A stretch of 64,000 nt of DNA, taken from Thauera sp. K11 (GTDB lineage: Bacteria; Pseudomonadota; Gammaproteobacteria; Burkholderiales; Rhodocyclaceae). The translations under genes were made by a program, and so were the position numbers. The DNA lies in assembly GCF_002354895.1 (NCBI RefSeq), contig NZ_CP023439.1:124001-188000 (forward strand). The letters are read 5' to 3'. A model generated the notes under the pieces. It was not told where the DNA came from. It saw only the letters and a list, made by a program, of their open reading frames with translations, and ran no database searches. This document shows, piece by piece, positions 1-64,000 of the stretch (positions are counted from its first letter, which is position 1; each line of letters opens with the position of its first letter).

Positions 1-1
1 G

Positions 2-109
2 GTGCGCGGCGAGTACCAGGTGCGGGCGATCGTGGACATGTACGGGCAGGTCGGCCGGGTGTGGATACTCACGCCCGAAGAGATCGCCGCGCCCGAGCCC
101 AAGCAGTAA
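2..109 (+). CDS. C-terminal end of an unrecognised protein (partial)
   Basis: An open frame enters from the left edge and ends in TAA at 107-109, 21 bases before miaB. The visible 35 residues contain RAIVDMYGQVGRVWILTPEE and end in a Pro/Glu/Lys tail. I do not recognise the family and assign no function. It runs in the same direction as miaB and could share its transcript. The reading frame is the only one open across this stretch with protein-like composition, but with so few residues the call rests mainly on frame continuity. Confidence 0.5.
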   Translation: MRGEYQVRAIVDMYGQVGRVWILTPEEIAAPEPKQ

Positions 110-130
110 TCCAGCCGTGATTCCCTCCTG

Positions 131-1480
131 ATGAAGAAGCTCTACATCCGCACCTTCGGGTGCCAGATGAACGAGTACGACTCCGACAAGATGGCGGACG
201 TGCTCGGTGCCAGCGAAGAACTGGTCAAGACCGACGACCCGGAAGAGGCGGACGTCATCCTGTTCAACACCTGTTCGGTGCGCGAGAAGGCGCAGGAACG
301 GGTGTTCCACGACCTCGGGCGGGTGAAGCTGCTGAAGCAGGCGAAGCCCGGGCTGATCATCGGCGTGGGTGGCTGCGTGGCCAGCCAGGAGGGCGAGGCG
401 ATCGTGAAGCGCGCGCCCTATGTGGACGTGGTGTTCGGGCCGCAGACTTTGCACCGCCTGCCCAGCCTGATCGATGCGCGCAGGAAGACGGGCCGCTCGC
501 AGGTGGACATCTCGTTCCCGGAGATCGAGAAGTTCGACGCCATGCCGCCGGCGCGCGTGGAGGGGGCGAGCGCCTTCGTGTCCATCATGGAAGGCTGCTC
601 CAAGTACTGCACTTTCTGCGTCGTGCCTTATACCCGTGGCGAGGAGGTGTCGCGCCCGCTGGAGGATGTGCTGGCCGAAATCGCCGGGCTGGCGGCGCAG
701 GGTGTGAAGGAAGTGACGCTGCTGGGCCAGAACGTGAACGCCTGGCGCGGTGCGCTGACGCGCGAGGGCGGGGAGGAGGGCGATTTCGCCTTCCTGCTCG
801 AATGCGTGGCCGAGATCCCCGGCATCGAGCGCATCCGCTACACCACCTCGCATCCGCGCGAGATGACGCAGCGCCTGATCGACTGCTACGCCAGGCTGCC
901 CAAGCTGGTGTCGCAACTGCACCTGCCGGTGCAGTCCGGGTCGGACCGCGTGCTGGCGGCGATGAAGCGCGGCTATTCGGTGCTGGAGTTCAAGTCCGTC
1001 GTGCGCAAGCTGCGCGCCGCGCGGCCGGACCTGTCGCTCACCTCCGACTTCATCGTGGGCTTCCCGGGCGAGACCGAAGACGATTTCGGGAAGACGATGA
1101 AACTGATCGAGGAGGTCGGCTTCGATGGCTCGTTCAGCTTCGTCTATAGCGCCCGCCCCGGCACGCCGGCCGCCGATCTGGCCGACCCGGTGGCGCAGGA
1201 AACCAAGCTCGCCTGGCTGGCGCGGCTGCAGAAGCGCATCGACGAGCAGTACCAGGCCAACAGCGCGGCGATGGTCGGCTCGGTGCAGCGCATCCTGGTC
1301 GAAGGCCCGGCCAGGAAGGATGCCAACGAACTGATGGGCCGCACCGACAACAACCGCGTGGTGAATTTCGCCGCGCCGTCGCCCAGCCGCGACCGCCTGA
1401 TCGGCCGGTTCATCGACGTGCACATCCGTGCCGCGCTGCCGCACAGCCTGCGCGGCGAGATCGTGACCCGGGAATCCTGA
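131..1480 (+). CDS. miaB: tRNA-2-methylthio-N6-dimethylallyladenosine synthase MiaB
   Basis: This is a radical-SAM methylthiotransferase that adds the 2-methylthio group to i6A37 of tRNAs reading UNN codons. The 449 residues show the family layout. An N-terminal UPF0004 domain carries three cluster cysteines (C11, C48, C82). The radical-SAM motif CSKYCTFC gives C156, C160 and C163 for the second 4Fe-4S cluster. A TRAM-like RNA-binding domain forms the C-terminus. Length and start ([14 protein letters not shown]) match the family. The stop overlaps the next start in TGATG, so translation is probably coupled to ybeZ. The miaB-ybeZ-ybeY-corC-lnt order is widely conserved in proteobacteria. Confidence 0.97.
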
Positions 1481-2481
1481 TGGCGAAAACCCTGGAAGTC
1501 TTCTTCGAGCCGGTCGACAACCCGCGGCTGGCCCGCATGTGCGGTGCGCTGGAAGAGAACCTGCGCCAGGTCGAGAATGCCTTCGACATCACGATCGGCC
1601 GCCGTGGAGAGCATTTCACGCTGCACGGCCATCCGTCGCAGGTGCTGCGCGGCGAGATGGCGCTCAAGCATTTCTATGAGCAGGCCGACCGCGATCTGTC
1701 GGCGGACGACGTGCAACTGGCGCTGATCGAGATCGCGAACCGGGGCGGCGGCGGCGAGGCCGGCGCGCAGGCGGCGCCGGTGCTGCTGACGCGGCGCACC
1801 GAACTGCACGGCCGCACGCCGCGCCAGGTCGAGTACCTGTGCAACATCCAGCAGCACGACGTGACCTTCGGCATCGGCCCGGCGGGCACCGGCAAGACCT
1901 ATCTCGCGGTGGCGAGCGCGGTCGATGCCTTCGAGCGCGACATGGTCGAGCGCATCATCCTGACGCGGCCGGCGGTGGAGGCGGGCGAGCGCCTGGGCTT
2001 CCTGCCCGGCGACCTGGCGCAGAAGGTGGACCCCTACCTGCGCCCGCTCTACGATGCGCTGTACGACCTGATGGGCTTCGACCGCGTCGCCAAGCTGTTC
2101 GAGCGCAGCCTGATCGAGATCGCGCCGCTCGCCTTCATGCGCGGACGCACGCTGAACAACGCCTTCATCATCCTCGACGAGGCGCAGAACACGACGCCGG
2201 AGCAGATGAAGATGTTCCTCACGCGCATCGGCTTCGGCGCCAAGGCGGTGGTCACCGGCGACCTCACCCAGGTCGACCTGCCGCGCGGCCAGCGCAGCGG
2301 ATTGCGCGAGGCGCGCGAGGTGCTGGCGCAGGTGCGCGGCATCGCCTTCTCCGAATTCCAGAAGGAAGACGTGGTGCGCCATCCGCTGGTGGCGCGCATC
2401 GTCGAGGCTTACGACAACAAGGCGGCGAGCGAGGCGAAGACCGAGGCCGCCCAGGTGCAGGGAGAAAAGGGAAATGCCTAG
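1480..2481 (+). CDS. ybeZ: PhoH-like ATPase YbeZ
   Basis: This is a P-loop ATPase of the PhoH family, linked in the literature to ribosome and RNA metabolism together with YbeY. The 333-residue protein has an N-terminal KH-like region of about 100 residues. Walker A (GPAGTGKT) lies at 133-140 and the Walker B-like stretch [10 protein letters not shown] is near residue 230. The C-terminal tail is short and polar (roughly 310-333). It starts in the TGATG overlap with miaB, and its 3' end contains both the ribosome-binding site (2461-2470) and the start of ybeY. The product is cytoplasmic. The family is certain; the exact biochemical role is not settled even for characterised homologues. Confidence 0.95.
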
Positions 2482-3268
2482 GGAGCAGGCCGCGCGCGAC
2501 GGCGGGCCGAAGATCTTCGCCGTCGATGCCGACGGCAAGAGTACGCGGGTGAAGGCCGAGCGCCTGGAGATCGAACTCGACGACGGCCGGCGCCTGTCGC
2601 TGTGCTTTCCGGAGCGCGCCTGGGGTGACCTCGAGATCGAGGCCGAGACGGCGAACGAGGCGGATACACCCGTCATCAGCCTGCAACCGGGCGCATGCAA
2701 CCTGTTGCTGCTGCGCGTGGATGTGCTGCACGACCTGCTGCCGGTCGTCGATGCGGAGCCGGCGGACGCGAGGGCGCCCGCCCCGGTGCGCAGCGCGCTG
2801 CCGCCGGTGCTGTCGCTGTCGGTGCAGCGCGCGGTGGAAGGCGACGACAAGGCCAACGCGCCGAAGAAGAACCACATCCGCCGCTGGGCGCAGGCCGCGC
2901 TGCAGGGCGATGCGGAGATCACCGTGCGATTCGTCGGCGAGGAGGAAGGGCGACGGCTAAACCGCGAATTCCGCGGCAAGGACAATGCCACCAACGTGCT
3001 GACTTTCAGCTATGGCGAAGGCGAGATGCTGGCGGCGGCGGAAACCGGCGCGCCGCTCACCGGCGACCTCGTGCTGTGCGTGCCGGTGGTGGTGCGCGAG
3101 GCGGCCGAGCAGGGCAAGACGCTGGAGGCCCATTTCGCCCATCTCGTCGTGCATGGGATGCTGCACCTGCAGGGCTACGATCATCTCGAGGACGCCGAGG
3201 CCGAGCGCATGGAGGCGCTCGAGACGCAGATCCTGCGCGGACTGGGCTATGCTGATCCCTATGCATGA
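2474..3268 (+). CDS. ybeY: Endoribonuclease/rRNA maturation factor YbeY with an extra N-terminal domain
   Basis: The C-terminal part (from about residue 112) is a standard YbeY metal-dependent RNase, which acts in 16S rRNA 3' maturation and ribosome quality control. Its metal motif [11 protein letters not shown] is intact. The protein has 264 residues, whereas YbeY is normally about 150-160. The extra 110 residues at the N-terminus look folded (alternating beta-like segments around [19 protein letters not shown]). The chosen ATG follows GGAGAAAAGG at a normal distance and overlaps the ybeZ end by 8 nt. I see no Shine-Dalgarno sequence ahead of the GTG codons near 2790-2830, which favours one long fused product. 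The N-terminal domain is unassigned. Confidence 0.93.
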
Positions 3269-4158
3269 AGACTTGCGCGCACGCTGACGGCGTGCGCGTG
3301 CCCGACGACCCGATGGAACCTTCCCCTACAAGCAAACCGTCGCTGCTCGACCGGCTCTCGTCGATGATCTCGGGCGAGCCGGCGGATCGTGAAGACCTGC
3401 TCGCACTGATACAGTCGGCGTGCGAACGCAACCTGTTCGACTCCGATGCGCTGTCCATCATCGAAGGCGCGCTGCAGGTGTCCGACATGCAGGTGCGCGA
3501 CGTGATGGTGCCGCGCGCGCAGATGGACGTGGTGCGCCTCGACGACTCGATCGACCGCATCGCGCATTTCGTCATCGATACCGGGCATTCGCGCTTTCCG
3601 GTGGTGGGCGACAGCAAGGACGACGTCCTGGGCATCTTCCTCGCCAAGGACCTGCTGCCGCATTTCATCGGCCGCCCCTTCGACCTGCGCGGGATACTGC
3701 GGCCGGCGGTGTTCATCCCGGAGACGAAGCGCCTGAACGTGCTGCTGAGGGAATTCCGCGTCAGCCGCAACCACATGGCGATCGTCGTCGACGAATACGG
3801 CGGCGTGGCCGGCCTGGTGACGATCGAGGACGTGCTCGAACAGATCGTCGGCGACATCGAGGACGAATACGACGGCACCGGCGAGGACGACAACATCCGC
3901 CTGCTGCAGGGCAGCCGCTACCGCGTGAAGGGGACGACCGAACTGGCCGCCTTCAACGCCGCCTTCGCCACGCACCTGCAGAGCGAGGACGTCGAGACGA
4001 TGGGCGGCTACGTCATCCAGCACTTCGGCCGCGTGCCGCAGCGCGGCGAGTCGATCGACATCGAAAACCTGCGCGTGCGCGTGCTGCGCGCAGACAGCCG
4101 GCGTGTCCTCACCCTGGTGGTCGAACCCTTGCCGCCGCTGGACACCGCCGGCGGCTGA
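3265..4158 (+). CDS. corC: CorC/HlyC-type CBS-domain protein
   Basis: This protein belongs to the CorC family, tied in enterobacteria to Mg2+/Co2+ efflux and often to membrane-stress tolerance. The 297 residues contain a CBS pair (about 85-205, with [12 protein letters not shown] opening the first CBS and [20 protein letters not shown] in the second). A CorC_HlyC transporter-associated domain follows (about 215-290). There are no membrane spans, so this is the cytoplasmic subtype. The ATG at 3265 overlaps the ybeY stop as ATGA. A second candidate start at 3313 ([15 protein letters not shown]) gives the more typical family N-terminus. It lies directly before lnt, the usual arrangement. Confidence 0.93.
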
Positions 4159-4160
4159 CG

Positions 4161-5654
4161 ATGCGTTCCAGGATATTGGCGCTGCTCGCGGGCGGCACGT
4201 CGGTGTTCGCGTTCGCGCCCTTCGGCCTGTTTCCGCTGGCGCCGGCGGCGCTGGCGGTGCTGGCGTGGCAGTTGCAGCGTGCAGAGCGCGTCCGCGAGGG
4301 CTTCCTGCTCGGCATGGCCTGGGGGTTCGGCGCCTTCGCCGGCGGCGTGTCCTGGCTGTACGTGGCGCTCAACCGCTACGGCGGCATGCCGATGCCGCTG
4401 GCGGTGCTCGCCATCGCGCTGTTCTGCGCCTACCTGGCGCTGTACCCGGCGCTGGCCGGGGCGCTGTTCGTGCGCCTGCGCGCCGGTGGCGTACTGGCGC
4501 GCGCGGCATTGTTCGGTGCGCTGTGGCTGCTGGCCGAGTGGCTGCGCGGCGTGGTGTTCACCGGCTTTCCGTGGCTCGCCATCGGTTATTCGCAGACGCC
4601 GCCGAGCCCGCTGGCGGGCTTCCTGCCGGTGATCGGCGTGTATGGCGCGGGCGGTCTCGTCGCCTTTCTCGCCGCGCTGGCGGCGCTGGCGCCCTGGCGA
4701 CGGCCGCGGGCCCTGCTGCTGCCGGCGGCGCTGGCGGTGGTGCTGGTCGGCGGCGGCGCGGGCCTGCGCGCGGTGGCGTGGACGGTGCCGGCCGGCGCGC
4801 CGCTGTCGGTGGCGCTGGTCCAGACCAACTTCGAGCAGTCGCTGAAGTGGAACCCGGAGCATTTCGTCGACGTGCTGCGCGGCAACGCCGAACTGGTGCG
4901 CGATACCGCGGCGCAACTGGTGGTGCTGCCCGAGACGACGCTGCCGACGCTGGAGGACAGGCTGCCGGAGGGTTACCTCGACCTGCTGCGCGGCTTCGTG
5001 CGCGAGCATGGCGGCGACCTGGTGCTGGGCGTGTTCCGCAGTGAGCCGGGAGCGGGGCCGGACGGGGACGAGGCGCGGCGCATCTACAACGCCGCGATCA
5101 GCCTGGGGGTCGCGCCGCCGCAGACCTATGCCAAGCAGCACCTGGTGCCCTTCGGCGAGTATTCGCCGCCGCTGTTCGACTGGTTCTACCACCTCGTCGA
5201 CATCCCGATGTCGGACCAGACGCGCGGCGCTCCCGACCAGCCGCCGATGGCGCTGGGCGGCCAGCGCATCGCGCTCAACATCTGCTACGAGGATCTCTTC
5301 GGCGCCGAGCTGATCCGCGCGCTGCCGCAGGCCACGCTGATGCTGAACCTCTCCAACCTCGCCTGGTACGGCGATTCGCTGGCCCAGCCGCAGCATCTGC
5401 AGATCGCCCGCGTGCGTGCGCTCGAGACCGGCCGGCCGATGCTGCGCTCGACCAATACCGGCATGACCGCGGTGGTCGAGCCCGACGGCAGCGTCACCGG
5501 CGTGCTGCCGGAATTCGAGCGCGGCGTGCTGCACGCCGAGGTGCGCGGCCACCAGGGGCTCACGCCCTACGCCCGCTGGGGCGACCACGCGGCGCTGGGA
5601 CTCGCCCTCGCCGTGCTGGCCGCCGCAGCCGTCCTGCGCCGCCGCGGCGCCTGA
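4161..5654 (+). CDS. lnt: Apolipoprotein N-acyltransferase Lnt
   Basis: Lnt transfers the third acyl chain to the N-terminal cysteine of lipoproteins in the inner membrane. The 497-residue protein starts with hydrophobic segments typical of the multi-span N-terminus (MRSRILALLAGGTSVFAFAP), then has the periplasmic nitrilase-like domain. The catalytic triad is visible as E258 (LPETTLPTL), K325 (YAKQHLVPFGEY) and C375 (NICYEDLFG), close to the E. coli positions. A last membrane span lies near the C-terminus. The start is 2 nt after the corC stop, so it is the last gene of the miaB operon. Candidate lipoprotein substrates in this window include MlaA and the MSHA-like secretin. Confidence 0.96.
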   Translation: MRSRILALLAGGTSVFAFAPFGLFPLAPAALAVLAWQLQRAERVREGFLLGMAWGFGAFAGGVSWLYVALNRYGGMPMPLAVLAIALFCAYLALYPALAGALFVRLRAGGVLARAALFGALWLLAEWLRGVVFTGFPWLAIGYSQTPPSPLAGFLPVIGVYGAGGLVAFLAALAALAPWRRPRALLLPAALAVVLVGGGAGLRAVAWTVPAGAPLSVALVQTNFEQSLKWNPEHFVDVLRGNAELVRDTAAQLVVLPETTLPTLEDRLPEGYLDLLRGFVREHGGDLVLGVFRSEPGAGPDGDEARRIYNAAISLGVAPPQTYAKQHLVPFGEYSPPLFDWFYHLVDIPMSDQTRGAPDQPPMALGGQRIALNICYEDLFGAELIRALPQATLMLNLSNLAWYGDSLAQPQHLQIARVRALETGRPMLRSTNTGMTAVVEPDGSVTGVLPEFERGVLHAEVRGHQGLTPYARWGDHAALGLALAVLAAAAVLRRRGA

Positions 5655-5717
5655 CGGCACTGTTTCCGCCGGAGCGGCGGCAAGAATGCATCCCGCTGGA
5701 ACCTTTCCAGCCATGTG

Positions 5718-5750
5718 TTGACTTAAATGGTACTGAAACAGTACTGTATA
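5718..5750 (+). promoter_or_regulatory. Promoter with IscR type-1-like operator ahead of the SUF regulator
   Basis: A -35-like TTGACT lies at 5718-5723 and a weak -10-like TACTGT at 5742-5747 (18-nt spacer). Between and over them is a perfect inverted repeat GTACTG-AAA-CAGTAC at 5730-5744. Its core ACTGAAACAGT fits the centre of the IscR type-1 consensus (ACTRWWWYAGT). The flanking TAT on the right also fits; the left flank fits poorly. The position is what an autorepressing Rrf2 regulator would use. The site is seen in sequence; the regulator-operator pairing is inferred. Confidence 0.6.
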
Positions 5751-5786
5751 TCCGACCCGCCCACCGGCGAACATCGGGAGACGGCC

Positions 5787-5966
5787 ATGGAGCCAACGAC
5801 GATCCGGCGCTTGCTTGAAACCACCGCCCGCCACCTCGGGCTGGGCACCGCACGGTGCGCGGCCATCCGCCTCGGCGGCGAGTCCGGCGGCTGCGCGCCG
5901 AGCGCTGCGCAAGAGGGGCGGATGAAAGGCGGCGGCCCGGCGCGCATGTCCGGGGCGGCGGCCTGA
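5787..5966 (+). CDS. Possible small leader ORF upstream of the SUF regulator
   Basis: In the 314-base gap between lnt and the SUF regulator there is a 59-codon frame that starts at ATG 5787 with GGGAGA placed about 7 nt upstream. It ends 2 nt before the regulator start, and it lies downstream of the operator-like dyad. The predicted peptide (MEPTTIRRLLETTARHLGLG then a Gly/Ala/Arg-rich tail) resembles no family I know. The spacing suggests translational coupling, but GC-rich DNA readily yields such frames by chance. Apart from this frame and the promoter/operator, I see nothing else in the gap. Confidence 0.25.
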   Translation: MEPTTIRRLLETTARHLGLGTARCAAIRLGGESGGCAPSAAQEGRMKGGGPARMSGAAA

Positions 5967-5968
5967 TC

Positions 5969-6442
5969 ATGCTGCGCATCAGCAAGCTCACCGACTACGG
6001 CACGCTGGTGCTGACGCACATGGCGAATTTCCCCGATCGCCTGTTCAGCGCCAACGATCTTGCCGCCACGCTGGGGCTGGGCGCGCCGACCGTCAGCAAG
6101 GTGCTGAAGTCGCTCGGCCGCCACGATCTGGTGCGCAGCGTCCGCGGCCTGCGCGGCGGCTATGCGCTGAGCCGGCCGGCGGAGCAGATCAGCGTGGCCG
6201 ACATCGTCGATGCGCTGGAGGAACAACCCTTCGGCCTCACCGAGTGCAGCGCCGGTGCCGGGTTGTGCGATTTCGAGAACGGCTGCCAGATCCGCGCCAA
6301 CTGGCAGCGCATCAATGGCGTGGTGAGGCGCGCGCTCGAGGATGTGAGCCTGGCCGACATGGCCGGCCCGCTGCCGGTGGCCGGCGGCGACGCGCACCCG
6401 ATCGCCGGCCCGCAGCCGATCAAGGGGCGCATCGCCCAGTGA
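5969..6442 (+). CDS. Rrf2-family SUF system regulator
   Basis: This is an Rrf2 winged-helix transcription factor of the subgroup found at the head of Xanthomonas-type SUF operons. The 157 residues begin MLRISKLTDYGTLVLTHMAN, followed by the helix-turn-helix (about 25-65). The cluster-binding loop carries three cysteines C93, C100 and C106 (TECSAGAGLC, then ENGC), expected to hold an Fe-S cluster. The start was chosen at ATG 5969 because family homology begins exactly there; the frame is open further upstream. It precedes sufB by 9 nt and has a dyad operator upstream, so it probably represses its own operon according to Fe-S status. Confidence 0.9.
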   Translation: MLRISKLTDYGTLVLTHMANFPDRLFSANDLAATLGLGAPTVSKVLKSLGRHDLVRSVRGLRGGYALSRPAEQISVADIVDALEEQPFGLTECSAGAGLCDFENGCQIRANWQRINGVVRRALEDVSLADMAGPLPVAGGDAHPIAGPQPIKGRIAQ

Positions 6443-6451
6443 CGAGGAGCC

Positions 6452-7906
<1,455 letters not shown>

Positions 7907-7940
7907 GGCCGTTCAGGGCAAACAGGACAGGGAGAACGTC

Positions 7941-8717
7941 ATGCTCGATATCCGCAATCTTCACGTATCCGTCGATGGCAAGCCCATCCTGCGCGGCTTC
8001 GACCTCCAGGTGGGCACCGGCGAGGTGCATGCCATCATGGGGCCCAACGGCTCGGGCAAGAGCACGCTGGCGCAAGTGCTGGCCGGGCGCGACAGCTTCA
8101 CCGTCGAGGACGGCAGCGTCACCTGGGACGGCGTCGACCTGCTCGCGCTGCCCACCGAGGAGCGCGCCCGCGCTGGCCTGTTCCTCGCCTTCCAGTACCC
8201 GGTCGAGATTCCCGGCGTTTCCAATGCCTATTTCCTGAAGGCGGCGGTCAACGCGGTGCGCCGCCACCGCGGCGAGCCCGAGTACGACGCGATGGATTTC
8301 CTGAAGCGGGTGAAAGCGGAGATGAAGGCCGTCGGCATGAGCGAGGAGTTTCTCTACCGCTCGGTGAACGAGGGCTTTTCCGGCGGCGAGAAGAAGCGCA
8401 ACGAGGTGCTGCAGATGGCGCTGCTCGAGCCGCGGCTGGCGATACTCGACGAAACCGACTCCGGCCTCGACATCGATGCGCTGCGCATGGTGGCCGACGG
8501 CGTCAACCGGCTGCGCTCGCCGGAGCGCTCGATGATCGTCATCACCCACTACCAGCGCCTGCTCGACTACATCGTGCCCGACAAGGTGCACGTGCTGTCG
8601 CGCGGGCGCATCGTGCGCTCGGGCGGGCGCGAGCTGGCGCACGAGCTGGAGGCGCGCGGCTATGGCTGGATCGACGAGGCGCAGCCGGCCCAGGGGGCGC
8701 AAGGGGCGGCGTCATGA
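7941..8717 (+). CDS. sufC: Fe-S assembly ATPase SufC
   Basis: SufC is the ABC-type ATPase of the SufBCD complex; it has no membrane partner. The 258 residues show Walker A GPNGSGKS at 34-41, the signature FSGGEKKRNE and Walker B with LAILDETDSGLD, the last being typical of SufC. AGGGAGAAC lies a suitable distance upstream of the ATG. The stop overlaps the sufD start by 4 nt (ATGA). The tail after residue about 245 is short and Ala/Gln-rich, as in related bacteria. Confidence 0.97.
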   Translation: MLDIRNLHVSVDGKPILRGFDLQVGTGEVHAIMGPNGSGKSTLAQVLAGRDSFTVEDGSVTWDGVDLLALPTEERARAGLFLAFQYPVEIPGVSNAYFLKAAVNAVRRHRGEPEYDAMDFLKRVKAEMKAVGMSEEFLYRSVNEGFSGGEKKRNEVLQMALLEPRLAILDETDSGLDIDALRMVADGVNRLRSPERSMIVITHYQRLLDYIVPDKVHVLSRGRIVRSGGRELAHELEARGYGWIDEAQPAQGAQGAAS

Positions 8718-10072
8718 GTGCCATCTCCCACTGGCTGGAGCGCTACAACACCCGCCGCGGCGAACTGCCCGGCGCTGGCGTGCCCTGGCTCGACGCATTG
8801 CGCGAGCAGGCGATCATCCGCTTCGCCGACGAAGGCTGGCCGACGTCGCGGCTGGAAAACTGGCGCCATACCTCGCTGGCGCTGCTGGAGGAACGGACGT
8901 TTGCGCCGGCTGCCGCGGCGGCCGAGCCCGCGGCCGTGCTGCGGCGCCTGCGCGACGCGGACGCGAACGCCGGGGGCCGCGGACACTGGCTGGTGTTCGT
9001 CGATGGCCGCCATGCGCCGGCGCTGTCCGGGATCGGCCCGCTGCCGGCGGGCGCGGAGATCCGCGCCTTGTCCGAGGTGCTCGCCGCGCATCCCGAGCGC
9101 GTCGAGGGCCACTTCGGCGCGGCCGGGGACGGCGCCAGCCCGGCGGCGCTCAACGCCGCGCTCGCCACCGACGGCGCCGTCATCCGCCTGGCGCGCGGCG
9201 TGGCGCTGGAAGCGCCGGTCCATCTGGTGTTCATCGGCGGCGTACGCGAGGGCGCGAGCCTGCTGCGCAACCTGGTGATCGCCGAGGCGAACGCCGAGGC
9301 CACGATCGTCGAGCACTACGTGGGCGCCGCGCAGGACGGAGCGGAGGATGCGGCGCCGGGCGAGGCGGACGGGCGGCTGACCAATGCCGTCACCCGCATC
9401 GCGGCGGAGCAGGATGCGCGCATCACCCACCTCAAGCTGCAGGAAGAGGACCGCCACACCGTGCATCTGGCGGCGATCGATGCCGTGCAGGCGCGCGGTT
9501 CGAGCTTCGCGTCGCACTCGCTGTCCTTCGGCGCGCAACTGGCGCGCAACGACATTGCCACCCGCTTCGACGGCGAGGGCTGCGAGGTGCTGCTGAACGG
9601 CCTGTTCCACGTCGATGGGCGGCGCCACGTCGACCACCACACCCGCATCGACCACGCCCGGCCGCGCGGCACCAGCCGCGAGTTCTACCGCGGCGTGCTC
9701 GACGGCGCCGGGCGCGGCGTGTTCGCCGGCCGCATCCTGGTGGCGCCGGGGGCGGTGCGCACCGACGCGATGCAGCGCGCCGACAACCTGCTGCTGTCGC
9801 CGCAGGCCGAGGCGGATGCGCGGCCCGAACTCGAGATCTACGCCGACGACGTGAAATGCGCGCACGGCGCCACCGTCGGCCAGATCGACGAAGACAGCCT
9901 GTTCTACCTGCGTACGCGGGGCCTGGACGAGGCGCATGCGCGCAACCTGCTGACCTACGCCTTCGCCGCCGAAGCGCTGGCGCGCATCGGCCTGGCGCCG
10001 CTGCGGCAGCGCGCGCAGGCGGCGATCCGTGCCCGGCTGCCGGGCGGCGAACCGATGGAGGATCTGCGATGA
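8714..10072 (+). CDS. sufD: Fe-S cluster assembly subunit SufD
   Basis: SufD is the SufB paralogue that completes the scaffold and is linked to iron entry. The 452-residue protein keeps the family features. The N-terminal helical part contains GWPTSRLENWRHTSL. A central beta-helix follows, and the C-terminal motif DDVKCAHGATVGQIDEDSLF carries the conserved Cys-His pair used at the SufB/SufD interface. It starts in an ATGA overlap with sufC and ends in an ATGA overlap with sufS, so the whole block is translationally coupled. Confidence 0.96.
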   Translation: MSAISHWLERYNTRRGELPGAGVPWLDALREQAIIRFADEGWPTSRLENWRHTSLALLEERTFAPAAAAAEPAAVLRRLRDADANAGGRGHWLVFVDGRHAPALSGIGPLPAGAEIRALSEVLAAHPERVEGHFGAAGDGASPAALNAALATDGAVIRLARGVALEAPVHLVFIGGVREGASLLRNLVIAEANAEATIVEHYVGAAQDGAEDAAPGEADGRLTNAVTRIAAEQDARITHLKLQEEDRHTVHLAAIDAVQARGSSFASHSLSFGAQLARNDIATRFDGEGCEVLLNGLFHVDGRRHVDHHTRIDHARPRGTSREFYRGVLDGAGRGVFAGRILVAPGAVRTDAMQRADNLLLSPQAEADARPELEIYADDVKCAHGATVGQIDEDSLFYLRTRGLDEAHARNLLTYAFAAEALARIGLAPLRQRAQAAIRARLPGGEPMEDLR

Positions 10073-11337
10073 ATCTGAGCGAAGTCCCGGCCGCTGCGGC
10101 GGCTGCCGGCGGAAAGGACCTGTCCGCGCATGCGGCCGACTTTCCCATCCTGTCGCGCCCGGTCCGCGGCAGGCGCCTCGTCTATCTCGACAACGCCGCC
10201 ACGACGCAGAAGCCCGAGGCGGTGATCGAGGCCGAGCGCCGCTTCTACCGCGAATCCAACGCCAACATCCACCGTGGCGTGCATTTCCTGTCGCAGCATG
10301 CGACCGATCTGTACGAGGACGCGCGCGAACGGGTACGCAGCTTCCTCAACGCGGCGCGGGCGGAGGAGATCGTGTTCACCCGCGGCACCACCGAGTCCAT
10401 CAACCTGGTGGCGCAGAGCTGGGCGCGCAGCACGCTGCAGCCGGGCGACGAGATCCTGATCACGGCGATGGAGCACCACTCCAACATCGTGCCCTGGCAG
10501 TTCGTCTGCGGGCAGATCGGGGCGGTGCTGAAAGTGGCGCCGATCGACGACGCGGGCGAACTGGAACCAGCGGCCTTCGACGCGCTGCTCGGCCCGCGCA
10601 CGCGGCTGGTGGCGATCACCGAGGTGTCGAACGCGCTCGGCACCGTCAATCCGGTTGCCGACCTGGTCCGCCGTGCCCATGCGGCGGGTGCGCGGGTGCT
10701 GGTCGACGGCGCGCAGGCGGTGGCGCACATGCCGGTGGACGTGCAGGCGCTGGGCTGCGACTTCTACGCCTTTTCCGGCCACAAGCTGTACGGCCCGACC
10801 GGCATCGGCGTGCTGTACGGCCGCCGCGAACTGCTGCAGGCGATGCCGCCGTGGCAGGGCGGCGGCTCGATGATCGAGACGGTGAGTTTCGAGCGTTCCA
10901 CCTTCGCCCCGTCGCCGCAGCGCTTCGAGGCCGGCACGCCCAATATCGCCGGCACCGTGGCGCTGGCCGCGGCGATCGACTATGTGCTGGGGATCGGCCT
11001 GGAACGCATCGGCGCGCACGAGCATGCGCTGCTGGCGAAGGCCACCGCGGCGGTGCAGGCGCTGCCCGGCGTGCGGGTGATCGGCAACGCGGCACGGAAG
11101 GCCGGCGTGCTGTCGCTGCTGGTGGAGGGCATCCATCCGCACGATCTCGGCACCATCCTCGACGCCGATGGCGTCGCCATCCGCGCCGGGCACCATTGCG
11201 CGATGCCGCTCATGACGCGCTACGGCATCGCCGGCACCGCGCGCGCCTCCTTCGCGCTGTACAACGACGACGAGGACGTCGAGGCGCTGGTGGCCGGCAT
11301 CCGCAAGGCGCAGGCGATGTTCGGAGGGCGGCCATGA
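10069..11337 (+). CDS. sufS: Cysteine desulfurase SufS
   Basis: SufS is a PLP-dependent group II cysteine desulfurase that provides sulfur as a persulfide. The 422 residues include the PLP lysine K239 in FSGHKLYGP and the catalytic C377 in RAGHHCAMPLM. The fold-type I core motifs DNAATTQKP and EHHSNIVPW are also present. The first 20 residues are Ala/Gly-rich and variable. The ATG overlaps the sufD stop; a GGAG within the end of sufD is a plausible ribosome-binding site. The neighbouring sufU is the expected sulfur acceptor because no sufE is present in the operon. Confidence 0.96.
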   Translation: MNLSEVPAAAAAAGGKDLSAHAADFPILSRPVRGRRLVYLDNAATTQKPEAVIEAERRFYRESNANIHRGVHFLSQHATDLYEDARERVRSFLNAARAEEIVFTRGTTESINLVAQSWARSTLQPGDEILITAMEHHSNIVPWQFVCGQIGAVLKVAPIDDAGELEPAAFDALLGPRTRLVAITEVSNALGTVNPVADLVRRAHAAGARVLVDGAQAVAHMPVDVQALGCDFYAFSGHKLYGPTGIGVLYGRRELLQAMPPWQGGGSMIETVSFERSTFAPSPQRFEAGTPNIAGTVALAAAIDYVLGIGLERIGAHEHALLAKATAAVQALPGVRVIGNAARKAGVLSLLVEGIHPHDLGTILDADGVAIRAGHHCAMPLMTRYGIAGTARASFALYNDDEDVEALVAGIRKAQAMFGGRP

Positions 11338-11795
11338 GCGGCGGGCGGGGCGGCTTCGGCGACCTGCGCGAGCTGTACCAGGAGGTGATCTTCGATCACA
11401 ACCGCCAGCCGCGGAACTTCCACGCCATGGACGACGCCGACCATGTCGCGCAAGGCCACAACCCGCTGTGCGGCGACCAGCTCACCGTCTACCTGAAGGT
11501 GGTCGACGGCGTGGTGCGGGACGTCAGCTTTCTCGGCCACGGCTGCGCGATCTCCACCGCCTCGGCTTCGCTGATGACCGAGGCGGTGAAGGGTCGGCCG
11601 GTGGAAGAGGTCGAGGCGCTGTTCCGCGACTTCCACGCGCTGCTCACCGATGCGGCGCCCGAAGGGCGGGACTTCGGCAAGCTCGAGGTGCTGGCCGGGG
11701 TGCGCGAGTTTCCGGCGCGGGTGAAGTGCGCGACGCTCGCCTGGCACACGCTGCACAACGCCCTGACCGGCGTCGGCACGGCGAAGACCGAATGA
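11334..11795 (+). CDS. sufU: SufU-type sulfur-transfer/scaffold protein
   Basis: This is an IscU-like protein of the SufU group. In studied systems SufU binds zinc and takes persulfide sulfur from SufS. The 153 residues contain the ligands C46 and D48 (NPLCGD), C71 (GHGCAIS) and C132 (VKCATLAW). An insertion between the second and third cysteine segments is typical of SufU rather than IscU, and the HPPVK chaperone motif of IscU is missing. It overlaps the sufS stop (ATGA). SufU is best known in Firmicutes and actinobacteria, but it is also found in Xanthomonas-type SUF operons such as this one. Confidence 0.92.
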   Translation: MSGGRGGFGDLRELYQEVIFDHNRQPRNFHAMDDADHVAQGHNPLCGDQLTVYLKVVDGVVRDVSFLGHGCAISTASASLMTEAVKGRPVEEVEALFRDFHALLTDAAPEGRDFGKLEVLAGVREFPARVKCATLAWHTLHNALTGVGTAKTE

Positions 11796-11840
11796 ACCCG
11801 GGATGAAAACGGCATGAACGCGCGCAGCGAGGAAGCGACG

Positions 11841-12413
11841 ATGAACAAACCCCATGGCGACGTGCTCGAGGTGCGGCTCACCCGCGACTGCCCGGCGGTG
11901 CTGGTGCCCTGGGGCACGCCGGTGACGCTGGAGGCGGGCGATTACGCCCAGGTCACGCAGCGCCTGGGCGGCACCTTCACGGTGATGATCAACGGCAGCC
12001 TGTACCGCATCCCCGGCAGCGAGGCCGACGCGCTCGGGCTGGAAGCCGATGCGGCGCAGGACATCGTCACGCAGGCCGCCGACGGCAGCTACGGCAAGGA
12101 GGCCGTCGAGGCCGCGGCGTGGAACCAGCTCGCCACCTGCTACGACCCCGAGATCCCGATCGACATCGTCAATCTCGGCCTCGTGTACGCCTGCGAGCTG
12201 ACGCCGCTGGCGGACGGGCGCTTTCGCATCGACGTGCGCATGACGCTGACCGCGCCCGGCTGCGGCATGGGGATGATGATCGCCGAGGAGGCGAAGCAGA
12301 AGCTCGAGGACATCCCGGGCGTCGCGGAAGTCAACGTGGAACTGGTGTGGGACCCGCCGTGGAGCCGGGAGATGATGAGCGAGGGCGCGCGGCTGGAGAT
12401 GGGCCTGCTGTAG
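11841..12413 (+). CDS. sufT: Putative Fe-S assembly protein SufT
   Basis: SufT is a DUF59/MIP18-type protein associated with Fe-S cluster maturation. The start at 11841 ([13 protein letters not shown]) is preferred because AGGAAG lies 5 nt upstream. An in-frame ATG at 11814 would add nine residues but has no clear ribosome-binding site. The product has 190 residues with a beta-rich N-terminal part. The DUF59 domain runs from about 90 to 180, with [16 protein letters not shown] and the conserved cysteine segment TAPGCGMG. It closes the SUF operon. Confidence 0.92.
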
Positions 12414-12504
12414 CGGCGCCCGGCCACCGGGCGTACGCGGAGCGGGAATTGACAGTAAAATCCAGCTCTTTGCGTTCGCAGCGCGGCCGATGCCGCCCGA
12501 CACC

Positions 12505-13430
<926 letters not shown>

Positions 13431-13431
<1 letters not shown>

Positions 13432-15535
13432 TGACCGCGACCGGTGCGACCCTGCTCGTCGAGCTGCTGACCGAAGAACTGCCGCCGAAGGCGCTGCCAC
13501 GGCTGGGCGAGACCTTCGCCGGGAAGATTGCCGACGGCCTGAAGGCAAAGGGCCTGGCCGCGGCCGACGCCGCCGTGCGCAGCTTCGCCAGCCCGCGCCG
13601 CCTGGCGGTGACGGTGGCGCACGTGGCGGCCGAGGGGCGGCGAAGGAAGCCACCGAGAAGCTGATGCCGGTCGCCGTCGCGCTCGATGCCGACGGCAGGC
13701 CGACCCCGGCGCTGCTGAAGAAGATGGAGGCCAAGGGCATTCCCGCCGACGCCGTTTCCGCCTTCGAGCGCCGCATGGACGGCAAGGCCGAGGCGCTGTT
13801 CCATACCGCGGTGGTGCCCGGCGCGAAGCTCGCCGAGGTGCTGTCGGACGTCGTGCTCGACGCGGTGAAGGCGCTGCCCATCCCCAAGGTGATGCGCTGG
13901 GGCGACGGCGACGCCACCTTCGTGCGCCCGGTGCACAAGCTCACCATGCTGCACGGCGCCGAGGTGGTGCCGGGCCGCGTGCTGGACCTGGAATCCGGCC
14001 GCACGACGCGCGGCCACCGCTTCATGAGCCGCGGCGACATCGACGTGGCGACGGCGGACGCATACGAGGAAACGCTGCGCGCCGAAGGCAAGGTGATCGC
14101 CTCCTTCGCCGAGCGCCGCGCCGACATCGAGCGCCAGTTGCTGGCCGAGGCCGCGCGCCAGGGCGCCATCCTGGGCGCCAGCAAGGACGACTATGCCGAC
14201 CTGCTGGACGAGGTGGCCGCGCTGGTCGAGCATCCGACGGTGTACGCCGGCGAGTTCGAGGCCGAGTTCCTCGCCGTGCCGCAGGAATGCCTGATCCTGA
14301 CGATGCGCGCCAACCAGAAGTATTTCCCGCTGTTCGACGCCACCGGCAAGCTGCTGAACCGCTTCCTGATCGTGTCGAACATGCGGCTCGCCGACCCGTC
14401 GAACATCGTCGCCGGCAATGCCCGCGTGGTGCGTCCGCGCCTGTCGGACGCGCGCTTCTTCTTCGAGCAGGACAAGAAGCAGAAGCTGGAGGCGCGCCTG
14501 CCGCGCCTGGCGCCGGTGGTCTATCACAACAGGCTTGGCAGCCAGCTCGAGCGCGTCGAGCGCCTCGAAGCGCTGGCCGGCGCGATCGCCGCGCAACTGC
14601 ACGGCGACGCCGCCGCCGCGAAGCGCGCCGCACGGCTGGCGAAGGCCGACCTGGTGACCGACATGGTCGGTGAATTCCCCGAACTGCAGGGCATCATGGG
14701 CCGCTACTACGCGCTCGCCGATGGCGAAGGGCAGGTCGTGGCCGATGCGATCCAGGCCCACTACCAGCCGCGCTTCGCCGGCGACGCGCTGCCGGCCGGC
14801 AACGTCGCCGCCGCGGTGGCGCTGGCCGACAAGCTCGACGCGCTGGTCGGCTTCTTCGGCATCGGCATGGTGCCCACCGGCGACAAGGATCCGTTCGCGC
14901 TGCGCCGCGCGGCGCTGGGCGCGCTGCGCATCCTGATGGAAACGCCGCTGCCGCTCGAACTGCCGCGGCTGATCGAACTGGCCGCGGCCGGCTTCAAGCC
15001 CGGCCTCCTGAGCGCCGAGGGCTTCGCCGCGCAGTTGCAGGATTTCATGTTCGAACGCCTGAAGAACCTGCTGCGCGAAACCGGCCGCGACGTTGCGGTG
15101 ATCGACGCGGTGCTGGCGCTCAAGCCCGCCCGCATCGACCTGGTGCCGGCCAAGCTCGCCGCAGTCGAAGCCTTCCGCGCGCTGCCCGAGGCCGAGGCGC
15201 TGGCCGCCGCCAACAAGCGCATCGTCAACATCCTGAAAAAGGCCGAGGGCACGCCGGGCGAGCCCGACGTGGCGCTGCTGCAGGAGGCTGCGGAGAAGGC
15301 GCTGTTCCGCCAGGTGATCGAAATCGCGCCGCTGGTGCGCTCGCATGTCGCCAACGAGGACTACACCGATGCGCTGCGGGTGCTGGCCGGCCTGCGCGCG
15401 GCGGTGGACCAGTTCTTCGAGGACGTCATGGTGATGGCCGAGGAGCCGCTGACGCGGAACAACCGCCTCGCGCTGCTGGCGCAGCTCTCCGGCCTGATGA
15501 ACCAGGTGGCCGACATCTCGCGCCTGTCGGCGTGA
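13431..15535 (+). CDS. glyS: Glycyl-tRNA synthetase beta subunit, apparent frameshift near 13640
   Basis: GlyS binds tRNA-Gly and works with GlyQ. The gene is split between two frames. From ATG 13431 (AAGGAGG upstream) the first frame reads [20 protein letters not shown] and continues to HVAAEG, then runs into a stop near 13663. The second frame continues the family sequence from about 13637 ([17 protein letters not shown]) to TGA 15535. Joined, they give about 701 residues, the normal GlyS length, including the anticodon-binding C-terminus. One missing G in the GGGG run at 13634-13637 would restore the frame. glyQ is intact and the gene is essential, so a sequencing/assembly error is the simplest reading. 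A real mutation is possible only if another glycyl-tRNA synthetase exists. Confidence 0.9.
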
Positions 15536-15566
15536 GCCGCGCCGGCGACCGCAGCGGGGAACGATC

Positions 15567-16109
15567 ATGCCGACGAAGAAGCTCATCATTCTCGACCGCG
15601 ACGGTGTGATCAACGTCGATTCCGAGCAGTTCATCAAGTCGCCGGACGAATGGAAGCCGATCCCCGGTTCGCTCGAGGCCATCGCGCGCCTCAACCAGTG
15701 GGGCTGGCGCGTGGTGGTGGCGTCCAACCAGTCCGGCGTCGGCCGCGGCCTGTTCGGCATGGACATGCTGAACGCGATCAACGAGAAGATGGTGAAGAGC
15801 CTGGCCCAGGTCGGCGGCCGGCTCGATGCGATCTTCTTCTGCCCGCATGCGGCCGATTCGACCTGCGATTGCCGCAAACCCAAGCCGGGCCTGATGCGCC
15901 AGATCGCCGAGCGATTCAACGTCGACCTGGCCGGCGTGCCGTGCGTGGGCGACAGCCTGCGCGACCTGCAGGCCGGCATGGCGACGGGCTGCACACCCTA
16001 CCTGGTGCTGACGGGCAAGGGCGCGAAGACGCGCGACGATCCGGAATTGCCCGAGGGCACGCTCGTCTACGACGACCTCGCCGCGGTGGTGGCCGATCTC
16101 ACCGCCTGA
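15567..16109 (+). CDS. gmhB: D-glycero-beta-D-manno-heptose 1,7-bisphosphate 7-phosphatase
   Basis: GmhB removes the C7 phosphate in ADP-heptose synthesis for the LPS core. The 180-residue HAD-family protein has the nucleophile/acid pair D10 and D12 in LDRDGVIN. It also has a zinc-binding loop with CPHAADSTCDCRKPKPG and the acidic motif GDSLRDLQAG. It lies between glyS and plsC, the arrangement seen in other betaproteobacteria. GGGGAACG precedes the ATG. Confidence 0.95.
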   Translation: MPTKKLIILDRDGVINVDSEQFIKSPDEWKPIPGSLEAIARLNQWGWRVVVASNQSGVGRGLFGMDMLNAINEKMVKSLAQVGGRLDAIFFCPHAADSTCDCRKPKPGLMRQIAERFNVDLAGVPCVGDSLRDLQAGMATGCTPYLVLTGKGAKTRDDPELPEGTLVYDDLAAVVADLTA

Positions 16110-16150
16110 GCCGGCGCGCCCGGCTCTCCTTCCCGATCCTTCTCCGCAAC

Positions 16151-16930
16151 GTGCTGCCCGTGCACCTGATCCGTTCCGTCCTGTTCGCCGTGGTCCTCGC
16201 CTGCATCACCGTGCCCTACGCGGCAGTGGCGGTGCTGATCTTCTGGCTGCCGCCGATGATGCGCCACCGCATCATCACCTCCTGGGTGCCGGTCATGATG
16301 TGGGTGATCCGCCATGTGCTGGGCATCCGCTACCGCGTGATCGGCGCCGGCAACATTCCGGCCGGCCCGGCGGTCGTGCTGTCCAAGCACCAGTCGGCGT
16401 GGGAGACGATCGCGCTGCAGCAGATCTTTCCGCCGCTGTGCTACGTGCTCAAGCGCGAACTGTTGCGGGTGCCCTTCTTCGGCTGGGCACTGGCGCAGAT
16501 CCCGGGGATCGCCATCGACCGCAGCGCGGGCAAGGATGCGCTGGCGCAGGTCGTCGAGCAGGGGCGCGCGCGCCTGAAGGAGGGCCTGTGGGTGGTGGTG
16601 TTCCCGGAAGGGACGCGCGTGGCGCCGGGTACGACCCGGCGCTACAAGCCGGGCGGCGCCTTCCTCGCCAAGCGTGCCGGCGTGCCGGTGGTGCCGGTGG
16701 CGCACAATGCGGGCGAATTCTGGCGCCGCAATGCGTTCCTGAAGCGGCCGGGCGAGATCGTCGTCAGCATCGGCCCGGTGATCCAGGTGAAGGGGCTGAA
16801 GGTGGAGGAGATCAACCGCCGTTCCGAAGCCTGGATCGAAGGCGAGATGCGCCGCCTGTTCCCGCACCATTACACGAACGGGCCCGGCGGCGCGGCGGCG
16901 GAGGAAGAAGCCGAACCCGGCGAGGACTGA
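16151..16930 (+). CDS. plsC: 1-acyl-sn-glycerol-3-phosphate acyltransferase
   Basis: PlsC acylates lysophosphatidic acid to phosphatidic acid at the inner membrane. The protein has an N-terminal membrane segment (LIRSVLFAVVLACITVPYAA). Its acyltransferase motif is SKHQSAWET, where Glu takes the place of the usual Asp of NHX4D; this is common in betaproteobacteria. It also has the FPEGTR motif. There is no ATG near the N-terminus, so GTG 16151 (or GTG 16160) is the best start, giving about 259 residues; no strong Shine-Dalgarno sequence is seen. The C-terminal 20 residues are acidic and Ala-rich. Confidence 0.92.
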   Translation: MLPVHLIRSVLFAVVLACITVPYAAVAVLIFWLPPMMRHRIITSWVPVMMWVIRHVLGIRYRVIGAGNIPAGPAVVLSKHQSAWETIALQQIFPPLCYVLKRELLRVPFFGWALAQIPGIAIDRSAGKDALAQVVEQGRARLKEGLWVVVFPEGTRVAPGTTRRYKPGGAFLAKRAGVPVVPVAHNAGEFWRRNAFLKRPGEIVVSIGPVIQVKGLKVEEINRRSEAWIEGEMRRLFPHHYTNGPGGAAAEEEAEPGED

Positions 16931-16983
16931 ACGGGGCTTCGCCTTCCCCATGCCGCCGTCGGGGCGCACGGGATCGGCGGACG

Positions 16984-17010
16984 AAAAAAAGCCCGCTCAT
17001 CGAGCGGGCT
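16984..17010 (-). terminator. Intrinsic terminator of the phasin gene
   Basis: On the minus strand a perfect 9-bp stem (AGCCCGCTC, loop GAT, GAGCGGGCT) is followed directly by seven T. It starts about 26 nt after the phasin stop codon. On the plus strand the hairpin is followed only by TTGCG, so it is weaker in that direction, although plsC also ends nearby at 16930. Confidence 0.9.
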
Positions 17011-17035
17011 TTGCGCAGCAATCGTGAGGAACCGA

Positions 17036-17599
17036 TTACGCAGCCTTCTTCGGCGCCTTGGCAGCGGTGCTGACGGCCTTGACGGTGGCGTTGGTCGCGG
17101 CGGCCACGTTGGCTTCGGCGATCTCGGCGACCTGCTTGGCGGCCTTGCTCATGCTGTCGTAGGCGCTGTTGGCGGCGGCGATGGCCGACTTGACGGCGGC
17201 GACGGCAACGTCGGAACCGGCCGGGGCGGACTTGGCAGCCTTGTCCAGCGCGGTGGCGACACCCTTGTTCAGCTCGGCGACCTGGGCTTCGAACAGCTTC
17301 GACAGCTCTTCCTGGCTCTGCGAGGTGATCTCATACACGCTGCGGGCGTAGGCGACGGCCTTCTCGACGACCGGCTGGGCCAGCGAGGCTTGCAGGCTCA
17401 GCAGCTCCTGCACGTCCTTGGCGGCCAGCAGGGCCTTGGTGTTGGCCACGCCGTCTTCCAGGATCGAACGGGCGGTGTTCAGGTTCAGGGCGGCCAGGCG
17501 CTCGGCGCTGGCGAAGGCCGAGTTGGCCAGGGTCAGCAGGGTTTCGATGTTGGCCTTGTTGGCGGCGGCGAATTGCTCGGGGGTCGCGAAGTTGCTCAT
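17036..17599 (-). CDS. Phasin family protein
   Basis: Phasins coat polyhydroxyalkanoate granules and control their number and size. The 187-residue protein begins MSNFATPEQFAAANKANIET, the standard phasin_2 N-terminus. It is strongly helical and rich in Ala, Ser and Lys, ending in a Lys/Ala tail (KAPKKAA). The start at 17599 is set by AGGAG placed 6 nt upstream; a longer frame to 17641 is possible but unlikely. It has its own near-perfect sigma-70 promoter, two operator-like dyads and its own terminator, so it is a single-gene unit likely to be strongly expressed and regulated. Confidence 0.93.
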   Translation of the reverse strand: MSNFATPEQFAAANKANIETLLTLANSAFASAERLAALNLNTARSILEDGVANTKALLAAKDVQELLSLQASLAQPVVEKAVAYARSVYEITSQSQEELSKLFEAQVAELNKGVATALDKAAKSAPAGSDVAVAAVKSAIAAANSAYDSMSKAAKQVAEIAEANVAAATNATVKAVSTAAKAPKKAA

Positions 17600-17666
17600 C
17601 TGGATCTCCTCGTTGATGACTTGCTGAAATGGGTTTGGCAAGGCGATGAATCACAGCGTAACTGCG

Positions 17667-17683
17667 ATGTTGCAATGCAGCAT
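17667..17683. promoter_or_regulatory. Downstream operator-like palindrome of the phasin promoter
   Basis: The near-palindrome ATGTTGCA-A-TGCAGCAT (7 of 8 arm positions match) covers the predicted transcription start. Its core TGCAATGCA is the reverse complement of the core of the upstream dyad, with 59 bp between centres. Two copies of one motif flanking a promoter suggest cooperative or looping repression. Confidence 0.55.
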
Positions 17684-17690
17684 GGACTGA

Positions 17691-17718
17691 ATTATAGGGG
17701 TGGGGTCCGCTGTGTCAA
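17691..17718 (-). promoter_or_regulatory. Consensus sigma-70 promoter of the phasin gene
   Basis: On the minus strand TTGACA (17718-17713) and TATAAT (17696-17691) are separated by 16 bp. Both hexamers match the consensus perfectly. Transcription would start near 17684, giving a leader of about 85 nt before the phasin ATG. Confidence 0.85.
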
Positions 17719-17726
17719 TACGGGTT

Positions 17727-17741
17727 TTGTGCATTGCACAA
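17727..17741. promoter_or_regulatory. Upstream operator-like palindrome of the phasin promoter
   Basis: A perfect 15-bp palindrome TTGTGCA-T-TGCACAA lies 9 bp upstream of the phasin -35 box. Its core TGCATTGCA fits the TGC-N3-GCA type of dyad reported for PhaR repressors in PHA-producing bacteria. No PhaR gene lies in this window, so the link is inferred. Confidence 0.6.
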
Positions 17742-17895
17742 GCCAAATCCGATTGTCGGCGTCAATCGCTCGCGGCCGAAGGTATGCTTGCAAGAGGCAG
17801 TCTCGCATGCTCATGTTGCGGCCGCTTGACGGGTGCGGCGAGGGATGAGACGAGGCGCAGCGGCGGCCCGACGACGGCCGCCGCGGGCGCAGGTT

Positions 17896-18672
17896 TCAGT
17901 CGTGGCGGAAGTCGGGCTTGCGCTTCTCGACGAAGGCGGCCATGCCTTCCTTCTGGTCGTTGGTCGCGAACGAGGCGTGGAACACGCGGCGTTCGAACAG
18001 CAAGCCTTCGTTGAGGCCGCCCTCGAAGGCGCGGTTGATCGATTCCTTGATCATCATGACGATGGGCAGGGAGTAGCCGGCGATCGTCCCGGCGGTGGCC
18101 AGCGCTTCCTCGAGCAGCGTGTCGGCCGGCACCACGCGCGCGACCAGGCCGGCGCGTTCGGCCTCGGCGGCGTCCATCATGCGGCCGGTGAGGCACAGTT
18201 CCATCGCCTTGGCCTTGCCGACGGCGCGCGGCAGGCGCTGCGTGCCGCCGGCGCCGGGCAGGGTGCCGAGCTTGACTTCGGGCTGGCCGAACCTGGCCGT
18301 GTCGGCGGCGATGATGATGTCGCACATCATGGCCAGTTCGTTGCCGCCGCCCAGCGCGAAACCGGCGACCGCGGCGATGACGGGCTTGCGGCAGGTCTTC
18401 ACGCGTTCCCAGTTGCGCGTGATGTACTCGTTCTTGTAGGCGTCCATGTACGAGAACGAGGCCATCGCGCCGATGTCGGCGCCTGCGGCGAAAGCCTTCT
18501 CCGAGCCGGTGATGACGATCGCGCCGATGCCGTCGTCGGCCTCGAAGCCGTCCAGCGCGGTGCCGATCTCATTGACGACCTGGTCGTTGAGCGCGTTGAG
18601 CGCCTTCGGCCGGTTCAGCGTGATGAGGCCGACCCGGCCGCGGGTTTCGGCGATGATGAGTTCGTAGGTCAT
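17896..18672 (-). CDS. Enoyl-CoA hydratase/isomerase (crotonase) family protein
   Basis: This is a short-chain crotonase of 258 residues, probably hydrating 2-enoyl-CoA to 3-hydroxyacyl-CoA. Both catalytic glutamates of hydratases are present: E112 in GNELAMMCD and E132 in FGQPEVKLG. The oxyanion-hole segment AAGADI (62-67) is also there. Exact substrate cannot be read from the sequence; beta-oxidation or a link to PHA metabolism is possible given the adjacent phasin gene. It starts 45 nt after the lptA stop on the same strand, so it may be read from the kdsD-lptC-lptA transcript, an unusual position where lptB would normally be. The 254 bases between it and the phasin start hold the phasin promoter region and no gene. 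Confidence 0.92.
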
Positions 18673-18716
18673 GCGTGCTCCTCGTTCTTCGTGGTGGATG
18701 CCCGGGAACCCGGGGC

Positions 18717-19274
18717 CTATCGGCTGCCTTCGGGCTTGTTGTCGCCCTTGGGCTGGATGACGGCGCGCACGCGTCCGTCGCTGCCCGGCGCGGGCGCCGA
18801 ACCCGGCGCATTGGTGGCGAGGTAGTTCTCGCTCGCCGCGTCGTATTCGATGTAGTTTCCCCGCACCTCGTCGCCGCCGCTGGTGACGCGCGCGCGCCGG
18901 AACAGCTTCGCCTGCTCGGTGCGGCTGTCGTACTCGATGCGCTCGGCTTCGCCATCGACGTATTCGTTGCTGGCCTCGCGCTTTTGCCTGAAGGTGGCGA
19001 GCCGATTGCCCGAGGTGGTGGCGACGCCCTTCTGGAAACCGTCCGCCCCCTGGGTGACGACCAGCTTGTCGCCCTTGATGATCAGCGTGCCCTGGGTCAG
19101 CACCACCGAACCCTCGAATACGTGGACCTTGTTGCGGTCGTCGACCGACATGCGGTCGGCTTCGATGTCGACCGGCTTGCTGCGGTCGGCGCGTTCGGCG
19201 ACGGCGGGGGCGGCGGCGAACGCCAGCAGTGCGAGGCTCGAGGCGGCGAGGCGCGAGGCGAGGGAGGATTTCAT
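18717..19274 (-). CDS. lptA: LPS transport periplasmic protein LptA
   Basis: LptA forms the periplasmic bridge that carries LPS from LptC to the outer-membrane LptDE. The 185-residue precursor has a signal peptide ([20 protein letters not shown], cleavage near AVAE). The OstA/LptA beta-jellyroll follows, with [31 protein letters not shown] and [12 protein letters not shown]. The start at 19274 fits the signal peptide and overlaps the lptC stop by 4 nt. The C-terminal region after residue about 160 is a flexible Pro/Gly tail. The usual next gene, lptB, is not here. Confidence 0.93.
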
Positions 19275-19849
19275 GAGGATCGATCCTGGCGACGGGGCAT
19301 GTGTACCTTGACCTGGCCCGTCAGGTTCAGTGTGCCAAAGAGGTTGTCGGCCTCGAGGCCGAGCGCGTCGGCGATGGTCTGGCCCTGGGTGAGCCGGACC
19401 GGCTGGTCGGTGCGGGCGCTCTGCGGGTCGGGCCACACGGTCAGGGTCTCGGACGCCAGCACGAGTTCGGGGGCGTCCGCCGAGCGGCTGCGGCGGGCAC
19501 GCACGTCGCCCGACAGGTCGATCTGCTCGCCGCCGGGCGAGACCTTGCCGTTTGCGGCGGTCACGTGGAATTCGGTGCCGGGCCGGAAGACGGTCAGGCG
19601 CGGCTGGGTGAGGCGGGTGGTGTCGTCCGCCGGGAAGTGCTCGAGGCGTTCGGCGAGCAGTTCGTAGCGCTGGCTGCCGTCGTGCGCGTAGCCGACGATG
19701 CGCGTGTTGCTCGCGGCGAAATCGGGACCTGTCTGAGGTTCGATCTGGCCGGGCGCTTCCTCGACGCGGGTGATGCGGTCGAGCCACAGCGAGGCGCCGG
19801 CGATCACGGTCAGCGCGACGAGCGGATAGAGCCGGTAGGCGGTCTGCAC
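19271..19849 (-). CDS. lptC: LPS export protein LptC
   Basis: LptC is the bitopic inner-membrane protein that hands LPS from LptBFG to LptA. The 192 residues consist of a short cytoplasmic start, one membrane span ([17 protein letters not shown], about 7-23) and a periplasmic LptC domain with beta strands such as [16 protein letters not shown] and [10 protein letters not shown]. Length and layout fit the family. It overlaps lptA and follows kdsD with a 64-nt gap, too short for the kdsC gene that normally lies between. Confidence 0.9.
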
Positions 19850-19913
19850 GCGGGCGGCTCCGTTCAGGGGCGGGCAGGCCGGCGCCGGGCGCCGGTGCGG
19901 GGCCGGGCCCGCA

Positions 19914-20903
19914 TCAGATCACCTTGGCCAGCATGAGGTCGTGGGTGGTCAGCGCGCCGACCAGCACGCCGGCCGTGTCGACCACCAGCAACTGGCTGAT
20001 GCGCAGCCGCTCCATCATCTCCACCGCGTCGATCGCCAGTGCGTCGGGACCGATGGTGCGGGGAGAGGCGGTCATCACCGCGGACAGCCTGGTGCTGCGC
20101 ACGTCGCAGCCCTTCTCCAGCGCGCGGCGCAGGTCGCCGTCAGTGAAAATGCCGACGGGGTGCCCGGCGGCGTCGACGATCGCGGTCATGCCCATGCCGC
20201 CGGTGGTCATCGCCAGCAGCGCCTGGGTGAGCGGCGCGTCGGGGGCGATGGCGGGGACGCTCGCCTTGTCGCGCATGACGTCGCCGACATGGGTCAGCAG
20301 CCGGCGGCCGAGGGCGCCGCCGGGATGCGAGCGGGCGAAATCCTCCGTGCCGAATCCGCGCGCATCGAGCAGCGCGACGGCCAGCGCGTCCCCCAGCGCC
20401 AGTGCGGCGGTGGTGCTGGCGGTCGGCGCGAGGTTGAGCGGACAGGCTTCCTCGCTGACGGCGGCATCCAGGTGCACGTCGGCCTCGCGCGCGAGTTGCG
20501 AGTCCGGATTGCCCGTCATCGAGATCAGGCGCGCGCCCTGGCGCTTGACCAGCGGCACGATGGTGAGCACTTCCTCGCTCGACCCCGAGTTCGACAGCGC
20601 GATCACCACGTCTTCCGGCGTGATCATGCCGAGGTCGCCATGCGCCGCCTCGGCGGCATGCACGAAGTAGGCCGGTGTGCCGGTGCTGGCCAGCGTTGCC
20701 GCGAGCTTGCGTGCGATGTGGCCGGACTTGCCGATGCCGGTGACGATGACGCGGCCGTTGCGCTTGCGGATCAGGTCGACGGCCTGGGCGAATTCACTGC
20801 CCACGCGATCGGCCAGCGCCGACACCGCGGCAGCCTCGATGTGGAGCACGCGGCGCGCGAGTTCGATCGCGCGGCTGTCCTGGGCGGGTTGGATTGGGGC
20901 CAT
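19914..20903 (-). CDS. kdsD: D-arabinose 5-phosphate isomerase KdsD
   Basis: KdsD converts ribulose 5-phosphate to arabinose 5-phosphate, the first step to KDO for LPS. The 329-residue protein has an N-terminal SIS domain (about 40-175; TGIGKSGHIARKLAATLAST, then SNSGSSEEV). Two CBS domains follow (about 205-325; GIFTDGDLRRALEKG, then LLVVDTAGVLVGALTTHDL). The start at 20903 (MAPIQPAQDSRAIEL) matches the family N-terminus; the longer open frame beyond it has no homology. It heads the kdsD-lptC-lptA run and is divergent from the antiporter gene. Confidence 0.95.
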   Translation of the reverse strand: MAPIQPAQDSRAIELARRVLHIEAAAVSALADRVGSEFAQAVDLIRKRNGRVIVTGIGKSGHIARKLAATLASTGTPAYFVHAAEAAHGDLGMITPEDVVIALSNSGSSEEVLTIVPLVKRQGARLISMTGNPDSQLAREADVHLDAAVSEEACPLNLAPTASTTAALALGDALAVALLDARGFGTEDFARSHPGGALGRRLLTHVGDVMRDKASVPAIAPDAPLTQALLAMTTGGMGMTAIVDAAGHPVGIFTDGDLRRALEKGCDVRSTRLSAVMTASPRTIGPDALAIDAVEMMERLRISQLLVVDTAGVLVGALTTHDLMLAKVI

Positions 20904-21040
20904 CGGGTCGAAGCGGTTACACTGGCGAAGACGCAGACATATCGGCGCCGACCTCTGTCTGGCGCCGCCGTGAGGCTGCGATTGTATATCAGTCGGGGCC
21001 CCGGCCGGGGAGCCCGGGATATGCCCCACCGACCCGTCCG

Positions 21041-23011
21041 ATGCTCAATACGCTCGAATTCGTGCTCCTCCTGCTGGCGGCTGCAGTGGTCCTCGTGACC
21101 CTGTTCCGCAGCCTGAACCTGCCGGCGGTGCTGGGTTATCTGCTCGTCGGCGCGATCGGCGGCCCGCATGCGCTGAACCTGATGCAGACCTCGCAGGGCG
21201 CAAGCCACCTGGCCGAATTCGGGGTCGTGTTCCTGATGTTCTCCATCGGCCTGGAGTTCTCGCTCGCACGCCTGGTCGCGATGAAGCGCATCGTGTTCGG
21301 CCTCGGCTCGGCGCAGGTGCTGGGCTCCATTCTGGTGGCGATGCCGCTGGGGCGCCTGTTCGGACTGGGGCTGGTGCCCAGCTTCGCGCTGGGCGGCACG
21401 CTGGCGATGTCGTCCACCGCGATCCTGTCCAAGCTGCTCGCCGACCGCATGGAACTCGACAGCAAGCATGGGCGCGAGATCATCGGCGTGCTGCTGTTCC
21501 AGGATCTGGCGGTGGTGCCGCTGCTGATCCTGCTGCCGGCATTGTCCCAACCGGCGGAGGACCTGCTGTTCACACTGGGCGTGGCGTCGCTGAAGGCGGT
21601 GGTGCTGCTGTCGCTGGTGCTCGGTTTCGGCCCGCGCTGGATGCGCTGGTGGTTCACGCTGGTCGCCAAGCGCAAGTCGAGCGAGCTGTTCATGCTCAAC
21701 GTGCTGCTGATGACGCTCGGGCTGGCATGGATGTCGGAGTTCTTCGGCCTGTCGCTGGCGCTGGGCGCCTTCCTCGCCGGCATGCTGATCTCGGAGACCG
21801 AGTATCGCTACCAGGTCGAGGAGGACATCAAGCCCTTCCGCGACGTGCTGCTGGGGCTGTTCTTCGTCACCGTCGGAATGCTGCTCGACGCCGCCGAGAT
21901 CCTGCACAACCTGCCGGCGGTGATCGGCCTGGTGATCGCCCTTCTGGTGCTCAAGTTCGTCATCGTGATGCTGGCCTCGCGCGCCTTCGGATCGCCGCCG
22001 GGCACCGCGATGCGCTCCGGCCTGTGGCTGTGCGCCGGCGGCGAGTTCGGCTTCGTGCTGCTGTCCGAGGTGCTGGGCCTGAAGCTGATGCCGCACGGCC
22101 TAGCCCAGGTGGCGGTGGCGGCGCTGGTGCTGTCGATGCTGCTGGCGCCCCTGATCGTGCAGATCAGCGACAAGCTGGTGATGCGCTTCGTGGCCTCGGA
22201 GTGGCTGCTGCGGTCGATGGAACTGACGCGCGTGGCGGCCAAGTCGCTCGGTACCGAGAAGCACATCATCATCTGCGGCTATGGCCGCAGCGGCCAGTAC
22301 ATGGCGCGTTTCCTCGAGCAGGAAAACGTCAGCTACGTCGCGCTGGATCTCGATCCGGAGCGCGTGCGCGAGGCGGGTGCCGCCGGCGACACGGTGGTGT
22401 TCGGCGACGCCGCGCGGCGCGAGACGCTGGTTGCGGCGGGCATCCTGCGCGCCAGCGCGCTGGTGGTGTCGTTCGGCGAGGTGGAGGCGGCGCTGCGGGT
22501 GATCCACCACGCGCGCGCGCTGCGGCCCGGCGTGCCCATCGTCGCGCGTGCGGGCGACGAGCGCGACATGGAGAGACTGCTCGACGCCGGCGCCGCGGAG
22601 GTGGTGCCGGAGGCGTTCGAGAGCAGCATCATGCTCGCTTCGCATGCGCTGGCCCTGGTGGGGGTGCCGCTCAACCGCGTCGTCCGCCGCATCCGCGACA
22701 TCCGCAACCAGCGCTATGCGCTGATGCGCGGCTTCTTCCACGGCGCCACCGATGCCGCCGACGGTCCGGATTCGGCGCAGCAGCGGCTGCATTCGGTGAC
22801 GGTCCCGCCCGGCGCGCGCGCCATCGGCAAGGTGATCGGAGAGCTGCAGTTCGGCGAGCTCAGCGTTGCCGTCACCGCCGTCCTGCGCCACGGCGTGCGC
22901 ATGCCGGCACCGGGGCCGGACAGTGCCGTCGAGGAGGGCGACGTGCTGGTGCTGCTCGGCCTGCCGGTGGGGCTGGAAGCCGCCGAGCAGCGGTTGCTGC
23001 AGGGCGGCTGA
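21041..23011 (+). CDS. CPA2 family monovalent cation:proton antiporter with RCK domains
   Basis: This is a KefB/KefC/YbaL-type K+/H+ or Na+/H+ antiporter of 656 residues. A membrane domain of about 12 spans (residues 5-385; e.g. FMLNVLLMTLGLAWMSEFFG) is followed by a TrkA-N/RCK domain starting HIIICGYGRSGQYMARFLEQ. A TrkA-C domain lies near the C-terminus (LHSVTVPPGARAIGKVIGEL). The ATG at 21041 begins directly before the first span; the frame is open upstream but without homology. It stands alone, divergent from kdsD with a 137-bp shared region, and convergent with the pilin genes. Ion specificity is not clear from the sequence. Confidence 0.93.
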   Translation: MLNTLEFVLLLLAAAVVLVTLFRSLNLPAVLGYLLVGAIGGPHALNLMQTSQGASHLAEFGVVFLMFSIGLEFSLARLVAMKRIVFGLGSAQVLGSILVAMPLGRLFGLGLVPSFALGGTLAMSSTAILSKLLADRMELDSKHGREIIGVLLFQDLAVVPLLILLPALSQPAEDLLFTLGVASLKAVVLLSLVLGFGPRWMRWWFTLVAKRKSSELFMLNVLLMTLGLAWMSEFFGLSLALGAFLAGMLISETEYRYQVEEDIKPFRDVLLGLFFVTVGMLLDAAEILHNLPAVIGLVIALLVLKFVIVMLASRAFGSPPGTAMRSGLWLCAGGEFGFVLLSEVLGLKLMPHGLAQVAVAALVLSMLLAPLIVQISDKLVMRFVASEWLLRSMELTRVAAKSLGTEKHIIICGYGRSGQYMARFLEQENVSYVALDLDPERVREAGAAGDTVVFGDAARRETLVAAGILRASALVVSFGEVEAALRVIHHARALRPGVPIVARAGDERDMERLLDAGAAEVVPEAFESSIMLASHALALVGVPLNRVVRRIRDIRNQRYALMRGFFHGATDAADGPDSAQQRLHSVTVPPGARAIGKVIGELQFGELSVAVTAVLRHGVRMPAPGPDSAVEEGDVLVLLGLPVGLEAAEQRLLQGG

Positions 23012-23022
23012 AGGGGATGGAC

Positions 23023-23673
23023 CTACAGGCTCAGGCACACGGTGTGGCTGTTGCCGTCGGCCAGCGGGTTGGCGCTGGAGATCACCGTGAGTGTTCCGCC
23101 GTCGCCGGTGGTGCCCGCACGCAAGGCTCCGCTTGCCGGGTTGCCGTCGTCGAGCGCCTGATCCAGTTGCCGCACCAGCTTGCCGTTGATGCTGGCCGAG
23201 CACATCACGTGGCTGCCGGTCAGGCCGAGCGGCGCGCCGTTGCCGCCGCGCTGGATGCCGATGCGCCCGCCTTCGGCGTTGCGCGGGATGTAGGCGGCAT
23301 CGCCGGTGTCGACCGGGCCGCTGGCGAGATTGGCCAGGCGCACCTGCTGCCAGAAGAGAGCCGCCTCGCTGCCGCTGTCGTCGTCCCAGTTGCCGCCCAG
23401 CACGCCGTCGCCGTTGCCGTCGGTGGTGCAATTGGCCGCACCGGCCGGGCACAGATGCGCCACCGCGCGGCGGTCGTCGCCGGGCAGCGCGCGGAATTTG
23501 TCCTGGTAGGCGTGGATCAGCATCGGCGTGGTGCGGAAATCCTGCGCGAGGTTCTTCACCTTCGCGCTGTCGATCAGCTCCTGGCCCTTCAGCACGCCGC
23601 CGAGCAACAGCCCGACGATGACGAGCACGACCGCGATCTCGACCAGGGTGAATCCATTCTGACGGGGCTTCAT
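23023..23673 (-). CDS. Prepilin with type IV N-terminal cleavage motif (MSHA-like locus)
   Basis: This is a type IV prepilin/pseudopilin of 216 residues. The leader ends in RQNG and the mature protein starts FTLVEIAVVLVIVGLL, with Glu at position +5. The globular part has an Asp/Gly-rich segment (DGNGDGVLGGNWDDDSG) that could be a metal-binding loop, and paired cysteines (CPAGAANC; MCSASI ... CLSL). It is the last gene of the minus-strand MSHA-like operon, 51 nt after the second prepilin. It could be the major pilin or a minor pilin. No prepilin peptidase gene is in the window. Confidence 0.88.
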   Translation of the reverse strand: MKPRQNGFTLVEIAVVLVIVGLLLGGVLKGQELIDSAKVKNLAQDFRTTPMLIHAYQDKFRALPGDDRRAVAHLCPAGAANCTTDGNGDGVLGGNWDDDSGSEAALFWQQVRLANLASGPVDTGDAAYIPRNAEGGRIGIQRGGNGAPLGLTGSHVMCSASINGKLVRQLDQALDDGNPASGALRAGTTGDGGTLTVISSANPLADGNSHTVCLSL

Positions 23674-23724
23674 GAGGCGACTCCTAGCGGGTGGAAAAGC
23701 GTTGCGGTGGATGCGGGCCTGGCT

Positions 23725-24432
23725 TCACAGCCGGCCGGCCTGGGCCAGGCGCGCGACGAGCAGCGGCCGGCCGATCCAGACCAGCAGGTCGTCGAAGCCG
23801 GCCGACGGGTCGCCGGCCTCGTAGATCGGCGCGGCGGCCGAGTAGGTGGCGTTGCGGCCGTCGGCCTGGCGGTTCGGCCCGGTGGACAGCACGATGGCGA
23901 CCGCCTGCGAGTTGCTCAGCGTGGTGATGGCGCTGCCGTCGTCGGCGCGGATCTGCAGGTTGGAAACGGGCGTGGTGTCGGCGCCGATCGTGCCGGTGGC
24001 GAAGGCTGCGTCCACCCGGTAGCGCCAGTGGCCGGCCCAGCCGTCGCCGGCGTGCGAGCGTGGCGTGCCCCAGGCATCGTGGGCGGGCATGCCCAGCGTG
24101 CGCCAGGGCAGGCGGCCCTCCACGGCCGTGCTGCAGGGGGCGGCATCCTCGAGCCCGTAGCGGGGGCTGGCCGGGTCCGGCTCGGTGCTCGGGCAGGGCA
24201 GGCGGCCGTGGACGATGGCGAAGCCGGTGAGCGCCTGCTCGATGTCGCGCAGCATGTCGGCGGTGCGCTGCCGGTCGCGCGCCTCCATGCGTGCGCCCAA
24301 TGGCACCAGCATGCTGCCGGTGAGCAGGGCGAGGATGACCAGCACGACGGCGAGTTCGGCCAGCGTGAAGCCGGCCGCACGGCACGGCATGCGGGACCGG
24401 AGCGGTGGGCGCGGAAGGTTCAGTTCAGGCAT
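23725..24432 (-). CDS. Prepilin-type protein (MSHA-like locus)
   Basis: This 235-residue protein carries a prepilin motif a little inside its N-terminus: CRAAG followed by FTLAELAVVLVILALL, with Glu at +5. The globular domain has CPSTEPDPASPRYGLEDAAPC, a cysteine pair also seen in its upstream neighbour, so the two are probably related minor pilins. The start at 24432 overlaps the end of the larger protein upstream by 13 nt. The frame is open far upstream, but that part is the antisense of another gene and has no homology. Confidence 0.85.
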   Translation of the reverse strand: MPELNLPRPPLRSRMPCRAAGFTLAELAVVLVILALLTGSMLVPLGARMEARDRQRTADMLRDIEQALTGFAIVHGRLPCPSTEPDPASPRYGLEDAAPCSTAVEGRLPWRTLGMPAHDAWGTPRSHAGDGWAGHWRYRVDAAFATGTIGADTTPVSNLQIRADDGSAITTLSNSQAVAIVLSTGPNRQADGRNATYSAAAPIYEAGDPSAGFDDLLVWIGRPLLVARLAQAGRL

Positions 24433-25670
24433 CGGACGACGTCCCGGGTGGCGGCCTGTGCGGCCGAAGACGGCAAGAAATCGTGGGCACCGGAGAAGGC
24501 GGGTACGCCGGCGAGCAGGTTCTCGGCGTTGCCGTCTTCGAAGTACTGCGCCGGATCGGCGCGTTGCGCGGCCGTGATGCGTTGCTGAGGCTGCGGGCCG
24601 TCGCGCAGGCGTTCGCCGCCGAACAGCAGCGCGGCGCGGCACCAAGTGGTGCCCGGAACGTTGTCGCGGGAGAGGCCGATGCAGGCGCTGCCGTCGGCGC
24701 AGGCCGCGAGGTGGAACTGGTCGCGCCAGTTGTCGTGCGCATCGCCGCTGTCCGCGGGCAGACCGAGCGCGGCGGCGGCGGGCAGCCGGCCGACGAGCAG
24801 CGCGCCCGCCGGCGCGGTGTGCGCGGCGATGAAATCGCCGTCGTCCAGCCGCGGCGCGAGTGCAGCCGAAGCGGTGGAAATCACCTTGTCGACATAGGGT
24901 GCGAAATCGGCACGGCGGCGCAACGCGCCGAAGATGTCGTCCAGGCTGACCCACGCGATGATGTCGTTGCGCGGCAGGCCGTCGGCCGTGCCCTGGAAGA
25001 CGTCGAGCGATCCGCCGAAGCTTGCCGGATAGCCGCCGTCGAGGAAGTGCGAGGCATCCGCAGCCGCGCTGTCGCTGCCGGGGCAGTGCCGGCCGGCACT
25101 CGCGGGGCGCGCCTGGTGGGGCAGCGCCGGACCCGGCGCGAACACGACCGCCACCACCCGGCTGTCGGCGGCAAGCTCCATGCCGTCCTGCGCGAGTGGG
25201 CGGAACTGGCCGGGGCTGTCCCAGTTCAGGGCCAGCGGCTTGGGATTGTGCTTGACGCTGCCGGCTACCGCATACCACAGGCAGTTGCCCCAGCCGTCGC
25301 GCAGATCGGCGAGGCCCAGCGTACGGTACGGAAGGCGGCCCAGGCTGCCGATGTTGCGCGCACCGCAGGCGCCGATCGGCGTCGAGCCGGTGTTGTTCGC
25401 GTCCGGGCAGGGCAGGTAGCCGTAGGCTTCGCCGGGATGGCTCTCGGCGTAGCTGACCGCGTAGCCGATCAGCGCGGCGCGGGCCCGGGCAAGGGCGTCG
25501 ATGCTGCGCGTCTGTGCTCGGGTCCGCGCCATCGCGGCGAGGTCGCCTTGCGCCAGCAGGCCGGCGGCGCCGATCAGCGCCACGATGAGCAGCACCGCCA
25601 TCACGCCGCTGCCGTGCTGGCGATGGCGCTGGATCGGCCAGGCGTCGATGCGGGCATCGCCGTGTTTCAT
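24420..25670 (-). CDS. Large GspK/PilX-like minor pilin (MSHA-like locus)
   Basis: This 416-residue protein starts with a basic leader and RQHGSGVMAVLLIVALIGAA, a pilin-like hydrophobic helix that lacks the Glu at +5. That lack is a mark of GspK-type tip pseudopilins. The large globular part begins with a cysteine motif (YGYLPCPDANNTGSTPIGAC) like that in the next prepilin. Further cysteines lie near the end (HLAACADGSACIGL, TTWCRAALL, VVRCLN). The size suggests a tip or adhesin-like subunit, which is inferred. It overlaps the MshK-like gene (ATGA) and the next prepilin. Confidence 0.78.
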   Translation of the reverse strand: MKHGDARIDAWPIQRHRQHGSGVMAVLLIVALIGAAGLLAQGDLAAMARTRAQTRSIDALARARAALIGYAVSYAESHPGEAYGYLPCPDANNTGSTPIGACGARNIGSLGRLPYRTLGLADLRDGWGNCLWYAVAGSVKHNPKPLALNWDSPGQFRPLAQDGMELAADSRVVAVVFAPGPALPHQARPASAGRHCPGSDSAAADASHFLDGGYPASFGGSLDVFQGTADGLPRNDIIAWVSLDDIFGALRRRADFAPYVDKVISTASAALAPRLDDGDFIAAHTAPAGALLVGRLPAAAALGLPADSGDAHDNWRDQFHLAACADGSACIGLSRDNVPGTTWCRAALLFGGERLRDGPQPQQRITAAQRADPAQYFEDGNAENLLAGVPAFSGAHDFLPSSAAQAATRDVVRCLN

Positions 25671-26107
25671 GGCGCGTCGTCCGCGGCGGAGGAATGCCGC
25701 TGCGATGGCTCGGGCACGGCGCTTCTGTCGCCCTCCAGCCAGCGGTCGCCCACGCGCAGGTGCCGGTGCGGATCGGTTTCCGGGATCAGGACGCGCTGGC
25801 GCCCCGGAGGCAGGTGCAGGCCGCGCGGCATCGGCGCCATTTCGCCGTTGATCCAGACCGTGTACTGCCCGTCGCTGCGGCGCAGGATGCCGTCTATGCG
25901 CAGGGGAGCGGTGGGCGGCGAGGGAGCTGGCGGCGGTGGGGGAGGGACGATGGCCGCCTCGGGCGGAGTGTCCTGTTCGAGGGCATGGCGCTGCACCGGC
26001 GTATGGAACAAGCGGCCGAAGGTTGCCGCCTGTGCCGGCGGGAACTGCAGGGCGAGCACGCCGACGGCGGCGGCACATGCGAGGCGGTAGGGGGGCGAGT
26101 GGCTCAC
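25667..26107 (-). CDS. MshK/PilP-like periplasmic protein
   Basis: This small secreted protein starts at GTG 26107, chosen because AAGAAGG lies about 8 nt upstream and a signal peptide follows (RLACAAAVGVLALQFPPAQA). The 146-residue precursor has a proline-rich linker (VVPPPPPP-like, about 50-65). A compact domain follows with RIDGILRRSDGQYTVWINGE and LHLPPGRQRVLIPET, reminiscent of the homology region of GspC/PilP/MshK pilot-like proteins that touch the secretin. The family assignment rests on position and layout more than on strong motifs. Confidence 0.65.
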   Translation of the reverse strand: MSHSPPYRLACAAAVGVLALQFPPAQAATFGRLFHTPVQRHALEQDTPPEAAIVPPPPPPAPSPPTAPLRIDGILRRSDGQYTVWINGEMAPMPRGLHLPPGRQRVLIPETDPHRHLRVGDRWLEGDRSAVPEPSQRHSSAADDAP

Positions 26108-26326
26108 TGGACTACCTTCTTGTCGATGCGCGACGCAGTGCCGGCCTTGCACGGCCGACTCGTTCCGTGGGCGCAGAGCAGTGCCCTGCGAGGCCCCTGC
26201 TCAACCGTCCCCGAGGGAGGGCGAGGGCGGGTTGCGCGGAGTACTGCTTCGCACCGCCCGCGCGGACTGGCTGTGCAAAGCCAGCCGTGGGGCGAGCGCT
26301 GCCTTCGGGCGGCCATGCGGTGGCGC
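26108..26326. other. Non-coding gap with palindromic sequence inside the MSHA-like operon
   Basis: All other genes of this locus overlap or lie within 52 nt, but here 219 bases separate the PilO-like stop from the MshK-like start. I see no credible gene. There is a perfect 6-bp hairpin CTGGCT-GTGCAA-AGCCAG at 26267-26284. There is also an imperfect inverted repeat whose arms begin GCAGTGCCCTGCG (near 26179) and end CGCGGAGTACTGC (26235-26247), 10 of 13 positions matching. It looks like an inserted repeat unit or a processing/attenuation site. Confidence 0.45.
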
Positions 26327-27016
26327 TCACGGACGCACCTCCGCGGCGGGTACGATCGCCAGCCCGTCGACCTGGCAACTGGCGCGTAGCGTCGGCGCGC
26401 GGCCACCGGCCCGCGTCTGCGGCAACCGGTCCATGCTGCACGCCCTGGTCAGCACGAGCTTGCTGCGTTCGGCCTCGAGCCGCGCCAGCATGTCCAGCAA
26501 CTCGCCTTCGTGGCGCAGCGTTGCCTCGATCTGCAAGCGGCGTACCATCAGTTGCAGGCCCGGAGCCTGGCCGGCGGCAGGCGCAAGGGTGCCGTCGGCG
26601 TCGGGGGTGACGAGAGGTTGTGCGGGCGCAAACCGGGTACGGGGCGTCTGGCGCTCTTCGCTCGCCGGCACGCCGGGGTGGGCGAGGGCGCGTGCGACCC
26701 TTTCGGGCCACTGGTCGTCGGGTTCCCGGCCGACGACGCCGCGCTCGGCGAGGGTCCGGTAGTGCGCGAGCGCCGTGGCGAGGTGCTCGTCGAGCACGCG
26801 GGCGGCATCGAGTTCGGCCGCCGTGCGCTGCTGCAGCGTGCGCGCCTGATCGAGCCGCCGCGTAGCGGCTTCGGCCGAGCCGCCGGCGAACCGGACGACG
26901 AGGGCGGCGGCGCAGAGGGCCAGGGCGCAGAGTGCGAGAGGAAGGATCGGGCCGTGCCCGGCAGCGGCGCGTATCCGGTCGGCCAGGGCGGTGGGTTGCG
27001 TGACGGCGGGCTTCAT
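26327..27016 (-). CDS. PilO/MshJ/GspM-like inner-membrane assembly protein
   Basis: This 229-residue protein has a short cytoplasmic start, one membrane span (ILPLALCALALCAAALVVRF, about 24-43), a coiled-coil-like stretch (about 48-80; TRRLDQARTLQQRTAAELDA) and a periplasmic domain. It ends with a pattern typical of PilO/MshJ proteins (LLDMLARLEAERSKLVLTRA). The neighbouring fused PilM/PilN-like protein would be its partner in the alignment complex. The start overlaps that gene by 4 nt. Sequence identity in this family is low, so the call leans on topology and operon position. Confidence 0.75.
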   Translation of the reverse strand: MKPAVTQPTALADRIRAAAGHGPILPLALCALALCAAALVVRFAGGSAEAATRRLDQARTLQQRTAAELDAARVLDEHLATALAHYRTLAERGVVGREPDDQWPERVARALAHPGVPASEERQTPRTRFAPAQPLVTPDADGTLAPAAGQAPGLQLMVRRLQIEATLRHEGELLDMLARLEAERSKLVLTRACSMDRLPQTRAGGRAPTLRASCQVDGLAIVPAAEVRP

Positions 27017-28452
27017 TGCGGGCCGTCCACGTCGAAGCGGAAGCGCAGGCCCGCGTGCATCGGGGGCGAATCTGCCGCGCTCCCGGTGAGCATGGCGGCC
27101 GCTTCCGCGACGTCGCGCTGGAAGGCCCGCCCGCCTTGGCGTTCCAGCGCATCGACGAGTGCGTCCAGGCGTGCGGGACCGGCGTCGTCCAGGCGCAGTC
27201 CGAGCTTCACGTCCGTCGCGCCTTCGGCATCGGCTTCGCGCTGCCACGACAGGTGGTCGAGTTCGATGCCGGGGGCCGCATCCAGTGCCGAAGCCAGGCG
27301 GGAGAACAGCACCGGCGCCGGCAGGTGCCGGGTTTGCTCGCGCTCGAACCGGCCCAGCACCGCGAGCAGGTCGCCGGCGGCGGCCGGGAGCGGGCCGCGG
27401 GCTGATTCGATTCCGGCCAGTTCGCTTCGCAGCGAGGCGGCGCGTGCTTCGATCGTGCCCGCTTCCCGGTCGAGCGCTGCCGCGTCCGCCCAGCGGAAGG
27501 CGGCGAGGACCAGCGCGCCGGCGACGGCGGCGGCCGTGCCGTAGGGGACGATGCGCGGCAGAGGCGCCGCGCCGGCACCCGCGGATCGTTCGCGCATGTG
27601 GCAGCGCAGGGCGCGCGGCATGTCGGCGAGCCAGTGCAATTGAGCCACTTCGATTGCGCCCATGTCGTCCCCGGCGGGGACGCTGCCCGCCGGCAGCAGT
27701 GCGGCGGCGGCGACGTGCCGGGGGCCGCGGTCGGCAGCCGCGTCGCCGGCATGCGGCGTGGCGCCCGCGGCGGGGGAGGGATCGAGCACGATGGTACGAA
27801 GACCGCCGCTGCAAAGATCGGGCTGGGCAAGAAGATAGCTGCATGTGCGCTCGAGTTCGTGCAGCCAGTCTTCGGCGGCGGGGCGTATGCCGGCCACCAG
27901 CCGGGTGAAGCGCACCGTGCCCTGCTCGACGTGGCTCAGGCGCATGCCGCAGCGGGTGAAGGCCACGAGCAGCAGGCTGCCGTCGAGGCGCAGGGTGCGC
28001 GGCGCGAAGTGGCCGAGCAGCAGCGTGGCCGAGCCGGCGGCTTCGAGCCGTGCGCCGCGGCGCCCGATCGCGTCGAGCCAGGGGGCCAGTGCTGCCGGCC
28101 GTGCAAGGCCGTGCAGGACCACCTTTTCCTGGTGCGGGGCGTCGGTGCCGCGGCCCAGCGACTGCATCCAGGTGACCGGCGAGTCGCCGAAATGCGTGGC
28201 GAAGCGTCTGGCGAGCAAGGCGCGCCGGTCGGCTCCGCGCACCCGCGGCATGGATTCGACCTGGACGTGTTCGTCGGCGAGGTCGAATACCAGCCGATAG
28301 CGCCGTTCCTTCGGCTGGCGCGCCAGCCATGCGGCGAAGCCCGTGGTGTCTCCGGGTGCGAAACCGGCGGCGGGCAAACCGCCCGCGTCATTTATCTGGC
28401 ATGCCTGGAGGCCGTGGTCGTCCACCCGCAGGATATAGGGGGCTGGTTTCAT
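27013..28452 (-). CDS. Fused PilM/PilN-like (MshI/GspL-like) assembly protein
   Basis: This 479-residue protein combines a cytoplasmic actin-like PilM/GspL-type domain (about 1-285) with a PilN-type part. One membrane span lies at about 301-321 (IVPYGTAAAVAGALVLAAFRW). A coiled-coil follows (about 323-360), then a periplasmic ferredoxin-like domain (about 375-475; PAPVLFSRLASALDAAPGIE). In type IVa pili these are two proteins; GspL and MshI-type systems use a single one. It lies between the platform gene and the PilO-like gene, the expected place. Confidence 0.78.
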   Translation of the reverse strand: MKPAPYILRVDDHGLQACQINDAGGLPAAGFAPGDTTGFAAWLARQPKERRYRLVFDLADEHVQVESMPRVRGADRRALLARRFATHFGDSPVTWMQSLGRGTDAPHQEKVVLHGLARPAALAPWLDAIGRRGARLEAAGSATLLLGHFAPRTLRLDGSLLLVAFTRCGMRLSHVEQGTVRFTRLVAGIRPAAEDWLHELERTCSYLLAQPDLCSGGLRTIVLDPSPAAGATPHAGDAAADRGPRHVAAAALLPAGSVPAGDDMGAIEVAQLHWLADMPRALRCHMRERSAGAGAAPLPRIVPYGTAAAVAGALVLAAFRWADAAALDREAGTIEARAASLRSELAGIESARGPLPAAAGDLLAVLGRFEREQTRHLPAPVLFSRLASALDAAPGIELDHLSWQREADAEGATDVKLGLRLDDAGPARLDALVDALERQGGRAFQRDVAEAAAMLTGSAADSPPMHAGLRFRFDVDGPQ

Positions 28453-28458
28453 CGCTCG

Positions 28459-29652
28459 TCAGACGGGAAGGTGGGTGAGGATGTCGTAGATGGGGCCCAG
28501 CACGGCGGTGGCGATCCACAGCAGCAGGGCGCCCATCGTCACGGTCAGTGCCGGTTCCAGCGATGCCTGCAGGCGGGCGATCGCTTCGCTCACGTCGCGG
28601 CGGTAGAGGTTCGATACGTTGGCAAGCGCGCGGTCGAGCCCGCCGGTCTGTTCGCCGAGGCGCAGCATCCGGGTCACCAGCGGCGGAAACAGCCCGGTCG
28701 AGGCGAAGGCTTGCGAGATGGTCCGCCCCTGTTCGATGTCCAGCGTCGCGCTGCGCAGCCCCTCGCGCAGCGCGAGATTGCCGGTGATGTCCTCGCTCGT
28801 CCGGAGGGCGTCGATGACGTTGATGCCCGCAGCGTAGAGCGTGGCGAAGAGCGCGGCGAAGCGGGCCAGCGCCAGCTTGCGCCGCAGTTCGCCGATCAGC
28901 GGCAGACGCAGCAGCAGGAAGTCGCGGCGCAGGCGCAGGGCGGCCGAGCGCGCGAGCGCGACGCGCAGGCCGGCCGCCGCTGCGGCGGCGATCATTGCGA
29001 GCGCCCAGCCCCACGCCGCGACGGCATGCGACAGCCACAGCAGCACGCGCGTCTGCAGCGGCAGGGTCTGGCCGGTGGTGCGAAAGAGCTTTTCCAGCTC
29101 GGGCACCACGTGCGTCAGTGCGACAAGCAGGGCGACGCCGAGCAGGCCGCCGACGATGGCCGGGTAGATGGCCACGCGGCGGGCATGGGCGGCGAGTTCG
29201 TCGTCGCGCTCGATCGTGCTGCCGATGTCGCGGATCGTTTCGGGCAGGGTGCCGGCATGCTCGCCGGCGCGCAGCAGGCTGACGAACACCGCGTCGAAGG
29301 CGGCCGGATGGCGGGCCGCGGCCTCCGACAGCGGCTTGCCCGCGGAGATGTCGGACAGCATCGCGACGACGATGTCGCGCAGGCGGGCGTGCCGGGTCGT
29401 CTCGCGCAGTTCGGCGAGGCTGTCGACGATGGGTACGCCCGCGTCCAGCAACTGTTCGAGGTGGAAGCACAGGTGCATCAGCTCGCGCCGCGGGAGGCGA
29501 GCCCGCCACAGCGGCGGGCGCGCCGCCTCGCCGTTGATGAAGCTGAGGCCACGTTCGCGCAGCCCTTGTTCGAGTTCGTCGAGGCCGGCGGCGTCCAGTT
29601 CGCCGCGGACGGTCCGACCGTCGGGCTGCATGGCGCGGTAGCGGTAGCGCAT
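28459..29652 (-). CDS. Type II secretion/type IV pilus platform protein (GspF/PilC family)
   Basis: This is the polytopic inner-membrane platform protein that couples the ATPase to pilin polymerisation. It has 397 residues with two GspF repeats, at about 60-180 (LMHLCFHLEQLLDAGVPIVD ... LLRAGEHAGTLPE) and about 265-385 (ARFAALFATLYAAGINVIDA ... LRLGEQTGGLDRAL). Membrane spans lie near 165-185, 215-235 and 370-390. The start MRYRYRAMQPDGRTVRGE is the usual family opening. It lies 6 nt upstream of the fused PilM/N-like gene. Confidence 0.94.
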   Translation of the reverse strand: MRYRYRAMQPDGRTVRGELDAAGLDELEQGLRERGLSFINGEAARPPLWRARLPRRELMHLCFHLEQLLDAGVPIVDSLAELRETTRHARLRDIVVAMLSDISAGKPLSEAAARHPAAFDAVFVSLLRAGEHAGTLPETIRDIGSTIERDDELAAHARRVAIYPAIVGGLLGVALLVALTHVVPELEKLFRTTGQTLPLQTRVLLWLSHAVAAWGWALAMIAAAAAAGLRVALARSAALRLRRDFLLLRLPLIGELRRKLALARFAALFATLYAAGINVIDALRTSEDITGNLALREGLRSATLDIEQGRTISQAFASTGLFPPLVTRMLRLGEQTGGLDRALANVSNLYRRDVSEAIARLQASLEPALTVTMGALLLWIATAVLGPIYDILTHLPV

Positions 29653-29670
29653 GGCGGCGTGCTCCTGCGG

Positions 29671-31482
29671 TCAGGCCGCCGGCGTGGCGAGCGCGACCAC
29701 CCTGGCGAGTTCCTGCAGCGAAGTGGTGCCATCGAGCACGCGGCGCGCGCCGTCCTCGGCGAGCGTGAGGAAGCCGCCGTCGCGTGCCTGCGCCAGCAGG
29801 GCCTGCGGGCCGGCACGCCGGGCCACCAGTTCGTCGAGCGCGGGGTCGATGCACAGCAGTTCCATGATCGCGCTGCGGCCGCGATAGCCGCGGAAGTCGC
29901 AGGCCGCGCAGCCCGCCGGGCGGTGGATCATGACCTCGGGGCCGGCAACGGGCAGGCCCAGCTTGCGCCGCTCGTCGGGCCCGGCGGCGTGCGCCTCGCG
30001 GCAGAGCGGGCACAGGCGGCGGACCAGGCGCTGGGCGAGGATGCCGATGAGGTTGCCGGCGAGGAGTTCGGGGCGGATGCCGATGTCCATCAGGCGCGGG
30101 ATCGCCGACACGGCCGAGCCGGCGTGCAGCGTCGCATAGACCTGATGGCCGGTGAGCGCGGCGCGGATGGCCATTTCCGCGGTGTCGGCGTCGCGGATCT
30201 CGCCCACGAGGATGATGTCCGGGTCCTGGCGCAGCAGCGCCCGGACCCCGCCGGCGAAATTCAGCCGGCTCGCTTCTCCGACCGCCGTCTGGCGGATAAG
30301 CGGCAGCGGATATTCGACGGGGTCTTCCAGCGTCATGATGTTGACCGCCTCGGTGTTGAGGTGGTTGAGCACCGAATAGAGGGTCGTGGTCTTGCCGCTG
30401 CCGGTGGGGCCGGTGACCAGGATCAGGCCCTCCGGCCGCGCCATCATGCGTTCCAGCGTCGCGCGCTGGTCCTCGGCGAGGCCGAGCGCGTGCAGCGGCA
30501 CGATGCCCTTCTGGCGGTCGAGGATGCGCAGCACGATGTTTTCGCCGTGCAGCGTGGGCTGGGTGGCGATGCGCAGGTCGATCGGCCGTCCGCCCACGCC
30601 CAGGGTGATGCGTCCGTCCTGCGGTGCGCGCGTCTCGGCGATGTCCAGTCCCGCCATCACCTTTAGCCGCACGGCCATTTCGGGCCAGCGCGAACGGTGC
30701 AGGGCGCGGACCTGGTGCAGCAGGCCGTCGATGCGGTAGCGGATGCGAAGGAAGCCGGCTTCCGGTTCGAAATGCACGTCGGATGCGCCCTGCGCGACGG
30801 CGTCCGCGATCAGTGCGTCGACCAGCCGCACCACCGGCGGGACGCCGCGGCCGGCCGGGGTGGATGCGAGAGGCGTGGCATGGCCCGGCTCGCCGTCCAT
30901 CTCGCGCAGGATGTCGTCGACCGAGCCGGCCTGGCCGTAGTGGTGCTCTATGGCCTGCACGAGTTCGGATTCGCCGGCGACGCGCAGGTCGAGGCGGACG
31001 TCGGCGGCGAGGTGGCCGCGCAGGCGGTCGATGGCGACGATGTCGTCGGCGTCGGCCAGGGCCACCGTCAGCACGCGCCCGGCGGCATCGAAGTGCAGCG
31101 GCAGCAGGCGGTGCCGCCGCGCGGCCTCGTGCGGCAGCAGGGCGAGCGCGTCGGCGGCCGGCAGGGTGGTGGCGAGATCGACGCAGGGCCGCCCGACGCG
31201 GGCCGCCAGTACGTCGCGCAGGGCGGACTCCTGGACGAATCCGAGTTCGACCAGCAGCCGGCCCAGCGGCCGGTGCTGCCGGCGCTGCTCGTGCAGGGCG
31301 ATGCGCAACTGGTCGCTGCCGATCAGCCCCGCGGCGCGCAACTGCTCGCCGATTCCTCCGTCCGGCCTGGGCGCGGCGTCGCCGGCGGGCGCATCCTGCC
31401 GGGGATCGGCAGCGGCCGGTTCGGTAATGGCGGGTGCTTCGGCGGGGGCGAAGGCGAGGGGAGGCAGGTGGGGGATGTTCAT
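29671..31482 (-). CDS. GspE/PilB/MshE-type assembly ATPase of the MSHA-like locus
   Basis: This is the hexameric ATPase that powers pilus or pseudopilus assembly. The 603 residues have a variable Pro/Ala-rich start (1-40) and an N-terminal MshEN-type domain (about 50-180; LGRLLVELGFVQESALRDVL). The ATPase core carries Walker A GPTGSGKT at 358-365, TLEDPVEYPL, the His-box TLHAGSA and a zinc site (CPLC and CAAC near the C-terminus). MshEN domains bind c-di-GMP in several homologues; I did not verify the ligand residues. It sits between the secretin and platform genes. Confidence 0.93.
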   Translation of the reverse strand: MNIPHLPPLAFAPAEAPAITEPAAADPRQDAPAGDAAPRPDGGIGEQLRAAGLIGSDQLRIALHEQRRQHRPLGRLLVELGFVQESALRDVLAARVGRPCVDLATTLPAADALALLPHEAARRHRLLPLHFDAAGRVLTVALADADDIVAIDRLRGHLAADVRLDLRVAGESELVQAIEHHYGQAGSVDDILREMDGEPGHATPLASTPAGRGVPPVVRLVDALIADAVAQGASDVHFEPEAGFLRIRYRIDGLLHQVRALHRSRWPEMAVRLKVMAGLDIAETRAPQDGRITLGVGGRPIDLRIATQPTLHGENIVLRILDRQKGIVPLHALGLAEDQRATLERMMARPEGLILVTGPTGSGKTTTLYSVLNHLNTEAVNIMTLEDPVEYPLPLIRQTAVGEASRLNFAGGVRALLRQDPDIILVGEIRDADTAEMAIRAALTGHQVYATLHAGSAVSAIPRLMDIGIRPELLAGNLIGILAQRLVRRLCPLCREAHAAGPDERRKLGLPVAGPEVMIHRPAGCAACDFRGYRGRSAIMELLCIDPALDELVARRAGPQALLAQARDGGFLTLAEDGARRVLDGTTSLQELARVVALATPAA

Positions 31483-31503
31483 GGCTGTGCCCGGCAGTGC
31501 GTG

Positions 31504-33168
31504 TCAGGGAATGCGGATCGTGGTGGGCGGGACGGCCGGCAGCGGCGGCCGCAACGGGGCGTGCGGAAAATTGCGTTCGCCCGGCGCGGGATCGGCGGCG
31601 AGGAAGCCGGCCGCCGGCAGCCGCTTGCGATAGGCGGCGTAGTCGCCGCCCATGCTTGGGTCCTCGATCAGCAGGGGGCGCAGGAAGATCAGCAGTTCGG
31701 TGCGCCGCACCGCGTTGTCGCGGCGCGTGACGGCCTCGCCCAGCAGCGGGATGTCGCCCAGCAGCGGAATGCGCCCGCCGTCGTAATCGACCTTGTCTTC
31801 CATCAGCCCGCCGAGCACGCCGATCTCGCCGCTGCGCAGCCGCAGCACGGATTCGATCTCGCGCGTGCGGATCTGCGGCACCCGGTTCGGAATGCTGCCG
31901 AGCGAGGGGTTGGGGTCGTCGCGGAACCCCGAAATGCCGGAGATGGTCGGCCGCACGTTGAGCGTGATGTCGCCGGCCGCGCTGATCTGCGGCGTGACCG
32001 ACATCACCATGCCCACCGACACGGACTGCGGCGTGGTGGTGGCGGTGGTTTTCTCGCGCTTGCTCTCGTCGTACTGCGTGGTCGAGGCGTCGACGAGGAA
32101 ATAGACGACTTCCTCGACGACCTTCAGCATCGCGGTCTGGTTGTTGAGCACCGACAGCCGCGGGCTCGACAGCACCTTGACGGTGCCGAAGGTCTCCAGC
32201 AGTTCGAGTCCGATGTCGAGCCGGTCCGACAGGTAGCTCAGCGTCGGCGTCCCGCGGCCGGCATCGTTGCTGCCGCGCGGACGCACGCTCCAGCCGGGGA
32301 CGCCGAGGCGCCTCCAGTCGATGCCCTGGCGGTAGCCGTCGGCGAGGGTGACCTCGACGATGGTGGCTTCGATCATTACCTGGCGGCGCGATGCCTGCTG
32401 CACCTGGTCGAGGTAGGCGCGGATGCTGTCGTGCTGGCGGCCGCTGGCGCGCACCATCAGCACTCCCGTCTCGCGGTTGACGAGCAGGCGGCGGTCGTCG
32501 GCCGCGTCGGCCTTCCTGCCGCCATCCTCGTCGAGGATGGCGCGGATGTCGGCGGCGACCGACTCCCAGAACTGGTTCACCGAGCGCGTCTCGATCTGGG
32601 TGACCGAGGCGTTGCCGCCGCCGCTGCCGGCCGGGCGCTCCATCGCCGAACTGCTGGTCGCGATCTGCGTGCTGGTGGCGACCGTGCCGTTCATCGTGCG
32701 GGTCAGGTTCACATAGTCGAGCTGGTAGCTGCGCAGGAAGGGCGTATCGGGCCGCACGCCGACGTGGCGGCCGTCGAGTTCGATGCGCAGCCCGGCCTGG
32801 CGCGCGATCCGCTCCAGCAGGACGGGCAGGGGCTGGTCCACTGCGTTCAGCGTGACGTTGCCGTCGAGGCCCGGATGCAGGTCGATGTCGAGGTTGGCGT
32901 CGCGGCCGATGGCGAACAGCAGTTGCTCCACCGGCACGTTGCGCACCGTCACCGAGTAGGTCGGCTCGGGTGCCGGAACCGGTGCCGGCGGGGCGGGTGG
33001 CTGTACGGGTATCGTGGCGGCCTCGCGCGCGCCGTCGCCGGGTGTCAGGCGCGAAGGCGGCAGCGGCGCGCCGGGCATGAGGTGCCCGTCGTGCGGCACC
33101 GTGGCCGGCGTCTGGGCGCAGCCGGCCAGCAGGGCGGCGATGATCGGCAGGGCGGGGCGGCGAGTCAC
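31504..33168 (-). CDS. MSHA-type secretin (MshL/PilQ/GspD family) lipoprotein
   Basis: This is an outer-membrane secretin channel of 554 residues, translated from GTG 33168. The signal peptide ends in a lipobox (ALLAGC, Cys17), so it is probably lipidated and may not need a separate pilotin. An STN-like/N-domain region (about 80-200; LLFAIGRDANLDIDLHPG, VDQPLPVLLERIARQAGLRI) is followed by the secretin core with VPQIRTREIESVLRLRSGEI and RRTELLIFLRPLLIED. It is the first gene of the nine-gene minus-strand locus. The 198 bases up to mlaF hold its promoter region and that of mlaF. Confidence 0.92.
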   Translation of the reverse strand: MTRRPALPIIAALLAGCAQTPATVPHDGHLMPGAPLPPSRLTPGDGAREAATIPVQPPAPPAPVPAPEPTYSVTVRNVPVEQLLFAIGRDANLDIDLHPGLDGNVTLNAVDQPLPVLLERIARQAGLRIELDGRHVGVRPDTPFLRSYQLDYVNLTRTMNGTVATSTQIATSSSAMERPAGSGGGNASVTQIETRSVNQFWESVAADIRAILDEDGGRKADAADDRRLLVNRETGVLMVRASGRQHDSIRAYLDQVQQASRRQVMIEATIVEVTLADGYRQGIDWRRLGVPGWSVRPRGSNDAGRGTPTLSYLSDRLDIGLELLETFGTVKVLSSPRLSVLNNQTAMLKVVEEVVYFLVDASTTQYDESKREKTTATTTPQSVSVGMVMSVTPQISAAGDITLNVRPTISGISGFRDDPNPSLGSIPNRVPQIRTREIESVLRLRSGEIGVLGGLMEDKVDYDGGRIPLLGDIPLLGEAVTRRDNAVRRTELLIFLRPLLIEDPSMGGDYAAYRKRLPAAGFLAADPAPGERNFPHAPLRPPLPAVPPTTIRIP

Positions 33169-33329
33169 AATGGGTATGGCCGAATTGATAACAATGTCAT
33201 CATAGAGCGGTCCACGCGACTTGGAAATATGTTTTTGCCATTTCCTGGCACGCCTGCCCGAGCATTGCCGTCCGGCGACGAGGCGTTGTCGTCGCGCAAC
33301 ATTGTCGCGAGCCCGTCGTCATCGTCTGC

Positions 33330-33335
33330 TAAAAT
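33330..33335 (+). promoter_or_regulatory. Candidate -10 box of the mla operon
   Basis: TAAAAT stands out in GC-rich DNA 31 nt upstream of the mlaF GTG. I see no matching -35 at normal spacing (TTGTCG at 33302 is too far), so this is only a weak promoter call. Confidence 0.3.
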
Positions 33336-33366
33336 TGCCCGTTCTGAATTGGTTGAATTTTTTCTT

Positions 33367-34188
33367 GTGTCGATCTCCCAGGCCGATCAGTCCCCTCTCG
33401 TTTCGCTGCGTGACGTCCGCTTCGCCTATGGCGAACGGGAGGTCCTGCGCGGCATCGATCTGACCGTGCACCGTGGCCAGGTGGTGGCCATCATGGGCGG
33501 CAGCGGCTGCGGCAAGACCACGCTGCTGCGCCTGATCGGCGGGCAGTTGCGGGCGAGTTCCGGCGCCGTCGAGGTCGAGGGGCGCGATCTCGCGCATATG
33601 CCGCGCAGCGATCTCTACGCACTGCGGCGGCGCATGGGCATGCTGTTCCAGTTCGGCGCGCTGTTTACCGACATGACGGTGTTCGACAACGTCGCGTTTC
33701 CGCTGCGCGAGCACACCACCCTGCCGTCCGGCATGGTCCGCGATCTGGTCATGATGAAGTTGCAGGCGGTCGGCCTGCGGGGCGCCCATGCGCTCAAGCC
33801 GGCGGAACTGTCGGGCGGCATGGCGCGGCGCGTGGCGCTGGCCCGCGCGGTCGCGCTCGACCCGATGCTGATCATGTACGACGAACCGTTCGCCGGCCTG
33901 GACCCGATCTCGCTCGGCGTCATCGGAAGACTGATCCGGCGCCTGAACGATGCGCTCGGCGCCAGCTCGATCATGGTGACGCACGACGTGCACGAGTCGC
34001 TGCTGATCGTCGACTACATCTATTTCGTGTCGGAGGGCCGCATCGTCGCGCATGGCACGCCGGACGAGATCCGCGCCTCCACCGACCCCTTCGTGCACCA
34101 GTTCGTGCATGCCGAGGCCGACGGGCCGGTGGCCTTCCACTACCCGGCCCCGCCCATCGACGGCCTGCTGCAGGGGCGCCGTCCATGA
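33367..34188 (+). CDS. mlaF: Phospholipid transport ATPase MlaF
   Basis: MlaF is the ATPase of the MlaFEDB inner-membrane complex, which maintains outer-membrane lipid asymmetry. The 273 residues show Walker A GGSGCGKT at 44-51, the signature LSGGMARRVALARA and Walker B LIMYDEPFAGLDP. The frame is open far upstream, but homology begins around LVSLRDVRFAYGEREVLRGI, so GTG 33367 is the likely start. No Shine-Dalgarno sequence is visible. The C-terminal extension after residue about 250, which in studied MlaF proteins contacts a partner subunit, is present. It overlaps mlaE by 4 nt. Confidence 0.93.
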   Translation: MSISQADQSPLVSLRDVRFAYGEREVLRGIDLTVHRGQVVAIMGGSGCGKTTLLRLIGGQLRASSGAVEVEGRDLAHMPRSDLYALRRRMGMLFQFGALFTDMTVFDNVAFPLREHTTLPSGMVRDLVMMKLQAVGLRGAHALKPAELSGGMARRVALARAVALDPMLIMYDEPFAGLDPISLGVIGRLIRRLNDALGASSIMVTHDVHESLLIVDYIYFVSEGRIVAHGTPDEIRASTDPFVHQFVHAEADGPVAFHYPAPPIDGLLQGRRP

Positions 34189-34976
34189 ACGGCCTGCTCG
34201 CGGCGCTGCGCCGGATCGGCGCGATGACGGTCGACGGCGTGTGGCGCCTCGGTTTCGCGATGCGCTTCCTCGCCGCCGTGCTGATGTATTCCGGCCAGTC
34301 GCTGCGCCGCATGCAACTGACGATGCGGGAGCTCTATTTCAGCGGCGTGCTGTCGCTGCTGATCATCGTCGTGTCGGGCCTCTTCGTCGGCCTGGTGCTC
34401 GGCCTGCAGGGCTACGAGACGCTGCAGCGCTACGGTTCGTCCGAGGCGCTGGGCGTGCTGGTGGCACTGTCGCTGACGCGCGAGCTGGGGCCCGTCGTCG
34501 CCGGCCTGCTGTTCGCCAGCCGCGCCGGTTCGGCGGTGACGGCCGAGATCGGCCTGATGAAGGCGACCGAGCAGTTGAAGGCGATGGACATGATGGCGGT
34601 GAACCCGATCGCACGCGTGGTGGCGCCCAGATTCTGGGGCGGCGTGCTGTCGATGCCGCTGCTCGCCGCGATCTTCTCTGCGATGGGCGTGTTCGGCGGC
34701 TGGCTGATCGGCGTCGTCGTGATCGGCGTCGATGACGGCGCGTTCTGGTCGCAGATGCAGGCAGCGGTGGATTTCCGCTACGACGTGATGAACGGCGTGA
34801 TCAAGTCCGTTGTCTTCGGTGCGGCGGTGTCGCTGATCGCCGTGTTCGAGGGCTACGATTGCAGCCCGACGGCCGAAGGCGTGTCCCGCGCGATCACGCG
34901 CACCGTGGTGACGTCGGCGCTGGCGATCCTGGCGCTGGATTTCGTCCTCACCTCTTTCATGTTCCGGGGTCAATGA
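34185..34976 (+). CDS. mlaE: Phospholipid transport permease MlaE
   Basis: MlaE is the permease of the Mla phospholipid transporter. The 263 residues hold the five-to-six-span MlaE fold with SGLFVGLVLGLQGYETLQRY, LTRELGPVVAGLLFASRAGS and the EIGLMKATEQLKAMDMM stretch conserved across the family. It overlaps mlaF (ATGA) at its start and mlaD (TGATG) at its end, giving a strictly coupled transporter block. Confidence 0.95.
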   Translation: MNGLLAALRRIGAMTVDGVWRLGFAMRFLAAVLMYSGQSLRRMQLTMRELYFSGVLSLLIIVVSGLFVGLVLGLQGYETLQRYGSSEALGVLVALSLTRELGPVVAGLLFASRAGSAVTAEIGLMKATEQLKAMDMMAVNPIARVVAPRFWGGVLSMPLLAAIFSAMGVFGGWLIGVVVIGVDDGAFWSQMQAAVDFRYDVMNGVIKSVVFGAAVSLIAVFEGYDCSPTAEGVSRAITRTVVTSALAILALDFVLTSFMFRGQ

Positions 34977-35446
34977 TGAGTCGTACCACGCTCGACCTTT
35001 GGGTCGGCTTCTTCGTCGCGCTGGGCTTTGCCGCGCTGGTTTTCCTGGCGATGAAGGTCGGCAACTTTTCCGGGTTCAACAATGCGCCCACCTATGCCGT
35101 CGAGGCGCCTTTCGACAACATCGGTGGCCTCAAGATACGTGCGCCGGTCAAGAGCTCCGGCGTCGTCGTCGGCCGCGTCGCCGACATCCGCTTCGATCCG
35201 CAGCGCTACCGCGCAGTGGTCAGGCTCGAGCTCGACCGCCAGTACCCGTTCCCGCGCGATACCATTGCCACCATCCTCACGTCGGGCCTGCTCGGCGAGC
35301 AGTACGTCGGGCTCGAGGCGGGCGGCGATGAAGAGATGCTGGCCAATGGCGACACCGTCGCGATGACGCAGTCGGCCGTCGTGCTGGAAAAGCTGATCAG
35401 CCAGTTCATGTTCGACCGCGCCGCGGAAGCGCCGGCGCCGAAGTGA
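34976..35446 (+). CDS. mlaD: MCE-domain lipid-binding protein MlaD
   Basis: MlaD forms the periplasmic hexameric ring of the Mla complex. The 156 residues have one membrane anchor (LWVGFFVALGFAALVFLAMKV, about 8-28) and one MCE domain (about 35-115; YAVEAPFDNIGGLKIRAPVK). A C-terminal helix follows (SAVVLEKLISQFMFD) that lines the central pore in known structures. ATG 34976 is preferred over the adjacent ATG 34973 because GGGG lies 6 nt upstream of it. Confidence 0.94.
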   Translation: MSRTTLDLWVGFFVALGFAALVFLAMKVGNFSGFNNAPTYAVEAPFDNIGGLKIRAPVKSSGVVVGRVADIRFDPQRYRAVVRLELDRQYPFPRDTIATILTSGLLGEQYVGLEAGGDEEMLANGDTVAMTQSAVVLEKLISQFMFDRAAEAPAPK

Positions 35447-35478
35447 TGTCGATCCAATTGTCGCGGGAGATCCGGGTG

Positions 35479-36345
35479 ATGAAGAAGAACGAGGGCGCGG
35501 GATCTGGCTGTCCCGCTGTCGGCCGCCGCCTGTTGCCGCTGCTGGCGTCGGCCATGATGCTGGGCGCCTGCGCCAGCACTCCGCACAATGCCGGCGATCC
35601 GCTCGAGGGCTACAACCGCGCGATGTTCGCGTTCAACGAGCAGGTGGACAAGATCGTGCTGAAGCCGGTCGCCGAAGTGTACGACACGGTTCTGCCGACG
35701 CCGCTGCACATCGCCATCGGCAACGTGCTGGGCAATCTCGCCGATCCCTGGATCGGGATCAACAATCTGCTGCAGGGCAAGGTCGCGGACGGGCTGAGCG
35801 ATCTGATGCGCTTCCTGGTGAATTCCACCCTCGGCTTCCTCGGCGTGCTCGACATCGCCTCCGAGGCGGGGCTGCCCAAGCACGACGAGGACTTCGGCCA
35901 GACGCTGGGGAGCTGGGGCGTCGGCGAGGGCGCCTATTTCGTGCTGCCTTTCTTCGGCCCGCGCACGATCCGCGATGCCGCCGCCTTCCCCGCCGACCTG
36001 ATGGCCGATCCGACCTGGGACATCGGCCACATCCCGACGCGCAACACCGTCACCGCAGTCAAGGTCACTCACGAGCGCTGGCGCGGGCTCGGCACCGAGA
36101 AGACGCTGGAAGAAGGTACGCTCGACAAGTACGCCTACGTCCGCGACTTCTATCTCGAACAACGCCGTTACAAGGTTTTCGACGGCGCACCGCCGCGGGT
36201 GTACGAAGATTTCAACGGCGCCTCGTCGGTACCGCTCGGCAACGGCGTCGATGTCGCCGCCAGCACGGCGGTCGAAAGCCTGGAACTGCTGGGTGCGGCC
36301 GGCCCAAGGGCTGCTCCGCGCCGCAGCGTGGACGAACCGAACTGA
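35479..36345 (+). CDS. mlaA: Outer-membrane lipoprotein MlaA (VacJ)
   Basis: MlaA takes mislocalised phospholipids from the outer leaflet and passes them to MlaC. With the start at ATG 35479 (GGGAG upstream) the precursor has 288 residues and a lipoprotein signal ending in MLGAC (Cys31). In-frame starts at 35443 (GTG) and 35446 (ATG) would lengthen the n-region. The VacJ domain shows DPLEGYNRAMFAFNEQVDKI and the family pattern GSWGVGEGAYFVLPFFGPRT. Placing mlaA between mlaD and mlaC puts nearly the whole pathway in one operon; in E. coli it is elsewhere. Confidence 0.93.
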   Translation: MKKNEGAGSGCPAVGRRLLPLLASAMMLGACASTPHNAGDPLEGYNRAMFAFNEQVDKIVLKPVAEVYDTVLPTPLHIAIGNVLGNLADPWIGINNLLQGKVADGLSDLMRFLVNSTLGFLGVLDIASEAGLPKHDEDFGQTLGSWGVGEGAYFVLPFFGPRTIRDAAAFPADLMADPTWDIGHIPTRNTVTAVKVTHERWRGLGTEKTLEEGTLDKYAYVRDFYLEQRRYKVFDGAPPRVYEDFNGASSVPLGNGVDVAASTAVESLELLGAAGPRAAPRRSVDEPN

Positions 36346-36358
36346 ACCGCTGAAGCCC

Positions 36359-36985
36359 ATGAAACGCATTCTCGCCCTGTTTTGTATCTATCTCGCCCTG
36401 GTCGCCCCGGCCGCGACGGCGGCCGACATGGTTGCGCCCGACGTCCTGGTGCGCGACGTGACCAACGAAGTGCTGGCCATCGTGCGCGCCGACAAGGCGA
36501 TCCAGGCCGGCGACACGCATCGCGTGCTCCAGCTCGTCGACGCCAAGGTGCTGCCGCATTTCGACTTCCGCCGCATGACCATGCTGGCCGTCGGCCGCGA
36601 CTGGCGCGACGCCTCGCCGGCGCAGCAGGCGAAGCTGACCGAGGCGTTCCGTACGCTGCTGGTGCGCACCTATTCGAACGCGCTCACGCAGTACCGCGAT
36701 CAGGTCATCGACTTCAAGCCGAGCCGTGCCGCCGACGCCGACACCCGCGTGCAGATCCGTACTGAGGTCAAGCAGGCCGGCGCCCAGCCGATCGGCATCG
36801 ACTACATGCTCGAGAAGACGGACAAGGGCTGGAAGGTCTTCGACGTGGTCGTGGCCGGCGTCAGCCTGGTGACGAATTACCGCAGCAATTTTGCGCAGGA
36901 GATCCGCAACGGCGGCGTCGACGGTCTGATCCGCTCGATCGAGGACAAGAACCGTTCGCTCGAGGCGGAGCAGGCGCGCCAATGA
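36359..36985 (+). CDS. mlaC: Periplasmic phospholipid carrier MlaC
   Basis: MlaC shuttles phospholipid between MlaA and MlaD. The 208-residue precursor has a signal peptide (MKRILALFCIYLALVAPAATA) followed by the MlaC/Ttg2 domain. Conserved segments include LPHFDFRRMTMLAVGRDWRD and the C-terminal SLVTNYRSNFAQEIRNGGVD. It starts 13 nt after mlaA and overlaps mlaB (ATGA). Confidence 0.94.
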   Translation: MKRILALFCIYLALVAPAATAADMVAPDVLVRDVTNEVLAIVRADKAIQAGDTHRVLQLVDAKVLPHFDFRRMTMLAVGRDWRDASPAQQAKLTEAFRTLLVRTYSNALTQYRDQVIDFKPSRAADADTRVQIRTEVKQAGAQPIGIDYMLEKTDKGWKVFDVVVAGVSLVTNYRSNFAQEIRNGGVDGLIRSIEDKNRSLEAEQARQ

Positions 36986-37278
36986 CGTCTCCCGCGGGCA
37001 ACGTGCTGCGGCTCGAAGGCGCGCTCACCATGCGTACCGTGGCGGAAATGCTCGAAAGTGGGCGCCGGCGCGCATCCGAAGGCGATCTGGTGGTCGATTT
37101 CGCCGCCGTGACCGAGGCCGATTCCGCCGCGCTGGCGCTGCTGCTCGACTGGCTGCGCGCCGCGCGCGCCGCCGGCCATGAGCTTGCCGTCCGGGCGCTG
37201 CCCGCAGGGCTCGCCAGCCTGGCGGCGCTGTACGGTGTGGATGCCCTGCTGCCGCCATCCGGCGCCCGGCCGCAGTGA
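36982..37278 (+). CDS. mlaB: STAS-domain protein MlaB
   Basis: MlaB is the small cytoplasmic STAS subunit that supports MlaF activity. The 98 residues match a single STAS domain, with LRLEGALTMRTVAEML at the start and VVDFAAVTEADSAALALLLD around the conserved loop. In family proteins this loop carries a Ser or Thr; here the segment reads EADSAALA. It overlaps mlaC and lies directly before an ABC exporter pair. Confidence 0.9.
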   Translation: MTSPAGNVLRLEGALTMRTVAEMLESGRRRASEGDLVVDFAAVTEADSAALALLLDWLRAARAAGHELAVRALPAGLASLAALYGVDALLPPSGARPQ

Positions 37279-37280
37279 GC

Positions 37281-38174
37281 ATGCCTGCCATCCGCATCTG
37301 CGGCGTCACGAAGCGCTACGGCGTCCTGCAGGCGCTCGGCGGCGTCGATCTGGAGATCGGACAGGGCGAGTTCTTCGGGCTGCTCGGCCCGAACGGCGCG
37401 GGCAAGACGACGCTGATCTCCTCGCTCGCCGGCATCGTCCGGCCCGACGGCGGCACGCTGGAGGTCATGGGGCACGACGTCGTCGGCGACTATCGCAACG
37501 CGCGGCGCAACCTCGGCGTGGTGCCGCAGGAACTGGTGTTCGACCCGTTCTTTTCCGTGCGCGAGCTGCTGCGCATCCAGTCGGGCTATTTCGGCATCCG
37601 CAACAACGACGACTGGATCGACGAGATCCTCGCCAGCCTGGACCTCGCCGGCAAGGCCGAGGCCAACATGCGCGCCCTCTCCGGCGGCATGAAGCGGCGC
37701 GTGCTGGTGGCCCAGGCGCTGGTACACCGGCCGCCGGTGATCGTGCTCGACGAGCCGACTGCCGGCGTGGACGTGGAGTTGCGCCAGGGCCTGTGGCAGT
37801 TCATTCGCAAGCTCAACCGCGACGGCCACACCATCGTGCTGACCACGCACTACCTGGAAGAGGCCGAGACCCTCTGCGGGCGCATCGCCATGCTGAAGGG
37901 CGGCCGCATCGTCGCGCTCGATACCACCGGGAACCTGCTGCGCCGCTTTGCCACGCACAGCCTGCAGGTACGGCTGCAGCGCCCGGCGGCGGGCATCGCG
38001 CTGGGCGGCACCGCGACCGGGGAGGGAGGCTGGATCGAGTTCGCGTTCGACAGCTACGGGGACGTCGAACCGCTGCTGGTGCATCTGCGCGAGGCCGGCG
38101 CCGGCCTGATCGAGATGCAGTTGGGGGCGCCGGATCTGGAGCGCGTGTTCGTGGAGGTGATGCATCGTGCGTGA
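37281..38174 (+). CDS. ABC transporter ATPase (YadG-like)
   Basis: This is an exporter-type ATPase of 297 residues. It has Walker A GPNGAGKT near residues 36-43, the signature ALSGGMKRRVLVAQAL and Walker B VIVLDEPTAGVD. A C-terminal domain (about 215-297) is typical of ABC-2 ATPases. ATG 37281 is the likely start; GTG 37275 inside the mlaB end is an alternative. The next gene encodes its permease and overlaps it by 8 nt. Pairs of this type follow mlaB in many betaproteobacteria, suggesting an envelope-related export function, but the substrate is unknown. Confidence 0.9.
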   Translation: MPAIRICGVTKRYGVLQALGGVDLEIGQGEFFGLLGPNGAGKTTLISSLAGIVRPDGGTLEVMGHDVVGDYRNARRNLGVVPQELVFDPFFSVRELLRIQSGYFGIRNNDDWIDEILASLDLAGKAEANMRALSGGMKRRVLVAQALVHRPPVIVLDEPTAGVDVELRQGLWQFIRKLNRDGHTIVLTTHYLEEAETLCGRIAMLKGGRIVALDTTGNLLRRFATHSLQVRLQRPAAGIALGGTATGEGGWIEFAFDSYGDVEPLLVHLREAGAGLIEMQLGAPDLERVFVEVMHRA

Positions 38175-38988
38175 TCCGCAAGCCCGGCCGATGCCCGCGC
38201 CGCGTATCGGGCCGATGCCGGTCGAGTCGTCGTTCACCGGCTTTCGCACCCTGCTCTACAAGGAAGTGCTGCGCTTCTGGAAGGTGTCCTTCCAGACGGT
38301 GGCGGCTCCCGTGCTGACCGCGATCCTGTACCTGCTGATCTTCTCGCACGTGCTGGACCGCCACGTCACCGTCTACGGCGACGTGGCCTACACCACCTTC
38401 CTGGTGCCCGGCCTGGTGATGATGTCGGTGCTGCAGAACGCCTTCGCCAACAGCTCGTCGTCGCTGATCCAGAGCAAGATCACCGGCAACATCATCTTCG
38501 TGCTGCTGCCGCCGCTGTCCTACCGCGAGTTCTACGCCGCCTACGTGATCGCTTCCATCCTGCGGGGGCTGTTCGTCGGCCTGGGCGTGCTGCTGGTGTC
38601 GCTGCCCTTCGTCGATCTGCCGCTCGCCAACCCGCTGTGGGTGCTGGCGTTCGCGCTGATGGGCGGGGCCATCCTCGGCTCGTTCGGGGTGATCGCCGGC
38701 ATCTGGGCCGACAAGTTCGACCAGCTCGCCGCCTTCCAGAACTTCCTCATCATGCCGCTGACCATGCTGTCCGGCGTCTTCTACTCCATCCATTCCCTGC
38801 CGCAGATCTGGCAGAACGTGTCGCACTTCAACCCGTTCTTCTTCATGATCGACGGCTTCCGATATGGCTTCTTCGGCCAGTCCGACACGTCGCCGTGGCT
38901 TTCGCTGGGTGTGGTCGGCGCCTGTTTCGTATCGCTTGCCGCGCTGACGCTGGCCATGCTCGGCCGCGGCTACAAGCTGCGTTCGTAA
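38167..38988 (+). CDS. ABC-2 type permease (YadH-like)
   Basis: This permease of about 273 residues has six predicted spans and the ABC-2 features FTGFRTLLYKEVLRFWKVSF, AFQNFLIMPLTMLSGVFYSI and NPFFFMIDGFRYGFFG. The GTG at 38167 overlaps the ATPase gene; in-frame ATG codons at 38191 and 38215 would remove the first 8 or 16 residues, which are Pro-rich and not conserved-looking. It works with the preceding ATPase. Substrate unknown. Confidence 0.9.
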   Translation: MRDPQARPMPAPRIGPMPVESSFTGFRTLLYKEVLRFWKVSFQTVAAPVLTAILYLLIFSHVLDRHVTVYGDVAYTTFLVPGLVMMSVLQNAFANSSSSLIQSKITGNIIFVLLPPLSYREFYAAYVIASILRGLFVGLGVLLVSLPFVDLPLANPLWVLAFALMGGAILGSFGVIAGIWADKFDQLAAFQNFLIMPLTMLSGVFYSIHSLPQIWQNVSHFNPFFFMIDGFRYGFFGQSDTSPWLSLGVVGACFVSLAALTLAMLGRGYKLRS

Positions 38989-38998
38989 AGGAATTTCC

Positions 38999-40514
<1,516 letters not shown>

Positions 40515-40525
40515 CCCGGCCGGTG

Positions 40526-40545
40526 CCGCCCGGTATGCCGGGCGG
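40526..40545. terminator. Hairpin between convergent murA and rnk
   Basis: A perfect 8-bp stem CCGCCCGG-TATG-CCGGGCGG lies 12 nt after the murA stop and before the rnk 3' end. It has no T-run on either strand, so it may aid termination or protect transcript ends without being a full intrinsic terminator. Confidence 0.35.
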
Positions 40546-40610
40546 GCGCTACGGCGCGTGTCCGGCGGCTTCGCCCCCGTGGCGCCCCGGGCGTTCGCCC
40601 GCCGCGGCGC

Positions 40611-41018
40611 TCACAGATCGAACTGCCCGTTCGCCTCGGGCTGCCAGGTCACCTCCAGCACCTTCAGCCGGATGCTGTTGCCGTCCGGCGTCTTCCAATC
40701 GATGACCTGACCCGCCGACAGGCCCAGCAGCGCGCTGCCTGCCGGCGAGAAGATCGACACCCGGTTGGCCGCGGCGTGCGCGTCCTTGGGATAGGCGAGC
40801 GTCAGTTCGTATTCGCGCCCGGTGTTCTCTTCGAGGAAGCGCGCGCGGCTGTTCATCGTGATGACGTCCGGCGGCATGTCGGCCGGCTCGCGCACGTTGG
40901 CGCGTTCCAGTTCGTCGCGCAGGCCGTCGAGATCGCCGCGGCTGCGGAAGGCGGGGAGGGAGAGAAGACCCTCGAGGCGCTCGAGGTCGCTGGATGAAAC
41001 GATGATCGAAGGTTGCAC
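40611..41018 (-). CDS. rnk: Regulator of nucleoside diphosphate kinase (Rnk), GreA-like
   Basis: Rnk is a small RNA-polymerase-binding protein related to GreA. Starting at GTG 41018, with GGAG about 8 nt upstream, it has 135 residues, the family length. A short N-terminal coiled coil (SSSDLERLEGLL to about 50) precedes the GreA/GreB C-terminal domain (REPADMPPDVITMNSRARFL, then NRVSIFSPAGSALLGLSAGQ). A longer frame to 41093 is open but has no homology. It is on the opposite strand between murA and hisG, genes that are adjacent in many relatives. Confidence 0.92.
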   Translation of the reverse strand: MQPSIIVSSSDLERLEGLLSLPAFRSRGDLDGLRDELERANVREPADMPPDVITMNSRARFLEENTGREYELTLAYPKDAHAAANRVSIFSPAGSALLGLSAGQVIDWKTPDGNSIRLKVLEVTWQPEANGQFDL

Positions 41019-41052
41019 TTTGCCGGCTCCTGCTGCCGCGCGCGCGGCACTC

Positions 41053-41091
41053 AAAAAACAAATGGCCGAACCGCCGCGGGGCGGTCCAGCC
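41053..41091 (-). terminator. Hairpin with T-run in the rnk leader
   Basis: On the minus strand the stem ACCGCC-CCGC-GGCGGT is extended outwards by partly paired GGCTGG/TCGGCC. It is followed by ATTTGTTTTTTG, ending 35 nt before the rnk GTG. This looks like an intrinsic terminator or attenuator in the 5' leader of rnk. Confidence 0.45.
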
Positions 41092-41126
41092 AACCTGCCG
41101 CGAGGCTAACAGAACCGCCGCCGGGT

Positions 41127-41132
41127 TACAAT
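41127..41132 (+). promoter_or_regulatory. Candidate -10 box of hisG
   Basis: TACAAT, preceded by GGT, stands 28 nt upstream of the hisG GTG. No convincing -35 hexamer is seen at 16-18 nt. Confidence 0.3.
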
Positions 41133-41160
41133 GGCGGCCCGATCGACGAAGGTTTTCCAC

Positions 41161-41805
41161 GTGTCCAGCATCACCCTCGCCCTGTCGAAGGGCCGCATCT
41201 TCGAAGAGACGCTGCCGCTGCTGGCGGCGGCGGGCATCGTCCCGACCGACAACCCGGAATCCTCGCGCAAGCTCATCATCGGCACCAACCGGCCGGACGT
41301 GCGCCTCGTCATCGTGCGCGCAACCGACACGCCGACCTACGTGCAGTACGGCGCGGCCGACCTCGGCATCGCCGGCAAGGACGTGCTGATCGAACACGGC
41401 GGCGCCGGGCTGTATCAGCCGCTGGACCTCAACATCGCCCGCTGCCGGCTGTGCGTGGCGGTGCAAAAGGGCTTCGACTATGCCGCGGCGACGCGCCCCG
41501 GCGGACGCATCCGCGTGGCGACCAAGTACATCAGCGCCGCCAAGGCGCATTTCGCCGGCAAGGGCATGCACGTGGACCTGATCAAGCTCTATGGCTCGAT
41601 GGAACTGGCGCCGCTGGTCGGTCTCGCCGATGCCATCGTGGACCTGGTCTCCACCGGCAGCACGCTGCGTGCCAACAACCTCGAGGAGGTCGAGGAGATC
41701 ATGCCGATCAGTTCGCGCCTGATCGTCAACCAGGCTTCGCTGAAGCTCAAGCGTGAACTGCTGCAGCCGTTGCTCGACGCCTTTGCCGGTGCGGCGAAAC
41801 CCTGA
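41161..41805 (+). CDS. hisG: ATP phosphoribosyltransferase catalytic subunit, short form HisG
   Basis: HisG catalyses the first step of histidine synthesis. The 214 residues make this the short form (HisGS), which needs the regulatory subunit HisZ; no hisZ lies in the window. Key motifs are [16 protein letters not shown] near the start and [19 protein letters not shown] with the PRPP-binding loop. The start is GTG 41161 with GAAGG 8 nt upstream; the open frame to 41131 adds no homology. The hisD ATG follows after 10 nt. Confidence 0.94.
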
Positions 41806-41815
41806 GGACATCTCC

Positions 41816-43123
41816 ATGAGTCAGACGCCGATCCGCCGGCTCGATGCCCGCGATCCCGAGTTCCTGCCCACCCTCGATGCCCTGCTCGCCTTCGAAGCCG
41901 AGGCCGACGAGCGCATCGATGCCGCCGTGACCGAGATCCTGCGCGCGGTGCGCAACGTGGGCGATGCCGCGGTGGTCGAATACACCCGCCGGTTCGATGC
42001 GCTGGACGTGCATTCGATGGCGTCGCTGGAACTGCCGAAGTCGGACCTGCGCGCCGCCCTCGACGGCCTGAGCGTGGAACAGCGCGACGCGCTGCGCACC
42101 GCCGCCGACCGCGTGCGGGTCTATCACGAGCGGCAGCGGAGCGAGTCCTGGGAATACGCCGAGGCAGACGGCACGCGCCTGGGCCAGAAGGTCACGCCGC
42201 TCGACCGCGTCGGCCTGTACGTGCCGGGCGGGCGCGCATCGTACCCGAGTTCGGTGCTGATGAACGCCATCCCGGCCAAGGTGGCCGGCGTCGGCGAACT
42301 GATCATGGTCGTGCCCACGCCGCGCGGCGAGCGCAACCCGCTGGTGCTGGCGGCGGCGGCGATCACCGGGGTGGACCGCGTGTTCACGATCGGCGGCGCA
42401 CAGGCGGTGGCCGCACTGGCCTACGGTACGCAGACCATTGCGCAGGTCGACAAGATCGTCGGCCCGGGCAACGCCTTCGTCGCCGAGGCCAAGCGCCGCG
42501 TCTTCGGCACGGTGGGCATCGACATGGTGGCCGGTCCGTCCGAGGTGCTGATCCTTTCCGACGGCAGCGGCCACGCCGACTGGGTGGCGATGGATCTCTT
42601 CGCGCAGGCCGAGCACGACGAACTGGCGCAGTCCATCCTGCTGTGCACCGACGCGAATTTCATCGATGCGGTGCACGATGCGATCGACCGCCTGCTGCCG
42701 ACGATGCCGCGCCGCGAGACCATCGCGAAGTCGCTCGCCAACCGCGGTGCGCTGATCCGGGTCGACAGCCTCGAGCAAGCATGCGCGCTCGCCAACCGTA
42801 TCGCGCCTGAGCACCTGGAGCTGTCGCTGGAAAACGCCGAGGCGTGGATCGACCACATCCGCCATGCCGGCGCGATCTTCGTCGGCCACTGGGCAGTGGA
42901 AGCGCTTGGCGACTATTGCGCCGGCCCCAACCATGTGCTGCCGACGATGCGCAGCGCGCGGTTCTCGTCGCCGCTGGGCACCTACGATTTCCAGAAGCGC
43001 ACCAGCATCGTCAATATTTCCGCGGCAGGCGCCCAGCACCTGGGCAGGATCGCGTCCATCCTGGCCCATGGCGAGGGTCTGCAGGCGCATGCCCGTTCGG
43101 CGGAGATGCGGCTGAAGGTTTGA
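41816..43123 (+). CDS. hisD: Histidinol dehydrogenase
   Basis: HisD performs the last two oxidations to L-histidine using NAD+ and zinc. The 435 residues contain [20 protein letters not shown], the catalytic His/Glu segment RIAPEHLEL and GPNHVLPT. The start at 41816 has GAGGA upstream (41803-41807, in the hisG end). In relatives hisC follows directly; here the next 578 bases carry no gene but two palindromic repeats, and hisC is on the other strand. Confidence 0.96.
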
Positions 43124-43239
43124 GCGCCTGCCGGCGCGCGCCTCGTTTCACGATCATACGAACCGGTTGCGCCGACATGTCCCGGGAATGCCGTGAGGCG
43201 ATCAAGGACTGATGGCGAGTCTCGTCGCGACCACGCGAG

Positions 43240-43337
43240 TCAGGCGTGTCCGGGGTATTCATGGCGCGGGCGAGGACTGTCCGAGCCCGAAGGGCGAGTT
43301 CCGCAGCCCGCAGAATGAATACCCCGGGCGCGCCTGA
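43240..43337 (+). repeat. Palindromic repeat, copy 1
   Basis: Two 23-nt arms (43240-43262 and 43315-43337) are complementary at 21 positions, with the other two able to form G-U pairs. The inner arm ends are GGGGTATTCAT and ATGAATACCCC. The 52-nt centre contains GGCGAGGACTGTCCGAGC (43269-43286) and GGGCGAGTTCCGCAGCC (43292-43308), both found exactly in copy 2. The element looks like a dispersed extragenic palindrome. Confidence 0.85.
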
Positions 43338-43430
43338 CGGATAGAACGCGCTTGCTCACGGAGTCGCAATACCGGCCTCCTGTGCTGAAGGACGGCTTCA
43401 TTGGTGAGAGGCGTTCGTTGCGGCCGATCC

Positions 43431-43539
43431 GCCGGTGCTGCGCGGGGTGTTCGCTCTGCCGGCTGCGGAACTCGCCCTCGCTGCGCTCGGTGCTCGGACA
43501 GTCCTCGCCGGCGCCGCGAACACCCCGCACATCACCGGC
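43431..43539 (-). repeat. Palindromic repeat, copy 2 (opposite orientation)
   Basis: Arms at 43431-43454 and 43516-43539 are complementary at 22 of 24 positions, with inner ends GCGGGGTGTTCGC and GCGAACACCCCGC. The two core blocks of copy 1 occur here exactly, in reverse orientation, at 43492-43509 and 43461-43477. The arms differ from copy 1 (TGTTCGC against TATTCAT) but stay self-complementary. Confidence 0.85.
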
Positions 43540-43701
43540 TCGCGATGGTGCCCGCCTGATGTCAGTAATGCGCGCTGGCCGGTTCCGATACTTGAGACCA
43601 GGGAGCGGGAGCGGCCCTGCCTAGGCAGTTTCTGCCCGTGTAAAGGGTGTCTTCGGTGTCGCTTCGTCGGGCGTGCAGAAGCGGGGCCGGATGCGGTGTT
43701 C

Positions 43702-44775
43702 TCAGCAACCGAGGATTTCCTTCAGCGCATCCACCAGGATTGCGCACTGCTCGTCCGTCCCGACCGTGATGCGCAGGAACTGGTCGATCCTCGGTGCCCG
43801 GAAGTGGCGCACGATGATCGCGCGCTTCCTCAACTCCGCCGCCAGTTCGGCACCGTCGCGCCGCGGATGGCGGGCGAAGATGAAGTTGGCTGCCGACGGC
43901 AGGACCTCGAAGCCGAGTGCGGCCATCCGCGAAACCAGAACCTCGCGGGTAGCGATGACCTTGCGGCAGCTTTCCTGGAAGTAATCCTCGTCTTCCACTG
44001 ACGCGACCGCTCCTGCGATCGCCAGCCGATCCAGGGGATAGGAGTTGAAGCTGTTCTTGACTCGCTCGAGCGCCTCGATCAGCGACGCATGGCCGGCGGC
44101 GAAGCCCACGCGCAGGCCGGCGAGCGAGCGGCTCTTGGAGAAAGTGTGGGTCACCAGCAGGTTGGGGTGGCGGTCGACCAGGGCGATCGCGCTGTCGCCG
44201 CCGAAATCCACATAAGCCTCGTCGATCACCACCACCGCCTCCGGATTGGCGGCGACGATGCGTTCGACGTCCGCCAGCGCGAGCAGCCGGCCGGTGGGCG
44301 CGTTGGGGTTGGGGAAGATGAGCGCCCCGGCGCGGTCGTCGCCCCGCGGCAGGTAGTCCTCCACCCGGATCGAGTAATCCTCCGCAAGCGGGATCGTGCG
44401 GTGCTCCACGTCATACAGGCTGCAGTAGACCGGATAGAAGCTGTAGGTGATGTCCGGGAACCACAGCGGGCGGTCATGCTTGAGCAGCGCCATGAAGGCG
44501 TGCGCGAGCACCTCGTCCGAGCCGTTGCCGACGAAGATCTGCTCCGGCTGCAGCCGGTAGCGCTTCGCCAGTGCCGCCTTCAGCGCGTCCGCGTTCGGGT
44601 CCGGGTAAAGGCGCAGGGTATCGCCGGTGGCGGCGCGGATGGCTTCCAGGGCCTTCGGCGACGGGCCGCAGGGGTGCTCGTTGGTGTTGAGCTTGACGAG
44701 CTTGTCCAGCTTGGGCTGCTCGCCCGGCACATAGGGGGTCAGGCCGTGGACGACGGCGCTCCAGTAGCGGCTCAT
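43702..44775 (-). CDS. hisC: Histidinol-phosphate aminotransferase (inverted within the his cluster)
   Basis: HisC transaminates imidazole-acetol phosphate to histidinol phosphate. The 357 residues start [20 protein letters not shown] and include [14 protein letters not shown], the pyridoxal-phosphate lysine segment [20 protein letters not shown] and [10 protein letters not shown] near the end. The ATG at 44775 fits the family; frame beyond it is not homologous. It is the only his gene of this cluster on the minus strand, lying between hisD and hisB in the normal position but flipped, so it needs its own promoter. Confidence 0.95.
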
Positions 44776-44878
44776 GCGGTTGTCGGCAGATGTGGGGGTC
44801 GGGGCGATCGGCGGGGCGCGTGCAACGCTGGCGTGCCCGCCCGGTCCGTTGCATGGGCCGCGCATTGCAGCCAGTTTG

Positions 44879-44902
44879 CCGGGCGATGGTATCATGGCCC
44901 GG
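44879..44902. promoter_or_regulatory. Palindrome between divergent hisC and hisB
   Basis: Arms CCGGGCGATG and CATGGCCCGG (9 of 10 positions complementary) surround GTAT. The centre includes TATCAT at 44890-44895, a candidate -10 box 36 nt before the hisB start. It could be an operator over the hisB promoter or a leader hairpin. A second dyad, TGCAACG (44821-44827) and CGTTGCA (44847-44853), lies further upstream. Confidence 0.4.
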
Positions 44903-44930
44903 ACCGACCCATTCCCCGCCCGTACCAGCC

Positions 44931-45518
44931 ATGCGGCAAGCCGACGTCACACGCAACACCCTCGAAACCCGGATCTCGGTGCGCATCGATCTCGATGGCA
45001 CCGGCAAGGGCGTGCTCAACACCGGCGTTCCCTTCCTCGACCACATGCTCGACCAGATCGTGCGCCACGGCCTGATCGATCTCGAGGTCCATTGCGAGGG
45101 CGACACCCACATCGACGATCACCATACGGTCGAAGACGTCGGCATCACGATCGGCCAAGCTTTCGCCCGGGCGCTCGGCGACAAGAAGGGCGTGCGCCGC
45201 TACGGCCATGCCTACGTGCCGCTCGACGAGGCGCTGTCGCGCGTGGTGGTGGATTTTTCCGGCCGCCCCGGACTGCACTATTTCGTGGATTACACGCGTG
45301 CGCGCATCGGCAACTTCGACGTGGATCTCGTGCGCGAGTTCTTCCAGGGGTTCGTCAATCACGCCGGCGTGACGCTGCACATCGACAACCTGCGCGGCGA
45401 CAACGCACATCACCAGTGCGAGACGGTGTTCAAGGCGTTCGCCCGCGCGCTGCGCATGGCCGCCGAGCGCGACGAGCGTGCGGCAGGCGTGATTCCGTCC
45501 ACCAAAGGCGCGCTCTGA
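44931..45518 (+). CDS. hisB: Imidazoleglycerol-phosphate dehydratase
   Basis: This is the monofunctional HisB dehydratase of 195 residues; there is no phosphatase domain as in enterobacterial HisB. Metal-binding histidine motifs are present, such as [26 protein letters not shown] and [13 protein letters not shown]. The start [16 protein letters not shown] matches the family. As hisC is inverted, hisB is now the first gene of the hisB-H-A-F-I-E block and needs a promoter in the 155-bp region upstream. A 69-nt gap separates it from hisH. Confidence 0.95.
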
Positions 45519-45587
45519 ACGGCCGATGCTCCGGCCGCTACAGCCTTTTCGCAACGACTCCTTCGTCATTCTTCAGCGAGTTTCCCG

Positions 45588-46226
45588 ATGACCTCAGTGG
45601 CCATCATCGATTACGGCATGGGCAACCTGCGCTCCGTCGCCAAGGCGATCGAGCATGTCGCGCCCGGCCACGACGTGTTCGTGACTTCCGACCCGGCGCG
45701 CGTCGCCGCGGCGTCCAGGGTCGTGTTCCCGGGACAGGGCGCGATGCCCGACTGCATGCGCGAGCTGGATCTGCGCGGCCTGCGGCCGGCGGTGCTCGAG
45801 GCGGCGGCGGCGAAACCCTTCCTCGGCATCTGCATCGGCGAGCAGATGCTGTTCGATCACAGTGCCGAAGGCGACGTGCCGGGGCTGGGCATCCTCCGCG
45901 GCGAGGTGCTGCGTTTTCCCGACGAGCGCATGGTCGCCGCCGACGGTGCGCGCCTGAAGGTGCCGCACATGGGCTGGAACGAGGTCTGGCGGAGCGCGCC
46001 GCATGCGCTGTGGGAAGGCATCGCCGACGGCGAGCGTTTCTATTTCGTGCATAGCTACTACGTCGAGCCGGCGGACTCTGCCGATGCGGCCGCGCATACC
46101 GACTATGGCGTGCGCTTTACCAGTGCGGTAGCGCGGGCTAATATCTTCGCGGTCCAGTTCCATCCCGAGAAAAGCGCCTCAGCCGGTCTGCGCCTGCTCG
46201 CGAATTTCGTCCAGTGGGCGCCCTGA
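45588..46226 (+). CDS. hisH: Imidazole glycerol phosphate synthase glutaminase subunit HisH
   Basis: HisH releases ammonia from glutamine for HisF. The 212-residue class I amidotransferase has the nucleophile C82 in LGICIGEQ and the His-Glu pair in VQFHPEKS. The start [17 protein letters not shown] is the usual one. It is followed after 48 nt by hisA. The product forms a heterodimer with HisF, encoded one gene further down. Confidence 0.96.
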
Positions 46227-46274
46227 CTCGATCTTTGCCCGCTTTCCTTTCCTGCTCAAGAAATCTGATCCGGT

Positions 46275-47024
46275 ATGTTGCTGATCCCCGCCATCGACCT
46301 CAAGGACGGTCATTGTGTGCGCCTGAAACAGGGCGAAATGGATGCCGCCACGGTGTTCTCGGAAGATCCCGGCGCGATGGCCCGGCACTGGCTCGATGCC
46401 GGCGCCCGCCGGCTGCATCTGGTGGACCTGAACGGCGCTTTCGCCGGCAAGCCGAAGAACGGCGCGGCGATCCGGGCGATCACCGACGAGGTCGGCGATG
46501 ACGTGCCGGTCCAGCTCGGCGGCGGCATCCGGGATCTCGACACCATCGAGCACTACCTCGACAACGGCATCACCTACATGATCATCGGCACCGCGGCGGT
46601 GAAGAACCCGGGCTTCCTGCACGATGCGTGCAGCGCCTTTCCCGGCCACATCATCGTCGGGCTCGATGCCAAGGACGGCAAGGTGGCGGTCGATGGCTGG
46701 TCCAAGCTCACCGGACACGACGTGGTCGATCTGGCGAAGAAGTTCGAGGACTATGGCGTGGAGTCGGTCATCTACACCGACATCGGCCGCGACGGCATGC
46801 TGTCGGGCGTCAATATCGAGGCGACCGTGCGGCTGGCGCGCGCATTGCGCATCCCCGTCATCGCCAGCGGCGGCATCACCGACCTGCGCGACATCGATGC
46901 GCTGTGCGCGGTCGAGGAAGAGGGCATCATGGGTGCAATCACCGGCCGCGCGATCTACGAGGGCACGCTGGATTTCGCCGCCGCGCAGGCGCGGGCCGAC
47001 GAACTGAACGGTGTCACCGAATGA
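46275..47024 (+). CDS. hisA: ProFAR isomerase HisA
   Basis: HisA is the (beta/alpha)8-barrel isomerase that converts ProFAR to PRFAR. The 249 residues contain the catalytic Asp near the start ([17 protein letters not shown]) and the second barrel Asp in [14 protein letters not shown]. Phosphate-binding glycines lie in QLGGGIRD and ASGGITDL. It starts 48 nt after hisH and is followed by hisF after 22 nt. Confidence 0.96.
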
Positions 47025-47046
47025 ACTCCATCGCCGAGCGCCGCTG

Positions 47047-47805
47047 ATGCTCGCCAAACGCATCATCCCCTGCCTGGACGTCAATGCCGGGCGCGTCGTG
47101 AAGGGCGTCAATTTCGTCGAACTGCGCGATGCCGGCGATCCGGTGGAAATCGCCCGCCGCTACGACGAGCAGGGTGCGGACGAGATCACCTTCCTCGACA
47201 TCACCGCCAGTTCCGACGCGCGCGACATCATCCTGCACGTGGTCGAGAAGGTCGCCGAGCAGGTCTTCATTCCGCTGACCGTCGGCGGCGGCGTACGCAG
47301 CGTGGACGACGTGCGCCGGCTGCTCAACGCCGGGGCGGACAAGGTCAGCATGAACACCGCCGCGGTCAACAATCCTCAACTCGTGCATGACGCGGCGAGC
47401 AAGGTCGGCAGCCAGTGCATCGTCGTCGCGATCGACGCCAAGCAGACCGGGCCGGGCAAGTGGGAGGTCTTCACCCACGGCGGCCGCAACAATACCGGCC
47501 TCGACGCGATCGACTGGGCGCGCCGCGTGGAGGCGCTCGGAGCGGGCGAGATCCTGCTCACCAGCATGGATCGCGACGGCACCAAGATCGGCTTCGACCT
47601 AGGGCTCACCCGCGCCGTCTCCGACGCGGTGCGCATCCCCGTCATCGCCAGCGGCGGCGTCGGCACGCTGGAGCATCTTGCCGACGGCGTCACCGAAGGG
47701 CGCGCCGACGCGGTGCTGGCGGCGAGCATCTTCCATTTCGGACAGCACACAGTGCGCGAGGCCAAGGAGCTGATGCGCGCGCGGGGCATCGAGGTGCGGT
47801 TGTGA
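47047..47805 (+). CDS. hisF: Imidazole glycerol phosphate synthase cyclase subunit HisF
   Basis: HisF uses ammonia from HisH to form imidazole glycerol phosphate and AICAR. The 252-residue barrel starts [20 protein letters not shown] with its catalytic Asp, and carries the second Asp in [13 protein letters not shown]. An in-frame ATG at 47011 is possible but adds non-homologous residues. The stop overlaps the hisI GTG start. Confidence 0.96.
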
Positions 47806-48197
47806 GTGTCGGCACGAAGTGGCTCAACGAGGTCAAATGGGACGCCCAGGGCCTGGTGCCGGTGATCGCCCAGGAAGCGTCGTCCGGCGACGTGCTGATG
47901 TTCGCCTGGATGAACCGCGAGGCGCTGCAGCGCACTGCGGAAACCGGCGAAGCCATCTACTGGTCACGTTCGCGGCGCAAACTGTGGCACAAGGGCGAGG
48001 AATCCGGCCACGTCCAGAGGGTGCTCGACATCCGCATCGACTGCGACAACGACGTGGTGCTGCTGAAGATCGAGCAGGTGGGGGGCATCGCATGCCACAC
48101 CGGGCGTCATAGCTGCTTCTTCCAGAAGTACTTCGCCGATGGCCGCTGGGAGGCCGTCGAACCGGTTTTGAAAGACCCGCAGGACATCTACAAATGA
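47802..48197 (+). CDS. hisI: Phosphoribosyl-AMP cyclohydrolase
   Basis: This is the separate HisI cyclohydrolase of 131 residues; the pyrophosphohydrolase is encoded by the next gene rather than fused. It has the zinc/magnesium motifs [26 protein letters not shown] and [10 protein letters not shown]. The start is GTG 47802, overlapping the hisF stop; the upstream frame has no homology. It overlaps hisE by 4 nt. Confidence 0.95.
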
Positions 48198-48517
48198 TCG
48201 ACATCGAAGTGCTGCACCGCGTATCCGATACGCTCGCCGAACGCAAGCGGGCCGATCCGGATTCTTCCTACGTGTCCAGCCTGTATGCCAAGGGTACCGA
48301 CACGATCTGCAAGAAGGTGGCCGAAGAGGCCGCCGAGACGATCATGGCGGCCAAGGACAAGGACATGCTGCACCTCGTGTGGGAGGTCACCGATCTCTGG
48401 TTCCACTCGATGGTGCTGCTCGCCCATCACGGCCTGTCGGTCGATGACGTGCTCGCCGAGTTCCGCCGCCGCGAGGGCGTTTCGGGCATCGACGAGAAGA
48501 AGTCGCGCACCACCTGA
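48194..48517 (+). CDS. hisE: Phosphoribosyl-ATP pyrophosphatase
   Basis: HisE hydrolyses PR-ATP to PR-AMP, the second pathway step. The 107-residue all-helical protein shows the MazG-like motif [18 protein letters not shown], then [15 protein letters not shown]. It overlaps hisI (ATGA) and lies 11 nt before hinT. It is the last histidine gene of the cluster. Confidence 0.95.
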
Positions 48518-48528
48518 GGACGCTGGCC

Positions 48529-48876
48529 ATGAGCGACTGCCTGTTCTGCCGCATCGTGCGCGGCGAGATACCCGCACGCAAGGTGTACGAGGATGAGCAC
48601 ATCCTCGCCTTCCACGACATCAGGCCGCTCGCGCCGGTGCATGTCCTGGTGATCCCGAAGGAGCACGTCGATTCGATGGCACATCTCGAGCCCCGGCACG
48701 AGGCCGCGATGGGCCGCCTGCTGGTCGCTGCCGCGCGGATTGCGCGGGATCAAGGCTGCACCGACGGCTTCCGCACTATCGTCAATACCGGAAGGGTCGG
48801 TTTGCAGGAGGTGTATCATCTGCATCTGCACATTCTGGGCGGCGCAGATCCCCTGCCGCCCATGTTGAAGCGCTAA
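48529..48876 (+). CDS. hinT: Histidine triad (HIT) nucleotide hydrolase
   Basis: This is a 115-residue HIT protein of the HinT group, a purine nucleoside phosphoramidase family. The triad motif HLHLHIL begins at residue 97, and the N-terminal CLFCRIVRGEIPA is typical. It stands between hisE and tatA, a position seen in many betaproteobacteria. The TGAGGA before its ATG is a good ribosome-binding site. Confidence 0.95.
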   Translation: MSDCLFCRIVRGEIPARKVYEDEHILAFHDIRPLAPVHVLVIPKEHVDSMAHLEPRHEAAMGRLLVAAARIARDQGCTDGFRTIVNTGRVGLQEVYHLHLHILGGADPLPPMLKR

Positions 48877-48888
48877 GGAGAGCGGTAT

Positions 48889-49119
48889 ATGGGTTCATTC
48901 AGCATCTGGCACTGGCTGATCGTGCTGGTCATCGTCATGCTGGTGTTCGGAACGAAGAAGCTGCGCAACATCGGATCGGATCTGGGTGGTGCGGTGAAGG
49001 GCTTCAAGGAAGGCATGAAGGAGGGCGACGCCACGGCCGGTTCCTCCCAGCAGAAGATTGCCGGCGACGGCCAGACCATCGAGGGTGAAGCGCGCGAAAA
49101 GGTCGACAAGACCTCCTGA
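48889..49119 (+). CDS. tatA: Twin-arginine translocase subunit TatA
   Basis: TatA forms the pore-like part of the Tat export system. The 76 residues have an N-terminal membrane span ([16 protein letters not shown]), the hinge FGTKKL, an amphipathic helix ([20 protein letters not shown]) and a polar tail. AAGGAGAG precedes the ATG. A hairpin with T-rich end follows 21 nt after the stop, separating it from tatB. Confidence 0.95.
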
Positions 49120-49140
49120 GCGCCACGTCCGACACGTCCA

Positions 49141-49174
49141 GGGGCGCCCGCTGCGGAGCGCCCCTTCGTTTTCG
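49141..49174 (+). terminator. Terminator-like hairpin between tatA and tatB
   Basis: GGGGCGC (49141-49147) pairs with GCGCCCC (49158-49164) across a 10-nt loop that can itself pair partly, and is followed by TTCGTTTTCG. It may be a leaky terminator that keeps TatA in excess over TatB and TatC. Confidence 0.55.
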
Positions 49175-49210
49175 CGCCTCGCCTGGCGGGTGCGCGGGTT
49201 CGGGAACAAC

Positions 49211-49654
49211 ATGTTCGATTTCGGTTTTTCGGAACTCGTCGTCATCGGGGTGGTGATGCTGATCGTCGTCGGCCCCGAGCGCCTGCCCAAGGTGGCGCGC
49301 ACCGTCGGCCATCTGCTCGGCCGGCTGCAGCGTTACGTGTCGGACGTGAAGTCCGACATCCAGCGGGAAATGCAGCTCGAGGAACTGAAGAAGCTCCAGG
49401 AGCAGGTCAAGCAGCAGGCGCATACGATCGAGAGTTCGGTGCGCGAGCAGGCGGCGAGCGTGGAAGCCGAACTGGGCCGCGCCGATGAGGAATTGCGTGC
49501 GCTGGAAATTGCCGCGACCGGTGCCGCTCCGGTCGCCGATGCTGCGACGGCAGCCGGCCAGGAGGCCGCACCGGTCGAGGATGCGCCGGCCAGCACCCAG
49601 CTGGAACTCGGTCTCGCGTCTCCCGGCAAACCGGCCGAGGCGGACAAGGCATGA
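49211..49654 (+). CDS. tatB: Sec-independent translocase subunit TatB
   Basis: TatB forms the substrate receptor with TatC. The 147-residue protein starts MFDFGFSELVVIGVVMLIVV, with the conserved Glu in the membrane span and hinge GPERLP. A long amphipathic/coiled helix follows (about 25-100), then a variable Ala/Pro-rich tail. The start at 49211 fits the family; the frame upstream is the non-coding tatA-tatB gap. It overlaps tatC by 4 nt. Confidence 0.94.
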   Translation: MFDFGFSELVVIGVVMLIVVGPERLPKVARTVGHLLGRLQRYVSDVKSDIQREMQLEELKKLQEQVKQQAHTIESSVREQAASVEAELGRADEELRALEIAATGAAPVADAATAAGQEAAPVEDAPASTQLELGLASPGKPAEADKA

Positions 49655-50433
49655 GCGAGCAGCAGGAAACCTTCATCGCGCATCTCATGGAGCTGCGCGA
49701 CCGGCTGTTGCGCGCCATCGTCGCAGTGGTCGTCGTGTTCGCCTGCCTGATGCCGTGGGCAGGCGACATCTACGATCTCCTTGCCAAGCCGATGATGGCG
49801 ACGCTGCCCGCCGGCACGCATATGATCGCCACCGGGGTGGTGACGCCCTTCTTCGTGCCGGTGAAGGTCACCATGCTGGTCGCGTTCGTCGTCGCGCTGC
49901 CGGTGGTGCTCTACCAGGCATGGGCCTTTATCGCCCCCGGCCTCTACGTGCACGAACGCCGTCTCGCGGTGCCGCTGGTGATCGGCAGTTGCCTGCTGTT
50001 CCTGATGGGCATGGCGTTCTGCTACTTCTTCGTGTTCGGCACGGTTTTCAAGTTCATCGCCGAATTCGCGCCCAAGAGCATCGTTCCGGCGCCGGACATC
50101 GAGCAGTACCTTTCCTTCGTGATGTCCATGTTCATTGCCTTCGGCATCACGTTCGAGGTTCCGGTGGCGGTGATCCTGCTGGTCAAGGCGGGCGTCGTCG
50201 ATGTCGCCAAGCTCCGGGAGATCCGGCCGTACGTGATCGTCGGCGCCTTCATCGTCGCAGCGATCATCACGCCGCCCGACGTCGTGTCGCAGTTCATGCT
50301 CGCGGTCCCGATGTGCCTGCTCTACGAACTCGGGATACTGCTCGCGAACGTGGTGTCGCGCCCCGCCCGGGCGAGCGAGGGCACCGCACTCTCGGTACCC
50401 GATACGGACCCGGGGCAGTCGGACGGGCGCTGA
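49651..50433 (+). CDS. tatC: Sec-independent translocase subunit TatC
   Basis: TatC recognises twin-arginine signals. The 260 residues have six membrane spans and the conserved N-terminal cytoplasmic sequence FIAHLMELRDRLLRAIVAVV. Also present are YQAWAFIAPGLYVHERR, the family segment FGITFEVPVAVILL and the sixth-span start IITPPDVVSQF. The C-terminal 30 residues are polar. The next gene is convergent on the minus strand with an 84-nt gap. Confidence 0.96.
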   Translation: MSEQQETFIAHLMELRDRLLRAIVAVVVVFACLMPWAGDIYDLLAKPMMATLPAGTHMIATGVVTPFFVPVKVTMLVAFVVALPVVLYQAWAFIAPGLYVHERRLAVPLVIGSCLLFLMGMAFCYFFVFGTVFKFIAEFAPKSIVPAPDIEQYLSFVMSMFIAFGITFEVPVAVILLVKAGVVDVAKLREIRPYVIVGAFIVAAIITPPDVVSQFMLAVPMCLLYELGILLANVVSRPARASEGTALSVPDTDPGQSDGR

Positions 50434-50517
50434 GCCCGCTGCGCCACCTGGCCGGCCACTTGCCCGAAACGCAGGGGCCGGCGCCGCAGACGTCGTCGTC
50501 GGCGCTCAGCGCCGGAC

Positions 50518-51681
50518 TCAGCGTGCCGGGGTGGCTGGCGTCGGGCGGCGGCCGATCTCGACATCGACCTCCACCGCTTCCGCTCCGCGGCGCATCCTGA
50601 AACGCGCCTTGCGGCCCGGTTCGAGCGCGGCGACGAAGTCCAGCATCGATCGCGGGTCGGTGATTTCCCTGTCGCCGATCGCCACCAGCACGTCGCCCGG
50701 CCGGATGCCGGCGCGATCGGCCGGGCTGTTGCGCAGGACGCCGGCGATCAGCGCGCCCGTCGCGTCCTGCAGGCCGAAGGATTCCGCCAGTTCCGGCGTG
50801 ATGTCCTGGATCTCCACGCCGACCCAGCCTCGCGTGACCTCGCCGCGGGCGACGATCTGCTCGAGCACATTGCGCACGATCGACACCGGGATCGCGAAGC
50901 CGATGCCGAGCGAACCGCCCGAGCGCGAGTAGATCGCGGTATTGATGCCCACGAGGTGGCCTTCGCTATCCACCAGCGCGCCCCCGGAGTTGCCGGGGTT
51001 GATTGCGGCATCGGTCTGGATGTAGTTCTCGAAGGTGTTGATGCCGAGCTGGCTGCGGCCGAGCGCCGAGACGATGCCCATCGTCACTGTCTGCCCGACG
51101 CCGAAGGGGTTGCCGATGGCAAGCACGACGTCGCCCACGTGAAGCCCGGAGGCGTCGGCAAAGGTGATCGACGGCAGCTCCGCGTCGGCGACGATCTTCA
51201 GAACCGCCAGATCGGTCTCGGGGTCGCGGCCGACGAGGCGTGCGCCGAACTTGCGCCCGTCGTTGAGGGCGATCTCCATCGCATCTGCGGATTCGACGAC
51301 GTGGTTGTTCGTCAGGATGAAGCCGTCGGCGCTTACGATCACGCCCGAGCCGAGGCCGGAGGCGCGCTGCCCCTGGTCGCCGTTGAAGCGGTCGCCGAAG
51401 AAGTGGCGGAAGACCGGATCGTCCAGCAGCGGATGGCGCGGTCCGCCAGCCGTTCTGCTGGTGACGATATGCACCACGGCCGGCAGCGAACGCTGCGCGG
51501 CCACCGCGTACGAGCCGGCGGCCGGCATCGTCGAGCCGTCGCCCGCCGGCGCTTCGCGCACGGCCACCACGGTACCGGGTGCCGCCTCGCGGAGCCATTC
51601 CGGCTTCAGGGTGTTGAGGACGAACAGCACCGCGACGCTGATGGTCACGGCCTGAGCGAAGATAAGCCACAGACGGCGCAT
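50518..51681 (-). CDS. DegS/DegQ-like membrane-anchored serine protease
   Basis: This is an S1C (HtrA) protease of 387 residues with an uncleaved N-terminal anchor (WLIFAQAVTISVAVLFVLN, about 5-23), a trypsin-like domain and one PDZ domain (about 285-375). The triad is H127 (TNNHVV), D157 (ETDLAV) and S232 (NPGNSGG). One PDZ plus an anchor fits the DegS-like layout, so it acts in the periplasm on misfolded or regulatory targets. I cannot tell whether it cleaves an anti-sigma factor. The start at 51681 was chosen because the anchor begins there. It is divergent from the NIF3-like gene with a 73-bp gap. Confidence 0.92.
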   Translation of the reverse strand: MRRLWLIFAQAVTISVAVLFVLNTLKPEWLREAAPGTVVAVREAPAGDGSTMPAAGSYAVAAQRSLPAVVHIVTSRTAGGPRHPLLDDPVFRHFFGDRFNGDQGQRASGLGSGVIVSADGFILTNNHVVESADAMEIALNDGRKFGARLVGRDPETDLAVLKIVADAELPSITFADASGLHVGDVVLAIGNPFGVGQTVTMGIVSALGRSQLGINTFENYIQTDAAINPGNSGGALVDSEGHLVGINTAIYSRSGGSLGIGFAIPVSIVRNVLEQIVARGEVTRGWVGVEIQDITPELAESFGLQDATGALIAGVLRNSPADRAGIRPGDVLVAIGDREITDPRSMLDFVAALEPGRKARFRMRRGAEAVEVDVEIGRRPTPATPAR

Positions 51682-51754
51682 AATGGCGGTCGATCGGGGG
51701 AAACGCGGGGCAGGGCACTCAAGCCCTCGCCTGCAAGAACGGAGTGGAAAGGCC

Positions 51755-52510
51755 ATGCAACTCAGGGCGCTGCACGAGCATCTGGATGCACTGCTGGAGG
51801 CGTCGAGGCTCAAGGATTATTGCCCAAACGGTCTGCAAGTGGAAGGACGCTCCGAGGTGCGGCGCGTACTGTGCGGCGTGACTGCCAGCCAGGCGCTGGT
51901 CGACCATGCGGTGAATGAGGGCTACGACGCCGTGCTGGTCCATCACGGCTATTTCTGGCGGGGCGAGGATGGCCGCATCACCGGCGTGCGCAAGCGGCGG
52001 CTGCAGGCCCTGCTGGCGCACGACATTAGCCTGATCGCCTACCACCTGCCGCTCGACGTGCATCCGGAACTGGGCAACAACGCACAGTTCGCGCGGGTCA
52101 TGGGGTGGACGGGCGAAGGGCGTTTCGCCGATCAGGATCTGGGCTGGATCGGCCGCCCGGCGGCGGAGCCGGGCGCCGAAACCGCTGGCTGCATCGCCCG
52201 TTCGATCGCCGCGCGGCTCGGCCGCGAACCCATGCTGGTCGGGGATGCCGGGCGGCCGGTACGCAGGATCGCGTGGTGCACAGGGGCGGCGCAGGGCTAT
52301 TTCGAGCAGGCGATCGCGACGGGTGCCGATCTCTACGTTTCGGGCGAGATATCGGAACAGACGGTGCATCTGGCGCAGGAGTCCGGCGTGCCCTACGCCG
52401 CGGCGGGGCATCATGCCACCGAGCGCTACGGCGTCCGCGCCCTCGCGCAGCATCTTTGCGATGTCTGCGGCATCGACGCGGCGTTCGTTGACCTTCCTAA
52501 TCCGGTCTGA
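51755..52510 (+). CDS. NIF3-like dinuclear metal-centre protein
   Basis: This protein of 251 residues belongs to the NIF3/YbgI family (GTP cyclohydrolase I type 2-like fold). Metal ligands are visible as H63-H64 in LVHHGYFWRG, DVHPELGNN and AAGHHATERYG. YCPNGLQVEG near the start is a family hallmark. The start at ATG 51755 is preceded by GGAG and AAAGG. The family role is poorly defined. Its 3' end overlaps the convergent FimV-like gene by 14 nt. Confidence 0.92.
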   Translation: MQLRALHEHLDALLEASRLKDYCPNGLQVEGRSEVRRVLCGVTASQALVDHAVNEGYDAVLVHHGYFWRGEDGRITGVRKRRLQALLAHDISLIAYHLPLDVHPELGNNAQFARVMGWTGEGRFADQDLGWIGRPAAEPGAETAGCIARSIAARLGREPMLVGDAGRPVRRIAWCTGAAQGYFEQAIATGADLYVSGEISEQTVHLAQESGVPYAAAGHHATERYGVRALAQHLCDVCGIDAAFVDLPNPV

Positions 52511-54410
52511 CCGCGCCGTCCTCCGGCTGCGCGGTGTCGGCGACCTTCATCGCATAGGTCCGATACGAGCCGAGTTCCTGCTCGAGAATCCCTTCGAGCG
52601 TGAGCAAGTCGTCGATCATGGCGAACGTCAGGCCCTGCCGCGAGCCGTCGCGATTGTCGCGCAGCAGTTGCTGGACGTAGTTCTGGCACTCGCGCGAGCC
52701 CCACAGCGCCTCCAGCCGGGCGGCGATGTGCGGCATGCTCTCGAGCGAAAGTGAGGTGCTGCGCAGGCTGTCGTAGTTGTCCCAACTGACCCTGCGGACG
52801 TTGAAGGTCTTGTTCAACTGGCGCGACAGTTCCTCGAACTCGCTGCGCAGGCCGGCTGCGCGATAGACGTCGAGCAGCTTCAGCCACGGCGTGATCGCCT
52901 GCCGCGGATTGCCTTGGATGAACTCGGCCAGCGTATCGGCGGCGCCCTGCAGCCGGCCGAAGCTCATCATGATTTCGGCCAGCTCGACGGCGGACTTGTG
53001 GTCCTCGGAGGGATCGTGCTCGCCGCCGGCGGCGGACGGTTTCGACGTGGCCGGTCTCTGGCCGACCGGCGCCCAATCGATCCGCGAGTCGGTCTCATCG
53101 GTCGCGCCCCTGTCGCTGCGGGCTGCCGCATGGGTACCGGCACGGCCGGCCGCCTGGGGTGGCGCGGCGTGTGACGGCCTTACTGCCGGCTGCGCCGCAG
53201 GAAGCTTTGCGGTACCGGTACGACGGCGCATCAGCGCGGCGAGGACGAGCAGGGTCGCAAGGAGCAGACCGCCGCCCAGCGTCCAGTCGTGCCAGCTCCT
53301 GCTCCGCGCTTCCGCCGGAGCGGGCTCGGCGGCCTGTGCGGCATCCGGGACCGCGACGGGCAGCGGAGGCGCGGCGACGGCGAGCGCGCGCGCCTGTTCC
53401 TCCAGTCGCGAATGGATCTGCTCCAGATTCTTGATGCGCGAGAGCAGCTCCATCTCGGCCACGATGCTGCGATCGATGGCTGCGACGAGTTCCCGCTCGC
53501 GCGCGCTCGCGTCCGGATGGACTCCCCGCGGCGTCGGCGTGAGGCCGGCGGCGGCCAGGGTGGCCGGCGTGCCGGCCTCGTGTCCGCCGGGCGCGACGAC
53601 CACGCGATCGTTGCGCGTTGCGGGGGACGAAGGCCGTGGTGCCGGGGCGGCGGCGCGTGCCTGCGTTGCCGGCGCCGCGGCCTGCGCGCGGACGGGCGGC
53701 CTCTTTCCTGCTTCGCCGGACAGCGCCTGGCGCGGCGACGCCAGCCGGCGCAGGTCCGGGATCTTCACCGCGGTGCCGGGGGGCAGTTCGGCGCGCAGCG
53801 ATGCCGGGTTGGGAAAGAGTTCCGGGTTTGCCGCAGCGGTTGCCTGGGTGAAGCGCCGGCGTGCCGCCACATCGTCGGGGTAGAGGGCGCCGGCGAGGCT
53901 GGCGAGCGATTCGCCCGCGGCGGTGGACCAGGTGGCGCGGTTCGACGCGGCGGCGGCCGGCGTGCCGGTCCGCGCCGCGGCTGGCGCTTCGCGGGCATGG
54001 GCGGCGGCCGGCAGCGGGGAGCTTGCCGGGTCGGGCAGCAGCAGGGTGTATTCCCGGCGCAGTCGGGCGTCGCAGATGTTGGCGAGCGCGAGCCGGATCG
54101 CTGGTTCGTTGACCGGCTGGCTGCTGCTGACGACGATGCGGGCGGAGGCACCCCGGCCGCTGCTGCCGATGCGTCCGTTCTTCAGCCAGGAAAGGTCGCG
54201 CGCCGCATCCTCCGGGACCACGACGCGCAGGCAGCCGGCGAGATCTTCGGCCGAGCCCGAGGCGATCCCGATCTCGGCCCGGAACGGCTCGCCGATCGCC
54301 GACAACGAGACGATTTCCCCCAGCGCGGCGGCGGCGACCGAGGCGGCGGGCAGCATGCTCGAGATGGCGGCGGCAAGCGTCGCGGCGATCGGTAACCGTC
54401 TTGTTTTCAT
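52497..54410 (-). CDS. FimV/HubP-like peptidoglycan-associated protein
   Basis: This 637-residue protein has a signal peptide (MKTRRLPIAATLAAAISSML). A FimV N-terminal domain follows (about 29-115; LGEIVSLSAIGEPFRAEIGI), then a LysM-like region (about 160-225; ATWSTAAGESLASLAGALYP) and a long Ala/Pro-rich low-complexity stretch. A coiled coil lies at about 310-350, a membrane span at about 378-396 and a cytoplasmic TPR-like region at about 465-560. FimV/HubP proteins organise the cell pole and affect type IV pili and motility, which would fit the MSHA-like locus in the window. Length is shorter than the largest FimV proteins. Confidence 0.85.
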   Translation of the reverse strand: MKTRRLPIAATLAAAISSMLPAASVAAAALGEIVSLSAIGEPFRAEIGIASGSAEDLAGCLRVVVPEDAARDLSWLKNGRIGSSGRGASARIVVSSSQPVNEPAIRLALANICDARLRREYTLLLPDPASSPLPAAAHAREAPAAARTGTPAAAASNRATWSTAAGESLASLAGALYPDDVAARRRFTQATAAANPELFPNPASLRAELPPGTAVKIPDLRRLASPRQALSGEAGKRPPVRAQAAAPATQARAAAPAPRPSSPATRNDRVVVAPGGHEAGTPATLAAAGLTPTPRGVHPDASARERELVAAIDRSIVAEMELLSRIKNLEQIHSRLEEQARALAVAAPPLPVAVPDAAQAAEPAPAEARSRSWHDWTLGGGLLLATLLVLAALMRRRTGTAKLPAAQPAVRPSHAAPPQAAGRAGTHAAARSDRGATDETDSRIDWAPVGQRPATSKPSAAGGEHDPSEDHKSAVELAEIMMSFGRLQGAADTLAEFIQGNPRQAITPWLKLLDVYRAAGLRSEFEELSRQLNKTFNVRRVSWDNYDSLRSTSLSLESMPHIAARLEALWGSRECQNYVQQLLRDNRDGSRQGLTFAMIDDLLTLEGILEQELGSYRTYAMKVADTAQPEDGAVRPD

Positions 54411-54582
54411 TGTCCGCCCGGGCGGCCGTGGTGATTGATGATTGATGCAGCAGCTTTTATCAGACTATCCGGACTGCTTCCAGTGATGGCGCACACACTC
54501 CGGGACCATTTGTGACAGGACGTGAAATTTTTCGATGCCGCCCGCCGGCCGCGGTGGAGTGCCGCGCCGGCGCCGCATCGGA

Positions 54583-54588
54583 TAACAT
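54583..54588 (+). promoter_or_regulatory. Candidate -10 box of the DUF2889-like gene
   Basis: TAACAT preceded by GGA lies 31 nt upstream of the ATG at 54620. A -35 hexamer is not evident. Confidence 0.25.
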
Positions 54589-54619
54589 CGCCAACTTCCA
54601 TACGCCGTCGTACGTCACC

Positions 54620-55174
54620 ATGCCTCTTCCGCCGCCCCACCCATCCCGGCGCCGGGTCCACACGCGCCGCATCGAAGTCGAGGGGTACCTGCGCGACGAC
54701 GGGCTCTACGACCTGGAGGCGTCGCTGAGCGACGTCAAGGATCAGGACTTCCCGATCTCCTCCGGGCTGCGTCGCGCCGGCGATCCGGTGCATCTGATGC
54801 GCGTGCGGCTGACGCTCGATGGCGAATTCAACATCGTGGATGCCGTCGCCTGTTCCGACCGGGTGCCCTACCCGGGACACTGCGACACCATCGGGCCGGC
54901 CTACCGGGCGCTCATCGGCCTGAACCTGGTGCGCGGCTTCCGGCGCACGGTGGGGGAGATGTTCGCCGACGTGCGCGGCTGCACGCACCTGAGCGAGTTG
55001 CTGCTGGCCCTGCCGACCGCTGCGATCCAGACCTTCGCCAGCTTCCGGCGCGACGACGAGGATACGGTGGGCAAGCCGTTCCAGCTCGACCGCTGCCATG
55101 CGCTCGAGACCTCGTCCGAGGCCGTCCGCCGCTACTATCCGAAGTGGTATCGCGCGCCGCACCGCGAGGATTGA
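54620..55174 (+). CDS. DUF2889-type protein of unknown function
   Basis: With the start at ATG 54620 the product has 184 residues: MPLPPPHPSRRRVHTRRIEV, then VEGYLRDDGLYDLEASLSDV, LMRVRLTLDGEFNIVDAVA and FADVRGCTHLSELLLALPTA. These features match the DUF2889 family, which has no established role. The frame is open to 54512, but that part reads through the promoter-like region and is not convincing. A cysteine/histidine pair (PGHC, GCTH) is conserved-looking and could bind metal. The FimV-like gene is divergent; sucC lies 241 nt downstream. Confidence 0.82.
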   Translation: MPLPPPHPSRRRVHTRRIEVEGYLRDDGLYDLEASLSDVKDQDFPISSGLRRAGDPVHLMRVRLTLDGEFNIVDAVACSDRVPYPGHCDTIGPAYRALIGLNLVRGFRRTVGEMFADVRGCTHLSELLLALPTAAIQTFASFRRDDEDTVGKPFQLDRCHALETSSEAVRRYYPKWYRAPHRED

Positions 55175-55224
55175 TGCAGCGCGGCGGCCCGGCTGCGCGC
55201 TGCATCAGGCGCACCGTAATTATG

Positions 55225-55230
55225 TATAAT
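55225..55230 (+). promoter_or_regulatory. -10 box of the sucCD operon
   Basis: A perfect TATAAT lies 185 nt upstream of sucC. The best -35 (TGCATC at 55201-55206, 18-nt spacing) is poor, so an activator or other feature may be needed. Confidence 0.5.
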
Positions 55231-55234
55231 CCGA

Positions 55235-55415
55235 AAGTCTTGGGGTAAGCACGTATTGCGCGTGGCTTTTCCGGATACGAGGCCGGCTGGTTCCGGTCGG
55301 GGGCGGCGGAAGGCGGAGGAGGGAGACGACGCCTGCCGCGGAGCGATGCTCCGAACCGTGCCATCAACCTGTTCGCGGCGGACTTGCCCGCCGCGGCTTT
55401 GATCGAAGGGCAACC
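55235..55415 (+). other. Structured 5' leader of sucCD
   Basis: About 180 nt separate the TATAAT from sucC. The leader holds two strong hairpins: CGGAGC-GAT-GCTCCG (55339-55353) and CGCGGCGG-ACTTGC-CCGCCGCG (55374-55395). The second ends 20 nt before the ATG, next to the ribosome-binding site GAAGGG (55405-55410). I see no ORF in it with homology. It may serve post-transcriptional control or transcript stability. Confidence 0.45.
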
Positions 55416-56576
55416 ATGAAGATTCATGAGTATCAGGCAAAAGAACTGTTGCGGAAGTATGGCGTCGTCACGCCGCGCGGCTTTCACTGCGTTTCCGTCG
55501 ACGGGGCGGTGAAGGCGGCCGAGGAACTCGGCGGCAAGATCTGGGTGGTGAAGGCCCAGATCCACGCGGGCGGCCGTGGCAAGGGCGGCGGCGTCAAGCT
55601 CGCCCGTTCGCTCGACGAAGTGCGCCAGCACGCCAGCGACATCCTCGGCATGCAGCTCGTGACCCACCAGACCGGCCCCGAGGGCCAGAAGGTGCGGAAC
55701 CTGCTGATCGAGGAAGGCGCCGACATCAAGAAGGAATACTACGTCGCCGCGCTGACCGACCGCGCCACGCAGAAGGTCGCGATGATGGCCTCCTCCGAAG
55801 GCGGCATGGACATCGAGGAAGTCGCGCACAGCACGCCCGAGAAGATCATCAAGGTCTTCGTCGACCCGCTGGCCGGCCTGACCGACGGCCAGGCCACCGA
55901 ACTGGCCAAGGGCATCGGCGTGCCGGAAGGCTCGATCGACAAGGCGGTCGACGCCTTCAAGAAGCTCTACACCTGCTACATGGAAACCGATGCCTCGCTG
56001 GCGGAGATCAACCCGCTGATCCTCGAGGGCAACGGCAACATCAAGGCGCTCGACGCCAAGTTCAACTTCGACTCCAACGCGCTCTTCCGCCATCCGGAGA
56101 TCGTCGATTTCCGCGACTTCGACGAAGAGGACGCCGACGAGATCGAGGCTTCCAAGTTCGACCTGGCCTACATCAGCCTCGACGGCAACATCGGCTGCCT
56201 GGTGAATGGCGCCGGCCTGGCGATGGCCACCATGGACACGATCAAGCTGTTCGGCGCCGAGCCGGCCAACTTCCTCGACGTCGGCGGCGGCGCGACCACC
56301 GAGAAGGTCACCGAAGCCTTCAAGATCATGCTCAAGAACCCCAAGGTGAAGGGCATCCTGGTCAATATCTTCGGCGGCATCATGCGCTGCGACACCATCG
56401 CTACCGGCGTGATCGCCGCCGCCAGGGAAGTTCATCTCTCCGTCCCGCTCGTGGTGCGCATGAAGGGCACCAACGAAGACCTCGGCAAGAAGATCCTCGC
56501 CGAGTCGGGTCTGCCGATCATCTCCGCCGACACCATGGCGGAAGCTGCGACCAAGATCGTCGCCGCTGTTCAGTAA
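55416..56576 (+). CDS. sucC: Succinyl-CoA ligase beta subunit
   Basis: SucC is the ATP-grasp, nucleotide-binding subunit of succinyl-CoA synthetase in the TCA cycle. The 386 residues begin [20 protein letters not shown] and contain [16 protein letters not shown] and the C-terminal ligase domain with [26 protein letters not shown] sits ahead of the ATG. sucD follows after 12 nt. No other TCA gene is adjacent, so sucCD forms its own unit ending in a clear terminator. Confidence 0.97.
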
Positions 56577-56588
56577 GGAGAGTTCCGA

Positions 56589-57482
56589 ATGTCCATCCTG
56601 ATCAACAAAGACACCAAGGTCATCACCCAGGGCATCACTGGCAAGACCGGGCAGTTCCACACCGAGAAGTGCCAGGAATACGCCAACGGCAAGAACTGCT
56701 TCGTCGCCGGCGTGAATCCGAAGAAGGCGGGCGAGAAGATCTTCGACATCCCCATCTTCGCTTCGGTGAAGGAAGCCGCCGCCGAGACCGGCGCCACCGT
56801 GTCGGTGATCTACGTGCCGCCGGCGGGCGCGGCCGACGCCATCTGGGAAGCCTGCGAGGCCGACCTCGACCTGGCGATCTGCATCACCGAGGGCATCCCG
56901 GTGCGCGACATGCTGGTCGTGCGCAACAAGATGAAGCAGAAGGTCGCCGCCGGCGGCAAGGAAACCCTGCTGCTCGGCCCCAACTGCCCCGGCCTGATCA
57001 CGCCCGACGAGATCAAGATTGGCATCATGCCCGGCCACATCCACAGGAAGGGCCGCATCGGCGTGGTGTCGCGTTCCGGCACGCTGACCTATGAAGCGGT
57101 GGCGCAGCTCACCGAGATCGGCCTGGGCCAGTCGTCGGCGGTCGGCATCGGCGGCGACCCGATCAACGGCCTCAAGCACATCGACGTGATGCGCATGTTC
57201 AACGACGATCCGGACACCGACGCGGTGATCATGATCGGCGAGATCGGCGGCCCGGACGAGGCCGAAGCCGCGCAATGGTGCAAGGCCAACATGAAGAAGC
57301 CGATCGTCGGCTTCATCGCCGGCGTCACCGCGCCTGCGGGCAAGCGCATGGGCCATGCCGGCGCGCTGATCTCGGGCGGTGCGGATACCGCCGATGCCAA
57401 GCTCGCCATCATGGAAGAGTGCGGCTTCAAGGTGACCCGCAACCCGTCGGAAATGGGCAAGCTGCTGAAGTCGCTGCTCTGA
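56589..57482 (+). CDS. sucD: Succinyl-CoA ligase alpha subunit
   Basis: SucD binds CoA and carries the phosphohistidine intermediate. The 297 residues have the Rossmann CoA-binding start (TKVITQGITGKTGQFHTEKC), SRSGTLTYEAVAQL and the phosphohistidine loop GHAGALISGG. AAGGAGAG precedes the ATG. The stop is followed by a strong intrinsic terminator. Confidence 0.97.
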   Translation: MSILINKDTKVITQGITGKTGQFHTEKCQEYANGKNCFVAGVNPKKAGEKIFDIPIFASVKEAAAETGATVSVIYVPPAGAADAIWEACEADLDLAICITEGIPVRDMLVVRNKMKQKVAAGGKETLLLGPNCPGLITPDEIKIGIMPGHIHRKGRIGVVSRSGTLTYEAVAQLTEIGLGQSSAVGIGGDPINGLKHIDVMRMFNDDPDTDAVIMIGEIGGPDEAEAAQWCKANMKKPIVGFIAGVTAPAGKRMGHAGALISGGADTADAKLAIMEECGFKVTRNPSEMGKLLKSLL

Positions 57483-57507
57483 TCCCGGCGGCATCCGTCC
57501 AGTATCG

Positions 57508-57536
57508 AAAGCGCCGGTCGTCCGGCGCTTTTTTTT
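57508..57536 (+). terminator. Intrinsic terminator of sucCD
   Basis: AAAGCGCCGG (57508-57517) pairs perfectly with CCGGCGCTTT (57522-57531) across TCGT, and T continues to 57536, giving eight T in a row. It lies 25 nt after the sucD stop. Confidence 0.93.
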
Positions 57537-57560
57537 GTCCGCGATGCGTGCGCGGGGCGC

Positions 57561-57566
57561 TAGAAT
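57561..57566 (+). promoter_or_regulatory. Candidate -10 box of the FHA gene
   Basis: TAGAAT in the context GGCGC-TAGAAT-CCCC, 85 nt upstream of the FHA start and just after the sucCD terminator. A similar GGCGCT-TAGAAT lies before rpe. No clear -35. Confidence 0.35.
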
Positions 57567-57650
57567 CCCCGGCACGGACCGGAGGCCCGGTGCATCCGGC
57601 AACGAAATCAAGCGCGTCCCCCGGCGGGGGCGGATCGACGGGTACACGCA

Positions 57651-58397
57651 ATGCCGAAGCTGATCCTCAGCATGGACGGGCTCGTTCTCAAGGAGATCGT
57701 GCTCAACAGGGAGCGGACCTCCATCGGGCGCAAGCCGAACAATGACATCCAGATCGACAATCTGGCGATCAGCGGGCAGCATGCGGTCATCACCTGCATC
57801 CTCAACGACGCCTTCCTGGAAGACCAGAACAGCACCAACGGCACCTATGTGAATGGCCAGCCGGTCAAGAAGCACGTGCTGCAGAACAACGACGTGATCG
57901 AGCTTGGCAAGTACCGGCTGAAGTATCTCGTCGATACCTCGCAGCCCGGGCTGTCGCCGTCGGAAATGGTCGAGACGTCCGCGCTGAAGCCCTTCGAGAT
58001 GCCGGCGACTGCCACCGACGTGGCGCCGCCCGGCGCACGGCCGGCCGCCGGCGACGGCGGAGGGCTGAGCACCCAGGTGCTGGCCGCCGACGCGCTCGAG
58101 CGCTTCGAGCAGACCGCGGCGCGCCGGCCGGAGCGGGTCGGCATGCTGCAGGTGCTGAGCGGTGCGAACGCCGGCCGCGAACTCGAACTGGTCAAGTCGC
58201 TCACCACGCTGGGCAAGCCGGGGCGCCAGGTGGCGGTCATCACCCGCCGGCCGCAGGGCTACTACATTACGCACGTCGAGGGGTCGGTCTTTCCGACGGT
58301 CAACGGCCGCGTGCTGGACGCGCAGGCACACCTGCTCAATGATCATGACATCATCGACATCGCCGGCGTGAAGATGGAGTTCTTCCTGCGCCAGTGA
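57651..58397 (+). CDS. Protein with two FHA domains
   Basis: This cytoplasmic protein of 248 residues has an N-terminal FHA domain (about 5-92; RTSIGRKPNNDIQIDN, then SGQHAVI and NSTNGTYVNG), which binds phosphothreonine. An Ala/Pro-rich linker (about 100-150) leads to a second FHA-like domain (about 160-246; SLTTLGKPGRQVAVITRR, YITHVEGSVFPTVNG). In the second domain the usual Arg/Ser/His residues are partly replaced. It starts a three-gene run with a phosphodiesterase-like enzyme and a GAF-GspE ATPase. No Ser/Thr kinase gene is visible in the window. The partner protein is unknown. Confidence 0.88.
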   Translation: MPKLILSMDGLVLKEIVLNRERTSIGRKPNNDIQIDNLAISGQHAVITCILNDAFLEDQNSTNGTYVNGQPVKKHVLQNNDVIELGKYRLKYLVDTSQPGLSPSEMVETSALKPFEMPATATDVAPPGARPAAGDGGGLSTQVLAADALERFEQTAARRPERVGMLQVLSGANAGRELELVKSLTTLGKPGRQVAVITRRPQGYYITHVEGSVFPTVNGRVLDAQAHLLNDHDIIDIAGVKMEFFLRQ

Positions 58398-58523
58398 CGG
58401 CTGGAAGCCTCGTGATTTTTGGCACATCGGCCGCGCCGGGCCGGTGCTAAGGTCCGGGGCTACGTTGGTCAATGTGGATTCGAGGGGGCCGTACCCGGCA
58501 CAGCACGCCGGCCGTGATCGTGT

Positions 58524-59291
58524 ATGAAGCTCAAAGTACTCGGATGCAGCGGCGGAATCGGCGGGGCGCAGGCGCGCACGACGTCCTTTCTGGTCGACGA
58601 GGACATCCTCGTCGATTGCGGCACCGGCGTCGGCGACCTCGAACTCGATGCCCTGATGCGGATCGACCACATCTTCATCTCGCATGCGCATCTCGACCAC
58701 ATCGCCGCGCTGCCCCTGCTGATCGACTCGGTGGGGGAGGCGCGCGGAGCGCCCATCATCATCTACGCGACGGCCGAGACGATACGCATCCTGCGCTCGC
58801 ACATCTTCAACTGGCTGATCTGGCCGGACTTCTCCACCATTCCGGACCGCCTCCGCCCTTTCATCCGCTTCCAGCCGATCCGCATCGATGAACCGGTGCG
58901 GCTGGGCCGGCGCAGCATCACCGCGTTTCCCGCCCATCACACCGTGCCCGCCGCGTCGTACTGCCTCGACAGCGGTGCGGGGCAACTGTTCTATTCGGGC
59001 GATACCGGCTATTGCCCCGAACTGATCGCCGCCATCAATGCGCAGCCCGCCCTGCGCCACCTGATCGTCGAGACCGCGTTCTCCGACGAGCAGCGCGGGC
59101 TGGCGCTGGCCTCGCGCCACCTGTGCCCCGGCATGGTCGTGGAGATGCTGGCCGAACTCGCCGTGACGCCCGAGGTGCACATCAGCCATCTCAAGCCGGG
59201 GCAGGGCGACCGCATCATGCAGCAGATCGCGGCGCACGAACCGCGGCTGCAGCCCCGGCGCCTGATGCAGGGGCAGGAACTGGAGTTCTGA
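58524..59291 (+). CDS. Metallo-beta-lactamase-fold hydrolase, class II cyclic-nucleotide phosphodiesterase-like
   Basis: This protein of 255 residues has the MBL metal motif SHAHLDH at 53-59, a second metal histidine in FPAHHTVP, the Asp of FYSGDTGY and a late His in HISHLKPG. The overall pattern (MKLKVLGCSGGIGG, SHAHLDHIAALPLL, ISHLKPGQ) resembles the class II 3',5'-cyclic-nucleotide phosphodiesterases (CpdP type), so cAMP or cGMP could be its substrate. That is family-based; no substrate can be read directly. It precedes the GAF-GspE gene by 91 nt and follows the FHA gene by 126 nt, both on the same strand. No other feature is seen in those short gaps. Confidence 0.82.
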   Translation: MKLKVLGCSGGIGGAQARTTSFLVDEDILVDCGTGVGDLELDALMRIDHIFISHAHLDHIAALPLLIDSVGEARGAPIIIYATAETIRILRSHIFNWLIWPDFSTIPDRLRPFIRFQPIRIDEPVRLGRRSITAFPAHHTVPAASYCLDSGAGQLFYSGDTGYCPELIAAINAQPALRHLIVETAFSDEQRGLALASRHLCPGMVVEMLAELAVTPEVHISHLKPGQGDRIMQQIAAHEPRLQPRRLMQGQELEF

Positions 59292-59382
59292 CCGTGCCTG
59301 TTCGCATATCCGCCCCGCGGCGCCTGGCGCCCGGACCCGGAATCCGCCGCAACCCCTTTTCCAGCGCGCCCGCGCAGCATCC

Positions 59383-61740
59383 ATGAATTCGACGCCCGCC
59401 AAGACCTTCTCCGGCAGCGAAGTCGCACGGCGACTGGCTTTCTTCAAGGGGCTGCAGGCGATCACCACCCGCATCCATGCCGCCAGCGACAGCGACGAGA
59501 TCGTCCTCGAACTGTCCGGCGAGCTGTGCGCGCTGTTCGAAGCCGAGCGTCTGTCGATCTACATGGTCGAGGACAGCGGGGCCACCATCGTCACGCTGGT
59601 CAAGACCGGGCTCGACGCGGTGCAGAGCATCCGGCTGCCGATCTCCGAGAACAGCATCGCGGGTTTCGTCGCGCTCAGCGGGCGCACGGTGAACGTCGGC
59701 GACGTCTATGACGAGGTCGAACTGCACGCGATCTCGCCGCACCTCGCGCTGCGCCGCGAGATCGACGCCAGCACCGGCTTCCGCTCGCAGCAGATGCTGG
59801 CCGCGCCGATCTGCGATCCCGACGACGGGCGCGTGCTCGGCGTCGTGCAACTCATCAACAGCCTCGCCGGCTCGCGCTTCTCGGGCGTGGTGGAAGAGGG
59901 CCTGCTCGGCCTGACCCAGACCCTCGGCGTGGCCGTCGCGCGCCACCGGAAGAAGGCCGCCAGCCTGCGCTCGCGCTTCGATGCCCTGGTGGCCGACGGC
60001 CGCATCACCGCGGAAGAACTCGCCGAGGCCACGCGCGCCGGGCGCGAGGAAGGAGTGAGCCCCGAATCCCTGCTGCTCGAGCGCCTGGGACTGTCGCCCA
60101 GGGAACTGGGCGAGGCGGCGTCGCGCTTCTTCGGCGTGCCCTACACGGCCTACAACCCCAACCACGTCAAGCCTCTCGACCTGCTGCGCAACATCAAGCG
60201 CGACTACGTGCTGCAGAGCATGTGGCTGCCGCTGGAGGAGAACGCCGACGGCGTCGTCATCCTCTGCATCGACCCCGAGCAAGTCCGCAGTTCGGGCGTT
60301 GCGCAGAACGTGCTGCCGAAGAAGCGCCTCGTCTTCCACGTCACCACCCGCCACGACTTCGAGCGCACGGTCGGACAGTTCTTCGACCAGGGGCTGGACA
60401 CGGGCTCGGTCAGCGACCTGCTGACCGGGCTCGACGACTACGAGGACGAGACCTCGCTCTCGGACGACGTCAGCGCGGCGGCCGACAACGAACTGGTGAA
60501 GCTGGTCAACAAGATCATCATCGACGCCTACCGGCAGGGGGCCTCCGACATCCACGTCGAACCGCGGCCGGGCAAGGAGAAGACGCTGATCCGTTTCCGC
60601 AAGGACGGCTCGCTCGTCCCCTACATCGAAGTCCCCGCCAGCTACCGCAACGCGCTGGTGACGCGCATCAAGATCATGTGCGACCTCGACATCTCCGAGC
60701 GCCGCAAGCCGCAGGACGGCAAGATCCGCTTCCGCAAGTACGCGCCGCTCGACGTCGAGCTGCGGGTGGCCACGCTGCCGACGCAGGGGGGCATCGAGGA
60801 CGTGGTGATGCGCCTGCTGGTGGGCAGCGAGCCCCTCCCCATGGACGAACTCGGCCTGCTGCCCGACAACCTCGGGCGGCTCAAGCAGATCGTCGCCAAG
60901 CCGTACGGCATCTTCTTCGTCTGCGGCCCCACCGGCTCGGGCAAGACGACCACGCTGCATTCCATCCTGAACCACATCAACACGCCGGACACCAAGATCT
61001 GGACGGTCGAGGACCCGGTCGAGATCACCCAGAAGGGCCTGCGCCAGGTCCAGGTCAACCGCAAGGCGGGGCTCGACTTCGCCACCATGATGCGCGCCTT
61101 CCTGCGCGCCGATCCGGACGTCATCATGGTGGGCGAGATGCGCGACGACGAGACGGTGTCGGTCGGCATCGAAGCCTCGCTCACGGGCCACCTCGTGTTC
61201 TCCACGCTGCATACCAACAGCGCGCCGGAATCGGTGGCGCGCCTGCTCGACATGGGCATGGACCCGTTCAACTTCGCCGACGCGCTGCTGGGCGTGCTGG
61301 CGCAGCGGCTGGCCAAGCGGCTGTGCCGCAAGTGCAAGGCGGCCTATCGTGCCGACGAGGACGAGATCGGCCACCTGCTCGAGGAATACTGCGAGGACAT
61401 GCATCTGACACCGGCCTTCGAGGCCGACCCGCAGGGCGAGCGGCGCAAGGTGCTCGAGCGCTGGCGCGCGGCGCATGCCGGCACCGACGGGCATTTCACC
61501 CTCTACCGGCCGGTGGGCTGCGCCGACTGCAACGACGGCTACCGCGGGCGGGTCGGGCTGCACGAACTGATGCCGGGCTCGGATGCGCTCAAGCGCCTGA
61601 TCCAGGAGCGCGCGCCGGTCTCCCGCCTGTTCGGCCAGGCGCTTGCCGAAGGCATGTGCACGCTGCGCCAGGACGGCATCGAGAAGGTGCTGGCGGGCAT
61701 CACCGACCTCAGGCAGGTGCGCAAGGTGTGCGTGCGCTGA
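59383..61740 (+). CDS. GAF-domain GspE/PilB-type ATPase
   Basis: This 785-residue protein begins with a GAF sensory domain (about 20-180; [20 protein letters not shown], then LGVVQLINS). A MshEN-type domain follows (about 195-335; [20 protein letters not shown]) and then a type II/IV secretion ATPase. Walker [10 protein letters not shown] is at 515-523; the core also has [14 protein letters not shown] and a zinc site (CRKC, CADC). It is larger than ordinary GspE because of the GAF domain. It is not in an operon with a platform or secretin gene, and it is separate from the MSHA-like locus, which has its own ATPase. A ligand-controlled accessory or pilus ATPase is a reasonable inference. Confidence 0.9.
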
Positions 61741-61754
61741 GCGTGGGCGGCGCT

Positions 61755-61760
61755 TAGAAT
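61755..61760 (+). promoter_or_regulatory. Candidate -10 box of rpe
   Basis: TAGAAT in GGCGCT-TAGAAT-CGCGG lies 33 nt upstream of the rpe ATG and just after the GAF-GspE stop. No clear -35. Confidence 0.35.
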
Positions 61761-61792
61761 CGCGGGAAACCACAGCCCGCCGGAACCCGCCC

Positions 61793-62488
61793 ATGTACCG
61801 CATCGCCCCCAGCATCCTGTCCGCCGACTTCGCCAGGCTGGGCGAGGAGATCACCCGGGTCGTCGCCTCGGGCGCGGACTGGATCCATTTCGACGTGATG
61901 GACAACCATTACGTCCCGAACCTGACGATCGGCCCGCTGGTCTGCGAAGCCATCAGGCCGGTGACGCAGGCGCCCATCGACGTGCACCTCATGGTGAAGC
62001 CGGTGGACCGCATCATCCCCGACTTCGCCAGGGCGGGCGCCGACGTCATCACCTTCCATCCCGAGGCGTCGGAGCACATCGACCGCAGCCTGGGGCTGAT
62101 CCGCGACTCCGGCTGCCGGGCCGGACTGGTGTTCAACCCGGCGACGCCGCTGCACTACATGGACCACGTGATGGACAAGCTCGACGTGGTGCTGCTGATG
62201 AGCGTGAACCCCGGCTTCGGCGGGCAGAAATTCATCCCCGAGACGCTCAGCAAGCTGCGTGCCGCGCGCGACAGGATCGACGCCTACGCGGCGAAGAGCG
62301 GGCGGCGCATCCTGCTCGAGATCGACGGCGGCGTGAAGGTGGACAACATCGCCGAAATCGCGCGCGCGGGTGCCGATACCTTCGTCGCCGGCTCGGCGGT
62401 GTTCGGCGCCGGCAGGGACGGCGACCCCAACCGCTACGATTCGGTGATCGGCGCGCTGCGTGCCGAACTGGCGCGGGTGGGCGCGTGA
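61793..62488 (+). CDS. rpe: Ribulose-phosphate 3-epimerase
   Basis: Rpe interconverts ribulose 5-phosphate and xylulose 5-phosphate. The 231-residue barrel starts [20 protein letters not shown] and has the metal/catalytic motifs [18 protein letters not shown] and EIDGGVK. The start at 61793 fits the family. Its stop overlaps the gph GTG start. The order rpe-gph-trpE is common in beta- and gammaproteobacteria. Confidence 0.96.
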
Positions 62489-63165
62489 GGAATCCCGTCC
62501 GCTACCGCCCGCGTGCGGTGCTGTTCGATCTCGACGGCACCCTGCTCGACACCATCGGCGACCTCGCCGAAGCGGCCAACCGCATGCTCGCCGAACTGGG
62601 CCGGCCGCTGCGCTCGCAGGAAGAGATCCACGGCTTCGTCGGCAAGGGCATCCCCAACCTGGTGCGGCGCTGCCTCACCGAGAACACCCACGCCGGCGAG
62701 GACGAGATCGAAGCCGCGGTGCTGGTCTTCCGCCGCCACTACCACGTCGTCAATGGCGCCAGTACCCGCATCTACCCGGGCGTGCTGGAGACGATAGGCG
62801 AACTGCGGGCGCACAGCGTCAAGCTGGCGGTGGTGACCAACAAGGCCGAGGCGTTCACGCTGCCGCTGCTCGAGCGCATGGGCATCGCCGGCCATTTCGA
62901 CACCGTCGTCAGCGGCGACACGCTGCCGGTGAAGAAGCCCGATCCGGCGGTGCTGCACCTGGCCTGCGCGAGATTGGGCGTGGCCGCGGGCGAGGCGCTG
63001 ATGATCGGGGATTCGGCCAACGACGCGCTGGCAGCGCAGGGCGCAGGCATGCCGGTGCTGCTCGTCACCTACGGCTACAGCGAGGGCATGCCGGTGGACA
63101 CCATCGAATGCGATGGGCTACTATCGAACGCACTTCAGGCGCTCGACCATATCGCCTTCGCATAG
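62485..63165 (+). CDS. gph: Phosphoglycolate phosphatase
   Basis: Gph is a HAD-family phosphatase that removes 2-phosphoglycolate. The 226 residues, from GTG 62485, have the nucleophile motif [11 protein letters not shown], the cap domain (about 25-90), [15 protein letters not shown] and [13 protein letters not shown]. It overlaps rpe by 4 nt. The next 288 bases to trpE hold a leader peptide and hairpins, described separately. Confidence 0.95.
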
Positions 63166-63206
63166 CGGCCGCGCCTGTTCGCCATCCTCCACTCCAGATC
63201 GACATC

Positions 63207-63299
63207 GTGACGTTCGCACTCCGGGATCGCCTCTTCGCCGCCGCCCGTTCCGCCCAGCTCCGCTGGCGCGCCGGCTGGCGCTGGCCTTTGGGCCACTGA
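63207..63299 (+). CDS. trpL: Candidate trp leader peptide (TrpL)
   Basis: A short frame from GTG 63207 to TGA 63299 encodes 30 residues ending RWRAGWRWPLGH. Three Trp codons (63264, 63276, 63282) fall within seven codons, 155 nt before the trpE start. Such a Trp cluster is very rare by chance and fits a leader peptide for transcription attenuation. I see no strong ribosome-binding site before the GTG, so the exact start is uncertain. Confidence 0.7.
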   Translation: MTFALRDRLFAAARSAQLRWRAGWRWPLGH

Positions 63300-63368
63300 A
63301 CGCGACTTCCCCCGCGGGTCGCCGGCCGACAGATGCAGCATCGCCAGTCCGCCATCCGATTCCGCCGC

Positions 63369-63417
63369 CTGCAGCCCCCTGCCGCTGCAGCCACGTCCGA
63401 AGCAGCCCGCAGGCTGC
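63369..63417 (+). promoter_or_regulatory. Candidate trp attenuator hairpins
   Basis: Two stems follow the Trp-rich frame: CTGCAGC (63369-63375) with GCTGCAG (63384-63390), and GCAGCC (63402-63407) with GGCTGC (63412-63417). GCAGCC occurs also at 63371 and 63387, so the last GGCTGC could pair with any of three partners, giving exclusive alternative folds. The T-rich end is weak (CGATTTTCG, about 18 nt later). Confidence 0.5.
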
Positions 63418-63453
63418 CCCGACCCGATTCGAACCGATTTTCGTGGAGCTTCC

Positions 63454-64000
63454 ATGCTCGAACAGGAATTCAACGCCCTCGCCGCCGCGGGCTACAACCG
63501 CATTCCGGTCACGCTCGAGACCTTCGCCGATCTCGACACGCCGCTCTCCATCTACCTGAAGCTCGCCAACGAGCCCTACACCTACCTGCTGGAATCCGTC
63601 CAGGGCGGTGAGCGCTTCGGCCGCTATTCCTTCATCGGCCTCGCCTCGCCGACCCGCATCGAGGTGTATGGCCGCTCCGCGCTGCTGCTCACCGGCAACC
63701 GGCTGGTCGAACGCCGCGACTACGGCGATCCGCTGAACTTCGTCGCCGAATTCATGAACCGCATCAAGGTGCCGCCGCGCGAGCACCTGCCGCGCTTCGC
63801 CGGCGGCCTGGTGGGCTGCTTCGGCTACGACACCGTGCGCTACATCGAACCGCGCCTGGCGAAAACGGAAAAGCCCGACGCCATCGGCACGCCCGACATC
63901 CTGCTGCTGCTGTCCGAAGAGATCGCCATCGTCGACAACCTCACCGGCAAGCTCACGCTGGTCGTGTATGCTGAACCCGAGGTGCCCGGCGCCTTCAAGC
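63454..64000 (+). CDS. trpE: Anthranilate synthase component I (5' part)
   Basis: TrpE makes anthranilate from chorismate with TrpG. The window holds the first 182 codons from ATG 63454, which has GTGGAGC upstream, and the gene runs off the right edge. Residues YTYLLESVQGGERFGRYSFI contain the LLES segment typical of the Trp feedback site. The later stretch FAGGLVGCFGYDTVRYIEP is the family pattern at the end of the N-terminal domain. The Trp-rich leader upstream supports the identification. Confidence 0.95.
   Translation, partial: MLEQEFNALAAAGYNRIPVTLETFADLDTPLSIYLKLANEPYTYLLESVQGGERFGRYSFIGLASPTRIEVYGRSALLLTGNRLVERRDYGDPLNFVAEFMNRIKVPPREHLPRFAGGLVGCFGYDTVRYIEPRLAKTEKPDAIGTPDILLLLSEEIAIVDNLTGKLTLVVYAEPEVPGAFK

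Follow-up and report, generated by a model that had tools for sequence, protein, structure and literature searches.

Two hairpins of about 100 nt that occupy the gap between hisD and hisC in Thauera sp. K11 belong to a dispersed family in which the internal loop, GAGGACTGTYYGAGC ... GCGAGTTCCGCAG, is near-invariant and the stems vary with compensation, and the fold of these hairpins is under selection. Comparison of sequences demonstrates that the fold and the loop sequence are kept while the letters of the helices drift, and that the same holds at one orthologous locus across species. As to what the element does, we regard it as about an even chance that it is a selected, folded, REP/BIME-like intergenic element, that the folded single strand is its working form and that this strand is read by a factor other than a Y1 REP transposase.

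The hisD-hisC gap and the copies elsewhere in the genome

The window, i.e., the whole stretch of 64,000 nucleotides that was analysed, is 93% coding according to a gene caller based on codon usage, which was retrained with the his genes and their neighbours and recovers the his genes. The gap of 578 bases between hisD and hisC holds both hairpins (Table 1). A repeat search places the two palindromes where they had been predicted, and element 2 is recovered with element 1 as the query at 79% identity. The two blocks of 18 and 17 nt that the original prediction described as shared in opposite orientation are found by eye as well: elements 1 and 2 are exactly identical at GGCGAGGACTGTCCGAGC and GGGCGAGTTCCGCAGCC, and their arms differ but pair. 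The covariance-model match for element 1 lies at positions 167258-167320 of contig C1. Compared to 200 dinucleotide shuffles, the DNA folds of elements 1 and 2 have z-scores of -7.7 and -6.2, respectively, on the conserved strand and of -6.1 and -4.8 on the opposite strand; the RNA folds of the conserved strand reach -9.8 and -8.4 against dinucleotide shuffles.

Table 1. Positions in the window of the two hairpins, their parts and the neighbouring genes
Feature	Position	Strand	Remarks
Element 1, hairpin of ~100 nt	43239..43338	+	3' of hisD, sense to hisD; apical segment short (7 nt)
Element 1, arms	43239-43271/43306-43338	+	33 nt each, 85% complementary (repeat search)
Element 1, 5' conserved loop block GAGGACTGTCCGAGC	43272..43286	+	
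Element 1, apical segment, variable	43287..43293	+	
Element 1, 3' conserved loop block GCGAGTTCCGCAG	43294..43306	+	
Element 2, hairpin of ~109 nt	43431..43539	-	3' of hisC, sense to hisC; apical segment long (16 nt)
Element 2, arms	43431-43463/43507-43539	-	33 nt each, 85% complementary (repeat search)
Element 2, 5' conserved loop block GAGGACTGTCCGAGC	43492..43506	-	
Element 2, apical segment, variable	43476..43491	-	
Element 2, 3' conserved loop block GCGAGTTCCGCAG	43463..43475	-	
hisD	41816..43123	+	neighbour, convergent with hisC
hisC	43702..44775	-	neighbour, convergent with hisD as is normal in the genus

The core recurs far beyond the window. The 5.29-Mb genome contains 49 exact copies, 24 on the plus and 25 on the minus strand, compared to none for the reversed-pattern control; the recurrence is not chance, and the window pair is confirmed as two members of a dispersed family. 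A shorter exact core pattern adds no copies to the 49 in this genome, a core pattern with a choice of C or T at two positions matches 55 copies, and a covariance model detects at least 74 at E <= 0.001 among the best 150 of the 6372 first-look candidates, which were the ones scored. As judged by eye, 22 of the 49 exact copies form a younger subfamily with near-identical arms and flanks; the arms of the remaining 27 differ widely. Many copies of the younger subfamily (e.g., L017-L021) precede a degenerate second copy, one hairpin being intact and its neighbour decaying. At another locus (L031, near position 20650 of contig C1) three elements, two of them with a variant core, are arranged in direct tandem about 122 nt apart.

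It had also been proposed, from the inverted arrangement of the two elements next to hisC, that they took part in a rearrangement, and the elements do adjoin hisC, which runs against the operon. The proposal fails because a convergent hisC is normal in the genus: hisC converges with hisD in 24 of the 24 genus loci where both genes were matched, and 17 of these loci have no element in the gap. Both window elements, moreover, sit on one side of hisC. A causal or mediating role of the pair in the inversion of hisC must be considered refuted. The element is present in the gap at the other seven loci, at six of them by the core pattern and at the seventh (L260), which has one core change, by eye; the pattern-matched copies are sense to the preceding gene. 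In two genus genomes without the element (L265 and L266) an ordinary inverted repeat is seen by eye in the hisD-hisC gap, as if the two were alternatives.

Selection on the fold

Two sets of copies were used for the analysis of the arms. The diverse set comprises 86 copies from 293 candidate rows (overlapping-locus duplicates included), with their 28 arm letters agreeing at fewer than 22 positions. In this set, 90.3% of arm cells are paired compared to 78.4% after shuffling, cells changed on both sides number 98 versus 36, and the covariation score is 0.241 versus 0.083; pairings slid out of register leave 27-51% paired. The number of pairs with any double change (5 versus 4.9 shuffled) and the number of further pair types (23 versus 21.2) show no excess in these 86 copies. 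The Thauera set retains 77 of 102 copies, the 25 copies of the subfamily having been dropped, and covers 30 arm positions including three loop positions. Here, 84.9% of arm cells are paired, the mean and maximum of 200 shuffles being 56.0% and 58.1%, and changes on both sides number 616, compared to a shuffled mean of 177 and maximum of 213. Slid pairings give 33-47%, and arm pairing drops past about -31/+30. G-T pairs are present in the arms of both sets.

The helix of the Thauera copies is interrupted by a 3x3 internal loop at -9..-7/+6..+8 that remains unpaired. At one non-Watson-Crick position of this loop, A stands opposite G in 39 of the 77 copies, C opposite A in 24, and other combinations occur in 14; the mismatches covary, with a mutual information of 0.95 bits, whereas 1000 shuffles do not exceed 0.17. 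Because kinship of copies can inflate covariation figures, the orthologous hisD-hisC locus carries most weight. When the hisD-side window copy is compared with its counterparts in four genomes, out of the six others that bear the element at that gap, there are 5, 6, 5 and 5 double compensatory changes, 1, 0, 3 and 0 broken pairs, and an unchanged 3x3 loop. The suggestion that the compensatory change between the arms of the window pair reflects selection for a folded DNA or RNA is thus borne out by two copy sets, by the 3x3 loop and by four orthologues; the arms of further copies, tested in the genome of Thauera sp. K11 and in other Thauera copies, proved self-complementary as well.

Quasipalindrome correction by template switching makes the arms of palindromes match. 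It could, in principle, keep the palindromes perfect and produce covariation without selection, the element being a neutral by-product of this process. Such correction, however, would remove unpaired loops, whereas the core loop is near-invariant across phyla. This invariance is partly a matter of row selection because most core letters are prescribed by the search pattern, so that more weight goes to the 49 copies of this genome, to the looser pattern and to the covariance model. The 3x3 loop, for its part, keeps its mismatches, which covary as such, and the helices stop at the borders given above. A neutral origin of the covariation therefore appears very improbable to us.

In the selected structure that we favor, the working form would be an arm helix of about 31 bp broken by the purine-rich 3x3 loop, followed by the conserved asymmetric loop and then by a free apical hairpin. 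Within the asymmetric loop, pairings drawn by hand would include GA/GCA, GGA/TCC, CTGTYY and a tandem GA/GA.

Gene ends, pairs and possible cassettes

As many as 48 of the 49 exact copies lie outside predicted genes. With respect to the flanking genes, 24 are in tandem gaps in sense orientation, 12 in tandem gaps in antisense orientation, 11 between convergent genes and 2 between divergent ones; the baseline, drawn from the window and nine 20-kb stretches, consists of 75 gaps of at least 100 nt, of which 37 are tandem, 10 convergent and 28 divergent. A gene 3' end faces 47 of the copies at a median distance of 101 nt, and 28 cores are located 60-110 nt from it. Being multi-copy, extragenic and near gene 3' ends, the family has what is expected of REPs in these respects. 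The bias with respect to the replication strand is weak (30 versus 19).

Copies often lie close together, and one member of a pair commonly has the short apical form and the other the long one. Close neighbours in this genome face outward in eight cases and inward in one, the window pair, and three are direct; in four relatives, 16 close pairs are outward and five inward, two of the latter in the hisD-hisC gap, so that the five Thauera genomes together have 24 outward and six inward close pairs. In other groups, among the matches listed, 14 pairs are outward, none is inward and four (Barnesiella and Nitrospira bins) are direct. The spacers of the Thauera pairs that were compared have no homology to one another, which means that these pairs are not necessarily mobile units.

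A unit of two hairpins, about 470 bp long, occurs at two places (L371 and L372) of a gammaproteobacterial bin in opposite orientation, with 91.7% identity over 471 bp; the similarity ends at both borders, where no target-site duplication is seen by eye. In three Gallionellaceae genomes, all nine pairs less than 2.5 kb apart face outward among the matches listed. In seven of eight retrieved Gallionellaceae pairs (L363-L370), 0.4-2.3 kb apart, the enclosed stretch has one or two frames of sufficient length for accessory genes; in the eighth (L370) there is only a short gap between the paired elements. Eight enclosed proteins were scanned: one pair, AAA_21 plus RloB, matches the PADLOC system AbiLi/AbiLii, an Mrr_N domain is present in one protein, and no Pfam family could be assigned to five. 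It is possible that the Gallionellaceae pairs are gene cassettes with inverted ends. Integron attC cassettes, with their sites in direct orientation, were rejected as a model, the nine pairs listed being inverted without exception. The repeat ends are 48-84% identical within a unit, compared to a mean of 59% and a maximum of 78% between units, and homogenisation within units is therefore not general. Separate units beside the element in the Gallionellaceae arrays are presumably CGTC-tagged repeats. In Phascolarctobacterium (L245:4589-7478), two inverted copies with near-identical arms bracket about 2.8 kb, and the enclosed frames, as read from their translations, resemble halves of a chromate transporter.

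The position at 3' ends and the excess of sense over antisense copies (24 versus 12) would also fit an RNA role. The element may be transcribed at the 3' ends of mRNAs, where its loop would bind a protein or nuclease and so stabilise, process or terminate the transcript, dispersal being incidental. This is a serious rival to a single-stranded DNA form, and we give it a substantial probability that nevertheless falls well below even. It would account for the very stable RNA folds, for the facing 3' ends with only 2 of 49 copies in divergent gaps against 28 of 75 in the baseline, for the sense orientation of the pattern-matched hisD-hisC copies and for the G-T pairs in the arms. Antisense placement is common elsewhere, however, including 12 of 36 tandem copies in this genome and 9 of 19 in the diverse group, and the outward pairs and the duplicated two-hairpin unit require a DNA process. 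Neither the window nor the 15 loci searched out of 120 listed have an Rfam match at the gathering score; in the E-value mode, nine matches far below gathering scores were obtained on the element, mostly to microRNA precursor families.

Distribution, partner enzyme and relation to known repeats

When one genome per species was scanned with the core pattern, at least 120 stretches matched, which shows range, not prevalence. Among the matches listed, the core is found in Thauera, Azoarcus, Gallionella, Nitrosomonadales, other Gammaproteobacteria, Nitrospira, Lachnospiraceae, Phascolarctobacterium, Coriobacteriaceae, Eggerthellaceae, Bacteroidales, Desulfobulbaceae, Endomicrobium, Gastranaerophilales and several candidate-phylum genomes. 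Many of these records are metagenome bins, so that single cases may be mis-binned, and the phylum names follow the record titles. As to the genus, long stretches of 4 of 7 loci in records titled Thauera align at 81-88% (best hits) to the loci that we count as Thauera, and no comparable alignment was obtained for one Azoarcus and one Dechloromonas locus. All 16 genomes picked from the positives have 2-21 exact copies each, with controls at 0, and a 2.35-Mb Nitrospirales chromosome record (a metagenome-assembled genome) has 13. In a spread sample of 398 Pseudomonadota genomes only two contain an exact match, Thauera sp. K11 included; a looser pattern matches 42 of 199 family genomes, some of them by chance, and the covariance model has matches in 26 of 29 genus genomes. 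Thauera sp. K11 is the richest in the element among the genomes examined. A 34-nt query matched nothing in phages and E. coli; it matched eight plasmid records, none at 80% query coverage, and these are not convincing (three were inspected, with no result). These distribution counts describe an element that is old, occurs sporadically and is multi-copy where it is well represented. A second architecture is present at several loci of other family genomes (L109, L121, L122, L125 and L133-L135): the core is the same, the arms are different and, as is also the case in Gallionella, extra blocks of the GAGCAGCG type lie farther out.

The likeness to REP/BIME elements that the original prediction drew stands as far as dispersal, intergenic position and frequent inverted pairing are concerned, and it does not extend to a REP-associated tyrosine transposase (RAYT). 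The corresponding domain, Y1_Tnp (PF01797), has no match in the genome of Thauera sp. K11, and it does not track the element in the 199 family genomes or in 28 chosen ones. It could be argued that this is a conventional REP family, and that the RAYT by which it was mobilised has since been lost from this genome. The element is indeed extragenic, palindromic and often paired, some Y1_Tnp is present in 101 of the 199 family genomes, and GTAG at the left foot, though confined to a minority, exceeds the controls (9 of 77 Thauera copies versus 1, 1 and 2). Yet the richest genome examined is the one without a match, and Y1_Tnp occurs in eight and is missing in seven of the 15 family genomes with at least five pattern matches. 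It is likewise absent from 7 of the 16 element-bearing genomes of other groups, one of which has 21 copies, and present in the other nine; within the genus it is found in 6 of the 12 genomes tested. With 68 of the 77 copies lacking GTAG at the foot and a length of about 100 nt rather than 20-50 nt, we consider a lost RAYT unlikely. A RAYT-dependent REP was accordingly set aside as a class both for the length and GTAG-type tag and for the cognate Y1 transposase. MITEs have conserved terminal inverted repeats, and the arms of the element differ between copies. Among the neighbours of 80 of the 120 listed loci, no informative protein family is repeatedly encountered next to the element; the largest shared group, 11 frames in nine loci, consists by eye of ABC-type ATPases, and other groups include translations of repeats.

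Returning to a folded single strand read by a factor other than a Y1 transposase, we infer that a putative factor of this kind would recognise the strand most likely as single-stranded DNA during replication, and that such an enzyme may have copied paired units in a REPIN/BIME fashion, within and between genomes. Resident copies would then remain under selection, probably since the hairpin acts at gene ends; selection in place agrees with a host role no less well than with a selfish one. More tentatively, and at somewhat less than even confidence, we propose that this is a previously unnamed mobile or domesticated nucleic-acid structure: a conserved asymmetric loop of about 28 nt in arbitrary stems, multi-copy in at least six phyla, served by a putative horizontally spread non-Y1 factor and forming, in Gallionellaceae, inverted-ended cassettes of accessory genes, one unit being phage-defence-like. 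A search of open-licence PMC with literal core strings on both strands and by concept found no paper naming the element among the matches listed, which is no proof of absence.

As a rule, dispersed bacterial palindromes are confined to particular lineages, and those best known are linked to RAYTs. Here, the loop sequence is common to phyla whose copies otherwise have nothing in common, the evidence for a selected fold is strong, and there is no known enzyme. Which protein reads the conserved loop is a concrete and testable question, and, should the arrangement seen in Gallionellaceae prove general, accessory and defence genes may be moved by the element as well.

Several described repeats can be compared with the element, as far as the relevant parts of their descriptions go. 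The triplex motif of PMC4666352, as presented there, is a different motif. CGTC-tagged palindromic repeats (PMC3733652) are likewise dispersed palindromes found in many species without a dedicated transposase, but they carry CGTC at one end. The Thauera GTAG-1 REPs of the same source belong to the same genus but have 5-bp stems and are not this element. The betaproteobacterial repeat element BRE of Bordetella (PMC3110155), compared by its description, is about 90 bp long, GC-rich and mostly intergenic, with one copy in Azoarcus EbN1; unlike our element, it is often in tandem. The STAXI motif (PMC2864571) is also an intergenic structure, for which its authors considered action as single-stranded DNA and lean to RNA, but it consists of pseudoknot repeats near DNA-handling genes. 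The closest parallel is with the REP/BIME/REPIN systems and their TnpA_REP (RAYT) enzymes, which, in the portions of PMC8266576, PMC2817692 and PMC3733652 that bear on this, are likewise dispersed extragenic palindromes, with inverted pairs and with a position at gene 3' ends; in E. coli REPs, according to the same portions, the folded strand needs an unpaired bulge. In contrast to these systems as described there, the element is about 100 nt long rather than 20-50 nt, has no general GTAG tag, and lacks a RAYT in the genome of Thauera sp. K11; its loop sequence is common to several phyla and its stems are free. The element is REP/BIME-like in position and pairing, but it departs from RAYT-dependent REPs in two of their defining features.
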